Below, piece after piece: positions 1 to 64,000 of a DNA stretch of 64,000 nucleotides (position 1 is the stretch's first letter; the number at the start of each line of letters is the position of its first letter). The DNA lies in assembly GCA_024644595.1 (NCBI GenBank), contig JAHEHL010000001.1, positions 1 through 64,000 on the forward strand, given 5' to 3'. The stretch comes from Porticoccaceae bacterium (lineage in GTDB: Bacteria > Pseudomonadota > Gammaproteobacteria > Pseudomonadales > Porticoccaceae). The position numbers and the translations under genes are program-made. The notes below the pieces were generated by a model. It was not told the DNA's origin. It worked only from the letters and a program-made list of their open reading frames with translations, and searched no databases.

Positions 1-91
1 TGGCGGTGGGATAGGGATTCGAACCCTAGTTAGGCTATTAACCTAAGCCAGTTTTCAAGACTGGTGCATTCAACCGCTCTGCCATCCCACC
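1..91 (-). tRNA. tRNA-Ser (anticodon UGA)
   Basis: On the minus strand the acceptor stem GGTGGGA (85-91) pairs with TCCCACC, followed by discriminator G and an encoded CCA (1-3). The anticodon loop reads CTTGAAA, giving anticodon TGA (plus-strand tca at 55-57), which decodes UCA serine codons. A long variable arm, the GTTCGAA T-loop and the total length of 91 nt are typical of class II serine tRNAs. It lies just downstream of rne on the same strand but has its own promoter-like sequence. Confidence 0.97.
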
Positions 92-104
92 TTGTGAAGG
101 CGCG

Positions 105-132
105 ATTATACAGCGCCTTTTTGCTAGAACAA
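105..132 (-). promoter_or_regulatory. Putative sigma-70 promoter of tRNA-Ser
   Basis: On the minus strand TTGTTC (127-132) is followed after 16 bp by a perfect TATAAT (105-110), 14 bp before the first tRNA base. It sits between the rne stop codon and the tRNA, so the tRNA can be transcribed independently of rne. Inferred from sequence match and position only. Confidence 0.6.
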
Positions 133-139
133 GTACCAA

Positions 140-3019
140 TTACTCCTTGGAAGTATTTTCCTCGATTTCTTTGGTTGTGCTGCTATTAGAGTCTAAAGCA
201 GTACCGGTAACAGCTTCTGCATTGGATGCGGCGGCGCGTTGTTTGCGCGGGTCGTTTGAGGCCCGGGCAATTGCAGTCTTGGGAATTTCAACTGGCGCTG
301 GTTGGCTAGTATCGAGTGGACTGGCTGCTGGTTTCTGCGGACGCTCAGTGGTAACGGCTACCGGGCTGACAGGCTTAGGCTTGTAGCGAGGATCATTGCT
401 TGCTCTCGCCTTGCTTGAATCAGCGGGTTTTTCTGTCGCTTTATCTTCGGCGCCTTTTTCCGGAGCAATGACTGACTCCGCAGATATGGCAATCTCTGCT
501 AAAGCCTCCGTGCTGCTAGAGGCAGGAGTGTCAGCTGCTTCGGTCTGCTGTTTCGGCGCTTTTGGTTTGGCCGGCGCTTTTTTGCGTGCGCGCGGCTTGG
601 GAGCGGGCTTTCCTTCTTCCTCTGACGATGGTTCAGCTGATGGCTTGTCATCCGCTAACGGCTTACTGTCGCCGGCCGCGGGCTTTAAATCCTCATTCAC
701 AACGGGGACTTTGTCGTCTGCAGGCTTTTCTGCAACGCTTTCGCCGGTTGTTTCAGTTGTGATTTGATCATCAACTGTTTCTGTCTTGGGCTTGCGCTTG
801 CGAGCGGGGCGTTTGCGCGCCGGCTTTGATTCGGTACCATCACTCGCCGTTGTGGCCTCTATTGCAACTGGTGCCGCTGACGGGGTGTCAACTGTTACAT
901 TGTCAACTGCTATCTCTGGTGAGATCTGCTCAATTGCATCGTTAGGTACATCCTGACGCTGGCGACGACGGCGCGGGCCGCGGCGTTTGTCATTAGGACG
1001 TTTCTTGATTTCTCCGCTGTCACTGGTCTCCGGCTGTTGGCTAACGCTTGGGCGCACTTTAGGTGACTCGCTGACCTGTTCGTTGCTCGCGGGTTTTGGC
1101 GTGTTGTTACGATTGCGATTGGTTGCAGGCCTGTCGCTGTTCTGACGATTGTCAGTGCGATCATCATTTCTGGTGCCTTCACTGCGGTTGCGATTGTTGG
1201 GGCGTCGATTGCCTTGACGGCTGCGATTATCCTGTCCACCACGACGTCGGTTATTGGCTCTGTCTGAACGTGATGAATTCTCTTCTTCGGCAGCTTTTTC
1301 TTCGGTTTGACCGCCAAACATGCTGGTCCAAAGTCGCTTGACGAGCCCAGGTTTAGTTTCTTTGCTCGCAGGTGCTTTCTCTACCGTTTTCTCCGGCATA
1401 ATAGGTGCGCGTGTGGTTGGTACCACTGTTTTTACTGCAGGCTCAGAGATGGGGAGGGGCGCGCTAGCGCGTTCCAGGTCTTGCTCTGGTTCGGCATGAC
1501 TCAGGTCGTGGGCCAATTTGTAGCTAAAATCGCCACCTTCATCATCGTCCTGCGTACGAATACGCACCACTTCAAAGTGGGGGGTTTCCATCTGTGTGTT
1601 GGGCAGTACGAGGACGTTAATCTTGTTGCGAACCTCGATGTCAGAGATCTCTTTGCGCTTTTCATTAAGCAGGAAAGTGGCAACAGAAACCGGCACGATG
1701 GCACGGATCTCTTTGCTGAATTCTTTCTGAGCTTCTTCCTCGATCAAGCGCAGAATCGACAGCGCCAGTGAACGTGTGCCACGTATAGTGCCCTGACCCT
1801 TGCAGCGAGGACAGATTTTCGACATGGTCTCTTCGAGAGAGGGGCGCAGGCGCTGTCGAGACATCTCGAGCAGGCCAAAGCGAGAGATACGTCCGACTTG
1901 AACGCGTGCGCGGTCAATCTTCAGCGCATCACGAATTTTGTTTTCGACTTCCTTCTGATGACGGGCGTTGAGCATATCGATGAAGTCAATAACAATGAGG
2001 CCTCCGACGTCGCGCAGACGCAGCTGGCGGGCAATTTCCTCGGCGGCTTCTTTGTTGGTATTAAATGCGGTCTCTTCGATATCACCGCCTTTGGTAGCGC
2101 GTGCCGAATTGATATCAATTGAGACCATGGCCTCAGTGATATCGATAACGATCGAGCCTCCAGAGGGGAGGTTTACTTCACGTTGGAACGCGGTCTCAAT
2201 CTGGTTTTCTATTTGGTAGCGATTAAATAGCGGGATTTGTTCCTGATAGAACTTTACCTTGTTAGTGAAATCCGGCATTACCGTGCCAATAAAGGCTGCG
2301 GCCAGATTGTAAGCCTCTTGGCTGTCGACTATGACTTCGCCGACATCCTGGCGCAGATAGTCGCGAATAGCGCGAACAATAACGTTGCTTTCCTGGAATA
2401 GAAAGTGAGGTGCTTTGGCGCCTTCGGCCTCGGTTTTAATGGTGTTCCACAGCTGCAAAAGATAGTCGAGATCCCACTGCAACTCTTCAGTTGCGCGGCC
2501 AATGCCGGCGGTGCGGACAATCGCGCCCATCCCTTCGGGGATTTCCAGACCGCGCATCGCTTCACGCAGGTCAGCGCGCTCATCACCTTCGATTCGGCGA
2601 GATATTCCTCCAGCGCGGGGGTTGTTTGGCATCAGTACCAGGTAGCGCCCAGCAAGGCTGATAAAAGTTGTCAAGGCGGCGCCTTTTGAGCCGCGCTCTT
2701 CCTTCTCTACCTGGACAAAGACTTCTTGGCCTTCGCGGATGGCGTCCTGAATTTTCACCCGCCCGCCTTCTGAGGGCTTGCCTTTGAAGTATTCGCGGGA
2801 AATTTCTTTGAGGGGAAGGAAGCCGTGGCGGTCTGCGCCGTAGTCGACAAATGCAGCTTCTAGGCTAGGTTCGACTCGTGTGATTTTGCCTTTATAGATA
2901 TTTGCTTTCTTTTGTTCTCTGGTTCGGTTTTCGATATCCAGATCGTAGAGCTTTTGGCCATCGACCATTGCAACGCGCACCTCTTCAGTGTGCGAAGCAT
3001 TAATTAACATACGTTTCAT
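140..3019 (-). CDS. rne: Ribonuclease E
   Basis: Endoribonuclease that starts mRNA decay, processes rRNA and tRNA, and scaffolds the RNA degradosome at the membrane. The 959-residue protein has the S1 RNA-binding domain (about 36-118), catalytic Asp302 and Asp345 in the SIDINSAR and IDFIDM motifs (E. coli Asp303/346), and the Zn-link CPRC at 403-406. The half after about residue 520 is a long, low-complexity scaffold rich in Arg, Pro, Lys and Ala, including an arginine-rich RNA-binding stretch. Near the C-terminus the motif ASNDPR occurs twice (873-878 and 920-925). The gene starts with ATG and diverges from rluC across a 689-bp spacer, as in E. coli. Its leader is probably the target of autoregulation. 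Confidence 0.98.
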
Positions 3020-3562
3020 ATTTCACCTTTGCTTGTTATTGCGAGTGAGCATTGGTGAGAAGGGCAAGAAGAGGTGTGAAGAGCCAAGGAACCAGCTGAT
3101 AGATAAGGAGATATAAAAACAACGATACAGCGCGAGTGTCGCGTTGTATCTGGTACTCCTTTGCCCTCTGTAAACCGGCGTTGAGCGCGGGTTTTCAGGC
3201 TTTCTATCCGTGTTTAAGTAGCTTGTATCCGGTTAATCGAACTGCCTTTTCGTCTAGATTTTACCCTTAAAAACAGGGAGTTGTCGTTGATTCTTGGCGT
3301 TTTACTTTAAGAAAAGAGGCTCATTTTATATGAGCGAGGTTCTCTCTTAATTGCGGCTAACCTGTGTAACCAAATTTATCTTGTCTTTCTCTGCAGCTTA
3401 CTCGGCTGTCATGGAGTGTCGGCCCCTATGGCCAGACTCTCGTGTATTCTTTAATTGCGCCATGCGTGCGACCTTTTGAATATTCGGTACGGACGCTAAT
3501 GGCAACCTGTTCGACCCCTGGGCAGCACCTTTTTTAAGCTGGGCAGGGGGAACTCGAGCGGC

Positions 3563-3591
3563 AATGTAACAACAAACCCTGGTACATTCAA
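3563..3591 (-). promoter_or_regulatory. Putative rne promoter
   Basis: Minus-strand TTGAAT (3586-3591), 17-bp spacer, TACATT (3563-3568). The predicted start near 3556 gives a leader of roughly 535 nt before the rne ATG at 3019. The site abuts the rluC promoter without overlapping it. Confidence 0.5.
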
Positions 3592-3609
3592 TCTAAACCG
3601 ATAATTTAG

Positions 3610-3638
3610 TTGGGATGCTAGCGGCGGCTAGGTACAAT
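3610..3638 (+). promoter_or_regulatory. Putative rluC promoter
   Basis: TTGGGA (3610-3615), 17-bp spacer, TACAAT (3633-3638). The predicted 5' leader is about 65 nt before the rluC ATG at 3709. Confidence 0.5.
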
Positions 3639-3708
3639 GCCGAGCCTTTGATTGCAGCGGATTGATCGCAAGCAATTCATCTTAAGCCAACAACTATAAG
3701 CGGCCCCT

Positions 3709-4653
3709 ATGTCAAACGAACAACAATTTAATCAGGTTACACACGTTGATATTGGTCCTGAACAGGCGGGGCAACGCCTTGACAATTTTTTAATCAAGAC
3801 TCTTAAAGGGGTTCCGAAGTCACGTATATATCGGTTGTTGCGCAAAGGCGAGGTGCGGGTCAATAAAGGTCGTGTGAAGGCTGAGAGTCGACTCAAGGAG
3901 GGTGATATTGTTCGTTTGCCGCCGATCAGGACTGCAGAGCGAGGCGAGACACCTGTGGTAGGGCGACAGTTAAGGCAGTATCTGGAGAACAATATATTGT
4001 TCGAGGACGATGGTTTGCTGATTATTAACAAACCCAGCGGTCTGGCTGTTCACGGCGGCAGCGGCGTTTCTCTCGGTGCCATTGAAGCGTTGCGAGCAGA
4101 GCACCCGGAGCTAAGGTTTCTCGAGCTGGTTCATCGCCTTGACCGCGAGACATCCGGTTGTCTGATGCTGGCAAAAAAGCGCTCAGTGCTGCTGGAATTG
4201 CAGCAGGCGATGCAGCGCAACAAAATTGATAAACGCTATATGGCGTTGGCTAAGGGTCGTTGGCCCAAAGGTAAAAGCACGATAAATGCACCGCTGCGCA
4301 AAAACACTTTACAGTCGGGCGAGCGCATGGTGCGTGTCGACGCGTCGGGGAAGGCTTCGGTAACACATTTTAAGATCATCCAGCAGTTTGCCAGTGCGAC
4401 GCTACTCGATATCAAGCTTGAGACCGGTAGAACCCATCAGATTCGCGTTCATTGTCAATTCGCACAACAGCCTTTGGCGGGTGACAGTAAATACGGCGAT
4501 GAACACTTCAATGAAAGTCTTAAGCCGGCTGGGCTGAAGCGGTTGTTTTTGCATGCCAGCCATCTGCGCTTTAAGCACCCGTTATCCGGTGATTGGGTGG
4601 AAGTGGATGCACCGCTGCCGGATGACTTAAATAAGGTATTGGCAAAGCTGTGA
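3709..4653 (+). CDS. rluC: 23S rRNA pseudouridine synthase RluC
   Basis: Isomerises specific uridines of 23S rRNA (955, 2504 and 2580 in E. coli) to pseudouridine. The 314-residue protein has an N-terminal S4 RNA-binding domain (about 20-72) and the RluA-family catalytic motif HRLDRETSG with Asp145. The family-typical INKPSG and GRTHQIRVH motifs are present. The position divergent from rne supports RluC rather than RluD or RluA. The ATG start has only a weak ribosome binding site. The next gene, a HAD phosphatase, follows on the same strand after 28 bp. Confidence 0.93.
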   Translation: MSNEQQFNQVTHVDIGPEQAGQRLDNFLIKTLKGVPKSRIYRLLRKGEVRVNKGRVKAESRLKEGDIVRLPPIRTAERGETPVVGRQLRQYLENNILFEDDGLLIINKPSGLAVHGGSGVSLGAIEALRAEHPELRFLELVHRLDRETSGCLMLAKKRSVLLELQQAMQRNKIDKRYMALAKGRWPKGKSTINAPLRKNTLQSGERMVRVDASGKASVTHFKIIQQFASATLLDIKLETGRTHQIRVHCQFAQQPLAGDSKYGDEHFNESLKPAGLKRLFLHASHLRFKHPLSGDWVEVDAPLPDDLNKVLAKL

Positions 4654-4681
4654 TTGAGTGCGGCTGTGATTGGATGTTGCT

Positions 4682-5344
4682 ATGAACATAACGAATTCGC
4701 ATAAGTTCAAATTGGTTATTTTTGACTGGGATGGAACTCTCTCTGATTCCGTTGCGCGTATTGCTATTTCAATGCAGCGAGCGGCTAGCGATCACGCGCT
4801 GCCGGTACCAGCCTATGATGAGGTTAAGGAAATTATAGGTCTCGGCCTAACCGAGGCGGTTTTTAGACTCTTCCCTGAGGCTAGTCGTGAACAGGTGTTC
4901 GCGTTGCAGACAGCGTATTCGCAGCATTATCGCTCTGAAGACAGCAGTCCCTGCCCATTTTTTCCGGGTGTCGAGGCGACTCTGGGTTATTTAAAATCGC
5001 AGGGGTATGCGCTGGCAGTGGCGACTGGAAAGAGCAGGGCGGGACTGGATAGAGTACTTCAGAGCCTTGATATGAAGTATTTTTTTGATGGCAGTCGCTG
5101 TGCTGACGAGACTGTCTCAAAACCACACCCGCTAATGCTTGAGCAATTGCTAGATGAGTTTGGCCTGACAGTCGATCAAGCTGTGATGGTTGGCGATACC
5201 GAGTTTGATATGGAGATGGCGGCGGCCATCAACATGCCGCGGATCGCAGTCAGTTACGGCGCTCATCATATTGATAGGTTGCGAACTTTCGAGCCTCTGG
5301 CTTGTCTGGATCGGTTTGGTGATATTAAAAGCCAGCTGTTTTAA
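4682..5344 (+). CDS. HAD family phosphatase (Gph-like)
   Basis: Member of the haloacid dehalogenase superfamily, most like phosphoglycolate phosphatase and related small-molecule phosphatases. The substrate cannot be told from sequence. From ATG 4682 the 220-residue protein has motif I FDWDGT (Asp15 nucleophile, Asp17), motif II Thr in VATGKS, motif III Lys in KPHP and motif IV GDTEFD. The cap lies between motifs I and II, which is the subclass I arrangement. A TTG four codons upstream (4670) is an alternative start. The same gene position between rluC and maf occurs in Pseudomonas. Its last 4 bases overlap the convergent maf gene. Confidence 0.85.
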   Translation: MNITNSHKFKLVIFDWDGTLSDSVARIAISMQRAASDHALPVPAYDEVKEIIGLGLTEAVFRLFPEASREQVFALQTAYSQHYRSEDSSPCPFFPGVEATLGYLKSQGYALAVATGKSRAGLDRVLQSLDMKYFFDGSRCADETVSKPHPLMLEQLLDEFGLTVDQAVMVGDTEFDMEMAAAINMPRIAVSYGAHHIDRLRTFEPLACLDRFGDIKSQLF

Positions 5345-5934
5345 CGGGCTTTGATGTTTTTATCCCGCAGTATCTGGCTGAGTTTAATCAGCGGTAGTCC
5401 GATCAGTGAGGTAGGATCATTACTGATGACAGATTCAAACAAGGTGATGCCAAGTGATTCTGCTTTAAAGCTTCCCGCGCAGTTATAGGGTGTATCGACT
5501 TTTAAATAGTGTTCTATTTCTTCTTGCTGAAGGTGGCGAAACTGTACCTTAGTCACATCTACGGTGGTTGTAAGCGTATTGTTGTCAACAACAGCTACTG
5601 CGGTATAAAAATTGACGGTTCGCCCGGACTGGGCCGTAAGTTGTTCAATTGCGCGCTGATGATTGCCGGGTTTGCCGAGTAGAGGGTTATCTTGGCTGCC
5701 TGCGATAAGTTCTAGCTCTGCAACCTGATCCGATCCGATAACGATGGCAATGGGGTGATCTGCAGCTACTGCGTGGGCCTTTTCTGTGGCTAGTCGCAGC
5801 GCTAGATTTTCAGCTCCTTCGTCATCTGACGGGCTCTCATAGATATCTGCCGCAATGCAGTCAAAGGGGAGATTAAGTCTCTCTAGTAGTGACTTTCGAT
5901 AAGGGGATGACGAGGCTAATATGAGTTGTCGCAT
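5341..5934 (-). CDS. maf: Maf/YceF-family nucleotide pyrophosphatase
   Basis: Maf proteins hydrolyse non-canonical nucleoside triphosphates. The YceF branch next to rluC/yceD in E. coli acts on 7-methyl-GTP. The 197-residue protein begins with the family signature LILASSSPYRKSLLERL and contains the GSDQV motif with its catalytic/metal-binding acidic residue, plus the conserved C-terminal PTSLIGLPL. It is convergent with the HAD gene (4-bp overlap) and divergent from yceD. Assignment to the m7GTP-specific YceF subgroup rests on gene context. Confidence 0.9.
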   Translation of the reverse strand: MRQLILASSSPYRKSLLERLNLPFDCIAADIYESPSDDEGAENLALRLATEKAHAVAADHPIAIVIGSDQVAELELIAGSQDNPLLGKPGNHQRAIEQLTAQSGRTVNFYTAVAVVDNNTLTTTVDVTKVQFRHLQQEEIEHYLKVDTPYNCAGSFKAESLGITLFESVISNDPTSLIGLPLIKLSQILRDKNIKAR

Positions 5935-6016
5935 GGTTAATCTTCTGGTTTGGTTTGCTGGGCGAACGGGGGCGGGGTGATAGTGCCCGAATCCACTCGC
6001 TTTTGGTGATTTTTCT

Positions 6017-6045
6017 TTGACAGATCAAAAACTTGACCCTATCAT
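6017..6045 (+). promoter_or_regulatory. Strong sigma-70 promoter for yceD-rpmF
   Basis: Consensus -35 TTGACA (6017-6022), exactly 17 bp, then TATCAT (6040-6045). A start near 6052 leaves a leader of about 23 nt before yceD, which lacks a clear Shine-Dalgarno sequence. Confidence 0.8.
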
Positions 6046-6074
6046 GCGCGCCTAACTGAGTACCACCTGTATTT

Positions 6075-6593
6075 ATGGCACTGCCAACTCTAGTCGATCC
6101 GCGTAAGCTTGCGAACCAAGGAATTGTCCTCGAAGGGCATTTCGAGGCTAAGCATTTGCCGAGATTAGCTCTGTCAGTTGAGAGTATTGAGTCGCCATTG
6201 TCAGCCCTGCTTACGTTTGGGTTGGATGAGGCTAAGGCCAAAGTGGTAGGTGGTACGTTGGGTGTAGCAGTAAAGGTAGTTTGCCAGCGCTGTTTGGACC
6301 CGGTGATAGTTGATGTGAATGCTGTTTTTTCTGCGCAAGTGATCTGGTCAGAGGATCAGATTTCAAGTGTATCTGGTGATCGGGAGCCATGGGTCGTCGG
6401 GGAAAAAATGGTAGATTTAAGTGAGATGCTGGAAGAAGAAGTTTTGTTGGCACTTCCGCTGGTTAACTATCATGAAGAAGGTTGCTGTACTGGAGACACT
6501 TTTGTCACTGAAAAGGACTCTGGCGCTGACACGAAAAACGATGAGGTTGTCGCAGACAATCCCTTTAATATTTTAAAGCAGTTGAAGAAATAA
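6075..6593 (+). CDS. yceD: YceD/DUF177 family 23S rRNA accumulation protein
   Basis: YceD homologues are needed for normal 23S rRNA accumulation in bacteria and plant plastids. The biochemical activity is not established. The 172-residue protein has the conserved CQRCLDPV motif (Cys70, Cys73) and the characteristic acidic WxxDxxxDLSEMLEEEVLLALPL-type middle region. A second cysteine pair (GCC) lies near the C-terminus. It is immediately upstream of rpmF, the usual arrangement. A very good promoter precedes it. Confidence 0.92.
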   Translation: MALPTLVDPRKLANQGIVLEGHFEAKHLPRLALSVESIESPLSALLTFGLDEAKAKVVGGTLGVAVKVVCQRCLDPVIVDVNAVFSAQVIWSEDQISSVSGDREPWVVGEKMVDLSEMLEEEVLLALPLVNYHEEGCCTGDTFVTEKDSGADTKNDEVVADNPFNILKQLKK

Positions 6594-6629
6594 CTTCACC
6601 TGCATCAGATTATTGCTCAGGAGTAATCT

Positions 6630-6809
6630 ATGGCTGTTCAAAAAAGTCGCAAGACTCGATCAAAGCGCGGTATGCGTCGTTCACACGATGCACTCACTGC
6701 TCCTACTATTTCAGTTGATTCGCTGAGTGGCGAAAAGCATCTGCGTCACAATGTGTCGGCTGACGGTTTTTACCGTGGTCGCAAAGTTGTTGAGACAGAC
6801 GCCGAATAA
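6630..6809 (+). CDS. rpmF: 50S ribosomal protein L32
   Basis: Small basic protein of the large ribosomal subunit. The 59-residue product starts [20 protein letters not shown] and ends VVETDAE, a full-length bacterial L32. It lacks the zinc-binding cysteines found in some L32 forms, as is normal in gammaproteobacteria. A good Shine-Dalgarno (CAGGAG) lies 8 bases before the ATG. Co-transcription with yceD (36-bp gap) and plsX (16-bp gap) is likely and links ribosome synthesis with lipid synthesis, as in E. coli. Confidence 0.97.
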
Positions 6810-6825
6810 CTGAACAAGACGTTCT

Positions 6826-7854
6826 TTGGCAAATTCACTTCGAATTGCCGTTGATGCGATGGGCGGGGACTTTGGTCCTCGCGTCACCGTATCTGCGCTG
6901 CTCACTTTTCTCAGTCACCACCAGCAGGTTACGGCGTTGGTTTACGGTGATGAACGCGAGCTGGCCGGTCACTTATCACAGTGCCGCGACAGCGCTGTTC
7001 GCTCCCGGTTCCAGGTTCGCCACACGCCCTCTCAGGTAGACGATTCCGACAAGCCGTCCTCAGTATTGCGCAACAAGCGTGGTTCCTCAATGGCATTGGC
7101 TATGCAAGCGCTGTCAGAAAATGAAGCGGAAGCCTTTGTCAGTGCCGGAAATACTGGCGCTATTATGGCCCTCGGCCTGTTCACTTTAAAAGCACTGCCA
7201 GGTATTTCGCGCCCTGCGATCTGCACCGCGATTCCAACCGCCAATGGCCGCAGTTATGTCCTCGATCTTGGCGCCAATCTCGATTGCTCAGCTGAGCAAC
7301 TCTGTGAGTTCGCTCTGCTGGGTTCACTGATGGCTTCAGAATTGGATGGAATTGCATCGCCAACTGTACGCTTGCTCAATGTTGGGGAAGAAGCCAATAA
7401 AGGTCGCAGTGAAATTCGGCAGGCGGCTCTGCTGCTCGAAGCAGAGCCACTGATCAATTACTCTGGCTATATTGAGGGTGATGGTATTTTTAAAGGCGAC
7501 TGCGATGTGGTTGTGTGCGACGGCTTTGTTGGCAATGTTGCACTAAAAACCAGTGAGGGCCTGGTTAAGATGGTTGGTAACCAATTTAGACAGGCTGTTG
7601 GAAATGGTTGGTTGGCACGTATTGCTCTGATCCTTTTGCAGCGGCCATTGAGGCAGTTGCGAACCGAGTTGGATCCCTCCCTGTATAATGGTGCCTACGT
7701 TTTAGGTCTCGATGGCGTGGTGGTGAAAAGTCACGGCAGCGCCTCTAAAGAAGGGTTTATCCGGGCGCTTGAAGTAGCCGCTGAGGCCGCTCAACACAAC
7801 TTGCCGAAAGTATTGTCGCCTATACTTAAGAACAAATTGAATCGCAACGAATAA
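6826..7854 (+). CDS. plsX: Phosphate acyltransferase PlsX
   Basis: Converts acyl-ACP to acyl-phosphate, the acyl donor for PlsY in phosphatidic acid synthesis. It acts as a peripheral membrane protein. The 342-residue protein begins RIAVDAMGGDFGP, the PlsX hallmark, followed by SVLRNKRGSSM and SAGNTGAIMALGL. The start is probably TTG at 6826. No in-frame ATG precedes the conserved N-terminus, and no clear Shine-Dalgarno is seen, so translational coupling to rpmF is likely. fabH, which follows plsX in E. coli, is absent here. Confidence 0.95.
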   Translation: MANSLRIAVDAMGGDFGPRVTVSALLTFLSHHQQVTALVYGDERELAGHLSQCRDSAVRSRFQVRHTPSQVDDSDKPSSVLRNKRGSSMALAMQALSENEAEAFVSAGNTGAIMALGLFTLKALPGISRPAICTAIPTANGRSYVLDLGANLDCSAEQLCEFALLGSLMASELDGIASPTVRLLNVGEEANKGRSEIRQAALLLEAEPLINYSGYIEGDGIFKGDCDVVVCDGFVGNVALKTSEGLVKMVGNQFRQAVGNGWLARIALILLQRPLRQLRTELDPSLYNGAYVLGLDGVVVKSHGSASKEGFIRALEVAAEAAQHNLPKVLSPILKNKLNRNE

Positions 7855-7867
7855 AAGAAGAAGGATT

Positions 7868-8815
7868 ATGAAACCAACTATCAGCGCAAATCTGGCATTT
7901 GTCTTTCCCGGCCAGGGATCTCAAAAAATCGGTATGCTCTCAGATCTGGCTGAGGCCAATAGTACAGTTGAGGAGACTTTCCAGGAAGCCTCGGATGTTC
8001 TCGGCTATGACTGCTGGCAGATGGTGCAGCAGGGTGAGCAGGAAGATATTAATTTGACTGAACGAACTCAGCCGATACTGCTCACTGCTAGCGTCGCTAT
8101 TTGGCGTCTCTGGCAAGAGCAGGGTGGACCGGCTCCGATTGCCATGGCGGGACACAGTCTCGGCGAATGGTCTGCGTTGGTTTGTTCTGGCGCTGTTGAG
8201 TTTGCCGACGCGGTTGGTATTGTTCGTGCGCGTGGCGCTTTTATGCAGGAGGCAGTGCCGGTCGGTGTTGGCGCTATGGCTGCGATTATGGGCATGGATG
8301 ATCAGGTTGTGATCGATGCTTGCCGTGAGGCTGGCAATGGTCAAATTGTCGATGCGGTGAATTTTAATGCGCCTGGTCAGGTCGTTATTGCGGGCGATGC
8401 AGAGGCCGTCAGAAGAGCCGCTAATATCTGCAAGAAAGCGGGTGCCAAGCGTGCGGTTGAATTGCCAGTCAGCGCACCTTTCCATACGTCATTAATGCGC
8501 CCGGCGGCGGATAACCTCGCCGAACTAGTTGCCCAGACTACTTTTAAGCCCCCTCAGGTTACTATTGTCCACAACGTTCACGCACAGACGGAAGACAATA
8601 TTGAGGCGATCAAATCACTGATGCTTGAACAGATTTACAAGCCAGTACTTTGGGTTGATTGCGTAAACAGTCTGGCTACTCGGGGTGCTGAAATATTGGT
8701 TGAATGCGGTCCTGGACGGGTACTCAACGGGCTGTCCAAACGTATTAATCGCGAGTTGACCTCGCTATCTACCGATGATGTTGCGAGTTTAGAGAACGCC
8801 TTGACGTCGGTTTAA
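7868..8815 (+). CDS. fabD: Malonyl-CoA:ACP transacylase FabD
   Basis: Transfers malonyl from CoA to acyl carrier protein, supplying extender units for fatty acid synthesis. The 315-residue protein has the FPGQGSQ motif near the N-terminus, the nucleophile in GHSLGEW (Ser97), the carboxylate-binding Arg122 and the catalytic His206 in SAPFHTSLM. It follows plsX by 13 bp with a Shine-Dalgarno (AGAAGAAGGA) and precedes fabG. Confidence 0.96.
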   Translation: MKPTISANLAFVFPGQGSQKIGMLSDLAEANSTVEETFQEASDVLGYDCWQMVQQGEQEDINLTERTQPILLTASVAIWRLWQEQGGPAPIAMAGHSLGEWSALVCSGAVEFADAVGIVRARGAFMQEAVPVGVGAMAAIMGMDDQVVIDACREAGNGQIVDAVNFNAPGQVVIAGDAEAVRRAANICKKAGAKRAVELPVSAPFHTSLMRPAADNLAELVAQTTFKPPQVTIVHNVHAQTEDNIEAIKSLMLEQIYKPVLWVDCVNSLATRGAEILVECGPGRVLNGLSKRINRELTSLSTDDVASLENALTSV

Positions 8816-8858
8816 ATAACACTTTCCACAACAATAAACTTTTCAACAGGAAAATGAC

Positions 8859-9602
8859 ATGAATCTTGATAACAGGGTGGCTCTGGTCACTGGCGCGACG
8901 CGAGGTATAGGAGCGGCGATTGCTGAGGCGCTTGGTAATGCTGGAGCAATCGTTATTGGTACCGCCACATCGGAAGCCGGCGCCGTGCGCATTTCCCAGC
9001 GTTTTGCCGAGAATGGCACGAACGGTACTGGGATGGTTCTCAATGTTACCAACGCGGACTCAGTGAGTTCTGTATTGCAAGCCATTACCGACCAGTTTGG
9101 CGCACCGACTATTCTGGTTAACAATGCCGGCATCACCAAGGACAATATCCTGATGCGGATGAAAGAGGACGAGTGGATGGATGTTCTGGATACCAATTTG
9201 ACTTCTATCTTTCGTCTCGCCAAAGCCTGTGTGCGACCGATGACTAAAGCCCGCTGGGGCCGAATTATCAATATCAGCTCAGTAGTCGGTGCTATGGGTA
9301 ATGCGGGCCAGAGCAATTACTCTGCTTCAAAGGCCGGGGTGGGCGGCTTTACCCGAGCGTTGGCCAAAGAGCTCGGCTCGCGCAATATTACCGTTAACAC
9401 GGTTGCGCCAGGTTTTATTGACACAGATATGACGAAAGATCTTCCCGAGGCGAGTAAAGAGTCTATGCTGACACAGATTCCGCTCGCTCGACTGGGTGCG
9501 CCTGAGGAGATTGCTGCGGTTGTCAGTTTCCTTGCTGGTGACGCTGCTGGCTATATTACAGGTGAAACTATTCACGTAAATGGCGGCATGTACATGGCGT
9601 AA
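8859..9602 (+). CDS. fabG: 3-oxoacyl-ACP reductase FabG
   Basis: NADPH-dependent reductase of 3-ketoacyl-ACP in each round of fatty acid elongation. The 247-residue short-chain dehydrogenase has the Rossmann motif TGATRGIG (11-18), NNAG (88-91) and the catalytic Ser141, Tyr154, Lys158 set, matching E. coli 138/151/155. The C-terminal GETIHVNGGMYMA is standard for FabG. It is the third gene of the plsX-fabD-fabG block. Confidence 0.96.
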   Translation: MNLDNRVALVTGATRGIGAAIAEALGNAGAIVIGTATSEAGAVRISQRFAENGTNGTGMVLNVTNADSVSSVLQAITDQFGAPTILVNNAGITKDNILMRMKEDEWMDVLDTNLTSIFRLAKACVRPMTKARWGRIINISSVVGAMGNAGQSNYSASKAGVGGFTRALAKELGSRNITVNTVAPGFIDTDMTKDLPEASKESMLTQIPLARLGAPEEIAAVVSFLAGDAAGYITGETIHVNGGMYMA

Positions 9603-9668
9603 CCTACTGATAATTATAGGAAATAAGTATTTATATCAGTTGGGTCTAGCATTTTGTCAATTGTAGGG

Positions 9669-9674
9669 TAAAAT
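9669..9674 (+). promoter_or_regulatory. Candidate -10 element for acpP
   Basis: TAAAAT followed by a GC-rich discriminator (GCGCGCCC), about 103 bp before acpP. The matching -35 region is poor, so this is only a candidate. The 174-bp fabG-acpP gap and the terminator after acpP suggest that acpP can be transcribed separately. Confidence 0.35.
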
Positions 9675-9776
9675 GCGCGCCCGTATGAACAGATTACCGC
9701 TGTCCGAGCCCTTGTTGCTCGATGGCACCATTAACAGAAATTTAAGATAACTTCCCTTAACAGGAGTAGATATACG

Positions 9777-10010
9777 ATGAGCAACATCGAAGAACGCGTT
9801 ATTAAAATGGTCGCAGAGCAGCTAGGTGTTAAAGAAGAAGATGTGAAAACGTCATCTTCATTTGTAGATGATCTAGGTGCTGATTCACTCGATACAGTTG
9901 AACTGATTATGGCTCTTGAAGAAGAGTTTGACGCCGAAATTCCCGATGAAGATGCCGAAAAAATCGCCACTGTTCAAGATGCGATCAGCTACATCACAGC
10001 AAACGGCTGA
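9777..10010 (+). CDS. acpP: Acyl carrier protein
   Basis: Acidic 77-residue carrier that holds growing acyl chains on a phosphopantetheine arm. The attachment site is Ser37 in [13 protein letters not shown]. The full-length four-helix protein is nearly identical in pattern to other gammaproteobacterial AcpP. A good Shine-Dalgarno (AGGAG) precedes the ATG. A strong terminator follows directly. fabF, normally the next gene, is missing from this place. Confidence 0.98.
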
Positions 10011-10040
10011 TTTACTGGACCGTCGTAGCAATAGTTAGAA

Positions 10041-10067
10041 AAACCGCTCCACTGGGGCGGTTTTTTT
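10041..10067 (+). terminator. Rho-independent terminator after acpP
   Basis: Stem ACCGCTCC/GGGGCGGT with a 3-nt loop followed by seven T residues, 31 bp after the acpP stop. Confidence 0.9.
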
Positions 10068-10172
10068 ATGTCCCAAAGTTAGGTTTAATAGGCGTCTTGT
10101 GTATGCCTCAGAGATCAAACCTATTACCATGCGAGCTATGTTAAAAACGTCAACCATTGGCTCCGGCCGCAA

Positions 10173-11039
10173 ATGAGTAATGTCGCAGATTTTATGCCCG
10201 CTCTCACGATGATTGATGGCGCTGTCACTACGGGTATGCCGATTTCAGATAGGGCATGCGCCTATGGGCACGGTCTGTTTGAAACCATGCTCTTGTGTGA
10301 TTCGGTGGTGCCGTTGTGGATGGAGCATTGTCAGCGCATGGTTAGCGATTCGCCGGTGCTCGGAATCCATCTTGAAAAACAGGTTTTGCAATCCAGTCTC
10401 GATAACTTTATACGCAGACTTGACGATCCCCTGCGCAGAAGCGGAATTATCAAGCTTATCGTCACGGCTGGAAGTGGCGGACGCGGCTATCAGTCACCCG
10501 CCAATGTGAGCCCACGAATTGTTCTACAATATTTCCCCCTGACCGATGATATTGGCCCGCTACGCCAAAAGGGAGTCGAGTTGACAGAATGCTGTTACCG
10601 GCTTCCAGTCAATCCGATACTCGCCGGGATAAAACACTTAAATCGCCTCGACCAGGTGTTAGCCCGTGCGGAATGGGACAATCACTACGATGATGGGTGC
10701 ATGTTCAGTTGTGACGATCTGCTGATTGAAACCACCAGAGCCAACCTTTTTCTTAAAACGGCGGACGGCTGGGTGACGCCACGGCTTGATCAGTCCGGGG
10801 TTCGTGGTGTTATGCGCGGGATTTTGCTGCACAAGGTATTTGCCGAATGTGGTTTGCAAGTGAGTGAAACTGACGTCACACGAGACCTCTATCAGCAGGT
10901 AATTGAGTTATTTATCTGCAGCTCGGTGCGCGGGGTAATTCCGGTTACGGGGACTCCTACAACGGGGCCGCTGGAAATTGGTACGGATACCCGAAAGCTG
11001 CAGCGGGTAGTTGAGACATATTGTCGGTGTTATCAATGA
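10173..11039 (+). CDS. pabC: Aminodeoxychorismate lyase PabC
   Basis: PLP enzyme that releases pyruvate from 4-amino-4-deoxychorismate to give p-aminobenzoate for folate. The 288-residue fold-type IV protein has the PLP lysine at Lys154 in AGIKHLNRLDQVLA, the family motif YGHGLFETM near residue 31, and ELFICSSVRGVIPV near the C-terminus. Placement before mltG, as in E. coli and Pseudomonas, supports PabC over branched-chain or D-amino-acid transaminases. Its stop overlaps the mltG start as ATGA. Confidence 0.92.
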   Translation: MSNVADFMPALTMIDGAVTTGMPISDRACAYGHGLFETMLLCDSVVPLWMEHCQRMVSDSPVLGIHLEKQVLQSSLDNFIRRLDDPLRRSGIIKLIVTAGSGGRGYQSPANVSPRIVLQYFPLTDDIGPLRQKGVELTECCYRLPVNPILAGIKHLNRLDQVLARAEWDNHYDDGCMFSCDDLLIETTRANLFLKTADGWVTPRLDQSGVRGVMRGILLHKVFAECGLQVSETDVTRDLYQQVIELFICSSVRGVIPVTGTPTTGPLEIGTDTRKLQRVVETYCRCYQ

Positions 11040-12136
11040 CACAGTCGTCGTCGAAAATAACGGCCCTGAAAAACGTGCCACATAGCAAAGTGTCCAGAGT
11101 CAAATGGGTGGTTCGCGGAATGCTAGCTATTTCAGCGCTATTGGTGTGCTCTGTATGGCTGTTGTCGGCGCTGTATTATCAGATGCAACAGCCGCTGCAA
11201 TGGCCTGAGAACCAAGATTCAATGGTTGTTGAGGTCGCTAGGGGTACTAGCTTGTCTCAGATCAATCGTCAGCTCTACCGCCTCGATATGTTGCCGCATC
11301 CGAAGCTGCTCAGCCTGTATGCAAGAATTAATGGGCTGACTGCTATTCAGGCTGGACAATACAGTCTCCAGAGAGGCGATTCAGCGGCTCAATTCCTCGA
11401 CAAGCTCAATCGGGGCGAAGTGATTCGGTATCAGATTACTTTTCCCGAGGGTTGGACGTTTAAACAGTGGCTGTCACAGCTTGCTCGCGTGGAACAATTT
11501 AAAGCGATTGCCGAGATGAGTGTTGAGCAGATATTGGCCTCTGCAGATATTGATAAAGCCTCGCCGGAGGGCTGGTTGTTTCCGGATACCTACAGTTATA
11601 CCCAATCTGATTCAGCGCTGGATATCATCATCAGGGCACATCGCAGGATGCTTCAGGTGCTTGATCAGGCCTGGCAGCAGAGGGCGCAGGATTTACCCTA
11701 CAAAACACCCTATGAGGCTCTGATTATGGCTTCGATAGTGGAGAAAGAGACCGGATTGGCCGAAGAGCGCGGTGCGATAGCCGGTGTTTTTGTACGCCGT
11801 TTGCAAAAGGGGATGCGACTGCAAACTGATCCGACAGTGATCTATGGTCTTGGCGAGTCCTACCAGGGCAATATCACTCGTGCACACCTTAAGTCGTTGA
11901 CGCCCTATAACACCTATCGTATCAATGGCTTGCCACCAACACCCATCGCTATGCCCAGTGCCGCCGCCATTGAGGCTGCGCTGCACCCGTTGCCTGGCAG
12001 CAGCCTATATTTTGTCGCTCGTGGCGATGGCGGGCATTACTTCGCGGACAGTCTTGAAGAGCATCAAAAAGCGGTGCGACAATATCAGATTAACCAGCGT
12101 GCAGTTGATTATCAGTCTGCGCCCAAAACCGAATAA
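11036..12136 (+). CDS. mltG: Endolytic murein transglycosylase MltG
   Basis: Inner-membrane lytic transglycosylase that cuts nascent glycan strands and sets peptidoglycan chain length. From ATG 11036 (ATGA overlap with pabC) the 366-residue protein has one N-terminal membrane segment (about 24-48), a LysM-like region, and the YceG catalytic glutamate Glu236 in MASIVEKETG. The conserved LQTDPTVIYG and YNTYRINGLPPTPI motifs follow. Confidence 0.94.
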   Translation: MTQSSSKITALKNVPHSKVSRVKWVVRGMLAISALLVCSVWLLSALYYQMQQPLQWPENQDSMVVEVARGTSLSQINRQLYRLDMLPHPKLLSLYARINGLTAIQAGQYSLQRGDSAAQFLDKLNRGEVIRYQITFPEGWTFKQWLSQLARVEQFKAIAEMSVEQILASADIDKASPEGWLFPDTYSYTQSDSALDIIIRAHRRMLQVLDQAWQQRAQDLPYKTPYEALIMASIVEKETGLAEERGAIAGVFVRRLQKGMRLQTDPTVIYGLGESYQGNITRAHLKSLTPYNTYRINGLPPTPIAMPSAAAIEAALHPLPGSSLYFVARGDGGHYFADSLEEHQKAVRQYQINQRAVDYQSAPKTE

Positions 12137-12239
12137 TTGATCCGCCTGAAACGTAAAGGCAGACAGGGGGCTGTAGAGCAGCCACAATAGGCTCCGGTGA
12201 AAGCAATACACTAAACAGCGAGTAAAGTCGGGATAACCC

Positions 12240-12866
12240 ATGCGCGGAAAATTTATTACCATCGAAGGCACCGAAGGCGTCGGAAAAACCACTAATATTG
12301 AGTTTATCCAGTCGTGGATGAACAGCAAGAAACTCACTTTCGGCACCACGAGAGAGCCAGGAGGTACCCCTCTGGCAGAGCAACTTCGGGAGCTACTGCT
12401 GGCGCCGCGAGAAGAGACCGTATGCAATACCGCCGAGCTGTTGATGATGTTTGCTGCCCGTGCGCAGCATCTAAACCAGGTCATTGAGCCCATGCTCAGC
12501 GAAGGCGCCTGGGTATTGTGTGATCGATTTACCGATGCCACCTATGCCTATCAGGGCGCTGGTCGGCATATGCGTGACGATCTTATTCGCGATCTTGAGT
12601 TAATGGTGCAGGGCAGTTTGCAGCCAGATCTAACCTTGATTCTTGATATTCCGGTTCAGGTGGGTTTGGCTCGGGCAAGCGAGCGCAGTGCGCCGGACCG
12701 TTTCGAACAAGAGCAAATAGAGTTTTTTGAGCGAGTGCGTAACCGTTACCTGCAGATTGCTCAGGATAACCCCCAGCGCTGTGTTGTCATTGATGCCTCA
12801 CGCTCATTGGATGGGGTGCAGTCACAGATTTCTGATGTTCTGGAAAACTTTTGGGAGTCGCGTTGA
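12240..12866 (+). CDS. tmk: Thymidylate kinase
   Basis: Phosphorylates dTMP to dTDP. The 208-residue protein has the P-loop GTEGVGKT (10-17), the DRFTDATYAYQGAGR motif and the lid-region SERSAPDRFE. The TGATG junction overlaps the stop with the holB start, so the two are probably translationally coupled. Confidence 0.96.
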   Translation: MRGKFITIEGTEGVGKTTNIEFIQSWMNSKKLTFGTTREPGGTPLAEQLRELLLAPREETVCNTAELLMMFAARAQHLNQVIEPMLSEGAWVLCDRFTDATYAYQGAGRHMRDDLIRDLELMVQGSLQPDLTLILDIPVQVGLARASERSAPDRFEQEQIEFFERVRNRYLQIAQDNPQRCVVIDASRSLDGVQSQISDVLENFWESR

Positions 12867-13801
12867 TGTCTACTATGCCGCTTCCCTGGCAAGAGCCAGC
12901 GTGGGCCTCACTGAATAGCAGTATTGACTCCGGGCGCCTGCCGCATGCGGTGTTGATTAGTGGCGACACCGGTATTGGCAAGCTTCGATTGGCTCGCGCA
13001 TTGGCTCAGCGTCTGATTTGTTCCTCGCAGATGGTCAAGTTTGCCTGCGGCAGCTGTAAAAGTTGTACTCTGTTTGCAGCGGGTAACCATCCTGATGTCA
13101 GCCTGTTAGAGCCTGAGGAGCAGGGCAAGCCGATCAAAATTGATCAGGTACGTGCGCTGTGTGATTCTTTGGGTAAAACGGCGCAGCAGGGTGGCTGGAA
13201 AGTCTCACTGATAGCGCCCGCGGAGGCGATGAATATCAGTGCCGCCAACGCTCTGTTAAAAAATCTTGAAGAGCCCCAGCCTAAAACGCTGTTGATTTTA
13301 GTCTCACATCGGCCAAGCAGACTGTCTGCCACCATTCGTAGTCGCTGTCAAAAAATCAGCCTGCCGACACCCGATACCGCGATTGCCTTGCAGTGGTTGG
13401 CTGAGGTTACCGGTGAACGGCAGTCCGCAGAACAGACTTTGTCACTTGCGGGGGGGCGTCCGTTGCTAGCGCTCGATTATTTACAGAGTGATGATCTGGA
13501 ACAACGCAAAGCGTTTGAGCAACTTATTACAGAGGTTCGTGATGGTGTTGTGTCGCCGTTGACGGCCGCGCAGCACTGCCAAAAACTCGATGGAGAACAG
13601 TCTATCGATTGGTTTAGCCGCTATATCCATCGGTTAGCGTGCAACGATTTGGTGGAGCGGCCAAACAAGCTGCTGTTCAGTTTTTCCGACAAGTTATTGC
13701 GCGCCCGCAATTGGGTTATCAGCGGTAACAACCCCAACCTTCAGCTTTTGTGGGAAGAAATTTTTATGGATTGGGTGATGGTGTTCAAAGCGCCGAAATA
13801 A
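12866..13801 (+). CDS. holB: DNA polymerase III delta' subunit
   Basis: Clamp-loader subunit that positions the beta sliding clamp on DNA. From ATG 12866 the 311-residue protein has an AAA+ fold with a modified P-loop (SGDTGIGKLRLA), a zinc module with the motif CGSCKSC, and the sensor-region SRLSATIRSRCQ. The start chosen overlaps the tmk stop. An upstream in-frame TTG (12851) is less likely. pilZ and tatD follow, as in Pseudomonas. Confidence 0.93.
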   Translation: MSTMPLPWQEPAWASLNSSIDSGRLPHAVLISGDTGIGKLRLARALAQRLICSSQMVKFACGSCKSCTLFAAGNHPDVSLLEPEEQGKPIKIDQVRALCDSLGKTAQQGGWKVSLIAPAEAMNISAANALLKNLEEPQPKTLLILVSHRPSRLSATIRSRCQKISLPTPDTAIALQWLAEVTGERQSAEQTLSLAGGRPLLALDYLQSDDLEQRKAFEQLITEVRDGVVSPLTAAQHCQKLDGEQSIDWFSRYIHRLACNDLVERPNKLLFSFSDKLLRARNWVISGNNPNLQLLWEEIFMDWVMVFKAPK

Positions 13802-13859
13802 GTTGAAAACTCCGTTTTCATGCTAAGCTAAAACAAGAGTAGACAGAGAGGCGATAAGG

Positions 13860-14204
13860 ATGTTTAGCGGCGGTAAGCGCGGTATTTTATCTGTATCAAT
13901 CAAAGATGAAGAAACCCTCTATGAGCACTATATGGGATTTGTGCAGGGCGGCGGTCTGTTTGTTCCAACCAATAAAAGCTATGAATTGGGCGAAGATGTT
14001 TTCTTTCTTCTGGATATTTATTTACGCTCGGATCCAATTCCTATGTCGGGCGAAGTGATATGGGTGACCCATCAGGGCTCGGCGAGTTTTAAACAGCAGG
14101 GTGTCGGTGTTCAGTTAAGTGAAGATCATGCAGATTTAAAAGTTGACATTGAACAGGCTCTAACCGGTACGGTACACTCGCACAAGCCTACGTTAACGAT
14201 GTAG
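13860..14204 (+). CDS. pilZ: PilZ domain protein (type IV pilus type)
   Basis: Homologue of Pseudomonas PilZ, needed for type IV pilus assembly through partners at the pilus machinery. The 114-residue protein has the PilZ core (GILSVSIKDEETLYEHYM ... GGGLFVPT ... MSGEVIWVT ... GVGVQLSE). It lacks the RxxxR and D/NxSxxG motifs that bind cyclic di-GMP, as does the founding PilZ, so it is unlikely to be a c-di-GMP sensor. The position between holB and tatD is conserved in pseudomonads. Confidence 0.9.
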   Translation: MFSGGKRGILSVSIKDEETLYEHYMGFVQGGGLFVPTNKSYELGEDVFFLLDIYLRSDPIPMSGEVIWVTHQGSASFKQQGVGVQLSEDHADLKVDIEQALTGTVHSHKPTLTM

Positions 14205-14234
14205 AAATCCATTCCTTAAAAGACGTTTCACACT

Positions 14235-15008
14235 ATGCTGGTAGACTCTCACTGCCATCTCGATCACCTTGACCTGAGCGATCGAGAAGGTGGCCTCGGC
14301 GCTGTATTGGACGCTGCTCAGGCTCGCGGGGTCAATCAGTTTCTCAGTGTTGCCGTGGATATGGCCAGCTCGAGGTCATTGATTGAGCTCACCGCTAAAT
14401 ATGACAATGTCTACTCCTCAGTGGGAGTTCATCCGTTACAGAAAACCGTACAGCCTGTCCCTCGGGTTGACGAGTTAATTGAGTTGGCACAACAGCCAAG
14501 AGTGGTTGCGATCGGCGAAACCGGGTTGGATAATTTTTACAGCAATGACACCATCGATTGGCAGCGCCAAAGTTTTATCAACCATATGCAGGCGAGTCAG
14601 CAAACCGGTAAGCCGCTGATCATTCACACCCGTGATGCGCGTGACGAGACTATTGCATTGATGCGTCAGCATGCGCCCGCCGGGGGCGTGATGCACTGCT
14701 TTACTGAGACTTGGGAAATGGCACAGAGCGCCTTGGAGTTGGGCTTTTATATTTCGTTTTCCGGCATAGTGACGTTCAAGAGCGCCGATCAATTGCGCGA
14801 AGTCGCGCTAAAAGTGCCGCTGAATCGTATATTGGTGGAGACCGATTCACCTTGGCTGGCGCCCGTGCCATATCGCGGTGCACAGAACGAGCCGCAATAT
14901 GTCCGTGAAGTGGCACAGTTCATAGCTGACTTACGAGGCGTCAGTCTCGAACAGTTGGCGCGTGCCACCACAGACAATTTCCAGCGCTTGTTTCAAATAC
15001 CCGCATAA
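14235..15008 (+). CDS. TatD family metal-dependent hydrolase
   Basis: TatD/YcfH family metallohydrolase with reported DNase activity. The 257-residue TIM-barrel protein has the metal ligands DSHCHLD (His6, His8), GETGLDNFY, the HTRDA and MHCFTE motifs and the closing VETDSPWLAP. The context after holB and pilZ indicates the YcfH orthologue. It starts 30 bp after pilZ without a striking Shine-Dalgarno. Confidence 0.93.
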   Translation: MLVDSHCHLDHLDLSDREGGLGAVLDAAQARGVNQFLSVAVDMASSRSLIELTAKYDNVYSSVGVHPLQKTVQPVPRVDELIELAQQPRVVAIGETGLDNFYSNDTIDWQRQSFINHMQASQQTGKPLIIHTRDARDETIALMRQHAPAGGVMHCFTETWEMAQSALELGFYISFSGIVTFKSADQLREVALKVPLNRILVETDSPWLAPVPYRGAQNEPQYVREVAQFIADLRGVSLEQLARATTDNFQRLFQIPA

Positions 15009-15019
15009 AGAGAGAGAAA

Positions 15020-15679
15020 ATGTCCGAACAAAGCAATCAACCACAATCAGACAATTTTGTTATTCGCACCTTTCCAGTTGGACCATTGCAGTGCAACTGT
15101 TCGATTATTGGTGACACACTTACGGGCAAGGCATTAGTGGTCGACCCAGGTGGTGATGCCGATAAAATTCTGCGCCTGTTGAAGGAACTTAACCTAAGAG
15201 CCGTAGCAATTATTCACACCCACGCCCATCTCGATCATATTCTCGCATCCGGCGTAATTAAAGAAGCTACCGGAGCGCCGATTCTACTGCATGAGGGCGA
15301 TCGATTCCTGTGGGATATGGTCGAGCAGCAATGTGCCAGATTTGGCGTGCCGACTGTTAGTCTGCCCGAGCCGGACCAGTCTATTGAAGACGACCAGGCT
15401 TTGGATTGCTGTGGCGGTGTGGCCATTCATACACCAGGCCACACACCGGGATCTGTGAGCTTTTGGTTCGATGAATACAAAACTCTGATCGCTGGTGACA
15501 CCTTGTTTCAGGGTAGTATTGGTCGCACGGATCTACCTGGTGGTAATTTTGACCAGATTAAAGACTCTATCAGTCAGCGTCTTTACAGCTTGAGTGATGA
15601 CGCGGTGGTGATTACCGGCCACGGTCCGAGCACTCAAATCGGCATTGAAAAACAGACCAATAATTTTATTCGCGGTTAA
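15020..15679 (+). CDS. MBL-fold metallohydrolase (YcbL/glyoxalase II-like)
   Basis: Metallo-beta-lactamase fold hydrolase of the glyoxalase II-like YcbL type. It probably acts on thioesters such as S-lactoylglutathione, but the substrate is not established. The 219-residue protein carries the di-zinc motif HTHAHLDH (66-73), downstream metal ligands in TPGHTPGSV, and GDTLFQGSIGRTD. It starts 11 bp after tatD with a purine-rich Shine-Dalgarno (AGAGAGA). Confidence 0.88.
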   Translation: MSEQSNQPQSDNFVIRTFPVGPLQCNCSIIGDTLTGKALVVDPGGDADKILRLLKELNLRAVAIIHTHAHLDHILASGVIKEATGAPILLHEGDRFLWDMVEQQCARFGVPTVSLPEPDQSIEDDQALDCCGGVAIHTPGHTPGSVSFWFDEYKTLIAGDTLFQGSIGRTDLPGGNFDQIKDSISQRLYSLSDDAVVITGHGPSTQIGIEKQTNNFIRG

Positions 15680-15710
15680 CTTCGCGGGTTATCAACAGCA
15701 GGAAAGACAG

Positions 15711-16331
15711 ATGAAACAGCAACTGATTACCATGCTCGAATTACAGAATGAAATGAACGCTAAAGTCCACGCCGACTGGCGGCAGAAAGAGTTCGAATGG
15801 TACCGTGCCATTTGGGTTGAGTGTGCAGAGCTGCTGGATCATTACGGCTGGAAATGGTGGAAAAAGCAAAACCCGGACATTGGTCAGATTGCGCTCGAAT
15901 TGGTGGATATTTGGCACTTTGGTTTGAGTATCATGCTACTTAAAGGTGACTCACCAGAGGCTATAGCCGATCAGGTGATAGAGGCATTTTCTGAGTCGCA
16001 TCAGGGCGGTGATTTCCGTCTCGATCTCGAAGAATTCACCGGGCATACGCTCTCTAGCAAGGGCTTCGATATCAGCCGCTTCGCCAAGCTGATGCAGGGG
16101 ATCGATATGAATTTTGAGCAGCTCTATGTGGGCTATGTGGGCAAGAATGTGCTCAATTTCTTCCGTCAGGACCATGGTTATCAAGATGGTAGCTACCACA
16201 AGCAGTGGGGAGGCAAAGAAGATAACGAGCACTTGGTAGACATTGTTGCCGAGCTTGATACCTCGGCGAGTGACTTTAAAGACCAGCTGTATGCTCGAAT
16301 GCTGACCGCTTACAATAAGCTTAATGCTTAG
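15711..16331 (+). CDS. All-alpha dimeric dUTP diphosphatase
   Basis: Hydrolyses dUTP/dUDP to dUMP to keep uracil out of DNA. It belongs to the MazG-like all-alpha NTPase superfamily, not the trimeric Dut family. From ATG 15711 (Shine-Dalgarno AGGAAAG) it is 206 residues. The metal-binding acidic sets are Glu37/Glu40 in VECAELLDH and Glu63/Asp66 in LELVDIW, separated by the YGWKWWKKQNP loop that resembles trypanosomatid-type dimeric dUTPases. An acidic GGKEDNEHL segment follows. Whether a trimeric Dut also exists elsewhere cannot be seen. Confidence 0.85.
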   Translation: MKQQLITMLELQNEMNAKVHADWRQKEFEWYRAIWVECAELLDHYGWKWWKKQNPDIGQIALELVDIWHFGLSIMLLKGDSPEAIADQVIEAFSESHQGGDFRLDLEEFTGHTLSSKGFDISRFAKLMQGIDMNFEQLYVGYVGKNVLNFFRQDHGYQDGSYHKQWGGKEDNEHLVDIVAELDTSASDFKDQLYARMLTAYNKLNA

Positions 16332-16419
16332 AGTAACGCAGGCGGGCATATCTGCATGGCGTTTGCCGCCAAAAATGGCCTAATTTGTCCGCCAGTGATG
16401 CAATTTAGTGATGCATCCT

Positions 16420-16425
16420 TATAAT
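16420..16425 (+). promoter_or_regulatory. Candidate mdh -10 element with upstream direct repeat
   Basis: Perfect TATAAT, with no good -35 at normal spacing. Two copies of GTGATGCA (16395-16402 and 16408-16415, 13-bp period) lie where an activator could bind. A leader of about 117 nt to the mdh start would follow. Functional meaning is inferred. Confidence 0.4.
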
Positions 16426-16548
16426 ACCGACCCGAGATTCCGCTGCGGATGATTGTCTAGCGATAAAGTCTCCCAGCACTTTTTTATTGCACTGTTTTTT
16501 AGTTTAATTTTTTTCAATCAAGCGTACTTACTATTCCGGAGAGCCATT

Positions 16549-17529
16549 TTGAAATCACCCGTTCGCGTAACTGTTACAGGGGCCGCAGGCCAAATTAGTT
16601 ATTCTCTATTATTCCGCATTGCGGCAGGCGAGATGCTCGGTCCGGACCAGCCGGTTATCCTGCAGATGCTCGAAATCACTCCAGCTCTCGAGGCGCTTAA
16701 GGGTGTGGCAATGGAGCTTGAAGACTGCGCATTTCCGCTGTTGACTGACATGGTCTGCACTGATGACGCAGCAGTGGCCTTTAAAGATACCGATTACGCT
16801 CTGTTAGTAGGAGCTCGTCCTCGCGGACCGGGGATGGAACGCAAAGACCTGCTTGAAGCCAATGCGGCGATCTTCTCCGCACAGGGTAAAGCTATTAATG
16901 ACAATGCGTCGAAAGATATCAAGGTTTTGGTTGTGGGTAATCCGGCCAATACTAACTCTTTGATTGCGCAGCGCAACGCGCCGGATATCAATCCTCGTCA
17001 GTTTACTGCTATGACTCGTCTCGATCACAATCGTGCGCTAAGTCAAATGGCAGCAAAGACTGGTACCAGCATTAACGACGTTACCCACATGACTATCTGG
17101 GGCAACCACTCAGCGACTCAGTATCCTGACATTCATCAGGCCAAGGTAAACGGTGAGTCGGCAATCGACATGGTTGATCAGGATTGGTATGAAAATACCT
17201 TTATTCCGGTGGTACAGCAGCGTGGCGCAGCGATTATCGCAGCCCGTGGCGCTTCAAGTGCCGCGTCAGCGGCCAATGCGGCTATTGCTCATATGCGCAG
17301 CTGGGCGCTGGGAACCCCTGACGGCGATTGGGTTAGCATGGGCGTCTACAGTGATGGCAGCTATGGTATTACTGAGGGACTCATTTACTCATTCCCCTGC
17401 GTCTGTAAAGACGGTGACTGGGAGATTGTTCAAGGCGTTGAAATCAACGAATTCTCACGCCAAAAAATGTCTGCCACTGAGCAGGAATTGACAGAAGAGC
17501 GCGACGCAGTCCAGCATTTGCTGCCGTAA
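16549..17529 (+). CDS. mdh: Malate dehydrogenase (cytosolic-like type)
   Basis: NAD-dependent interconversion of malate and oxaloacetate in the TCA cycle. It belongs to the MDH type 2 (cytosol-like) family rather than the E. coli mitochondrial-like type. The 326-residue protein from TTG 16549 has [10 protein letters not shown] (11-20), substrate arginines Arg92 and Arg98 in [20 protein letters not shown], and catalytic Asp159/His187 in MTRLDH and [14 protein letters not shown] is chosen because it gives the family N-terminus and has a Shine-Dalgarno (GGAGAG) at the right distance. The open frame extends further upstream but without homologous sequence. Confidence 0.94.
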
Positions 17530-17567
17530 CCTCCTTGATCATTTGATCTCGTTTGTCCGATTGGAAG

Positions 17568-17597
17568 CCGCCTGTTTAATGTAAACAGGCGGTTTTT
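17568..17597 (+). terminator. Rho-independent terminator after mdh
   Basis: Perfect 11-bp stem CCGCCTGTTTA/TAAACAGGCGG with a 3-nt loop and five T residues. Confidence 0.95.
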
Positions 17598-17739
17598 CTT
17601 ATTCAACTATCGCAACCTACAGCATTGCGATTTCATTATCGTGGCAGATCGTCTTTTTACTTAGCTTTTACTGGTTGCAGAGAGGCATTGTTTGTTACAG
17701 TAAGCAGCCTTAAAAACATGATTACAGGTAAAAATAAAG

Positions 17740-18216
17740 ATGCCATTTTCTGAAGTTGGAAGCGCTGCAAAAGATTTCTCACTGATCAATCAGCGAGGAG
17801 AAAAGGTCAGCCTGTCAGACTACCTTGGTAAAAAGAATGTGGTGCTCTATTTCTATCCCAAGGCCATGACACCCGGCTGTACTGTGCAGGCCTGCGGCAT
17901 TCGCGATAGCAAGGCGGATTTTGAAGCACTCGACACTGTGGTTATGGCAGTCAGCCCCGACTCGGTTGACAGACTGGTTAAATTTGAAGACAAGCAGGAA
18001 CTCAACTTCACCTTGCTCTCTGATGAAGATCATCAACTGATCGAGAGCTATGGCGCCTGGGATTTGAAAAAGTTTATGGGCCGTGAATATATGGGTGTGC
18101 TGCGAAGTACCTTTATTATTGGCAAGGATGGTCTCATTAAGCATGTCATGCCAAAGGTCAAAACCAAAACTCATCACGATGACGTTTTGGACTGGATTAA
18201 AGAAAATCTTGCATAA
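17740..18216 (+). CDS. bcp: Thioredoxin-dependent peroxiredoxin Bcp/PrxQ
   Basis: Reduces hydrogen peroxide and organic hydroperoxides using thioredoxin. The 158-residue protein has the peroxidatic cysteine in YFYPKAMTPGCTVQACGIRD (Cys47) with the resolving cysteine five residues on (Cys52), the atypical 2-Cys PrxQ arrangement. The gene is monocistronic, lying between the mdh terminator and yajC. Confidence 0.94.
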   Translation: MPFSEVGSAAKDFSLINQRGEKVSLSDYLGKKNVVLYFYPKAMTPGCTVQACGIRDSKADFEALDTVVMAVSPDSVDRLVKFEDKQELNFTLLSDEDHQLIESYGAWDLKKFMGREYMGVLRSTFIIGKDGLIKHVMPKVKTKTHHDDVLDWIKENLA

Positions 18217-18308
18217 TCGCCTACAGATATTGTTGGTCGCGTATTTGTAGGCGACTGGTGGCGAAGATCTTAAATTAATTTTTTATCAACTCTGCAGAAG
18301 GATTAACT

Positions 18309-18638
18309 ATGTTTTTTATCTCAAATGCCCATGCTCAATCAGGTGCTCCGGCAGGAGATCCTGGGCTGACCGGCTCTCTGATCATGTTTGGTGGCCTGTT
18401 TATCTTTATGTACCTGTTTATTATTCGCCCCCAGCGTAAGCGGCAGAAAGAGCATAACGATTTGTTAACAGGACTGAGCAAAGGTGATGAGGTCACTATG
18501 ACCAGTGGTATTCTAGGTAAGGTCACCAAGATTGAGGGCGATTACGTGGTGGTTGAGGTCAATGACAAGCTGGAACTTAAATTTCAGAAGTCGGCGGTTC
18601 ATGCGGTTCTGCCGAAAGGGACTATCAAAGCAATTTGA
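18309..18638 (+). CDS. yajC: Sec translocon accessory protein YajC
   Basis: Small inner-membrane partner of the SecDF protein export complex. The 109-residue protein has a short N-terminus ending in AHAQ, one membrane segment (about 23-41) followed by the hallmark RPQRKRQKEH, and a cytoplasmic domain with KGDEVTMTSGILGKV. yajC normally sits between tgt and secD. Here neither is adjacent, so the gene stands alone between bcp and a D-cysteine desulfhydrase and ends at its own terminator. Shine-Dalgarno AGAAGGA is present. Confidence 0.93.
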   Translation: MFFISNAHAQSGAPAGDPGLTGSLIMFGGLFIFMYLFIIRPQRKRQKEHNDLLTGLSKGDEVTMTSGILGKVTKIEGDYVVVEVNDKLELKFQKSAVHAVLPKGTIKAI

Positions 18639-18652
18639 TCCGCTACTTATAA

Positions 18653-18676
18653 AAGGCCGCAAGTGCGGCCTTTTTT
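18653..18676 (+). terminator. Rho-independent terminator after yajC
   Basis: Stem AAGGCCGC/GCGGCCTT with a 4-nt loop and a T run, 14 bp after the yajC stop. Confidence 0.92.
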
Positions 18677-18714
18677 GATGTCAGTTGCGATGACTATTTT
18701 GGTAGCATAAGACG

Positions 18715-19698
18715 ATGATTGACTATCCTGAAAAACTCGACCTGGCGCAGACGCCAACACCATTTTATTCGCTGGATCGACTTTCCGAGCGACTCGGCGG
18801 TCCACGAATCTGGATTAAGCGTGATGACTTAACCGGAGCAGCGACTTCAGGTAATAAAATTCGCAAGCTCGAGTTTCTCTTTGCAGAAGCCCTCGCAAGC
18901 GGTTGTGATACGGTTATTACCTCTGGTGGTGTTCAATCCAATCACTGCCGTGCCGTGGCAGTTCTTGGTGCCCAATTGGGACTCAAGGTCCACTTGCTGT
19001 TACGCTCAGATATTGCACCTCAACCGGTAGGTAACTTACTTCTGGATCAACTCGCGGGCGCGACGATCAGCCACTACAGTGTTGCCGAATTCGAGCAGCT
19101 GGATCGGCTTTTTGAGCGATGGCAGTCACATTACACTGACCTTGGTAGCAGGGCCTATTCGATCCCCACCGGCGGCAGCAACGGCACCGGTATGTGGGGT
19201 TATATCGCTGCCGCTGAGGAGCTTTCCAGAGACTTCCAGCGAGAGGGCATAGTAACAGCCCAGATTGTTCATGCGACGGGCTCTGGCGGCACTCAGGCGG
19301 GCTTGATGCTCGGGTGTTATCTCCATCAACTGAATGCCAGTGTTAAAGCCTATGCGGTGTGTGATGACAATGCGTATTTTACCGACAAGGTGCGAGCAGA
19401 TCTGCAGCAGTGGCAGAGTCAATACAGCCCGGAGACGGACATTTCGATCCTGCAGGCAGATACCTGTGATCAGTACGTCGGACCAGCGTATGGGGTCGCC
19501 GGCGAGGAAATTTTCACTATGATCAAACAGATCGCTGCAAGTGACGGTATCTTGCTTGACCCGGTTTACACAGGGAAAGCGTTCTACGGCATGATAGAAG
19601 ATATTAAACAGAGTAAATTTACGGCCAATGATATTGTTTTTGTTCATACCGGTGGGCTGTTCGGATTATTTGCTCAGCAACAACAACTTGGCTATTAA
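18715..19698 (+). CDS. D-cysteine desulfhydrase / ACC deaminase family PLP enzyme
   Basis: PLP fold-type II enzyme, probably D-cysteine desulfhydrase (D-cysteine to pyruvate, sulphide and ammonia). 1-aminocyclopropane-1-carboxylate deaminase is the main alternative. The 327-residue protein has the PLP lysine Lys48 in TSGNKIRKLEF and the catalytic SGGVQSNHCRA (Ser75). The PLP phosphate loop is ATGSGGTQAGL. The AGCS family transporter starts 33 bp downstream, suggesting import of a small amino acid followed by its breakdown. Confidence 0.82.
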   Translation: MIDYPEKLDLAQTPTPFYSLDRLSERLGGPRIWIKRDDLTGAATSGNKIRKLEFLFAEALASGCDTVITSGGVQSNHCRAVAVLGAQLGLKVHLLLRSDIAPQPVGNLLLDQLAGATISHYSVAEFEQLDRLFERWQSHYTDLGSRAYSIPTGGSNGTGMWGYIAAAEELSRDFQREGIVTAQIVHATGSGGTQAGLMLGCYLHQLNASVKAYAVCDDNAYFTDKVRADLQQWQSQYSPETDISILQADTCDQYVGPAYGVAGEEIFTMIKQIAASDGILLDPVYTGKAFYGMIEDIKQSKFTANDIVFVHTGGLFGLFAQQQQLGY

Positions 19699-19731
19699 AA
19701 TAAAAATTAGAATAAAAATAAGGGGCGGATA

Positions 19732-21102
19732 ATGTTTGAACAGGTAATCGACAATATCAATGAATTGGTCTGGGGTCCGGTTATGCTGATTCTGTTACTT
19801 GGAACAGGCATCTATCTATCGATCGGTCTCAAGGGGATAAGCGTAACACGGATTCCCTACGCCTTTGGCCAGCTCTTCAAGGGACGCAAAGGCAGCGGAG
19901 AAGGGGAAATCAGTCCCTTTAATGCGCTGATGACAGCGCTGTCGTCGACGGTAGGCACCGGTAATATTGCCGGCGTTGCTACGGCAATCGGTATTGGTGG
20001 CCCGGGCGCACTGTTTTGGATGTGGTGCACTGCACTGGTGGGGTTGGCAACCAAATTTGCCGAGGCGGTGCTGGCGGTTCATTTTCGTGAAACTGATGAG
20101 TTAGGCAAGAAAGTCGGCGGGCCGATGTACTACATCAAGAATGGTCTCGGCAAAAAATGGGCATGGCTCGGCGCAGCGTTTGCGTTATTTGGTTCGCTGG
20201 CTGGCTTTGGTCTTGCCAACACTGTCCAGTCAAATGCGGTGTCTCAAGTGTTGCAGACCAATTTTAATGTGCCGACTCTGGTCAGTGGCATTGTTATGTC
20301 TGTGCTGGTAGCGATTGTGCTATTAGGTGGCATCAAACGAATTGCCGAAGTAGCAGGTAAGTTGGTGCCGTTTATGGCAATCACCTACGTCACTGCAACG
20401 CTGTGCATTCTAATCCTCAATGCAGGCGAGCTGCCCGCGGCGATTAGCTTGATTGTTGATAGTGCGTTCAACGGTACTGCTGCCACTGGCGGCTTTGCCG
20501 GTGCTGCGGTAATGCTGGCGCTGCGTATGGGCGTGGCGCGAGGTATCTTTTCTAACGAATCTGGTCTCGGCTCAGCACCGATTGCTCATGCTGCAGCGGA
20601 GACCAACAGCCCAGTACGGCAGGGCACTATTGCCATGTTGGGCACCTTTATTGATACGCTGGTTATCTGCACCATGACTGGTCTGGTTTTAGTGGTTACC
20701 GGGGTTTGGAGTGGTGAGCCGCAGGGCGCAGCGATGACTCTGTCAGCGTTTAAAGCCGAATTGCCCTATGGTGATATTATCCTCTCGCTGTGTATTGTGT
20801 TGTTTGCCTTTACCACTATGCTGGGCTGGAGTTATTACGGAGAGCGCTGTGCAGAGTTTCTGCTAGGTCCAAAGATAATTATGCCGTTTCGGGTGCTATG
20901 GGTTATTGGTATTTTCTTGGGTACGCAGATGAGCCTGGGTTTGGTGTGGAAGATGTCCGATGCGCTCAACGGTATGATGGCTATTCCGAACCTGATTGCG
21001 TTGATATTGCTTGCTCCTGTGGTGTTCCGTCTTAGCCGGGAGTACTTCAGTGCAGAGCAATTCGAGGCAGATAAAAGTGCGTCGTCTCACAATGCAGGGT
21101 AG
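19732..21102 (+). CDS. AGCS family alanine/glycine:cation symporter
   Basis: Sodium- or proton-coupled importer of small neutral amino acids (alanine, glycine, sometimes D-alanine) in the inner membrane. The 456-residue protein has about eleven hydrophobic segments, the family signature FNALMTALSSTVGTGNIAGV at about residue 63, and FSNESGLGSAPIAHAAAETN around residue 275. Shine-Dalgarno AAGGGGCGG precedes the ATG. Its substrate is inferred from the adjoining D-cysteine desulfhydrase and is not proven. Confidence 0.9.
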   Translation: MFEQVIDNINELVWGPVMLILLLGTGIYLSIGLKGISVTRIPYAFGQLFKGRKGSGEGEISPFNALMTALSSTVGTGNIAGVATAIGIGGPGALFWMWCTALVGLATKFAEAVLAVHFRETDELGKKVGGPMYYIKNGLGKKWAWLGAAFALFGSLAGFGLANTVQSNAVSQVLQTNFNVPTLVSGIVMSVLVAIVLLGGIKRIAEVAGKLVPFMAITYVTATLCILILNAGELPAAISLIVDSAFNGTAATGGFAGAAVMLALRMGVARGIFSNESGLGSAPIAHAAAETNSPVRQGTIAMLGTFIDTLVICTMTGLVLVVTGVWSGEPQGAAMTLSAFKAELPYGDIILSLCIVLFAFTTMLGWSYYGERCAEFLLGPKIIMPFRVLWVIGIFLGTQMSLGLVWKMSDALNGMMAIPNLIALILLAPVVFRLSREYFSAEQFEADKSASSHNAG

Positions 21103-21186
21103 TCTGAGAATGTTGGTGCAAAGCCCTATGCTGGGACAAATACCGTTTACAATCGATTTGTTAGTAGCTGTGAGTCAGAGTGAAAA

Positions 21187-22095
21187 ATGTCTGAATTAAA
21201 AGGTCCAAAGCTGGTCATCGCGATTTCCTCGACCGCGTTGTTCGATATGCGTGAGAGTCATGAGATATATGAAACTCAAGGCGTTGCTGCGTATTCGATG
21301 TATCAGCGCGAGCATGAGGACGATATTCTCGAGCCCGGGGAAGCCTTTCCACTAGTCACCAAACTATTGCGTATCAATGAAAAACTTGGTGGTGAGCCTC
21401 GCGTTGAAGTGATTTTGCTGTCGCGCAATTCGGCTGATACCGGGCTGCGGGTGTTTAACTCCATTGCCCACTATGGATTAAATATAACTCGTGCTGCTTT
21501 TTCTGGTGGCAAATCGCCATACAGATATGTCTCGGCCTTTGCCTGCCATTTATTTCTCTCTACTAATGCGCAGGATGTTCGCAGTGCGCTCGATAGCGGC
21601 ATGGCAGCGGCCACGCTATTGCCATCTCAGAAGGGGCCCAGCGCATCGGATGAATTACGTTTTGCTTTTGATGGTGATGCCGTGCTGTTCTCCGATGCGT
21701 CGGAGAGAATATTTAAAGAGCGCGGTCTCGATGCCTTTACTGCAAATGAAAAAGCCTCGGCCCACACCCCCCTCGACGCCGGTCCGTTCAAAATTTTTCT
21801 GCAGACCTTGCACAGTTTACAAGCGGAGTTTCCGGTAGATGAATGTCCGATTCGCACAGCGCTGGTGACGGCCCGGGCTGCACCTGCTCACGAGCGGGTG
21901 GTACGGACGTTGCGTGAGTGGGGTATCCGTATTGATGAGAGCCTTTTTCTCGGAGGCCTCAGTAAAGGTGATTTCCTCAAATCATTCGGTGCTGATGTCT
22001 TCTTTGACGATCAGCAGGTGCACTGTAGTTCAGCCAGTGAGCACGTTGCCACTGGGCACGTGCCACACGGAGTTGCCAATGAGTCAGATAACTGA
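21187..22095 (+). CDS. Cytosolic 5'-nucleotidase family protein
   Basis: Member of the 5'-nucleotidase family related to eukaryotic cN-I enzymes (PF06189), expected to dephosphorylate nucleoside monophosphates. The 302-residue protein has the N-terminal VIAISSTALFDMRESHEIYE with the nucleophile Asp, VILLSRNSADTGLRVFNSI, the FDGDAVLFSD motif and a C-terminal LGGLSKGDFLKSFGADVFFDDQ acidic site. It follows the AGCS gene by 84 bp. Actual nucleotide preference cannot be read from sequence. Confidence 0.82.
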   Translation: MSELKGPKLVIAISSTALFDMRESHEIYETQGVAAYSMYQREHEDDILEPGEAFPLVTKLLRINEKLGGEPRVEVILLSRNSADTGLRVFNSIAHYGLNITRAAFSGGKSPYRYVSAFACHLFLSTNAQDVRSALDSGMAAATLLPSQKGPSASDELRFAFDGDAVLFSDASERIFKERGLDAFTANEKASAHTPLDAGPFKIFLQTLHSLQAEFPVDECPIRTALVTARAAPAHERVVRTLREWGIRIDESLFLGGLSKGDFLKSFGADVFFDDQQVHCSSASEHVATGHVPHGVANESDN

Positions 22096-22123
22096 TTCTG
22101 TTGTTTGAACAGGATTCCCGTCT

Positions 22124-22375
22124 GTGGCCGTTTTGCGTTCAAGAAAATTTCAGCAGCACAGCGATGAGGAGATTCTCACGCGCTACGCCAATAGCCCGAC
22201 AGGGGAAGAATTGTATTTCCTGCTGGTTGAGATTGAAGAGCGCAATCTGCGTGACCGGGCCGATATCGCCGTTGCAGAAAACCGCAAGCGATCGCGCCAC
22301 TCCATTCTCTATTATCTCTTTTATGCGTTGATGTTCGGCTTCTTTCTGTTGCGTTTTGGTGGCGATTTTATTTAA
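22124..22375 (+). CDS. Small single-pass membrane protein, unknown function
   Basis: I do not recognise a family. The 83-residue product from GTG 22124 has a charged N-terminal part containing an acidic helix (ELYFLLVEIEERNLRDRAD), a basic RKRSRH stretch, and one C-terminal membrane segment (about 63-80), so it should be C-terminally anchored in the inner membrane. It starts 28 bp after the nucleotidase stop and is probably co-transcribed with it. It ends 11 bp from the convergent TauE gene. The non-ATG start and short length leave some doubt, but base composition and the amphipathic/TM pattern look coding. Confidence 0.6.
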   Translation: MAVLRSRKFQQHSDEEILTRYANSPTGEELYFLLVEIEERNLRDRADIAVAENRKRSRHSILYYLFYALMFGFFLLRFGGDFI

Positions 22376-22386
22376 GCCTTTAACAC

Positions 22387-23175
22387 TTAGAAAATCGCGA
22401 ATTTAAAGCCCATTCCCAAGAGCAGTGTCGCAATCGCGGTCTGCAAAATATTACTCGGAATCTTGCGCGCCAGATTGGTGCCGATATGAATCGCAGGCAG
22501 AGAGCCAATCAGCAGACAGGCAAGTAGCATAAAGTCGACATTGCCGAGCCAAAACAGATGGCCGAGACCGGCCACCAGAGTAAGTGGTACCGCATGGGCA
22601 ATATCGGTACCGACTATTTGTAGTGCAGGCATTCGAGGATAGAGTACTAGCAATACAGCTGCGCAAAAGGCCCCGGCGCCCACCGAGGACAAGGTGACAA
22701 AGACACCCAGAAAGAGTCCGACCAGAAAAATGATTGTGTCAGTATGGCGATCAAAAAAGCCGCCCACTGTTTTCGGTACAATCTCGGTTGGGCGACGCAG
22801 ACGTCCATTCAGCAAAATCACCGTTGCCGTTAATACCAACATAACACCCAAACTACGGGTAAGAATCGTTTCATATTCTGAAGAGTCACTGAATACCTGT
22901 CTGAGAAACAGTGCAGTGAGTATCGATGCAGGCACGCTTCCCGCCGCGAGAATTGCTACCGTGCGCCACTGGATGCTCTTTTGTTTGCTATGGCTGACGA
23001 CCCCACCGGCTTTGGTCACCGCGGCGTATAGTAGATCTGTACCAATGGCAACATTGTAGGGAAAGCCAAACAGGATAAGTAGTGGTGTCATGAGCGAACC
23101 ACCGCCAACACCGGTTAAGCCAATGGCCAGGCCAACCGCGCCACCTGCGGCGATATAGAGCAAGATATCAGTCAT
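22387..23175 (-). CDS. TauE/SafE family sulfite/organosulfur exporter
   Basis: Inner-membrane permease of the TauE/SafE (DUF81) family, associated with export of sulfite or sulfonates. The 262-residue protein has about eight hydrophobic segments and the two family glycine-rich repeats: AVGLAIGLTGVGGGSLMTPL near the N-terminus and GVFVTLSSVGAGAFCAAVL in the second half. It is divergent from cysB with a 256-bp spacer, and the context with cysB and cysH supports a role in sulphur metabolism. The transported molecule is not known. Confidence 0.88.
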   Translation of the reverse strand: MTDILLYIAAGGAVGLAIGLTGVGGGSLMTPLLILFGFPYNVAIGTDLLYAAVTKAGGVVSHSKQKSIQWRTVAILAAGSVPASILTALFLRQVFSDSSEYETILTRSLGVMLVLTATVILLNGRLRRPTEIVPKTVGGFFDRHTDTIIFLVGLFLGVFVTLSSVGAGAFCAAVLLVLYPRMPALQIVGTDIAHAVPLTLVAGLGHLFWLGNVDFMLLACLLIGSLPAIHIGTNLARKIPSNILQTAIATLLLGMGFKFAIF

Positions 23176-23290
23176 GTATTATCCGTAAGTGAGTGATTGG
23201 CGGCTAGTCTGAGATTGCTGTAACAGTGGCCGACGATCTAATCGCAACAGTCACCTTAGCAAGCTTCGGGTATTCTCTGAAGGAATAGTT

Positions 23291-23320
23291 TTGTATATTT
23301 TTATAGCTTTTTCGTATAGT
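23291..23320 (+). promoter_or_regulatory. Putative cysB promoter
   Basis: TTGTAT (23291-23296), 18-bp spacer, TATAGT (23315-23320), leaving a leader of about 105 nt before cysB. The surrounding A/T-rich DNA could also bind CysB, which autoregulates in enterics. That part is inference. Confidence 0.45.
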
Positions 23321-23410
23321 AAGAGGTATGTTTTGACGTTGAGTAGGAATTGGGTACACTCAAAATTAGCTTAACCAACCTTCTGTGTGGTCGCTCCAAG
23401 GCTGCGCTGA

Positions 23411-24406
<996 letters not shown>

Positions 24407-24540
24407 AAGTTACAGTCTCAGTTTAATTGAAATCGGGGACACTGGGATGGAGTAGAAAAGCGTACTTCAACACATGACAGCTGTCCGAGCGCAGGGAGTA
24501 ATACCTGCAATGACATCAATGGCGTAAAGCTGATGATTAT

Positions 24541-24873
24541 CTATAAAAAATCCAGATCGTTATCGTTGATGATTTCTGCGAGCTCTTCCTCTTCGCTGGT
24601 TTCTGCGTCGAGGACCTCTTTTACAAACTTGAAGTAAATGGTGTAAATCACAGGGTCCGCACCCTCGTGTTCGACAATAAAGAAAGGGGCCCGATCAATG
24701 TTGTAGTGAGCCGCCAGCAGCATCCCTTCAGACTGGTCATCGGCTTCATCGGCAATCACAATTCGATCAATTTGCGAAAGCTGGCCTGTAGCGCGCATTT
24801 TGTCTTCGACCTCACGGCATTTTTTACACAGAGAACCATCGGCAAAGATTTTCTTAACTAAGGTGATTTTCAT
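24541..24873 (-). CDS. CxxC thioredoxin-fold-like protein linked to CysH
   Basis: 110-residue protein from ATG 24873, 20 bp after the cysH stop and probably co-transcribed. The sequence fits a reduced thioredoxin fold: beta strand ITLVKK, redox-type motif Cys16-Lys-Lys-Cys19 at the start of a helix, strand IDRIVIAD, then a cis-proline-like APFFIVE (Pro63), a strand pair and a strongly acidic C-terminal tail (SEEEELAEIINDNDLDFL). It is not a standard thioredoxin (no WCGPC) or glutaredoxin (no CPYC). I infer a role as a redox partner of the reductase. The function is unproven. A longer upstream start in the same frame would overlap cysH and is less likely. Confidence 0.75.
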   Translation of the reverse strand: MKITLVKKIFADGSLCKKCREVEDKMRATGQLSQIDRIVIADEADDQSEGMLLAAHYNIDRAPFFIVEHEGADPVIYTIYFKFVKEVLDAETSEEEELAEIINDNDLDFL

Positions 24874-24893
24874 TCCACTTTCGCTCAATTTTT

Positions 24894-25619
24894 TTACTTT
24901 GCGATATTCACCGCATGCAGTCCGCACTCTTTCTTGGTCGCTTCCTCCCACCACCAGCGCCCCTCACGTTCGTGCTGGCCGGGACCAGTCGGACGCGTGC
25001 ACGGCTCACAGCCGATGCTGACAAAGCCTTGATCATGAAGCGCGTTGTAGGGCACATTATTTTCACGGATATAATCCCAGACCTGCTTTGAGGTCCAGTT
25101 GGCCAAGGGATTGAACTTGGTCAGTGATTCATTGGGGCGGGCAAAGGCCTTGTCGTCTTGAATAACGGGAACGTCGGCGCGGGTTCCAGGACTCTGATCA
25201 CGCCGCTGGCCAGTAATCCAGGCGTCCACTGTCAACAACTGCTTACGCAGCGGAGCGATCTTCCGAATCCCACAGCACTCTTTATGATCGTCTTCGTAGA
25301 AACTGAATAGGCCTTTTGCTTTAACTAACTGTTCAACCTTGCTCGCCTCCGGCATAACCACATCGATATCAATGCTGTAATGCTTGCGGATGGTTTCTAT
25401 AAATTGATAAGTCTCGGCGTGAAGACGGCCTGTGTCGAGAGAAAAAACCTGAAAACGCTTGCCAATCTTGGCGGCCATATCAATCAGTACAACATCTTCG
25501 GCACCGCTAAATGAAATGGCTATATTGTCAAAGCTCTCTACTGCGTAGCGGATAATTTCTTGTGGCGACTGCGTAGCGAGTTGAGTATCTAAATCAACGA
25601 TATTGGGTAGGGCACTCAT
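24894..25619 (-). CDS. cysH: Adenylylsulfate (APS) reductase, [4Fe-4S] type
   Basis: Reduces activated sulphate to sulfite with thiol electrons. The 241-residue protein has the substrate-binding [13 protein letters not shown] and the C-terminal catalytic ECGLH (Cys232). It also has Cys115-Cys116 and Cys204-x2-Cys207, the four cysteines that hold a [4Fe-4S] cluster in APS-specific reductases such as Pseudomonas CysH and that are missing from PAPS-specific E. coli CysH. So APS rather than PAPS is the likely substrate (EC 1.8.4.10). The CxxC protein follows 20 bp later. Confidence 0.93.
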
Positions 25620-25802
25620 GGTTGTAAGTCCGGCAGGTTGGTAGTGCGAAAACTATAACAAACAGAGGTAAGTAGTAAAAATACTAAGCAGCTATACCTA
25701 TATAACTTTTTGGTTTCAAAATTTGCCAGTTGTTCAAGTCATTGCGTCACTCAGCGCGCCACGTTAAAGTGCCGCTCAAAGCTGACTTTGGGAGTGTTTT
25801 AA

Positions 25803-26420
25803 GTGGAAATTGCGTGCCTTGATTTAGAGGGTGTTCTGGTTCCGGAAATTTGGATCGCGTTTGCAGAAAAAACCGGTATAGACTCGTTGAGAAAAACCAC
25901 CCGTGATGAGCCTGACTACGACGTACTGATGCGTTATCGTCTTGATATTCTTCGTCAACATGGGCTCGGTCTGAATGAGATTCAGGACGTTATCGCAACC
26001 CTTGAACCCCTTCCGGGAGCGATCGATTTTGTCAATTGGCTGCGAGAGCGTTTCCAGGTGGTTATTCTATCGGACACGTTTTATGAGTTCGCCAGCCCGC
26101 TGATGAAGCAACTTGGCTACCCGACCTTGCTCTGCCATAAGCTGGAGACGGGGGAGGATGGTGCAGTTATTGACTATCACCTGCGTCAGGTCAATCCCAA
26201 ACGTCAAGCTGTAGTGGGATTCAAGAGTATGTATTATAGAACCATTGCTGCCGGCGACTCGTATAACGATACAACCATGCTTGCAGAAGCCGATGTGGGG
26301 ATTTTGTTTCACGCGCCACAAAACGTGATTGATGAGTTCCCGCAGTTTCAAGCAGTACAGACTTTTGATGATTTGAAGCGGGCGTTCATTCGCGCCAGCA
26401 ACAGAGACCTCACCCTCTAG
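25803..26420 (+). CDS. thrH: Phosphoserine phosphatase/homoserine phosphotransferase ThrH
   Basis: HAD-superfamily enzyme that dephosphorylates phosphoserine and can pass the phosphate to homoserine, first described in Pseudomonas. The 205-residue protein has the ThrH-type motif I CLDLEGVLVPEIW (Asp7, Glu9), RYRLDIL in the cap, motif II Ser in VILSDTFYEF, and motif IV AGDSYNDTTML. The start is GTG 25803 with a good Shine-Dalgarno (GGGAG). No obvious operon partner is adjacent. Confidence 0.92.
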   Translation: MEIACLDLEGVLVPEIWIAFAEKTGIDSLRKTTRDEPDYDVLMRYRLDILRQHGLGLNEIQDVIATLEPLPGAIDFVNWLRERFQVVILSDTFYEFASPLMKQLGYPTLLCHKLETGEDGAVIDYHLRQVNPKRQAVVGFKSMYYRTIAAGDSYNDTTMLAEADVGILFHAPQNVIDEFPQFQAVQTFDDLKRAFIRASNRDLTL

Positions 26421-26503
26421 AAGAGATAATGGTAGACGTTGTTATTAGCTGACTTTAGGTTTCTAATAGCGCTCCTTGGACATTGAGTAACCATGTTGTT
26501 TAT

Positions 26504-27202
26504 ATGAATAGCAAAACCTCCAGTGCAGAAAGGATCCGTGAGAAGAAGAAAGTGTTTCTTCTGCGCGAGCAGAAAATTATCGATGCTGCGCTGGCGCTGT
26601 TTCTCGATGACGGCATTGATCGCGTTACCGTTTCGAGTATCGCTGCCAGGGCGGGTATTGGTAAGGGTACAGTTTACAAACATTTTTTGACCAAAAACGA
26701 AATTCTTGTTCGCATTATGCTCGACTATGAGGAGAGCATTACCAAGCGTGTGGCTGAGGGTGTCGCCCTTTCTGAAGCCGGTGAGTCTGGTGCCGCGGCT
26801 AAAGCCTATTTCGAATCTCGCCTTGCTCGTCCTGAACTGGATCGTTTGGTACAGCACCTGGAGGTGCGTCTGGGTGATGCCGAAGATGTCGCCGATCAGC
26901 TCGAGCAATTGCATGTGATGCGACGCTCCAATGAAGACTCGCTCAACAGTATGATTACGCGCTTGATTGATCGCGGTGTTCTTGAGGATGTGCCGCCCCA
27001 TTACCATTACCTAGCGTGCTGGGCGCTGGCCCAAGGGGCAGTGGAGTTGTGCTTCAGTCGCAGTTGGAATTACCGGCTCGACAGTGACGATTTAATGAAA
27101 TTTATTACTGGCGTCGGCGTAACCATGGGCAATCGCGGTCAGTACCGCAACCTGTCGGATAGTAAAGCATCGGCTGCCAAGCCCGCTGTTGATAACAAGT
27201 AG
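26504..27202 (+). CDS. TetR family transcriptional regulator
   Basis: N-terminal TetR-type HTH (REQKIIDAALALFLDDG ... VSSIAARAGIGKGTVYKHF) followed by a helical ligand domain. It is about 232 residues from ATG 26504. A TTG seven codons upstream is possible. The gene pairs with a DUF1285 gene 8 bp downstream, an association also seen in other gammaproteobacteria. The ligand and targets are unknown. Confidence 0.87.
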   Translation: MNSKTSSAERIREKKKVFLLREQKIIDAALALFLDDGIDRVTVSSIAARAGIGKGTVYKHFLTKNEILVRIMLDYEESITKRVAEGVALSEAGESGAAAKAYFESRLARPELDRLVQHLEVRLGDAEDVADQLEQLHVMRRSNEDSLNSMITRLIDRGVLEDVPPHYHYLACWALAQGAVELCFSRSWNYRLDSDDLMKFITGVGVTMGNRGQYRNLSDSKASAAKPAVDNK

Positions 27203-27210
27203 GCGTTCTC

Positions 27211-27780
27211 GTGCCTTCCGCTTTAGACACTTTGTTTGCCGACTTGCTTGCATTACAGCAGGAGAGTGCAGAAGCCATTCCCCCAATACATCTTTGGACT
27301 CCCGATCTAAGCGGCGATATTGATATCTTTGTCGATCGTCAAGGTCGCTGGATTCATGAAGGCGGTGAAATTAAACGGCCCGCTTTGGTAAAACTATTTG
27401 CTTCTATTCTGATCTGGGAAGAGGGAGATTATTTTCTTGTCACGCCGGTCGAAAAATGGCGTATTCGGGTCGAGGTAGCGCCCTTGTTTGTGGTTGCGGC
27501 TAGACGTGAGACGCGCGATGCTGTGCAGGCGATTGTGCTGACTACAGCAACGGATGATCAGGTTTTAGTGGACGCTCAGCATCCCTTGTGGCTGGGACCG
27601 CAATCAGATTCTGGAGAGGCATTGCCAATGGTTACTGTGCGGAACAGCATTCAGGCTTTGATTAGTCGAAATGTCTTCTATCAGTTGGTTGATTGGGCAG
27701 CAGAGGAAGCTGATATCAACAGCTGTTCAGAATTATTTATTAGTAGTATGGGTTCGCGCTTTAGTTTGGGCCAGCTCTGA
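27211..27780 (+). CDS. DUF1285 family protein
   Basis: Conserved protein of unknown function. The 189-residue product from GTG 27211 matches the family pattern: PPIHLWTPDLSGDIDIFVDRQGRW, then GGEIKRPALVKLFASIL, and LVTPVEKWRIRVEVAPLF. No signal peptide or membrane segment is seen, so it should be cytoplasmic. It starts 8 bp after the TetR gene and is likely co-transcribed with it. It ends at a bidirectional terminator shared with the ETF dehydrogenase gene. Confidence 0.85.
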   Translation: MPSALDTLFADLLALQQESAEAIPPIHLWTPDLSGDIDIFVDRQGRWIHEGGEIKRPALVKLFASILIWEEGDYFLVTPVEKWRIRVEVAPLFVVAARRETRDAVQAIVLTTATDDQVLVDAQHPLWLGPQSDSGEALPMVTVRNSIQALISRNVFYQLVDWAAEEADINSCSELFISSMGSRFSLGQL

Positions 27781-27804
27781 TCGCTTTGCGATGTGTTGCT
27801 GATA

Positions 27805-27837
27805 AAAAATACCCGCACAGAATGCGGGTATTTTTTT
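27805..27837. terminator. Bidirectional terminator between DUF1285 and ETF-QO genes
   Basis: Stem AAAAATACCCGCA/TGCGGGTATTTTT with a 5-nt loop, with A and T tracts that serve both converging genes. Confidence 0.93.
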
Positions 27838-27858
27838 ACCTGAAGCCATTTGTGTAGA

Positions 27859-29499
27859 TTACATATTAGGGTAGTTTGGACCTCCGGCGCCCTCTGGTAC
27901 GACCCAATTAATATTCTGGCTCGGCTCTTTGATATCGCAGGTTTTACAGTGCACACAGTTCTGTGCATTGATCTGAAAACGTTTGCTGCCATCATTATTC
28001 GCGATCACCTCATAGACACCGGCAGGGCAGTAGCGCTGAGCCGGTTCATCATAGAGCTCAAGGTTTTTATTGATCGGAAGGTCTGCATCGGCTAGCACTA
28101 GGTGACAGGGCTGATCTTCCTCGTGATTGGTATTGGACATAAAGACCGATGAAGCTTTGTCAAAACTGAGTTTGCCATCGTATTTCGGGTAGTCGATTTT
28201 TGCGCACTCGCTGGCGGGCTGTAATGTTTCGTGGTCAGCAACCTTGTCAGACAGAGTCCATGGCAGCATGCCGTTAAAGATATTGATATCGATAAAGGCA
28301 TAGGCCGAACCGAGAATATTGCCAAATTTATGCTGTGCCGGACCGAAGTTGCGCTGCATATGCAGCTCTTTATAGGCCCAGGAGTTTTTGTAGGCAGCTG
28401 CATACTCTTCGAGATCCGTATTCGACTTGTCAGCTGCCAGCGCCCCTGCCACGGTTTCAGCGGCGATCATGCCTGATTTCATAGCCGTGTGGCTGCCTTT
28501 GATCTTGGCGAAGTTTAACGTTCCCGCATCATCACCAATCAGCAAACCGCCAGGGAATGACATTTTTGGCTGTGACTGCAGACCACCTTTTAACAGCGCC
28601 CGAGCACCGTAGGTTATACGTTCACCGCCTTCAAGGTACTTGGCGATTTCCGGATGATGCTTGTAGCGCTGAAATTCGTCGTAGGGGCTTACGTGCGGAT
28701 TGGTATAGGAGAGGTTGGTAATTAACCCCACTGCGACCTGATTGTCTTCGAGGTGATAGAGGAATCCACCCCCCAGTGATTTACTTTCGTCGAGCGGCCA
28801 GCCAGCGGAGTGAACCACCAACCCGGGTTTGTGCTGTTCCGATGGTATTGTCCACAATTCTTTAATGCCAATTCCGTAATGCTGTGGATCTTTGCCTGCA
28901 TCGAGGTTGTATTTTGCAATCAGTTGTTTGCCCAAGTGACCACGGCATCCCTCTGAGAAAAGGGTGTATTTTGCGCGCAGTTCCATGCCTTGCATGTAGG
29001 AGGCTTTATGCTCACCATTATGGCCAATCCCCATATCGCCAGTGGCAATACCGGTAACTTCGCCCTGCTCACCGTAAAGTACTTCGGCGGCGGCGAAACC
29101 TGGGAATACTTCAACACCAAGGTTTTCGGCCTGTTCTGCTAGCCAGCGGCACAGCTTGCCGAGGCTGATAATATAATTGCCGTGATTATGCATGGTTTTT
29201 GGCGCGAACAATCCCGGCACCTTAATCCGTTTTTCAGCACCAGTGAAGACAAAAATATGATCATCGCTAACCGGTGTCAGCAGCGGAGCGCCCATTTCTT
29301 TCCAGTCGGGGAACAGCTCATTGAGCGGCGTTGGCTCGAACACCGCGCCGGAAAGGATATGTGCGCCTACTTCTGAGCCTTTTTCGACCACACAAACAGA
29401 AAGGTTTGCATTGACCTGTTTCAGTCGGCACGCAGCAGCCAGACCTGATGGGCCGGCGCCGACGATAACGACGTCGTAATCCATATATTCACGTTCCAC
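27859..29499 (-). CDS. Electron transfer flavoprotein-ubiquinone oxidoreductase
   Basis: Membrane-associated flavoprotein that passes electrons from reduced ETF to the quinone pool in fatty and amino acid oxidation. The 546-residue protein has the FAD-binding VIVGAGPSGLAAACRL, the quinone/FAD core SLGGGFLYHLEDNQVAVGL and GDDAGTLNFAKIKGSHTAMKS, and a C-terminal [4Fe-4S] ligand set in CPAGVYE and CVHCKTCDI. GTG 29499 has a good Shine-Dalgarno (GGGGAG). ATG 29484 is the alternative. It is divergent from etfBA across 264 bp. Confidence 0.95.
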   Translation of the reverse strand: MEREYMDYDVVIVGAGPSGLAAACRLKQVNANLSVCVVEKGSEVGAHILSGAVFEPTPLNELFPDWKEMGAPLLTPVSDDHIFVFTGAEKRIKVPGLFAPKTMHNHGNYIISLGKLCRWLAEQAENLGVEVFPGFAAAEVLYGEQGEVTGIATGDMGIGHNGEHKASYMQGMELRAKYTLFSEGCRGHLGKQLIAKYNLDAGKDPQHYGIGIKELWTIPSEQHKPGLVVHSAGWPLDESKSLGGGFLYHLEDNQVAVGLITNLSYTNPHVSPYDEFQRYKHHPEIAKYLEGGERITYGARALLKGGLQSQPKMSFPGGLLIGDDAGTLNFAKIKGSHTAMKSGMIAAETVAGALAADKSNTDLEEYAAAYKNSWAYKELHMQRNFGPAQHKFGNILGSAYAFIDINIFNGMLPWTLSDKVADHETLQPASECAKIDYPKYDGKLSFDKASSVFMSNTNHEEDQPCHLVLADADLPINKNLELYDEPAQRYCPAGVYEVIANNDGSKRFQINAQNCVHCKTCDIKEPSQNINWVVPEGAGGPNYPNM

Positions 29500-29763
29500 A
29501 GCTTTAATCTCCCCGAATCCAATTGGTTATGGGCGTTATGTTACAAGCATCATATTGGCATAGCTATAGTCGATATTGATAACCATGATTTATAACAATG
29601 ACCGTGCGTTCGCGCTGACTGATTGGTCGCCCAAGAGGCTTAGCCTGCTTGATTTATCAGGGTGAGGTAGGCAATATGGGCGCTCTCGAAATCGGGCGTC
29701 TGCAGCTCTTCTCAGGCGACTGTAAAATCAAAAATAATTAATCTGTAATGTGGAAGGATAGCC

Positions 29764-30513
29764 ATGAAAGTTCTGGTAGCCGTAAAGCGCGTCGTTGACT
29801 ACAACGTCAAGGTTAGGCCCAAGTCTGATGGTTCAGATGTCGATCTGGCCAATGTAAAGATGTCCATCAACCCATTTTGTGAAATTGCCGTTGAAGAAGC
29901 TGTGCGTCTTGCAGAAAAGGGTATAGCCACTGAAGTGGTCGCTGTCTCTGTGGGCTCACAGCAGTCTCAGGAGCAGTTGCGTACTGCACTGGCGCTCGGT
30001 GCTGACCGTGCCATCCTTGTCGAAACCGATGCAGCACTGGAACCGCTGGCGATTGCCAAGTGCCTCAAGGCAGTGTGCGACTCGGAATCCCCGGATCTTA
30101 TCCTGATGGGTAAGCAGGCGATCGACGGTGATAATAATCAGACTGGCCAGATGCTCGCTGCATTATTGGGCTGCTCTCAAGCGACCTTTGCCTCTGAATT
30201 AACTCTCGAAGACGGCAAAGCGACTGTTGTACGCGAGGTTGACGGTGGTCTGCAGACTGTTGCCTTAAGTCTGCCGGCGATTGTGACTTCAGACCTGCGT
30301 CTTAACGAACCACGTTATGCATCATTGCCAAATATCATGAAAGCCAAGCGCAAGCCTCTGGATGTTACTAACCCAGCTGACTTGGGTGTTGATGTGGTAT
30401 CGAGAGTGAAGCTGCTCGGTGTTGAACTGCCTGCCGAACGTCAGGCAGGTATTAAAGTCGAAGATGTCGCCAGTTTGGTCGACAAATTAAAAAATGAAGC
30501 GAAGGTGATCTGA
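29764..30513 (+). CDS. etfB: Electron transfer flavoprotein beta subunit
   Basis: AMP-binding small subunit of ETF, the shuttle between acyl-CoA dehydrogenases and the quinone oxidoreductase. The 249-residue protein begins [20 protein letters not shown], contains [15 protein letters not shown] and the [20 protein letters not shown] signature. Shine-Dalgarno GGAAGGA is present. Its TGATG junction couples it to etfA. Confidence 0.96.
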
Positions 30514-31442
30514 TGAGCATTCTTATTATTGCAGAACACGATAACAGCAGCCTTAAGCCGGCCACCTTGAACTCTGTTACGGCCGCCCAGGCGATTGGTG
30601 GTGACATTGATATTTTAGTTGTGGGTAATGACTGTCAGGCCGCAGCAGCTGACGCCGCAAAGGTTGCCGGTATTCGTAAGATATTGGTTGCCGATCACGC
30701 CGCCTATGCCAATAACCTGGCCGAGAATGTAGCACCACTGATTGCCGAAGTGGGCGCCGGGTACAGCCACGTGCTTGCAACAGCGACCACCACCGCTAAA
30801 AACATCGTACCTCGCGCAGCGGCATTGATGGATGTGCAGGCGATTTCTGAGATCAGTGCGGTTGTAAGTGCCGATACTTTTAAACGTCCGATCTATGCCG
30901 GTAACGTGATTGCTACGGTGCAGAGCAGTGACGCGATCAAGGTTCTCACGGTTCGTGGTACGGCATTTGACGCCGCGGCATCAGAAGGTGGTTCAGCTTC
31001 TATTGAAGCTCTCACGTCTGTTCACGATGCCGGAATGTCTGAATTCAAAGGCGAAGAAGTCGCTAAGTCTGATCGTCCTGAATTGACTGCGGCAAAGATT
31101 GTCGTATCCGGAGGTCGCGGTATGGGTAACGGCGATAACTTCAGTATGCTATACAGCATTGCCGACAAACTGGGTGCCGCAGTGGGTGCCTCACGTGCAG
31201 CTGTTGATGCCGGGTTTGTGCCCAACGATATGCAGGTCGGCCAGACTGGCAAGATTGTTGCGCCAGACCTCTATATTGCTGTCGGGATCTCAGGTGCGAT
31301 TCAGCATCTGGCTGGTATGAAAGACAGTAAAGTCATTGTGGCAATTAACAAAGACGAAGAAGCACCGATTTTCTCGGTTGCTGATTACGGCTTGGTTGCT
31401 GATTTGTTTGCCGCGCTGCCCGAGTTCGATGCAGCTCTGTAA
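30513..31442 (+). CDS. etfA: Electron transfer flavoprotein alpha subunit
   Basis: FAD-binding large subunit of ETF. The 309-residue protein has the N-terminal [19 protein letters not shown] and the FAD domain [46 protein letters not shown] and [19 protein letters not shown]. It overlaps etfB by 1 base and ends at a strong terminator. Confidence 0.96.
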
Positions 31443-31471
31443 GTGAGACTATAAGTTATACCGCAAAACCA

Positions 31472-31504
31472 AAAGGCCCCCAGAGCGATCTGGGGGCCTT
31501 TTTT
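31472..31504 (+). terminator. Rho-independent terminator after etfA
   Basis: 14-bp stem AAAAGGCCCCCAGA/TCTGGGGGCCTTTT with loop GCGA and a T run. The symmetry could also stop read-in from the opposite side. Confidence 0.95.
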
Positions 31505-31558
31505 ATGGCAGGTAAACAGCCTCAGAGAAATAGCTTAAGACAAACATTCTCAGATAAT

Positions 31559-32155
31559 TCATTGCTCTGGTTTGTGCTTTTTATGCTTCGGCTTACGATC
31601 TTCAGCAGGGTCATCTTGTTTGTTCGATGCCGGTTTAGCGTCGCCTAACCGCCTTAGTTCTTGCCGTCGCTGCTCGGGGGGAAGCTTGCGCAACTCCTCA
31701 AGTAAAAGATGGCGTTGTTTAGGGGGGTAGTGGCGTAAAATCTGTCGGGCTTGTGCGGCTTCTTGTCGCTCTGCCTCAGACATATTTGCCCAGCGTTGAC
31801 GCAACTCTTGACGTTTTCCAGGTGGCAGATGTTGAAACCGTCTGCGGCTCTCTTTAATCCTGTCGCGTTCCGCCTGAGAGAGGCTTTGCCAGCGCTCTGA
31901 CCCTTGTTTAAATTCCTTTTCATTTACTCGGCGCAGCAGTTTGTGTTGATGGTGCGGCTTCAAATTATCCCAGCGACCCTCGAATGGCGCCAGTGCTTCG
32001 CGGGCATCCTCGGGAAGTTGGCTCCAGGCGATTGGTTGGGGCTCTTCGGTCGTATGCTGATCACTCAACACGGGGCCTGAAAGCACGGAGCAGCCGAGCA
32101 CTGCGGTGAGAGCACAGGCCCGTAATTGTTGCCTTGGTCTAATCAGTTTTGACAT
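31559..32155 (-). CDS. DUF3106-containing secreted protein
   Basis: 198-residue protein with an N-terminal signal sequence (about 1-31, ACALTAVLGCSVLSGPVLS) and then repeated, highly charged helical segments containing WQSLSQAERDRI, WANMSEAERQEA, LPPGKRQELRQRW and LPPEQRRQELRRL. This is the DUF3106 pattern. The tail is very basic (KHKKHKP). The VLGC sequence could act as a lipobox, so periplasmic or lipoprotein location are both possible. Last gene of a cluster with a sigma factor and an anti-sigma-like protein. Similar amphipathic repeats occur in periplasmic envelope-stress proteins, but that link is only inference. Confidence 0.8.
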   Translation of the reverse strand: MSKLIRPRQQLRACALTAVLGCSVLSGPVLSDQHTTEEPQPIAWSQLPEDAREALAPFEGRWDNLKPHHQHKLLRRVNEKEFKQGSERWQSLSQAERDRIKESRRRFQHLPPGKRQELRQRWANMSEAERQEAAQARQILRHYPPKQRHLLLEELRKLPPEQRRQELRRLGDAKPASNKQDDPAEDRKPKHKKHKPEQ

Positions 32156-32181
32156 CTCGTGGTCGTCCTTAAAGTTTAATG

Positions 32182-32559
32182 TCAGGTTTCAATATCAGCC
32201 AACCAGTCGTAAAAATCGAGGTCCTCGTAAAGATCAAGATTTTCTTCGGAAAATTCCAACACAGTATTATCTGTATCAGCATCGCCTAGCGGTAGGCTAT
32301 CTGAATGTTGTAGTGGCTGGGGTTGCAGTACAAATACACCCATCAAAACCATTGACGCCAGAGATGTTGCCCATAGTGGCCAGAGGGTTTTACGGAGTTT
32401 CCCTGAGTTATTTTGAAGCGCGCTGTTGCGAGCTTGGGCCAAGCGGAACAGGTCGCCGTTGGCTGTCTCTTGTTCCAGCGCTACAAGGTCTTCGTGGAGC
32501 CTGTCATTTAGTGTGCTATTTAGGCTGCTATTTAATTGACGCTTAGAGTTGCTAGTCAT
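32182..32559 (-). CDS. Anti-sigma-like membrane protein (DUF3619-like)
   Basis: 125-residue protein from ATG 32559 overlapping the sigma factor gene by 8 bp. A cytoplasmic helical N-terminus (LARLHEDL-type, RLAQARNSAL) is followed by one membrane segment (about 59-78, WPLWATSLASMVLMGVFVL) and an acidic periplasmic tail ending LYEDLDFYDWLADIE, typical of DUF3619 proteins. Size, topology and position directly after an ECF sigma gene suggest an anti-sigma factor. No zinc-binding HxxxCxxC motif is present. Confidence 0.75.
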   Translation of the reverse strand: MTSNSKRQLNSSLNSTLNDRLHEDLVALEQETANGDLFRLAQARNSALQNNSGKLRKTLWPLWATSLASMVLMGVFVLQPQPLQHSDSLPLGDADTDNTVLEFSEENLDLYEDLDFYDWLADIET

Positions 32560-33124
32560 AGCGATAGTCCTCAAGTGAATCCCTCAGGGAGTGCATGGCG
32601 CGGGAGTAATGCGTTTTGACGCTACCTTCGCTACAACCCATGGTGTTGGCGGCCATTGTGGTACTCATACCATCCCAGCAGCGCAGCATAAACGCTTCGC
32701 GCTGTCGTGCTGGGAGCTTTGCGATGGCTCGGGAGAGTATCTTTATCTGTAATTCCCGGGTGGCCCCGTATTCAGGCTCCTCGGTTTTGCGACCCACAGC
32801 GCGATCAATCAGATCCGCCCCATCATCGCTGGCCTTCATGCCAAAACTGGCGAGACTGATCAAGCGATTTTTAACCGCGTTACGGCGATAGTAATCTGTT
32901 ATTTTACTGTTCAGAATCCGGTAGAACAGCGGGCGCCACTCGCTGTTATGATTAGCCGAATATTTTTCTACCAGTTTAAACATCGCATCCTGAACAATAT
33001 CCAGCGCATCATCACGGCTCCCCGTGGCCATTTTAGCCATATGAAAAGCGCGCCTTTCTATTGACCGGAGAAACAGATCTATCGAGTCTACAGCGCCGTG
33101 ATCGATTATAGGTTTATCTCGCAT
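32552..33124 (-). CDS. ECF-type RNA polymerase sigma factor
   Basis: 190-residue sigma-70 family protein of the extracytoplasmic function group. Region 2 includes RRAFHMAKMATGSRDDALDI and VQDAMFKLVEKY. Region 4 carries LPARQREAFMLRCWDGMSTT and a helix-turn-helix MGCSEGSVKTHYSRAMHSL. ATG 33124 is chosen because upstream in-frame residues show no homology and would run into the secreted-protein gene. The linker between regions 2 and 4 (KASDDGADLIDRAVGRKTEE) is the longer kind found with DUF3619 partners. Targets and signal are unknown. Confidence 0.88.
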   Translation of the reverse strand: MRDKPIIDHGAVDSIDLFLRSIERRAFHMAKMATGSRDDALDIVQDAMFKLVEKYSANHNSEWRPLFYRILNSKITDYYRRNAVKNRLISLASFGMKASDDGADLIDRAVGRKTEEPEYGATRELQIKILSRAIAKLPARQREAFMLRCWDGMSTTMAANTMGCSEGSVKTHYSRAMHSLRDSLEDYRYD

Positions 33125-33212
33125 TGAACGATTGCCTTTGGGGGCCAAGTATACCGGTGCAGGAACGGGCCGAGCTGCAGCGGATGGTAAGTCAGCGATA
33201 GCCGATCCGAAG

Positions 33213-33674
33213 CTAACGGTAGTCATCATCCAGAAGCTCATTGATCAGCAGCATGGCTGTCACCCACTCGAGGTAGTTATCGTCATGATAATGATGCACT
33301 ACCGTGTGGCTATTATGATAACGCAGATAATGTGCTCTGTGACGGTCATGATCGTGGCCATAATAACGTGCGGAATAAGCTCGTCGATTACGCCAGCTTG
33401 AATAATTATTACCTTGAAAATTGCGATAGCGGGCAATCCTCTTTTGTTGCTGCTGCCTATCATATTGTCCGCGTCGATAGTGATCTTGGTACTGGTGTTT
33501 GCGCTCGGCCTGCTGATGATGACTGTCAAAATGGCGGAACTTTGTTAGCTTGTCCCGTTCCGCTAGCGCGGAGACAGGAAGGATGCATAGTGCAACACTT
33601 ATCATGATCACGCTTAGTGGGTGTCTTGATATTGAGCTTACACGCTGATTTTCAGTGGTCGTTACATGGTGCAT
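33213..33674 (-). CDS. Secreted His/Arg/Tyr-rich protein, unknown function
   Basis: 153-residue protein with a clear signal peptide (hydrophobic 20-36, cleavage after ALA38). The mature 115 residues contain 14 histidines, many tyrosines and arginines, with clusters GHDHDRHRAH and VVHHYHDD near the end. The last part (LEWVTAMLLINELLDDDYR) is more ordinary. I do not recognise a family beyond general resemblance to small periplasmic metal-binding proteins. It lies 88 bp upstream of the sigma factor gene on the same strand and could sense or buffer metal for that system, which is inference. Confidence 0.72.
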   Translation of the reverse strand: MHHVTTTENQRVSSISRHPLSVIMISVALCILPVSALAERDKLTKFRHFDSHHQQAERKHQYQDHYRRGQYDRQQQQKRIARYRNFQGNNYSSWRNRRAYSARYYGHDHDRHRAHYLRYHNSHTVVHHYHDDNYLEWVTAMLLINELLDDDYR

Positions 33675-33801
33675 GACAATCTCCTTATTGTGTTGTTATG
33701 TTGTTCAACGCGGGTAGGGGAGATTAGTTGACCGGTGTCCGGTTGCTGGAGTCAATTTAGAATCGGCTTTTTTACAGGTTTTTTTGTTCGAGGGCTTTTT
33801 A

Positions 33802-34617
33802 TTAGAGGCTGAGATCGACCCATACCGGACAGTGATCTGACGGTTTTTCAAAGCCTCGGGCTTCGGTATCGATACCGCTGTCAGAGAGTTTCTGCATCAG
33901 TGCGGGCGACGCCAGAATAAGATCGATGCGCAGGCCGCGTTTGGGATCTTGTTCGAATCCACGACTGCGATAGTCAAACCAACTATAGCGGCTATCATCC
34001 TGATGTTGGGTCCTGAAGCTGTCATGTAAGCCCCAGTTGAGGAGATTCTCAAGCCACTCGCGTTCCTCCGGAAGAAAGGCGCATTTGCCTGTTTTTAACC
34101 AGCGTTTGGCATTGTCTGGTGCGATGCCTACGTCGATGTCCTGCGGTGCAACATTCATATCACCCATCACGATAAGCGCGTCTTCCGTCTTAAAATTGAG
34201 CTTCAGATAACTCCACAGATCGGCGTAAAATTTTTCTTTAGCGGGAAATTTGGTCGGATGGATGCGGCTTTCACCTTGCGGGAAATACCCGTTGATAACG
34301 TGCAGGGTCTGACCATTGACAAGGTATTCGCCGTGAATCATTCGTCGCTGAGAGCCTTCGGAGTCTAATGGAAAGCCGCGAGTGACGGTAATGGCGGGGG
34401 ACTTGCTCAAAAGTGCGACGCCATAATGGCCCTTTTGTCCATGGAAACAGACCTCATAACCCAGCTTTCTAATTGCCTCGTGGGGAAATTCTTGATCGCT
34501 GACTTTGGTTTCCTGCAGGCCAATAATATCCGGCGAGTGCAATGCAATAACGGCTTCAAGTTGATGCAGTCGGGAGCGCAGACCATTGACATTAAACGAG
34601 ACAACTCGTGCCGGCAT
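33802..34617 (-). CDS. xthA: Exodeoxyribonuclease III
   Basis: AP endonuclease and 3'-5' exonuclease for base-excision repair. The 271-residue protein of the exonuclease-endonuclease-phosphatase fold starts RVVSFNVNGLRSR, has the metal-binding Glu in IIGLQETKV, NGYFPQGESR, VMGDMNVAPQDIDVG (Asp/Asn) and C-terminal SDHCPVWVDL with the catalytic His. It starts 7 bp after the prc stop, so the two genes are probably co-transcribed. Confidence 0.94.
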   Translation of the reverse strand: MPARVVSFNVNGLRSRLHQLEAVIALHSPDIIGLQETKVSDQEFPHEAIRKLGYEVCFHGQKGHYGVALLSKSPAITVTRGFPLDSEGSQRRMIHGEYLVNGQTLHVINGYFPQGESRIHPTKFPAKEKFYADLWSYLKLNFKTEDALIVMGDMNVAPQDIDVGIAPDNAKRWLKTGKCAFLPEEREWLENLLNWGLHDSFRTQHQDDSRYSWFDYRSRGFEQDPKRGLRIDLILASPALMQKLSDSGIDTEARGFEKPSDHCPVWVDLSL

Positions 34618-34623
34618 GGGTTA

Positions 34624-36810
34624 TTACTCCTGGTTTTTGGTGCGCGCCACAAGTTGACCATTGCGGCTTTTGGTCTGCATACGAATTTGATCTGCGAGAA
34701 TATAGCCCGCTTCCTGGAGCATCGGATCAGATTCAGCAATATTGTCGTCCTTGCCTTCAATTTTGCTGTTATCCACATCTGCAGCAGAAACGTTGGTGTC
34801 CGTGTCTGCGGCACTATTACCTGGATCAGCTTGCTCATTCTCCGATTCATCATCACCGCTTTTGTTGTCAGATTTCCAGGCTGCGGCATCGGCATAAAGC
34901 TCTAGCCCTTTCCTCTCACGACGTTTGTTCTCCAGTAAAAACTGTTGATTATCCCATTCTCTGTTGCGTGCTCGACGCTTTTCAAGATTCAGAGAGATCG
35001 ATTTATCAGCGTCCCAGCTGTCACTCAGTGCGAGTTGATCGATTAAGTGAACAAAGTCGGGGTCGTTGGCTACGCGATGATTATGTTGCTCATTAAGTGC
35101 TGCAATATATTGCTTCACGCCACTGGATGGGCGGAAGGGGACACTGTGAATATTATCCCAGGGCAGGGCGTTTTCCTGATGGCTCTCGCCCACTTCTTCA
35201 GTGTCATAAACAGAGGGGAACTGGATGTCGGGCATAACACCCCGGTGCTGTGTACTATCTCCTGACACCCGGTAAAACTTGGATACGGTAAGTTTAAGCT
35301 GGCCGCTACTGAGGCCTGTTACGTCTTGCACCGTACCTTTGCCAAAACTTTGGCTACCGACAATAACTGCTCGTCCGTAATCTTGCAGCGCACCGGCAAA
35401 AATTTCTGAAGCTGAAGCACTCAGACGGTTGATCATCACGACAAGTGGCCCGTTATATGCCGCCCGCATGATCGCCCGCTGATCACGCGATACTTGCTGA
35501 TAGGCATTGCGAATTTGAACTACAGGTCCAGCATCGATAAACAAGTCGGTGAGCATGGTCGCCTCGTGGAGCGATCCGCCACCATTGTTGCGCAGATCCA
35601 AAACGATGCCGTCAACGTTTTCTTCACGCAGCTCCATCAGCAGCTTATACACATCTCGGGTAGTGCTTTTATATTCCGGGTCGCGCTTGCGATAGGCCTC
35701 GAAATCCATATAGAAGGCGGGGATATCAATAACTCCCAATTTTAATTGCTCGCCATTTTGCTCGATCTCAATAATCTTGCTCTGGGCAGATTTTTCTTCC
35801 AGTTTGACCTTGTCACGGATAATTGAGATGACCCGACTGCTGTCAGATGAGTCGCTACCACCATCGAGCAGTTCCAGTCTCACTGTAGAGTCCTTGGGCC
35901 CTCGGATCAGCTGAACGACATCATCAATTCGCCAGCCGACGACATCGATCAATTCATCGTCTCCCTGGCCCACGGCAATAATTTTATCCTCCGCTTTTAA
36001 AATACCTTGCACATCTGCCGGACCGCCAGGAATAACACGCGCGACCTTGGTGTAATCGTCTTCTGTGCGCAGCTCAGCGCCAATGCCTTCAAGCGAAAGC
36101 GACATATTGATCTGGAAGTTCTCTGTGGTTCGGGGTGAGAAATAGGCGGTGTGTGGATCGTAGAGCGAGGCGAGGGCGTTCACATATAGCTGAAAGACAT
36201 CCTGGCTATCGCGCTGCTCTATCTGTGTAATCTGGTTGTTAAAGCGTTTGATCAGGAGTTCTCGTGCCTTGGTCGGCTCCTTGTCATTGAGCAACAGCCT
36301 AATCAGAGAGTCCTTGATCCGCTTGCGCCAGTAATCGCGCTGCTGTGCGTCACTGGTCATCCATTGCCGCTCAGCACCGTCAAGCACAATGCTCTCGTCT
36401 ATGTCGAAGTCAAACTGCTGGTCGCTCTCGAGCAGCGCGATATTGGCCTGCAATTGAGTAACCATGCGCTGGCGTAAACGATTAAATATCACGAAACCGG
36501 GTTCAACATCGCCTCGTCGTGCCAAATCGTCGAGTTGAGTCTGCCACTGGGCAAATTCATCAATATCAGCTTGTAGAAAATAACTTTTCAGCGGATCGAG
36601 CATTTCGATGTAGGTGTCGAGGTAACGTCGCGACAAGTCGTCGTTTATCTCTTGACCATGGTAGTGGCGGGTGGCAAGACGGTCGAGAATCTCTCGATAG
36701 AGGGCGGTCTGGGCTGAATCACGCTCAATAGGTGCAATGGCAGCTGCATTGAGGCTTAAGCCGAAGCTGAGGGTGGATGCGAGTATTAGCGCGACAATAA
36801 CGCGTGGCAT
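34624..36810 (-). CDS. prc: Carboxy-terminal processing (tail-specific) protease Prc
   Basis: Periplasmic serine protease that degrades tagged proteins and trims penicillin-binding protein 3 and other substrates. The 728-residue protein from ATG 36810 has a signal peptide (about 1-24), an N-terminal helical domain, a PDZ domain (about residues 230-315) and the protease domain with Ser466 in LSASASEIFAGAL, Asp477 and Lys491 in SFGKGTVQ, aligning with E. coli Ser430/Asp441/Lys455. The C-terminal DUF3340-type region is followed by an acidic, low-complexity stretch (SGDDESENEQADP). An in-frame extension 13 codons upstream is unlikely because the Shine-Dalgarno (AAGGA) fits ATG 36810. Confidence 0.95.
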   Translation of the reverse strand: MPRVIVALILASTLSFGLSLNAAAIAPIERDSAQTALYREILDRLATRHYHGQEINDDLSRRYLDTYIEMLDPLKSYFLQADIDEFAQWQTQLDDLARRGDVEPGFVIFNRLRQRMVTQLQANIALLESDQQFDFDIDESIVLDGAERQWMTSDAQQRDYWRKRIKDSLIRLLLNDKEPTKARELLIKRFNNQITQIEQRDSQDVFQLYVNALASLYDPHTAYFSPRTTENFQINMSLSLEGIGAELRTEDDYTKVARVIPGGPADVQGILKAEDKIIAVGQGDDELIDVVGWRIDDVVQLIRGPKDSTVRLELLDGGSDSSDSSRVISIIRDKVKLEEKSAQSKIIEIEQNGEQLKLGVIDIPAFYMDFEAYRKRDPEYKSTTRDVYKLLMELREENVDGIVLDLRNNGGGSLHEATMLTDLFIDAGPVVQIRNAYQQVSRDQRAIMRAAYNGPLVVMINRLSASASEIFAGALQDYGRAVIVGSQSFGKGTVQDVTGLSSGQLKLTVSKFYRVSGDSTQHRGVMPDIQFPSVYDTEEVGESHQENALPWDNIHSVPFRPSSGVKQYIAALNEQHNHRVANDPDFVHLIDQLALSDSWDADKSISLNLEKRRARNREWDNQQFLLENKRRERKGLELYADAAAWKSDNKSGDDESENEQADPGNSAADTDTNVSAADVDNSKIEGKDDNIAESDPMLQEAGYILADQIRMQTKSRNGQLVARTKNQE

Positions 36811-37109
36811 AGTTATATTTCCTTGTCTGTGGAGCTCAAACTTTGTCAATGTCAGATTTTTGTTTAAGGTAGGAGTTTAACCAGAAGTTGTAATAACTAC
36901 TATAGACAACAGATACATCAGTTTGCTCAATACATTTACATAGTAGGGTTTACGTTACTTGCAGAAGGATGATAACGATTGGAGCGGGCAAAGAGAGTTG
37001 GTGGTGGCTATCCTATATGTCCTCTAATCTCAATTAGTGGACTTTACTGGACAGTGCGGATACAGGCTGATAAAGTTGCGGCACGCTGTATCACTTTGAG
37101 TTTAATTTT

Positions 37110-38393
37110 ATGAGCACTGGCAAAACATTTAAAGCCTGCCCGCTATTTGATGCACACAAGACTTTTGTACGTCTACCGATGGGCGCGAAAATGCTTGATG
37201 GTTATCCCGATTCAAAACATTTCCTCGACACTGTATGTAAACAGATTGGCGATGCCGGTGAAGACTTTCAGTACACTCAGGCATTTCTTAAAAGTTACAG
37301 CCGCAAAAGCGAAGCCACATACCGAGGTTATCGCAATGAAGTTGAGCGTCTGTTGTTGTGGGCGTGGACCGTTGCTGGCAAGAGTGTTATCCAGCTCAAG
37401 CGCCCAGATCTTGAGAGCTACTTTGACTTTGTCCACACTCCGCCAGCAGCCTGGGTTGGCAGTTCGGTTCAGGATCGCTTTAAAATAATCGGCGGAGAGT
37501 GCCGTCAAAATGAAAATTGGCGGCCATTTGCCGGGAAACTCGCCAAAGAAGACCGTAAACAAGCAATGGTGGAGGGCGTTGATATCCAGGTTTCCCGAGA
37601 TCATCACACGTTATCTCACGAGGCGATGAAAATCTGTTATTCCGCAGTGTCTTGCTTTTATGATTATTTAACCGACGAAGGCTACGCATTCGGTAACCCT
37701 ATTCCGGCTATCCGCAAGCAATCACCCTATCTGATCAAAGGCGCTACACAAAAGAATATTAAGCGCCTCTCTGATCTGCAGTGGGACTATGTGCTCGAGT
37801 GCGCTGAGCATGCTGCAGATAAAGAGCCGCTTCAGGAGCGTATGCTATTTGTGATCGCAACTCTAAAAACCCTTTATTTAAGGGTGTCAGAGCTCTCTGA
37901 TCGCACCAATTGGCAGCCGGTCTGGAAACATTACTGGCAGGACAGCGACGGCAATAACTGGCTTAAAGTGCTTGGCAAAGGCAATAAGCTTCGCGATGTA
38001 TCGGTGCCAAGCGCCCTATTACCCTACATCGACCGCTATCAGCGCTACAGGGCGTCGTTAAGCCCGGCGTTCGGTATAAATTCAACATTGGTTGCGAAGA
38101 ATCGAGGTTCTGGTGGAATGACCTCACGCCAACTGCGACGAATTGTTCAGGAAGCATTTGACTTGGCTTACGACAAAATGGTCGCTGAAGGATTTGGCAA
38201 GGAGGCAAAGGCACTTCGGGAAGCCACCACTCACTGGCTCAGGCATACTGGTGCTTCGCAAGATATTGCGACAAGACCGTTAAAGCATATGTCTGATGAT
38301 CTTGGTCACTCGAGTATGGGAACGACGGATCAGGTCTATATTCAATCCGATATGAAAGAGCGCGCCCGATCAGGAAAAGGGCGTGACGTTTAG
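37110..38393 (+). CDS. Solitary tyrosine recombinase/integrase
   Basis: 427-residue site-specific recombinase. An N-terminal SAM-like core-binding domain (about 50-190) leads into a catalytic domain with the complete active set: Arg258 (LYLRVSELSDR), Lys290 (LGKGNKLRDV), His375/Arg378 (THWLRHTG), His400 (DDLGHSSMGT) and nucleophile Tyr410. The protein is intact, so it is likely active. No att-type repeat, excisionase, other phage gene or tRNA is adjacent. It stands between prc and a glutamine synthetase-like gene. The upstream 299 bp are A/T-rich and contain no gene. Target site unknown. Confidence 0.9.
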   Translation: MSTGKTFKACPLFDAHKTFVRLPMGAKMLDGYPDSKHFLDTVCKQIGDAGEDFQYTQAFLKSYSRKSEATYRGYRNEVERLLLWAWTVAGKSVIQLKRPDLESYFDFVHTPPAAWVGSSVQDRFKIIGGECRQNENWRPFAGKLAKEDRKQAMVEGVDIQVSRDHHTLSHEAMKICYSAVSCFYDYLTDEGYAFGNPIPAIRKQSPYLIKGATQKNIKRLSDLQWDYVLECAEHAADKEPLQERMLFVIATLKTLYLRVSELSDRTNWQPVWKHYWQDSDGNNWLKVLGKGNKLRDVSVPSALLPYIDRYQRYRASLSPAFGINSTLVAKNRGSGGMTSRQLRRIVQEAFDLAYDKMVAEGFGKEAKALREATTHWLRHTGASQDIATRPLKHMSDDLGHSSMGTTDQVYIQSDMKERARSGKGRDV

Positions 38394-38508
38394 TTTAAAA
38401 TCAGTATGTTAGAGAGTTTATATAAGCTTGATTATAATATTAATTAAGCTCGATTAGAGCCCCTCTCTGCCCCGCTCTCTACTTTGGTTAATTCTCCATC
38501 AAGCGGGT

Positions 38509-38550
38509 ACTGTGGCGATCATTGCACAGCGGTACAGCAATCGCCGCAGT
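38509..38550. terminator. Stem-loop between recombinase and puuA-like genes
   Basis: 11-bp inverted repeat (ACTGTGGCGAT with ATCGCCGCAGT, one G-T pair) enclosing 20 bases. It lies between converging genes and could end either transcript, but no T run follows, so intrinsic termination is uncertain. Confidence 0.4.
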
Positions 38551-38563
38551 CCAGGCCTAACTA

Positions 38564-39907
38564 TTAGACATTCAGTAGCAGGAACTCGCGCTCCCAGGAT
38601 GAAATTACCCGGTTAAACTCTTCAAATTCCACCAGTTTGATGGAGGTGTAAAGCTGGATAAATTCTTTACCAAAGATCTCAATAATATCGCTATCTTCCT
38701 GCAGTCCTCGCAGGGCCTCTTCCAGTGTTCTGGGCAGCGCCAGCTCCTCTTCGTAGGCATTGCCTTCAAATGGTGCTGAAGCGCGGAGCCCCTTTTTCAT
38801 GCCGAGATAGCCGCAAGCAAGTGTCGCAGCAATAGATAGATATGGGTTGACATCTGCTCCTGGAAATCGGTTTTCGATGCGAAAATCCTTTGGCAGCGCA
38901 TCTGGCACGCGGAGCCCTGTAGTCCGATTATCAAAGCCCCAGTGCAGGTTGATCGGTGCAGCAACTTCGCGGGTAAAGCGCCGATATGAGTTTACATTTG
39001 GAGCAAAGAAGCTCATCACATAAGGTGTATAGGTCTGCAGCCCGCCCAAATACTGATAGAACGCCTCACTGTACTGCCCGTCTGGGGTGGCAAAAATATT
39101 GCTGCCATCCTTGAGCGACAGCACGCTTTGGTGGATATGCTTCGCCGACCCCGGCTCTGTCGCCATCGGTTTAGCCATAAATGTGGCATAAATATCATGT
39201 TTTAAAGCCGTCTCGCGCACCATGCGCTTAAATGTAAAAACCTGATCGGCGAGCGCCAGTGGATCGCCGTGAATAAAGTTGACTTCTAGTTGTGCGGCGC
39301 CAGATTCATGAATCAGCGTGTCAACATCAAGTCCCATGGCGTCGCTATAGCTGTACATCGTCTCGACAAATGGCTCAAATTCATTGGCTGCATCGATGCT
39401 GTAGGATTGTCGCGCTGTTTCAGGCCGCCCCGAGCGCCCTACTGGCGGCTTCAGAGCCAGATCCGGGTCGAGGTTCTTTTCGATCAAATAGAACTCCACC
39501 TCAGGTGCGATTACCGGTTGCAGACCTTCGGCTCGATACAGTTCGAGGATCCGCTTTAATACATTGCGCGAAGAGAATGGGTGTGGCTTGCCGTCTTTGG
39601 TGTAGCAATCGTGAATAATCTGTCCGGTTGCTTCGTTGGCCCAGGGCACTAGGCGCATGCTACTTGGATCTGGCTCCAGTAGCATATCGCCGTCAATGGT
39701 TCCGAGCAGGTCCCAGAAATCGTCTGAGTATTCGCCTGTGACTGTTTGCGCCAATATGCCTTCGGGGAGACGGCTGTCTTCCTTAACAAACTTGTTTGCC
39801 GGGATAAATTTGCCCCGGGCATTGCCGGTGATGTCGGGCACCAGGCACTCGACTTCAGTAATGTTGTGTTTTTTTAGCCAATCTTCGATGGCTTTTTCGG
39901 ACTGCAT
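38564..39907 (-). CDS. Glutamine synthetase family protein (gamma-glutamylputrescine synthetase-like)
   Basis: Type-I glutamine synthetase fold that ligates glutamate to an amine. Most like PuuA, which makes gamma-glutamylputrescine. The 447-residue protein has VPDITGNARGKFIPANKF near the start, APEVEFYLIEKN (metal Glu), QLEVNFIHGDPLALADQ, the GS signature FMAKPMATEPGSAKHIHQSV, and NSYRRFTREVAAPINLHWG. It is divergent from an FAD oxidase and a TetR gene through two operator-like repeats. Glutamylation of another amine is possible. Confidence 0.85.
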   Translation of the reverse strand: MQSEKAIEDWLKKHNITEVECLVPDITGNARGKFIPANKFVKEDSRLPEGILAQTVTGEYSDDFWDLLGTIDGDMLLEPDPSSMRLVPWANEATGQIIHDCYTKDGKPHPFSSRNVLKRILELYRAEGLQPVIAPEVEFYLIEKNLDPDLALKPPVGRSGRPETARQSYSIDAANEFEPFVETMYSYSDAMGLDVDTLIHESGAAQLEVNFIHGDPLALADQVFTFKRMVRETALKHDIYATFMAKPMATEPGSAKHIHQSVLSLKDGSNIFATPDGQYSEAFYQYLGGLQTYTPYVMSFFAPNVNSYRRFTREVAAPINLHWGFDNRTTGLRVPDALPKDFRIENRFPGADVNPYLSIAATLACGYLGMKKGLRASAPFEGNAYEEELALPRTLEEALRGLQEDSDIIEIFGKEFIQLYTSIKLVEFEEFNRVISSWEREFLLLNV

Positions 39908-39955
39908 AAATCACCTATCCACAGGTTGTATATGATTGGGAATTTTACATTATTT

Positions 39956-39972
39956 TTCGAACAATTGTTCAA
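39956..39972. promoter_or_regulatory. Operator-like site 1 (TetR?)
   Basis: TTCGAACAATTGTTCAA, containing the perfect 12-bp palindrome GAACAATTGTTC. It lies in the 129-bp spacer between the puuA-like and puuB-like genes. It matches site 2 (reverse orientation) at 14 of 17 positions, with centres 23 bp apart. The TetR encoded downstream at 41311 is the likely binder, which is inference. Confidence 0.6.
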
Positions 39973-39978
39973 TTAATG

Positions 39979-39995
39979 TTGAATTATTATTCGAA
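39979..39995. promoter_or_regulatory. Operator-like site 2 (TetR?)
   Basis: On the minus strand TTCGAATAATAATTCAA, a second copy of site 1 (14 of 17 identities). The arrangement would allow one regulator to shut both divergent promoters. Confidence 0.58.
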
Positions 39996-40036
39996 AACAT
40001 CATAATGTCAATTTTTACAGACAGAAAATTCTGCTT

Positions 40037-41308
40037 ATGACAGCGGTTAACTCCTATTACATAGACAGTGCAGATACACAGCTTCGCTACCCTTCTTTGG
40101 TGGGAGAGCGAACAGCGGACATCTGTATTGTTGGCGCAGGCTACACGGGCCTATCATCGGCTTTACACCTCGCCGAGCGCGGCTATTCCGTGGTTGTGCT
40201 TGAGGCGGCGCAAGTCGGATTCGGTGCCTCGGGTCGCAATGGTGGTCATGTTGGGGTGGGTCAGCGCAAAGATCAGTTCTATCTAGAGAAGCAGTTTGGT
40301 CAAGAGATTGCGCGAGGGCTTTGGGATATGGGTCTTGAAGCCGTTGAGACAGTAAGGCAGCTTGTTGCACGCTACAGTATTGACTGTGATCTGAAACAGG
40401 GGATTATGCACCTCGCACATAGACGCAAGTACTGCGTCGAGCTGCAGCAAGAGGTGGACCATCTGCGTCACAACTATCAGTTTGATGAAATACAGTATAT
40501 CCCCGAGGCTGCCCTGCCCGATTATATCGATAGCACGGCGTATTTTGGCGCTCAGCTGGATAACGTGTCAATGCACCTGCATCCGCTTAAGTACGCTCAG
40601 GGATTGGCCAGGGCCGCGTCAGATGCGGGGGTTCAGATCTTTGAGCATTCCAAGGTCTTGAGTTACACCCAGAGCGGGTCTGTTATCGTGCGTACCGCCG
40701 GTGGTCAGGTAACGGCCAAGGAGCTGGTACTGGCCTGCAATGGTTATATTGACAAGCTCGAGCCGCGCATTAACGGCTACATTATGCCGATCAATAACTT
40801 TGTGCTTGCAACCGAGCCGCTGTCAGACACGCAGGCCAAAGCAGTCAGTGCCCATGACACCGCCATGCAAGACACCCGTTTTGTGATTAATTATTGGAAG
40901 TTGTCGGCCGATAATCGTTTGATCTTCGGTGGCGGTGAGAATTACCGGCGCGGCTTCCCTGCAGATATAAGAGGCTTTGTGCGCAAATATATGCTTCAGG
41001 TCTATCCTCAGTTGAGCCAGACTAATATTGATTATGGTTGGGGCGGTACTCTCGCGATCACACTTAATCGGCTGCCTCATTTCGGTCGTATTGGCCGCAA
41101 TATATGGCATTTACAGGGCTATTCCGGTCATGGCGTCCCGACGGCGACCTTTGCTGGGAAATTGGTTGCTGAGGCGATCAGCGGCAAGTTGGAACGCTTT
41201 GATCTTATGGCTGGTCTGCCGACGCATAAGTTTCCCGGTGGAACGCTACTGCGCTGGCCTGGCATGGTAGCAGGAATGCTTTATTTCGCGCTGCGAGACA
41301 GGATTTAA
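40037..41308 (+). CDS. FAD-dependent oxidoreductase (gamma-glutamylputrescine oxidase-like)
   Basis: DAO-family flavoenzyme resembling PuuB, which oxidises gamma-glutamylputrescine to the aldehyde. The 423-residue protein has the dinucleotide-binding ADICIVGAGYTGLSSALHLA (about 27-46), the FGASGRNGGHVGVGQR flavin-site motif and the C-terminal NIWHLQGYSGHGVPTATFAG. It pairs with the divergent PuuA-like gene, so the two would act in series on the same amine. It is followed after 2 bp by a TetR gene. Confidence 0.83.
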   Translation: MTAVNSYYIDSADTQLRYPSLVGERTADICIVGAGYTGLSSALHLAERGYSVVVLEAAQVGFGASGRNGGHVGVGQRKDQFYLEKQFGQEIARGLWDMGLEAVETVRQLVARYSIDCDLKQGIMHLAHRRKYCVELQQEVDHLRHNYQFDEIQYIPEAALPDYIDSTAYFGAQLDNVSMHLHPLKYAQGLARAASDAGVQIFEHSKVLSYTQSGSVIVRTAGGQVTAKELVLACNGYIDKLEPRINGYIMPINNFVLATEPLSDTQAKAVSAHDTAMQDTRFVINYWKLSADNRLIFGGGENYRRGFPADIRGFVRKYMLQVYPQLSQTNIDYGWGGTLAITLNRLPHFGRIGRNIWHLQGYSGHGVPTATFAGKLVAEAISGKLERFDLMAGLPTHKFPGGTLLRWPGMVAGMLYFALRDRI

Positions 41309-41310
41309 CG

Positions 41311-41940
41311 ATGTCGAATCTACGAGCCCTTACGCCTCGCAATACGCCGGTCCAGAAGCGTGCTCTGGAGCGTCGTGCGCAAATCTTAGACGTTACGGCT
41401 GTGCTGCTTGAAGAGGTCGGGCAGGACGATCTGACAACAATTTTGGTGGCGAAGCGCGCAGGCATTTCGGTCGGCACGCTCTACCATTATTTCCCCAATA
41501 AATACGCAATTCTCTATGCGCTTGCAGAGCACTGGCTGGGTGAAATTGATCGAGTTTTACGTGAACTTGAGCTGGAGCGCGTTGAATCGCTGAGTCTGAA
41601 GCGATTTGTAGATAAAGCGGTCGATCAGTTGCTCCAGGTCTACACCCATCAGCGGGGTCTATTGCCGTTGGTTCAGGCCATGTTTGGTGTTCCGGAGTTA
41701 AAAGATCTGGATGCTGCGCACGATGAGTTGATCATCAGCGCCATGGCGCGAATGTTTGCGCGAATGGAAGTGGCTGAGCGCCCTTCTGAGCTGTCACGCC
41801 TGGGTCGCGCGTTTCTTGAAGTGAACCACGCGCTGTTGCTGGTTGTGGTTAATCAGAACAAAGTCGACAGCTTAAAGACTCTCGCAGACCTTAAGTATCT
41901 CAGTCTTAGCCTGCTGGAGCGGGCAAAGAGCCAGTTCTAA
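41311..41940 (+). CDS. TetR family regulator of the puuA/puuB-like genes
   Basis: 209-residue regulator with HTH in KRALERRAQILDVTAVLLEE ... LVAKRAGISVGTLYHYFPNK (about 16-65) and a helical C-terminal domain. The start follows the oxidase stop by 2 bp, so both are co-transcribed. It probably binds the two operator-like sites at 39956-39995 and answers to an amine or its glutamyl derivative. E. coli uses PuuR, an XRE-type repressor, so a TetR controller is a different solution. Confidence 0.82.
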   Translation: MSNLRALTPRNTPVQKRALERRAQILDVTAVLLEEVGQDDLTTILVAKRAGISVGTLYHYFPNKYAILYALAEHWLGEIDRVLRELELERVESLSLKRFVDKAVDQLLQVYTHQRGLLPLVQAMFGVPELKDLDAAHDELIISAMARMFARMEVAERPSELSRLGRAFLEVNHALLLVVVNQNKVDSLKTLADLKYLSLSLLERAKSQF

Positions 41941-41968
41941 GTGCCGACTTATCTTGATTAATGAGATT

Positions 41969-42010
41969 AATAAAAGCATTTAATTGATTGATAAACAACG
42001 CTTTTATTTT
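41969..42010. terminator. A/T-rich hairpin between TetR and gor
   Basis: 9-bp stem AATAAAAGC/GCTTTTATT with a 22-nt loop between converging genes, followed by TT and preceded by A-rich DNA. A weak bidirectional terminator candidate. Confidence 0.4.
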
Positions 42011-42011
42011 G

Positions 42012-43379
42012 TTATCGTGCCCTTTCGCGCATTGTGACAAATTCTTCTGCCGCTGAGGGATGAATACCCACAGTGGCGTCAAAATGGGCTTTAGTTGCCC
42101 CGGCCTTTAAAGCAATGCCCAAACCCTGAATAATCTCTGCTGCGTGTTCTCCAACCATATGGCAGCCGAGTACCCGGTCGCTCTCGTTATCAACCACCAG
42201 TTTCATGGTGATTCGCTCGGCGCCACCGCCCAGGGTTTGCAGCATCGGTTTAAAGTCAGATAAATAGACTGCGATATCCGCGTATTCCGCCCTTGCCTGC
42301 TCTTCACTCAGACCAACAGTGCCGAACTCTGGCTGACAAAAGACCGCGGTGGGGATGTCGCTGTAATCAATCTGAGCCTGCCCGTCTCCATAGAGATGAT
42401 CGACTAGTACCATGGCCTCCTGAATGGCAACCGGCGTCAGTTGAACACGATCAATCACATCACCGAGCGCATAAATGCTCGGTTCTGCGGTAGCAAAATG
42501 ATTGTCCACGACAATAGAGCCATTGTTCCCCATTACCACGGCCGTATTTTCTAGACCTAGACCTGCGGTATTGGCCTGGCGACCAGTGGCATAGAGCGCC
42601 AGCCCGGCAGTTAAATTGCCACCATTATCGAGCACAACGGATAGTTCGCGGTCTCGACCTGCGACTTTCACGATCTCATTGATTTGTGTATTGAGGTGAA
42701 TATGCACACCTTTATTGCTCATACCTTCGACGATTTTGCCGCTCATTTCACGATCGAAGGATTTCAATAGCTCCGGGCCACGGTATACAAGATGCGTTTC
42801 GACGCCAAGGCCGTTTAGAATCCCGGCAAATTCAACTGCAATATAGCCGCCACCTACCACAACAGCGGTCTTGGGCAACTGGTCGAGGAAGAACATTTCG
42901 TTTGAACTGATCGCCAGTTCGCTACCCGGAAACTCTGGAATATAAGGCCAGCCCCCCGTTGCAATCAGGATGACTTTGGCGCTGTAGACTTTGTCTTCAA
43001 CGGCCACCTGGTGTGGCCCAACCACCGTCGCGCGCGCACTAAACAGTTCGGCGCCGCTATTGTCGATAAGATTGTTATAAATAGCGTTTAGACGTTCAAT
43101 TTCAGTGGTTTTGTTATCCCGCAAGGTGGCCCAATCCAATGAGGGCTGCCCAGGAATTGACCAGCCGTAGCCTTTGCTTGCATGAAAAAGTTCGGGAAAT
43201 TGAGAGGCGTAAACGAAAAGCTTCTTCGGCACACAGCCGACATTGACACAGGTGCCACCGAGATAGCGCTCCTCAGCGACAGCAACTTTTTTGCCTTTAC
43301 TGGCTGCCATTCTTGCGGCTCGAACGCCACCGGAACCGGCGCCGATAACAAACAGGTCATAATCAAATTTAAGGGTCAC
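42012..43379 (-). CDS. gor: Glutathione reductase
   Basis: NADPH-dependent FAD disulphide reductase that regenerates glutathione. The 455-residue protein has FVIGAGSGGVRAARMA, the redox motif GGTCVNVGCVPKK (Cys44, Cys49), NADPH-binding VVGGGYIAVEFAGIL and the C-terminal HPSAAEEFVTMR with the catalytic His from the partner subunit. It overlaps cysG by 4 bp as the last gene of the run from ftsK to gor. Dihydrolipoyl and mercuric reductases are the alternatives, but the GSGG motif and C-terminus favour Gor. Confidence 0.93.
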   Translation of the reverse strand: MTLKFDYDLFVIGAGSGGVRAARMAASKGKKVAVAEERYLGGTCVNVGCVPKKLFVYASQFPELFHASKGYGWSIPGQPSLDWATLRDNKTTEIERLNAIYNNLIDNSGAELFSARATVVGPHQVAVEDKVYSAKVILIATGGWPYIPEFPGSELAISSNEMFFLDQLPKTAVVVGGGYIAVEFAGILNGLGVETHLVYRGPELLKSFDREMSGKIVEGMSNKGVHIHLNTQINEIVKVAGRDRELSVVLDNGGNLTAGLALYATGRQANTAGLGLENTAVVMGNNGSIVVDNHFATAEPSIYALGDVIDRVQLTPVAIQEAMVLVDHLYGDGQAQIDYSDIPTAVFCQPEFGTVGLSEEQARAEYADIAVYLSDFKPMLQTLGGGAERITMKLVVDNESDRVLGCHMVGEHAAEIIQGLGIALKAGATKAHFDATVGIHPSAAEEFVTMRERAR

Positions 43380-44797
43380 ACATACTTCTCCGCAAGGTTA
43401 AACCAGGCCAACTTGTTATGCAGGCTAACAACGTGACCAACAATAATTAAGGTTGGCGCCGTGGCGCCTGCTCCACGAACTATACCCGGCAAACTGTCGA
43501 GATCGCCGATAAATACCTGCTGATTGTTAGAGGTGCCCTTTTCAATCAGCGCTGCAGGTGTCTGAGGGTCAAGCCCGTGCTGCTTGAGCTCATCGCAAAT
43601 GGTTTCCATTCCATTCAAGCCCATATAAAACACCAGTGTTTGGTTTGGCTGTACGAGTTCGGGCCAATTGAGGTCCATCTTGCCAGAGCGCAGATGTCCG
43701 GCAATAAAGCGTACTGACTGGGCGTAATCGCGGTGCGTCAAAGGGATGCCGGCATAGCTGGCACACCCTGAGGCTGCGGTAATACCTGGTACCACTTGGA
43801 ATGGAATACCTCGCTCAGCAAGAGTTTCTATTTCCTCGCCGCCGCGTCCAAAGATGAACGGATCGCCGCCTTTCAAGCGTACAACGCGGTTGCCTTCGAG
43901 TGCGTATTCAATCAGTTTTTGATTAATATTGTCCTGCGATACCGGATGGTCCCCCGCGGTCTTGCCGACATAAATACGCGTTGCATCGCGGCGCACCAGA
44001 TTGAGCACTTCCTTCGACACCAGTCGATCGTAGAGCACAATATCGGCCTGCTGCATAAGGCGCAGAGCCTTAAAGGTCAACAGATCTGGATCGCCAGGAC
44101 CACCGCCAACCAGGTAGACCTCGCCGGTTTTGAACGCCGTGCTGGTCTCAAGTTTTTGTTCGAGCAGCCTCTCGGCTGTATCGAGGTTGTTGGCATAGGC
44201 TTGTTCGGCGATGGGGCCGGAAAACACCTCTTCCCAGAACGCTTTTCGGTCTGCACCATTGGAAAATCTGGCCTTGACGCGCTCTCGGAAACTCCCTGCC
44301 AAAGCGGCCAGTTTACTGGTTCCTGCTGGTATCAGCGCCTCCAGTCTGGTGCGCAGCATGCGCACCAGCACCGGGGCATCGCCACCACTGGAGATGGCGA
44401 TTTGAATCGGTGACCGGTCAACAATTGAGGGGAAAATCACATTGGAAAAGCCTGGATCATCGACAACATTGGCAAGTACATTAATGCTCTGGGTATGTTC
44501 TGAGACCAGACGATTGAGTTCGCGATCGTTGGTTGCTGCAATCACCAGGGCCAAATTGCTGATCATTTGCATATGATCCTGATGGTATGGCGCAGTTATC
44601 AGGTGCAGGCCATTACAACCGTGCTCTTTATCCCGCGCATCCATTTCGAGCAGATCGGGACAAAAGTCTTTGGCAACAATCGTGATAATAGCGCTGGCTT
44701 CCTGCACCAGGCGAACTTTGCGCAGAGCGATCTCACCGCCGCCAACAACCAGTACATTGCGGCCCTTTAGGTTATGAAACAGCGGCAGGAAATCCAT
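43376..44797 (-). CDS. cysG: Siroheme synthase CysG
   Basis: Trifunctional enzyme making sirohaem for sulfite and nitrite reductases. The N-terminal dehydrogenase/ferrochelatase domain (about 1-210) has [15 protein letters not shown] and [18 protein letters not shown]-type sequence. The C-terminal uroporphyrinogen III methyltransferase domain (about 215-473) has [36 protein letters not shown] and [21 protein letters not shown]. It lies 21 bp after serS and overlaps gor, fitting the sulphur theme of the region though far from cysH. Confidence 0.95.
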
Positions 44798-44818
44798 GAT
44801 TTCTCCATCTTTGGCAGC

Positions 44819-46132
<1,314 letters not shown>

Positions 46133-46143
46133 TTAGTGTGTAC

Positions 46144-46512
46144 TTACAACAAGCGCGTCAGCCAGATTGAACTGCTGATGGCGACAAGGCATAAACCAAC
46201 GGTCGCCAGCACATAGAGCAGCGCCAGAAAAAGGAGGCCATTTTGCCACAAACCCAGGGCATCAAGCGAGAATGTTGAGAAGGTTGTAAACGCGCCGAGA
46301 AAACCGATCATCAACAGGCTGCGCATTTCCATCGACAGCAGGGTGCGCTCGACAATAAGCACGAATAAAATACCCATCACAAAGCTTCCCAGCACATTGA
46401 TGGCGAGCGTGGCGAAAGGGAATTTATGGTTGATCTGGAATACCCAGCTACTCACCGCATAGCGTCCCATTGCGCCAAGCGCACCGCCTATGGCAACAGC
46501 AATCCAATGCAT
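46144..46512 (-). CDS. crcB: Fluoride efflux channel CrcB/Fluc
   Basis: Small dual-topology fluoride channel in the inner membrane. The 122-residue protein has four membrane segments and the conserved GGALGAMGRYAVS, INVLGSFVMG (Asn) and GFLGAFTTFSTFS (track threonine/serine and Phe-box) motifs. It overlaps the rarA stop by 1 base. No fluoride riboswitch is apparent upstream because the gene sits inside the operon. Confidence 0.94.
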   Translation of the reverse strand: MHWIAVAIGGALGAMGRYAVSSWVFQINHKFPFATLAINVLGSFVMGILFVLIVERTLLSMEMRSLLMIGFLGAFTTFSTFSLDALGLWQNGLLFLALLYVLATVGLCLVAISSSIWLTRLL

Positions 46513-47843
46513 TATTGATCTCCTTGGTTGGCGTTATCGAGATTCCGAAGATAGGCTAGCTTTTCAGCAATTTTCTTTTCCAGACCGCGATCCGTTGGTT
46601 GGTAATACTGCTTACCTGCCAGCTCGTCAGGTAGATACTGTTCTCCGGCAGCATAACCATTTTTTTCATTGTGGGCATAGCGGTAGTCTTTGCCGTAGTC
46701 GAGCTCCTTCATCAGACTGGTTGGTGCATTGCGCAGGTGCATTGGCACCTCATAGCTGGGTAGCGAGCGGACATCGGCCATGGTTACCTTAAAGGCGTCA
46801 TAAACAGCATTGCTTTTTGCGGCCACTGCCAGATAGATCACCGCTTGGGCCAGTGCCAGCTCGCCCTCAGGGCTGCCGAGACGCTCTTGAACATCCCACG
46901 CACTCAAGGCCAGCTCCAACGCGCGAGGGTCTGCGTTGCCAATATCTTCGCTGGCCATGCGCGCTAAGCGCCGCGCGATATAAATGGGATCACAGCCACC
47001 ATCGAGCATACGACACAGCCAATACAGAGCAGCATCGGGAGAAGATCCGCGAACAGATTTGTGCAGTGCCGAGATTTGATCATAAAAATATTCGCCACCT
47101 TTATCAAAACGCCGGGTATCACCGACCAGTACCTGTTCGAGAACCTGTCTATCAATGCTCGAGCCCTCGCCCTGCTCAGTGGCTAAATCATTGGCAATCT
47201 CAAGCAGATTTAAGGCCCTGCGTGCATCGCCATCTGCGGCTGAGGCAAGCAGCTCGAGAGCTTCATTGTCGAGATTCAGCTTGCGTGTACCGAGCCCATG
47301 TTGTTGATTGTCGATTGCCTGGCGGATAACGGTGATGACTTGATCCTGACCGAGGCTTTTCAAAACATAGACTCGACAGCGAGACAGTAGCGCGTTATTT
47401 AACTCGAACGACGGGTTTTCAGTAGTGGCGCCGACAAACACCACCGTGCCGTCTTCGACAAAAGGCAGAAAAGCATCTTGTTGAGATTTGTTAAAACGAT
47501 GCACCTCATCGACAAACAGGATAGTTTTGCGGCCGCGCAGGTCGCGCTGTTCGGTTGCTTTGGCGATAGCGCCGCGGATTTCTTTGACCCCCGACAGCAC
47601 TGCAGAGATGCTTTCGAAGTGAGCATCGGCGGATGCGGCAATAATTTTTGCCAGTGTGGTTTTACCCACTCCAGGCGGGCCCCAGAAAATCATTGAGTGC
47701 AGAGTGCCATTCTCAATAGCTTCACGCAGAGGCTTGCCCGGTCCCACTAAGTGTTCCTGGCCATAAAATCCATCCAGTGTGGAGGGGCGCATACGCGCGG
47801 CCAGTGGACGATAAACAGTCTGATTAAACAGGTCAGTCGACAT
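46512..47843 (-). CDS. rarA: Replication-associated recombination protein A
   Basis: AAA+ ATPase (MgsA) that acts at stalled replication forks. The 443-residue protein has [20 protein letters not shown], Walker [12 protein letters not shown], Walker [16 protein letters not shown], and the C-terminal tetramerisation part with YPNDxxx-type sequence replaced by [20 protein letters not shown]. It overlaps lolA by 11 bp. Confidence 0.95.
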
Positions 47844-48480
47844 TGTTGATGACGTCGACCCCCTCGGGGATCTCGAAGATAAAATTATCGTCTGACAGCG
47901 TGGGGTTAAGTTGCACTGCAGTGAGGCGAATTAATGTGATCTGTCCCAGATTATCGAGCAGTGCAATTGAGTCCGGAATACCCTCGGCGAACGTGATGCG
48001 GATAATATTGAACAAGCTGCCACCTTGCTCAGGCTGCAGTTCAAAGTGGTCGCTTGACAGCCGACGCACAAAATAGGCGCTGTCGAGCTGCTCAATATCA
48101 CCGGAGAACAGAATGGCGGGAGTCGCAGCCAGGTCCTGATTGAAAGGTTGAATGATCACCTGTTCCAGATCCGGGTCATAAACCCATAGCGTTGAACCGT
48201 CAGCAATAATCTGTTGTGGCATCGGGCTCTCTACGACCCAGCGCAGGCGATTTGGCTGAGATACTTGAAATATCCCCGTTGAGGTCTGCAATTGATAGCC
48301 GTCAGGGTCGGTGATTTGCTGATTAAAGCGTGCCGATAGGCTGTTTATGGGTTGCAGCAGCTGACGCAGCTGTTGGATATCATCGGGATTGCCACCAGAC
48401 CAGGCTACTGTGGCGAGCAGTGAGCAAAGCATCAGCGCCAGTTTACAGGATTGTCTTAGCATAAGAGCTTCACTCACCAT
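47833..48480 (-). CDS. lolA: Outer-membrane lipoprotein carrier LolA
   Basis: Periplasmic chaperone that ferries lipoproteins from LolCDE to LolB. The protein has a signal peptide (SCKLALMLCSLLATVAWSGG) and the LolA pattern LSARFNQQITDPDGYQLQTS, GIFQVSQPNRLRWVVESPMPQ and DGSTLWVYDPDLEQVIIQPF. It is 215 residues from ATG 48480 or 209 from ATG 48462. The start cannot be decided. It is between ftsK and rarA, as in E. coli. Confidence 0.94.
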   Translation of the reverse strand: MVSEALMLRQSCKLALMLCSLLATVAWSGGNPDDIQQLRQLLQPINSLSARFNQQITDPDGYQLQTSTGIFQVSQPNRLRWVVESPMPQQIIADGSTLWVYDPDLEQVIIQPFNQDLAATPAILFSGDIEQLDSAYFVRRLSSDHFELQPEQGGSLFNIIRITFAEGIPDSIALLDNLGQITLIRLTAVQLNPTLSDDNFIFEIPEGVDVINNVD

Positions 48481-48497
48481 TGGTTGTTGGCCAAGGT

Positions 48498-50900
48498 CTA
48501 GCGACCACCCGGCGATAATATCTCGCGACTGCCATTGCTGTTCATGGCGCTAACAACGCCGGCAACTTCCATCTGTTCGATCAGTCGTGCTGCACGGTTA
48601 TAACCCACTCGGAGCTTGCGCTGCACCGAAGAGATAGAGGCTTTGCGGCTCTCGAGCACAAAGGCCACCGCCTCGTCGTATAGCGGATCCGATTCCGGGT
48701 CGTCGGCGCCCTCTTCCCCTCCGCTATAACCAGGTACGGCGATGGACGATACTGCGGCTTCGTCGGTTATTTCACTGAGGTAATTGGGCGCGCCACGACG
48801 CTTCCAGTCGGCGACCACTTTATGGACCTCATGATCATCGACAAAGGCACCGTGGATACGCTCGGGCACGCTGGTTCCTGGAGGCAAATAGAGCATATCT
48901 CCATGACCGAGAAGCTGTTCGGCGCCACCCTGGTCGAGAATGGTGCGTGAGTCAATTTTGGACGAGACCTGGAAGGCGATTCGAGTTGGAACGTTGGCTT
49001 TGATCAGACCAGTGATGACGTCGACCGATGGGCGCTGGGTGGCGAGAATCAGGTGGATTCCCGCCGCACGGGCCTTCTGAGCAATTCGGGCAATTAGCTG
49101 TTCCACTTTTTTGCCGACAATCATCATCATATCGGCAAACTCATCGATGACTACGACTATGTAGGGTAAGGTCTCCAGTGTTGGCGCTTCAGGTGCTTCC
49201 TGGGTTGCATCCCAGCCCATTTCATCCGGATTAAATGTCCACAGCGGGTCGCTGACCGGATTGCCCGCCTTGATGGCATCTTCAATTTTGCGATTGTAGC
49301 CGGCCAGATTACGGACACCCAGCGCAGCCATCAGTTTGTAGCGTCGCTCCATTTCTCCAACGCACCAACGCAGGCCGCTAGCGGCATCTTTCATGTCGGT
49401 GATAACCGGTGTCAAAAGGTGCGGAATGCCATCATATACGGATAGCTCCAGCATTTTTGGGTCGATAAGAATTAATTTGACCTCTTCCGGAGAGGCTTTA
49501 AACAGCAAGCTCAAGAGCATCACATTAATACCCACTGACTTACCGGACCCGGTAGTGCCGGCAACCAGCAAGTGCGGCATACGGCCAAGATCGGCAACAA
49601 TCGGTACGCCGGCAATATCATGGCCCAGTGCTAGTGTCACCGGTGAACTGGAACGATCATAAGCTTCTGATGACAGCACCTCACTCAGCCGCACCATCTC
49701 GCGCTTTTCATTTGGAATCTCGATACCGACGACTGATTTGCCGGGAATGACTTCCACCACACGCACACTGATTACCGCCATCGAGCGAGCAAGATCTTTT
49801 GCCAAACCGGTAATACGACTGACTTTGACGCCGGCGGCTGGTTGAATCTCGAAACGGGTCACGACGGGCCCGGGAAGTACTTCAACTACGTCAGCTTTGA
49901 TTCCAAAATCGAGGAGTTTGTGTTCCAGCAGGCGTGACAGGTGTTCAAGAGACTCCTCTGAATAGCCTGTGTTACTTTTATTGTCGGCGGCATCGAGTAG
50001 ATTAATCGGTGGCAGCGAACCGACAACTTCACTGTCTTCAAACAGGGTCTGTTGTTTTTCTCGCTCAATACGTTTGCTGACTACGGGCTTGGCCTTGGGC
50101 TGCTGAATGGTAGGTGGAACACGTTCTTTTTGCAGCTTGGTTTCGGTTTCTATTTTTGCCTGTCTTTCGAGCACGGCCTCGCGGGATTTGGCCTTCTCCT
50201 CGCGAGCCATTCTCATAGTTGCCAATTTACTACGAGCGGTGTGATACAACTCAATGGTTCTGAGACCAAGTCTGTCAATCAAGGCAATCCAGGAGATATC
50301 CACAAACACAGTCAGACCAAACAGAAACACAGCCAACAGAATCAGCGTGCTGCCAACATAACTAAACACAGCCAGTGAGGCTTCGCCAATCTTGTTGCCA
50401 AGAATACCGCCAACACCGAACGGATAGCTGTTATGCACTTCAGCATATTGGATATTGGCCAGCGAGGTGGCGCTTATCATCACTAGCACAAAGCCGATAA
50501 TACGCAGGGTAAAGGTCACTGAATCGAAACGCTCTGGCGCACGCAGAATATAGGTGCGCAGGATTTGAATGGCGCGCACAGCCAATAGTGCAGGAAACAG
50601 ATAGGCCATCACGCCAAACAAGGCAAAGAAAATATCGGCTATCCACGCGCCGGCGAGCCCCACAGCGTTACTTACCTCGCTGCGAGTCCCCGTATGTGAC
50701 CAGCCAGGGTCACCTGCGGAATAGCTTAATAGCGCCAGCAAAAGTATCGAGCAGAGTGCAATCCAGCCGATAAGGGCCCCTTCTGCGAGCAATCTTGTAC
50801 TGCGAGCTGGGTGAGTGCCATCGTCTGCGGCAACCGGGTTGCGCTGTTTTTGCTTGTCTGTGCTCAACGGGTGAATCCCTGTAATTTTGTGCAGACTCAA
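48498..50900 (-). CDS. ftsK: DNA translocase FtsK
   Basis: Septal protein that pumps chromosome termini to daughter cells and activates XerCD. The protein (800 residues from TTG 50900, or 789 from TTG 50867, which has the better Shine-Dalgarno AGGGA) has four membrane segments (about 39-61, 84-112, 131-150, 178-203), a short linker (210-300), and a RecA-like motor with Walker A GTTGSGKS (448-455), Walker [12 protein letters not shown] and a C-terminal winged-helix gamma domain ([20 protein letters not shown]). The linker is much shorter than in E. coli and near the compact Pseudomonas form. It is the first gene of the minus-strand run to gor. Confidence 0.95.
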
Positions 50901-51082
50901 TTGTAGCCCGTTGAAAATTAAAAGCTATGTTTGAGCGGGCGATAATCAATGAATATGGCAGTTCTTGGGCGCTAAATGCCGACACAGAAAAGATAATGAA
51001 AAAACCTGTTTTGCCATGCCATGGGATTGATTATCATAGCGACCTTTCGCGCACTGTATATTCTATAAATTCCTCAAATTAG

Positions 51083-52036
<954 letters not shown>

Positions 52037-52054
52037 CATCAGTCGAGACTGAGT

Positions 52055-52777
52055 GTGCAGATTCCTCTACTAGACTCAGATTATCCGCTGTTTCCCAGTC
52101 CACTCGATGCGCTTTCCGAGCCCGATGGCCTGCTCGCCGCGGGGGGTAATCTGCTCCCGGAGACGCTGGTAAGAGCGTATCGCTCTGGCATATTTCCCTG
52201 GTATCAGGATGGCGACCCCATACTCTGGTGGAGTCCGGCAACTCGCTGTGTCATTGAACCCTCTGCATTGCACTGTTCCAGGAGCCTGCGTAAATCACTG
52301 CGGCGCAAAGATTATCTGGTCACTCTTGATCGAGCTTTCGATCAGGTTATTTATGCGTGTAGCGAGCCTCGAGATGATGATGGCGGCACATGGATAACTG
52401 AGCAGATGATGGCAGCTTACAATGTACTGCACCAACGCGGCGATGCCCATTCAATTGAAGTTTGGCACGACCACGAGTTAATAGGCGGCCTCTACGGGGT
52501 TGCTGTTGGCGGTTTGTTCTGTGGTGAATCAATGTACAGCCGCCGCCGCGACAGCTCAAAGATCGCCATGGCTCATCTTTGCCGCTGGGCGCAAGACGCA
52601 GGTATTCAGCTGATTGACTGCCAGCTGGTTAATCCGCATTTGTCGAGTCTCGGTGCAATCGGGATTGAACGTTGTGAATTTTTAACCAGGCTCTCAATGT
52701 ATCGCGATCAGGTCATAGATTGGCCTCTACCGACGGCTGACAGTCCAACTCCGGCTCTGGATTTCGATTGGGGATAA
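52055..52777 (+). CDS. aat: Leucyl/phenylalanyl-tRNA--protein transferase
   Basis: Attaches Leu or Phe to N-terminal Arg/Lys of proteins, marking them for ClpS-ClpAP. The 240-residue protein from GTG 52055 has FPSPLDALSEPDGLLAAGGN, YRSGIFPWYQDGDPILWWSP, GGLYGVAVGGLFCGESMYSR and the C-terminal LIDCQLVNPHLSSLGA. The downstream bpt, clpA and clpS genes complete an N-degron pathway. Confidence 0.95.
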   Translation: MQIPLLDSDYPLFPSPLDALSEPDGLLAAGGNLLPETLVRAYRSGIFPWYQDGDPILWWSPATRCVIEPSALHCSRSLRKSLRRKDYLVTLDRAFDQVIYACSEPRDDDGGTWITEQMMAAYNVLHQRGDAHSIEVWHDHELIGGLYGVAVGGLFCGESMYSRRRDSSKIAMAHLCRWAQDAGIQLIDCQLVNPHLSSLGAIGIERCEFLTRLSMYRDQVIDWPLPTADSPTPALDFDWG

Positions 52778-52891
52778 AAACGACGGCCGCGATGTTGAGT
52801 ATCTCGAGAGGTTACTCTACTCTTTGTAACAATTGACAGATTGTTTTATCCGCCATTTTTCGCTAACCATTAACTGCAAGGTACTCATTTC

Positions 52892-53614
52892 ATGACTCGA
52901 GATATATCGCCTGATATAGGGACAATCAGGCTTTGCCTGACCGAGGCACATGAATGCAGTTATCTACCCGGACAACAATCCACGACCGCCTTTGTCGATC
53001 CTGATCTGAGAATTGATCTGGAACTCTACTCGAGAATGACCAGCCTGGGTTTTCGTCGCAGTGGCCCATATCTCTATGCACCAAAATGCAGTAGCTGTAG
53101 TGCTTGCATTCCAGCTCGTATACCGGTGGCTGAATTTGAATGGACTCGGGCGCAAAAGCGTTGCTGGAAAAAGAACGCCGACATTATGGTTGAGCAGCTT
53201 GATTCGATTAATATCGGCGAGCACTATCCTGTCTATGCCAGCTATATTGAGCGGCGTCATAGCGATGGCGACATGTTTCCACCCCACCTGCGCCAGTTCG
53301 AAGATTTTCTTGGCAACGCCTGGGAATGCACTCAATTTCTCGAGTTCAGATTAGGAAGCAAATTGATCGGCTGCGCGGTGGTCGATGTTATCGAAAATGG
53401 GCTGTCGGCTATCTACACCTATTATGATCCCGATTTTGCCGACCGAGGCCTAGGTGTGCTGGCGATTCTTTTTGAGATGAATTTAGCTCAGCGTCTGGGC
53501 CTTGAATACCTCTATCTCGGGTACTGGATTTCCGGTTGTGACAAGATGAACTACAAGGCAAATTATCGCCCCCTTGAGCTGTACCAGGAAAATCACTGGC
53601 GAATTCGCGAATGA
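52892..53614 (+). CDS. bpt: Aspartate/glutamate leucyltransferase Bpt
   Basis: Transfers Leu from tRNA to N-terminal Asp/Glu, the second branch of the bacterial N-end rule. The 240-residue protein has the SYLPGQQSTTAFVDP N-terminus, GFRRSGPYLYAPKCSSCSACIPARIPV with its conserved cysteines, the RHSDGDMFPP active-site region, TYYDPDFADRGLGV and YLYLGYWISGCDKMNYKA. It belongs to the ATE family known from Vibrio and Pseudomonas. E. coli lacks it. Confidence 0.95.
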   Translation: MTRDISPDIGTIRLCLTEAHECSYLPGQQSTTAFVDPDLRIDLELYSRMTSLGFRRSGPYLYAPKCSSCSACIPARIPVAEFEWTRAQKRCWKKNADIMVEQLDSINIGEHYPVYASYIERRHSDGDMFPPHLRQFEDFLGNAWECTQFLEFRLGSKLIGCAVVDVIENGLSAIYTYYDPDFADRGLGVLAILFEMNLAQRLGLEYLYLGYWISGCDKMNYKANYRPLELYQENHWRIRE

Positions 53615-53739
53615 CTTTGCTATACGAGGCGATTTAGGGCAAACTTGCCGCGCTTTTTGGCGTCGAGTAGCACAGAGTCCGATACTCAAGCCAATCTCTT
53701 ATTTTGAAACACTTTATCGAAAGGCTAGTAATCAGGCTT

Positions 53740-53958
53740 ATGGCGAAAGAAGATCACATTGAATTTGAAGGCGAGGTTATCGACACTTTGCCGAATACCA
53801 CTTTCCGGGTAAAGCTGGAAAATGATCACGTTATCATTGCCCATATCTCGGGCAAAATGCGCAAACACTACATTCGTATTTTGACGGGTGACAAGGTCAA
53901 GGTTGAAATGACTCCCTACGACCTGACCAAGGGTCGCATTACTTTTAGGGAACGTTAA
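53740..53958 (+). CDS. infA: Translation initiation factor IF-1
   Basis: OB-fold factor that blocks the ribosomal A site during initiation. The 72-residue protein from ATG 53740 starts [20 protein letters not shown], includes [18 protein letters not shown] and ends [10 protein letters not shown], a typical full-length IF-1. An in-frame ATG-less extension upstream is not supported. Terminators follow. Confidence 0.97.
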
Positions 53959-53964
53959 GTTCTC

Positions 53965-53984
53965 CGTGCTCTCAGCACGTTTTT
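53965..53984 (+). terminator. Terminator after infA
   Basis: CGTGCT/AGCACG stem with a CTC loop and five T residues, 7 bp after the infA stop. Confidence 0.8.
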
Positions 53985-53989
53985 AATCC

Positions 53990-54047
53990 AAAAAAAACCG
54001 TCGCAACCTGCCCTGTTACTTATTCTGGGCCGGTGTGACGGTTTTTT
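53990..54047. terminator. Bidirectional hairpin between infA and clpA
   Basis: A-tract, ACCGTC/GACGGT stem with a long internal loop, and T-tract. It can act on either of the converging genes infA and clpA. Confidence 0.7.
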
Positions 54048-54065
54048 CTTAGCGACTTGCCCCAT

Positions 54066-56342
54066 TTAGCTACTGGTTGTGAGCTCATCTTCGGTGTGTA
54101 CTACTAGCTCTCCATCCTCAACGCGAACATACGCTGTGCCGCCCTTTTCGGACAAGCTACCAAACAATACGGCTTCCGCCAGTGGCTTTTTAATCTTCTC
54201 TTGCAGCAGACGATCCATCGGCCGAGCTCCCATCTTGGCATCATAGCCATTTTCGGCCAGCCAGCGACGAGCGTCATCATCGACGTCCAGAAACACCTTC
54301 TTGCTATCAAGTTGCGATTGCAGTTGGACAAGGAACTTGTCGACGACGGTTTGAATGACGTCCAGCGTCAGCTCGCCGAACTGAACAATCCCGTCGAGAC
54401 GATTGCGGAACTCCGGTGTAAACATTTTCTTGATCGCTTCCATACCATCGGTGCGGTGATCCTGCTGTGCGAAACCTATTGACGAGCGGCTCATCAACTC
54501 AGCGCCGGCATTAGTGGTCATAATCAGAATGACATTGCGGAAGTCCGCTTTGCGGCCATTGTTATCAGTCAACGTGCCGTGGTCCATGACCTGTAGCAGC
54601 AGGTTGAAGACATCCGGGTGAGCCTTTTCAACCTCATCCAGCAAAACGACTGCATGAGGGTGTTTGTTGACTGCATCGGTCAGCAGCCCACCCTGGTCAT
54701 AGCCAACATAGCCCGGAGGAGCGCCGATCAGACGAGACACCGTGTGACGCTCCATATACTCCGACATATCAAACCGCAGCAATTCGATGCCGAGAATATT
54801 GGATAATTGACGACTGACCTCTGTTTTACCAACACCGGTGGGGCCGGCAAACAGGAAGCTGCCAATCGGCCGAGTTCCTTCGCGCAAACCAGCACGGGCC
54901 ATCTTAATTGCAGTTGTCATAACATCAATCGCTGGGTCTTGGCCAAATACCACCATTTTCAGTTTGTCAGCGAGCCCTTTAAGCTGTTCTTTATCAGAGC
55001 TTGATACACTCTTTGCGGGTATACGGGCTATTTTCGAAATCACCAACTCGATATCGCTGACACCGACAGTCTTCTTGCGCTTACTGGCCGGCTGAAGCCG
55101 CTGGTATGCCCCTGCTTCATCGATTACGTCGATGGCCTTGTCAGGAAGGAAGCGATCATTGATATGCTTGGCAGCAAGTTCTGCGGCTACTTTGAGTGCC
55201 GGATTGGTGAATTTCAGATCGTGGTGGTCTTCAAAGCGCGACTTTAACCCTTTGAGAATTTCATAAGTCTCATCGACAGTCGGTTCGCCGACATCGACTT
55301 TCTGAAAGCGTCTTGAGAGCGCGTGATCCTTCTCAAAAATACCCCGATACTCCTGGTAAGTTGTCGACCCGAAGCAGCGCAGTTTGCCAGACGACAGCAG
55401 CGGCTTGAGTAGATTTGAAGCATCCATTACTCCGCCGGACGCGGCGCCAGCACCGATAATAGTATGTATCTCGTCAATAAACAGGATCGATCCTTCGCGC
55501 TCACCAAGTTCACTAATAATGCCCTTCAGACGCTTCTCGAAGTCGCCGCGATATTTGGTGCCGGCGAGTAACCCACCCATATCCAACGCGTAGACGGTAC
55601 TCCCGATCAGGGGCTCTGACACCGCATCTTCGACAATCAATTTGGCCAGCCCTTCAGCGATGGCAGTTTTGCCAACGCCGGACTCGCCGACTAACAGCGG
55701 GTTGTTCTTGCGGCGTCGTACCAGAATCTGACTGACACGCTCAACCTCGGCGGCACGGCCAACCAACGGGTCAATCAGTCCCAGAGCTGCCTGCTCATTG
55801 AGATTGGTGGCGAACTGACTGAGCAGGCTCTCTTCCTGACCTTCAGTTGTGGCCGCCGAATCAGTGTTGGCAGTGGATTCTTCATTACTGCGTTCTGGTT
55901 GATCGGCATATTTCGAAATGCCGTGAGAAATGTAATTAACAACATCAATGCGGGCAATATTTTGCAGTCTCAGGAAGTAGACAGCTTGACTCTCCTGTTC
56001 ACTGAAAATCGCGACGATCACATTGGCGCCAACCACCTCGCTGTGATTGGCGGAATTAACCTGAAATACCGCTCGTTGGAGCACGCGCTGAAAGCCGTGG
56101 GTCGGCTGAGTTTCTTGCTCCAGTTGAGTATCAGAGATAATCGGCGTAGTGGAATCGACAAATTCGATCAGGTCTTGACGCAACACCGACATATCGGCGC
56201 CACAGGCTTTGAGGACACTCGATGCAGAGGCGTCGTCAAGCAACGCGAGCAAGAGATGCTCCACTGTCATAAATTCGTGGCGCTTTTCCCTGGCGGTTTT
56301 AAACGCCAGATTAAGGGTAACTTCGAGCTCTCTACTTAACAT
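54066..56342 (-). CDS. clpA: ATP-dependent Clp protease ATP-binding subunit ClpA
   Basis: Hexameric AAA+ unfoldase that feeds proteins to ClpP. The 758-residue protein has the N-domain (about 1-145) that binds ClpS, Walker A1 GESGVGKT (219-226), Walker A2 GPTGVGKT, arginine-finger [12 protein letters not shown], and a ClpP-binding loop reading IGF in [11 protein letters not shown] (IGL in E. coli). It starts 21 bp downstream of clpS on the same strand. Confidence 0.96.
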
Positions 56343-56363
56343 GGTCTTTTCTCTTTTTGGTCA

Positions 56364-56708
56364 TTACAGATCTTCATCTTCACAGGGTTCTACTGCACAC
56401 AAAAGCGGATGTTGATGATCCCTCGCATACTGATTTACTGTGCCCGCCTTTGTCTCTGCCACATCTTTAGTATAGATGCCACAGACACCCTTTCCATCGG
56501 TGTGAATGCTTAACATGATCCGTGTAGCATTTTCGCGCGTTTTGCCAAAAAACCGTTCCAGCAGCTCGACCACAAATTCCATCGGCGTGTAATCGTCGTT
56601 GAGCAGGACCACTTTATACATGGCCGGCTTTTTTAACTTAGGTCTTACCGCTTCGACAACGGTATCGCTGTCATGTTGCCAGGCGGGTGTTTTTTTCTCG
56701 TTACTCAT
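56364..56708 (-). CDS. clpS: ClpS adaptor protein
   Basis: Adaptor that delivers N-degron substrates to ClpA. The 114-residue protein from ATG 56708 has the disordered N-terminal extension (about 1-30) and the core [20 protein letters not shown] with the N-degron pocket residues, [26 protein letters not shown] and the C-terminal HPLLCAVEP. An upstream in-frame ATG 10 codons earlier is less likely. Confidence 0.95.
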
Positions 56709-56886
56709 ACATATTTTGCCAATTAGATTACCTATCAAGTACGGCTTTCATCTTACATTAGATTATCGAAACTGCTAAGTGATGAGCGGTCTTGACAGAG
56801 ATTTGCAACTATTTACAGTGACAGCAGCTAAAAAGGTGACCCACTTAACAATGGAATGGGAAAGATAAAATGGAGAAAATCAAAAA

Positions 56887-57180
56887 ATGGTGGAAACAGG
56901 GACAGTCAAATGGTTTTGCAACAATCGTGGCTTTGGTTTTATAACGCCAGACAATGGTGATCGGGAGATTTTTTTCCACCACAAAAACATCATTATGGAC
57001 GGGTATAAGACGTTAAAATGTTTCCAGCAGGTAACCTACGTTATTGAAAATGGAGAAAACGGCCGCCATGCGATTAATGTCGTCCCTTGCGCGGCGCTAC
57101 AACCTCCGGCCATAAAAAAGCTCAAGCACCACTTTGACCATGGGAGTGACCGTGACGCCAAGCGCAAGAAAGACCGCTAG
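56887..57180 (+). CDS. cspD: Cold-shock domain protein CspD
   Basis: Single-stranded nucleic acid binding cold-shock domain protein, in E. coli a toxin-like replication inhibitor of starved cells. The cold-shock core is MVETGTVKWF, RGFGFITPDNG (RNP1-like) and EIFFHHKNI (RNP2-like), then the CspD-type MDGYKTLKCFQ. It is longer than E. coli CspD: the last 28 residues of the 97 form a basic tail (KKLKHHFDHGSDRDAKRKKDR-like composition). It is next to clpS/clpA, as in E. coli. Immediately after the TAG stop an in-frame repeat run continues, described separately. Confidence 0.85.
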   Translation: MVETGTVKWFCNNRGFGFITPDNGDREIFFHHKNIIMDGYKTLKCFQQVTYVIENGENGRHAINVVPCAALQPPAIKKLKHHFDHGSDRDAKRKKDR

Positions 57181-57188
57181 CTTAATCG

Positions 57189-57236
57189 AGATAGTGCCAG
57201 AGATAGTACCGGAGATAGTGTCAGAGAAAGTGGCCA
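57189..57236 (+). repeat. Four degenerate 12-bp tandem repeats after cspD stop
   Basis: Units AGATAGTGCCAG (57189), AGATAGTACCGG (57201), AGATAGTGTCAG (57213) and AGAAAGTGGCCA (57225). They begin 9 bp after the cspD TAG and stay open in the cspD reading frame until a second TAG at 57244-57246. In that frame each unit encodes an RDSx-like tetrapeptide. Confidence 0.85.
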
Positions 57237-57285
57237 GAAAAAATAGCGATCGCGGCAACCCCAAGGGCTCCTTTAGGGAATAAAA

Positions 57286-57312
57286 AAAAACCGGCCCTAA
57301 AAGCCGGTTTTT
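57286..57312. terminator. Bidirectional terminator between cspD and icd
   Basis: AAAAACCGGC/GCCGGTTTTT stem with a 7-nt loop, flanked by A and T tracts. It serves the two converging genes. Confidence 0.92.
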
Positions 57313-57332
57313 AAGAAAGGATCGAAAATAAT

Positions 57333-58586
57333 TTACATGTTTTCGATCATTGCATCGCCGAACTCTGAACAGGACAACAGTGTTGCGTCGCTCATTAGTC
57401 GCTCAAAGTCATAGGTTACTTTCTTTTCAGAGATAGCCCCTTCAATGCCCTTGATCACCAGGTCGGCCGCTTCGCCCCAGCCCATATGACGCAACATCAT
57501 CTCAGCAGAGAGGATCAGTGACCCAGGGTTTACCTTGTCTTGACCTGCATACTTGGGTGCAGTGCCGTGAGTCGCTTCAAAGATGGCAACGTCGTCAGAG
57601 AGATTGGCTCCCGGCGCGATACCGATACCACCCACCTGAGCAGCCAGCGCATCAGAGATATAGTCGCCATTGAGGTTCAGTGTGGCCAGCACACTGTACT
57701 CATCTGGGCGCAGAATAATCTGCTGCAACATCGCATCAGCGATAACGTCCTTAATAACAATATCGTCGCCCGTATTGGGATTTTTTATTACATGCCATGG
57801 ACCACCGTCCAGTGGCTGAGCGCCAAACTGTTCACGGGCGACTTCATAGCCCCAGTCACAGAATGCACCTTCGGTGAATTTCATGATATTACCCTTGTGA
57901 ACAAGCGTTACAGAGGGTTTGTTTTGGTCGATAGCATATTGAATCGCTTTGCTCACTAAGCGCTTTGTGCCCTGCTCAGACACAGGCTTGACACCAATGC
58001 CGCAGTTCTCATCAAAACGGATTTTGGTAACACTCATTTCCTCTTTGAGGAATTTGATAACCTTCTTAGCTTCATCGGTGCCTGCGCGCCATTCGATACC
58101 GGCATATATATCTTCGGAGTTTTCGCGGAAAATACACATGTCGACCTTATTAGGCTCTTTCACTGGAGACGGAACACCCTCAAACCATCGCACTGGGCGC
58201 TGACAGACAAACAGGTCGAGCTCCTGACGCAGGGCCACGTTCAATGATCGAAAGCCACCGCCAACGGGAGTAGTTAACGGGCCTTTAATCGATACAGCAT
58301 ATTCCTTAACGGCTTCCAGTGTTTCAGCGGGGAACCAGTCGCCCTCGTAGAGCTCTGCTGCTTTCTCACCGCAGTAGACTTCCATCCATGAAATCTTACG
58401 TTCGCCGGCATAGGCATTTTTAACCGCCGCGTCGATAACCTTGATCATGACCGGGGTGATATCTACACCGATACCATCACCTTCAATAAAAGGCACGATC
58501 GGGTTGCTGGGAACGTTGAGTGAATAGTCTGAGTTTACGGTAATTTTTTCGCCAGATTGAGGCACCTGGATATGCTGATATCCCAT
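57333..58586 (-). CDS. icd: NADP-dependent isocitrate dehydrogenase
   Basis: TCA-cycle enzyme converting isocitrate to 2-oxoglutarate with NADPH. The 417-residue protein from ATG 58586 aligns with E. coli Icd, with the regulatory phosphorylation serine at Ser114 in [17 protein letters not shown], and downstream [13 protein letters not shown] and [20 protein letters not shown]. The presence of Ser114 means it could be controlled by an AceK kinase, which is not in this window. A longer start 18 codons upstream is unlikely. Confidence 0.95.
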
Positions 58587-58708
58587 TATTGTCTCCGCAG
58601 GGTTGAGGTTGCTTGTAAAAGTTTTACTAAAGGCGCGCATTTTAGCACCATTCCCCCCCTTTTTTGTAACTCTGTTTCATTTACAATGGTGAAAAAAGTG
58701 GGAAAGTT

Positions 58709-59341
58709 GTGTCCAGGCTGTTGTTGTTTAATAAACCCTTCCATGTTTTGAGCCAGTTTACTGACTCCGAGGCTCGCACTACTCTGTCTGAATACATTTC
58801 GCTGAAAGGCGTCTACCCTGCCGGGCGACTTGATTACGACTCAGAAGGGTTGTTGTTGCTTACGGATAGCGGTCCACTGCAGGCCCAAATCAGCCATCCA
58901 AAATTTAAGCTCGACAAAACCTATTGGGTCCAGGTTGAGGGCACAGTTAGCAACGATCACTGTCAGCAGCTCATGGATGGTATCGATCTTAAAGATGGTC
59001 CTGCGGTGGCGCTTAAATGTCGGCCTATGCAGCCTCCCGTGTTGTGGCCGCGAGTACCGCCTATCCGGAGGCGACAAAATATTGCTGACAGCTGGTTGGA
59101 ATTAACAATCAATGAAGGCCGAAATCGTCAGGTCAGGCGAATGACGGCCGCCATTGGCTTGCCGACACTTAGGTTAGTGCGAGCAGCGATTGGCAATTGG
59201 CGTATCACTGATATAAAGCCAGGGGAATATCGTATTGAAACTGTACATATGCCAGCGCCTAAAACGCCCAAGCCTCGCTCCCAGCAGAAACCAGGACCCA
59301 AGCGCAAATCATATGCAAAACCCACAAAGCGAGGCGGTTAG
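58709..59341 (+). CDS. rluE: 23S rRNA pseudouridine(2457) synthase RluE
   Basis: RsuA-family pseudouridine synthase that modifies U2457 in E. coli 23S rRNA. The 210-residue protein from GTG 58709 has the LLFNKPFHVLSQF start, the catalytic GRLDYDSEGLLLLTDSG (Asp42), and INEGRNRQVRRMTAAIGLPT. It lacks the S4 domain, as RluE does. The basic C-terminal tail (about 185-210, KPRSQQKPGPKRKSYAKPTK) is an added extension. A Shine-Dalgarno (GTGGGAAAG) lies upstream. Confidence 0.93.
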   Translation: MSRLLLFNKPFHVLSQFTDSEARTTLSEYISLKGVYPAGRLDYDSEGLLLLTDSGPLQAQISHPKFKLDKTYWVQVEGTVSNDHCQQLMDGIDLKDGPAVALKCRPMQPPVLWPRVPPIRRRQNIADSWLELTINEGRNRQVRRMTAAIGLPTLRLVRAAIGNWRITDIKPGEYRIETVHMPAPKTPKPRSQQKPGPKRKSYAKPTKRGG

Positions 59342-59343
59342 CT

Positions 59344-59790
59344 GTGCCAGATAAAATTCACCTTACCGTGGCTACCGTCATTGAAAAGTCCGGCCAGTTT
59401 CTGATGGTTAAAGAGACCAGGCAGGGTCGACAGTTGATTAACCAACCGGCCGGCCATGTCGAGCCCGGTGAAGATATTCTCGCCGCCGCGCTACGCGAGA
59501 CCTATGAAGAAACCGGCTGGGTTGTATCTCTGAGCGGGTTTCTCGGCATCGCTACCTATCGCGCGCCGAGCAATGGGATTACCTATTACCGGCATACGTT
59601 TGTCGCACAACCAATAGAGTTTGATCCTAGCGCACAGATCGATACCGATATTGATGAAGCTGTGTGGATGAGCTACGACCAGATAGAGAGCAATCTGACA
59701 ACGCTGCGCAGTCCATTGGTTTTAAGCTGTCTGTCGGACTATTTGGCGGGGGCTATTTTTCCTATGGAAATATTCCGCAACACTTTATAG
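59344..59790 (+). CDS. nudJ: Phosphatase NudJ (Nudix hydrolase)
   Basis: Nudix pyrophosphohydrolase. E. coli NudJ acts on HMP-PP and nucleoside tri-/diphosphates. The 148-residue protein from GTG 59344 has the Nudix box GHVEPGEDILAAALRETYEE (Gly37 to Glu56). It starts 2 bp after rluE and is coupled to it. The tandem 16-bp repeats begin at its stop codon. Confidence 0.92.
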   Translation: MPDKIHLTVATVIEKSGQFLMVKETRQGRQLINQPAGHVEPGEDILAAALRETYEETGWVVSLSGFLGIATYRAPSNGITYYRHTFVAQPIEFDPSAQIDTDIDEAVWMSYDQIESNLTTLRSPLVLSCLSDYLAGAIFPMEIFRNTL

Positions 59791-59868
59791 TCACGAACAT
59801 AATTGTTACGAAGATAAATAGTAATGCAGATAATTAGCTACAAAGATAAATAGTTACAAAGATAAATA
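59790..59868 (+). repeat. Five degenerate 16-bp direct repeats, A/T-rich
   Basis: Tandem units of consensus GTTACAAAGATAAATA: a 15-bp degenerate copy at 59790-59804, then 59805 (GTTACGAAGATAAATA), 59821 (GTAATGCAGATAATTA), 59837 (GCTACAAAGATAAATA), 59853 (GTTACAAAGATAAATA). It begins at the last base of the nudJ stop codon, in the 187-bp gap before mnmA. No coding potential: in-frame stops occur at once. Its role is unknown. Confidence 0.88.
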
Positions 59869-59977
59869 GTCGCCCACATGGTTGTCACGTCACATAGAAC
59901 AAAGCCATGTACGCATCAATCCAATACCGGTTTGTGACCGGCAATCAACCTCTACAGTGATAGATATTCGGTAAACA

Positions 59978-61078
59978 ATGGAAAAGCTAGGAAAAGTGAT
60001 AGTCGGAATGTCTGGAGGCGTTGATTCTTCGGTTGCGGCGCTGCTGCTGCTGGAACAGGGCTACAGCGTCGAAGGCCTGTTTATGAAAAACTGGGATGAA
60101 GATGACGACACCGAATACTGTACGGCTAAAGCCGACCTCGCCGATGCTCAGCAGGTGTGCGATAGAATCGGAATAAAACTCCACACGGCAAACTTTGCCG
60201 CTGATTACTGGGATAATGTGTTTGAGCATTTTCTCGACGAGTACCGCGCCGGACGCACCCCCAATCCCGATATTCTCTGTAACCGGGAGATCAAATTTAA
60301 GGTGTTTCTCGACTATGCACAGATTCTTGGTGCCGACGCCATCGCCACGGGCCACTACAGTCGGGTGGCAACCATCGATGGTCAGACACAGCTTTTGAAG
60401 GGTCTCGATGCAAATAAGGATCAAAGTTATTTCCTGCATGCCGTGACCCAAAGCGCCTTTGCTCAGTCACTGTTTCCGGTCGGCGAGCTGGAGAAGCCAG
60501 AGGTGCGTCGCATTGCTGAAAAACATGGCTTTGTCACCTCAACGAAAAAAGATAGCACTGGAATCTGCTTTATTGGCGAGCGTCGTTTTAAGGATTTCCT
60601 TGAACAGTATATTCCGGCTCAACCCGGCGAAATGGTGACAGCCGAAGGCGACGTTATCGGCGAGCACCAGGGGCTGATGTTTTACACCCTCGGCCAGCGC
60701 CAGGGCCTCGGCATCGGTGGTGTCAAAAACAGCTCCGACCAGCCTTGGTATACCTTGCAAAAAGATCTGGTCAATAATCGGCTAATAGTCGGCCAAGGTG
60801 CTGAGCACCCACTGTTGTTTAGTGATCAGCTGAATGCAGAAAATATAAACTGGATTAATGGCCTGCCCTCCCCAAGCTTTAAGTGCATGGCGAAAACTCG
60901 CTATCGCCAGCCAGACCAAGCCTGTACCGTCATCGCCAATGGCAGTGGTTGCGACGTCGTGTTTGAACAGCCCCAGCGCGCGGTAACACCTGGTCAGTCG
61001 GTAGTGTTTTATCAAGCTGATCAGTGCCTTGGGGGCGGTGTTATAAAGTCTACAAGTAAAAGCGGATGTGCCAGTTGA
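59978..61078 (+). CDS. mnmA: tRNA-specific 2-thiouridylase MnmA
   Basis: Adds sulphur to U34 of tRNAs for Lys, Glu and Gln. The 366-residue protein has the PP-loop [13 protein letters not shown] (12-17 core), MKNWDEDDD, the catalytic Cys100 ([10 protein letters not shown]) and Cys196 (STGICFIGE). It lies upstream of hflD, overlapping it by 13 bp, as in E. coli and Pseudomonas. Confidence 0.95.
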
Positions 61079-61707
61079 TCTTTTCCGGACCTACTCACGA
61101 GCAGGCTGTCACGCTGGCTGCGGTTTTCCAGGCCTGCCATCTAGTCGATCAGCTGGCCAATACTGGCGGCGCCAACAATCAGCAGACCGAGGTCTGTCTG
61201 TCAGCACTACTGAACCAACATCCGACTTCTGTAACGGATCTCTATGGCTCAGAACAGGCACTGGAAACTGGCATAGAGGCCATGACGACGCTGCTTGCCA
61301 AGCATCAGGGCACAGCACTGTACACGTCCAATACCCTGATCTACGCGCTGTCAGTTTTGACGCTTGAACGCCAGCTGTTCGATCGCCCGGTGATGTTAAA
61401 GGCGATCGCTGAGGGAATCGATAACGCTAATCGTCAAGCTGAGCATTTTTCAGTAACCCACAGCAATGTGATTGCCAATGTTGCCTCGCTCTATCAACAG
61501 ACATTGAGCACCTTGCGGCGGCGCATTCAAGTCAAGGGCAACGCGATTTATCTGCAGCAACCAGGTGTCGCTGAGCGGATCCGCTGTCTGTTGTTTGCCG
61601 CTGTCAGAAGCGCCTATCTCTGGCGTCAACTGGGAGGTAAACGCTATCATTTATTGTTTTGGCGCGGAGCTCTAATCAAAGCTCTGAAAAACCACCACAA
61701 GCAATAA
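61066..61707 (+). CDS. hflD: High-frequency lysogenisation protein HflD
   Basis: Membrane-associated protein that in E. coli binds phage lambda CII and lowers lysogeny. Its cell role is unclear. The 213-residue, all-helical protein begins [19 protein letters not shown], has [16 protein letters not shown] and the basic C-terminal part [21 protein letters not shown], typical of HflD. The ATG overlaps the mnmA stop region (13 bp). It is upstream of purB, as expected. Confidence 0.88.
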
Positions 61708-61775
61708 GTGTGGGTCTTCCGGGGCTGCAAATAATCTGAAATTGGGTGCTTTTTCGGGTATTATGCGCGGCTTAA

Positions 61776-63176
<1,401 letters not shown>

Positions 63177-63181
63177 TCTCA

Positions 63182-64000
63182 ATGCGAACTGTTCTTGGCG
63201 AAATCAGCGCAAAGGAGTTTCTTACCGACTATTGGCAGCAGAAGCCGCTGCTGGTTCGCGCCGCGATTCCTGGCTTTAATCCGCCAATTGATGGCGATGA
63301 ACTGGCCGGTCTAGCACTGGAAGATGAGGTTGAGTCGCGCTTAATTATTGGCCATGACTGGCAACTTGAACAGGGTCCTTTCGACGCTGAGCGCTTTAGC
63401 CGTTTACCTTCTACCGATTGGACGCTGCTGGTTCAAGCGGTGGACCTCTGGGTTCCCGAAGTGGCGGAGTTGCTCGGCCAATTTGACTTCCTACCCTCCT
63501 GGCGCGTTGACGACATTATGGTTAGTTATGCTGCGGATGGCGGCAGTGTTGGACCACACTTTGACTATTATGATGTTTTCCTGCTTCAGGGGCACGGCAC
63601 TCGTCGTTGGCAGATTGGTCAACACTGCAATGAGCATACGCCGCTAACTGATAATCCCGGGCTTAAGATACTTGCCGAGTTTGAGCCGGTGGATGAATGG
63701 GTGCTGGAGCCTGGAGATATGCTCTATTTACCACCCCAGATTGCCCATCATGGTGTTGCAGTGGGCGACTGCACAACGTTTTCCATTGGTTTTCGCTCCC
63801 CTGCGGCTACCGAAATGCTCGATGATCTGGCGACAGAATTGTTGAGCAGAGGCGGATCGCCACGTTATTTGACTGATCCTCCATTAACTCCGGACCTGGC
63901 ATCGGGACCGATTCCGGCAAGTTACGTCCGACAGGTTAAAAAGCTGATCCTGGAAGCACTGGACGACGATCAGCTATTGGCCGAATGGTTTGCGCAGTTT
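63182..64000 (+). CDS. roxA: 50S ribosomal protein L16 arginine hydroxylase RoxA/YcfD, partial
   Basis: Fe(II)/2-oxoglutarate dioxygenase of the JmjC-like cupin fold that hydroxylates an arginine of ribosomal protein L16. The open frame of 273 codons from ATG 63182 is cut by the window end, about 100 residues short of E. coli YcfD. Visible are QKPLLVRAAIPGF near the start, the metal ligands His126 and Asp128 in VGPHFDYYDVFLLQ, and a distal His pair at 189-190 (IAHHGVAV). It starts 5 bp after purB. In E. coli phoPQ lies between these two genes. Confidence 0.9.
   Translation, partial: MRTVLGEISAKEFLTDYWQQKPLLVRAAIPGFNPPIDGDELAGLALEDEVESRLIIGHDWQLEQGPFDAERFSRLPSTDWTLLVQAVDLWVPEVAELLGQFDFLPSWRVDDIMVSYAADGGSVGPHFDYYDVFLLQGHGTRRWQIGQHCNEHTPLTDNPGLKILAEFEPVDEWVLEPGDMLYLPPQIAHHGVAVGDCTTFSIGFRSPAATEMLDDLATELLSRGGSPRYLTDPPLTPDLASGPIPASYVRQVKKLILEALDDDQLLAEWFAQF

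Follow-up and report, generated by a model that had tools for sequence, protein, structure and literature searches.

Introduction

The puu divergon of Escherichia coli (puuP-puuA / puuDRCBE) offers the nearest described parallel to the locus presented here: a synthetase gene diverges from an arm carrying the PuuB-type oxidase gene, both arms share one spacer, and a local repressor, PuuR, is encoded on the oxidase arm. Generally, local autorepressors such as TetR, BetI, KstR and EthR act at palindromic operators, and a divergent promoter controlled by such a TetR autorepressor is in itself an ordinary device.

In the literature consulted, known regulators of γ-glutamylation genes comprise the XRE-cupin proteins PuuR, PauR and PA0535, together with EpuRI, EpuRII and GlnR of Streptomyces (PMC9397018, PMC8998196, PMC7901475, PMC6529630). 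In Pseudomonas, PauR and PA0535 are likewise described as inhibitors of γ-glutamylation genes, the PauR motif being palindromic (PMC7901475); as XRE-cupin proteins they belong to a different family from the TetR protein described below. In Streptomyces, EpuRI represses a γ-glutamylethanolamide synthetase gene and EpuRII binds the promoter of a γ-glutamylpolyamine synthetase gene (PMC6529630, PMC8998196); both are actinobacterial and can be likened to the present regulator by description only. Among the matches listed in the open literature (including PMC9951944 and PMC5403932), which leaves subscription journals mostly outside, none reports a TetR protein controlling a γ-glutamyl polyamine pathway.

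Here, we are describing a locus of a Porticoccaceae bacterium (assembly GCA_024644595.1) contained in a window of 64,000 nucleotides (contig JAHEHL010000001.1, positions 1 to 64,000), in which, judged from sequence, a repressor of the TetR type and not of the PuuR type very probably switches a gene pair for the degradation of γ-glutamyl amines, likely polyamines.

The divergent locus and its products

The locus consists of three genes and one shared spacer, given in window coordinates:

38564–39907, minus strand: synthetase-like gene of the glutamine synthetase (GS)-like type, putative γ-glutamyl-amine synthetase (PF00120, 337.5 bits)
39908–40036, no strand: divergent intergenic spacer of 129 bp, by open reading frame (ORF) coordinates
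40037–41308, plus strand: FAD-dependent oxidase of the DAO family, PuuB homologue (PF01266, 229 bits)
41311–41940, plus strand: TetR-family regulator gene, beginning 2 bp past the oxidase stop codon (PF00440 and PF17918)

The synthetase and oxidase arms diverge from one AT-rich spacer (GC 26%) with a regulator gene close by, which is the layout of a Puu-type divergon. The initial annotation had named the region puuA/puuB-like, with a 129-bp spacer and a tetR gene 2 bp behind the oxidase gene; the latter two statements agree with the ORF coordinates, and the naming holds as homology but not as functional equivalence. The oxidase is a full-length DAO-family homologue of E. coli PuuB (41% identity over 421 columns, E 1e-114). 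The synthetase shares 33% identity with E. coli PuuA over 455 columns and stays below the NCBIfam cut-offs both for GlnA (247 bits; cut-off 429) and for the PuuA equivalog GGputSyn, NF045547 (177 bits; cut-off 650). By eye, none of puuC, puuD and puuE is evident among the window ORFs between 34000 and 46000. A gene for a XerC-like tyrosine recombinase (37110–38393; PF00589 at the cut-off, 27.2 versus 27.1 bits) adjoins the synthetase gene, and XerC-like ORFs are also neighbours in several loci of the SAR92 group.

The regulator belongs to the TetR family (PF00440, 48.3 bits, cut-off 24; PF17918, 44 bits, cut-off 26.8), and with its TetR_N and TetR_C_15 domains and no HTH_3 or cupin domain it differs from E. 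coli PuuR (HTH_3 plus Cupin_2), as had been proposed. Its predicted structure is a nine-helix TetR fold (mean pLDDT 92.2), closest to 3mvp (TM 0.72) and EthR, 1t56 (TM 0.76; both normalised to the query), and thus generic, giving no clue to the ligand. None of the 13 listed NCBIfam TetR equivalogs fits, the best being KstR (39.9 bits; cut-off 280) and BetI (37.1 bits; cut-off 118). Resemblance to TetR, BetI, KstR and EthR lies in the fold, the palindromic sites and the co-directional regulator gene. Four other, weakly similar TetR-like proteins are encoded in the same genome.

Two palindromes in the spacer

The initial annotation had pointed out two mirrored 17-mers, one at 39956–39972 and one on the other strand at 39979–39995, matching at 14 of 17 positions. 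Their sequences, strands, coordinates and identity are as described, and each contains a palindrome of the form GAAY-N4-RTTC. The centre-to-centre distance of 23 bp is correct for the 17-mer frames; the centres of the inner palindromes lie 22 bp apart. As read from the sequence, the putative sites are hence palindromes 22 bp apart and not asymmetric operators 23 bp apart:

39957–39972, plus strand: putative operator 1, TCGAACAATTGTTCAA, with the palindromic core GAACAATTGTTC at 39959–39970; its middle bases differ among relatives
39979–39994, plus strand: putative operator 2, TTGAATTATTATTCGA, with the core GAATTATTATTC at 39981–39992; 11 of the 12 core columns are invariant in 27 SAR92-group spacers

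A mirrored match of at least 14/17 within the spacer arises in 14 of 300 dinucleotide shuffles, so that the statistic originally put forward is weak. Two GAAYN4RTTC palindromes 15–50 bp apart, by comparison, occur in 5 of 20,000 dinucleotide shuffles of the spacer, and in the 2.38-Mb assembly exact YYGAAYNATNRTTCRR is present at these two sites only (reversed control pattern, 1). The E. coli K-12 puu region examined, including the 211-bp puuA-puuD spacer, contains no GAAYN4RTTC.

Outside the spacer, the same genome has 25 weaker sites with up to two mismatches (1 + 24; controls, 1–2 and 15 per strand). A larger regulon in this genome was considered and set aside, as all five of these sites that were examined (L038, L039, L040, L044 and L048) fall inside ORFs.

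Predicted interlocked promoters

Two divergent promoters can be predicted around operator 2:

40006–40011, minus strand: TTGACA, -35 hexamer of the synthetase promoter, inside the invariant block 40003–40012
39983–39988, minus strand: -10 hexamer AATAAT of the same promoter, at 17-bp spacing and within operator 2
39979–39984, plus strand: TTGAAT, -35 hexamer of the oxidase-tetR promoter, within operator 2
40001–40006, plus strand: -10 hexamer CATAAT of the same promoter, at 16-bp spacing; base 40006 is common to the opposite -35 hexamer

The predicted synthetase promoter, TTGACA-17-AATAAT, agrees with the sigma70 consensus at 11 of 12 positions and the predicted oxidase-tetR promoter, TTGAAT-16-CATAAT, at 9 of 12; the -10 hexamer of the latter is weaker, GGTAAT or GCTAAT, in six relatives (L049–L052, L054 and L055). 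A third, weaker candidate on the minus strand, TGAACA-18-TAAAAT (39971–39942), makes use of operator 1 and could be an alternative synthetase promoter. All hexamers are consensus matches only, with three promoters found against 0.9 expected in shuffles. Given that the two main promoters overlap almost fully, polymerase could serve only one of them at a time.

Conservation was assessed in an alignment of 27 spacers, i.e., the present one and 26 from the 31 named SAR92 loci, those in which palindrome pair, synthetase and oxidase are all present, none being dropped as redundant. The operators and their linker average 1.65–1.97 bits per column, compared with 0.4 in the left and 0.9 in the right flank, and operator 2 is the more conserved of the two. 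Past operator 2, the 10-bp block 40003–40012 is invariant in 27/27 spacers. A leader peptide starting from the ATG in this block was rejected, being out of frame with the oxidase (40005 versus 40037); the block is therefore read as the -35 region of the opposite strand. It accompanies the synthetase gene: where a named SAR92 locus has both the pair and the synthetase, the TTGACA block is there too (26/26, in addition to the present locus), and where it has the pair but not the synthetase, the block is missing (found in 0/3). The palindromes themselves are kept in each of these 29 named loci. Absence of the block together with the synthetase, with the palindromes staying in place, indicates that promoter constraint and operator constraint are separable.

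Conservation within the genus and absence of the enzyme genes

The genus sample comprised 50 genomes, the present one included, and 44 of them have a TetR match at E 1e-15; named relatives such as HTCC2207 and MOLA455 place the present genome in the SAR92 group (Porticoccaceae). Among the 43 relatives with a match, loci were fetched for 29. The initial annotation had named a lack of conservation of the repeats in orthologous spacers as a refutation of its reading. Within the genus this refutation does not apply: the pair is kept at exactly 22 bp in 28 of these 29 loci, besides the present one; the exception, L012, begins inside the oxidase gene. A scan of the 50 whole genomes for the pair, as GAAYN4RTTC-N10-GAAYN4RTTC, gave exactly one match each in 38 of them, and none for the reversed control.

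Presence of the pair follows presence of a close TetR orthologue. A TetR match reaching 64% identity or more is present in 39 genomes, one TetR fragment (G005) and one broken tetR (G045) included, and 38 of these carry the pair; in the single miss (G035) the contig ends inside the oxidase gene. The pair is found in 0/11 of the remaining genomes, six of which have no TetR match at E 1e-15 and five a match of 39–45% only. These genus counts are phylogenetically dependent. In G045 (C25:33251-33884), tetR is split into two frames with stops and the operator pair is intact.

Three genomes of 93–98% completeness (G048, G028 and G047; loci L016, L017 and L034) give no match to the synthetase or the oxidase at E 1e-30. 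Their tetR is retained at 70–77% identity, with the pair starting within about 150 bp upstream of it, and by eye the order of a recombinase-like ORF, tetR and a reductase-like ORF is kept. Since the pair stands directly before tetR where the enzyme genes are absent, it belongs to the TetR and not to the enzyme genes; taken together, the operator-like palindromes lie 5' of the oxidase-tetR unit or, without the enzymes, directly 5' of tetR. For genomes without the enzymes, another target was looked for and rejected: of the consensus sites that eight genomes have away from the tetR locus, 8/8 lie inside ORFs.

The five genomes with only a diverged TetR (39–45%) are small (1.2–1.7 Mb), and neither the enzymes nor the pair were found in them. 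One palindrome is left in L145 and L146, 60–70 bp upstream of tetR, and L144, L147 and L148 (the last containing N bases) have none upstream of tetR. The enzyme-less and the diverged states are related by descent and may reflect few events; the three genomes without the amine genes may represent one loss.

Occurrence beyond the genus

Among the best 80 of a larger number of named-genome loci, the order GS(-), oxidase(+), TetR(+) is found in 72, in some of them with intervening genes, e.g., a PuuD homologue plus a second GS in L086 and, in L092, the gene for a TonB-dependent receptor, which separates tetR from the oxidase gene. In the same best 80, the pair is present in 52 (44 at 22 bp and 8 at 23 bp), with similar pairs 22–23 bp apart in Microbulbifer and Halieaceae relatives, and 28 lack an exact pair at this spacing; conservation of the repeats thus extends to many lineages, but not to all. 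Within these 28, three loci begin within the oxidase gene, one arm is degenerate in some, L085 and L087 have a site elsewhere than the usual pair, and L122, L125 and L128 show no recognisable site in the spacer. Three related palindromes per spacer, about 42–44 and 101 bp apart and not all satisfying the strict consensus, are seen in four Oceanospirillaceae (L093, L108, L115 and L117), a spacing that suggests a different multi-site layout or looping. A stricter 22-bp pair, GAAYNATNRTTC-N10-GAAYNATNRTTC, was found in 13 of 390 genomes sampled from the order, at one place each (reversed control, 0).

Marinomonas loci have weak sites only in the spacer. In Marinomonas G051, a site TTGAACGATCGTTCAA (L191:1503) lies between a different tetR-like gene, identified by eye, and another gene; it is probably the operator of that different TetR-like regulator, so that the consensus is not exclusive to the regulator at 41311.

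Outside Porticoccaceae, as assigned by record title, the promoter cassette appears mirrored in 19 of the 21 pair-bearing loci, where TTGATT-17-TAT[TC]AT points towards the oxidase with its -10 hexamer in operator 1. The mirrored promoter is absent from L082 and L084; the SAR92 orientation is seen in L081 and L090, two loci that were grouped with the SAR92 side. This contrast in cassette orientation is evident when L083–L124 (Microbulbifer, Halieaceae and others) are set against window positions 39957–40012. The outer half-sites outside Porticoccaceae are mostly CCGAA..TTCGG. Among 38 orthologous TetR sequences, the recognition-helix motif SVG[TS]xYHYFPNK is common, with one V-to-I change, and residue 56 is T in Porticoccaceae sequences and in L082, and S elsewhere. 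The T/S shift goes along with a relaxation of the outer bases (CC to TC/TT), but also with phylogeny, and is therefore only a lead.

Proposed regulation and alternative explanations

The reading to which we assign a probability of roughly 0.85 is that the TetR protein whose gene lies at 41311–41940 uses the two palindromes as its operators; TetR dimers would block both promoters, and with them tetR, until an amine of the pathway releases the dimers. Binding, cooperativity, repression, ligand and substrate are all parts that we infer. One TetR dimer would sit on each palindrome. Operator 2 holds the synthetase -10 and the oxidase-tetR -35, i.e., it overlaps the cores of both divergent sigma70-type promoters, and a dimer bound there would therefore shut both. 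Operator 1 is located just downstream of the predicted synthetase start and two helical turns away; with a spacing of 22–23 bp, both dimers would be placed on the same face of the helix, consistent with a second dimer that binds, probably, in a cooperative manner. The position of tetR 2 bp behind the oxidase gene implies that it would repress itself. The inducer would be a substrate or intermediate of the γ-glutamyl amine pathway—putrescine, another polyamine, or a γ-glutamyl form—upon whose build-up TetR would release the DNA and the synthetase and the oxidase would be made together.

The conserved block could instead be, in the main, two interlocked core promoters whose divergent TTGAAY -35 and AT-rich -10 elements produce the palindromy, with no TetR binding. 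Such an origin would account for the fact that the most conserved operator is the one containing a -10 and a -35 hexamer, and for the use of operator 1 as a -35 element by the weaker minus-strand candidate, but it leaves unexplained both the three enzyme-less loci, which lack TTGACA and have both palindromes at 22 bp, and the single palindromes at unlinked puuC and puuB homologues; we consider it improbable. That another TetR or other regulator of the cell binds the palindromes, the link to the neighbouring tetR being coincidental, is slightly more improbable still: the genome does encode four further TetR-like proteins, and the Marinomonas site lies beside a different tetR, but in the genus the pair goes with the 41311-type tetR in all but one genome, remains next to it in genomes that have no enzyme genes, and is missing wherever a close orthologue is missing. 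A chance pattern in AT-rich DNA, which the shuffled mirrored matches might have suggested, is refuted by conservation in the genus loci, the genus genomes, the order sample and the aligned spacers, and its probability is negligible.

Pathway and substrate

Assuming that the palindromes are TetR operators, single sites elsewhere bear on the pathway. A scan of 14 genomes with the single-site consensus gave 44 sites (reversed control, 14), of which 19 are in the synthetase-oxidase (or PuuD-GS) spacer. Each of the other 25 was examined, with 11 falling within ORFs and 14 between them. Five of these 14, in four other genomes, precede amine-degradation genes: homologues of PuuC in two cases (50% and 57% identical to the E. 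coli protein) and of PuuB in one (64%), a further aldehyde dehydrogenase with 37% identity to PuuC, and a second GS with 42% identity to PuuA. The other nine have no evident amine gene immediately downstream. Not counted among the five is the site in G060 (L085), a perfect palindrome that precedes an oxidase gene by about 0.5 kb. Moreover, homologues of PuuD (L085 and L086) and of PotF (L105 and L108), all below equivalog cut-offs, adjoin the synthetase gene. Sites before Puu-type genes, together with PuuD and PotF neighbours, favour a polyamine as the substrate, which we regard as reasonably probable with a monoamine as the remaining alternative.

With the same operators and repressor, the substrate could be other than a polyamine, for instance ethanolamine, methylamine or another monoamine handled by a GS-like ligase. 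The closest solved chain to the synthetase is 5dm3 (179 bits), deposited as an L-glutamine synthetase. We take this to be the Chromohalobacter enzyme whose gene adjoins that of an ethanolamine transporter. A glutamate-methylamine ligase is matched as well (9qur, 137 bits), and the synthetase misses the PuuA cut-off. Marine ethanolamine pathways with a γ-glutamylase do exist (PMC10132767); the route described there includes a γ-glutamylethanolamide dehydrogenase, whereas the partner enzyme here is a PuuB homologue. Considering also that the same site precedes PuuC and PuuB homologues and that PuuD or PotF homologues are neighbours in relatives, a non-polyamine substrate is unlikely, though less so than the alternatives above.

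An unlinked cluster of polyamine type is present in the same genome (C3:46000-65900, L197), comprising a second GS (38% to PuuA), a PuuD homologue, an aminotransferase, a TonB-receptor-like ORF (by eye), a lysA-like decarboxylase and an Lrp/LysM-type regulator. No consensus operator is present in this cluster; its palindromes are two looser ones, both within ORFs.

Implications

Polyamines are a labile source of nitrogen and carbon in seawater, and SAR92-type bacteria are common in coastal plankton. Set against the open literature covered, what is new about the locus is the pathway, the operator and the interlocked, orientation-swapped promoter cassette. A broader proposal, which we put forward tentatively and with the odds somewhat against it, is that an undescribed TetR family replaces PuuR/PauR as the switch of γ-glutamyl polyamine catabolism in marine Gammaproteobacteria, by means of a cassette of about 55 bp in which divergent promoters are interlocked over one operator, with RNA polymerase on one at a time, and which would have opposite orientations, its strong promoter facing the synthetase in Porticoccaceae and the oxidase in Microbulbifer/Halieaceae.

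The 16-bp operator and its regulator would make a regulon for γ-glutamyl amine use computable in Porticoccaceae, Microbulbifer, Halieaceae and relatives, and the operator may help to assign substrates to GS-like genes annotated merely as glutamine synthetase. A further site, GAATNATNRTTCGG, is located just past the oxidase gene in three Microbulbifer-type loci (L101:2365, L109:2339 and L119:2358), the position at which the related locus L092 has its TonB-dependent receptor gene; a TonB receptor may be part of the regulon. The TetR protein is a candidate amine sensor for reporter strains, and the natural series of loci—intact, with enzymes absent and operator kept, and with a degenerate operator—may illustrate how a regulator can outlive its targets.
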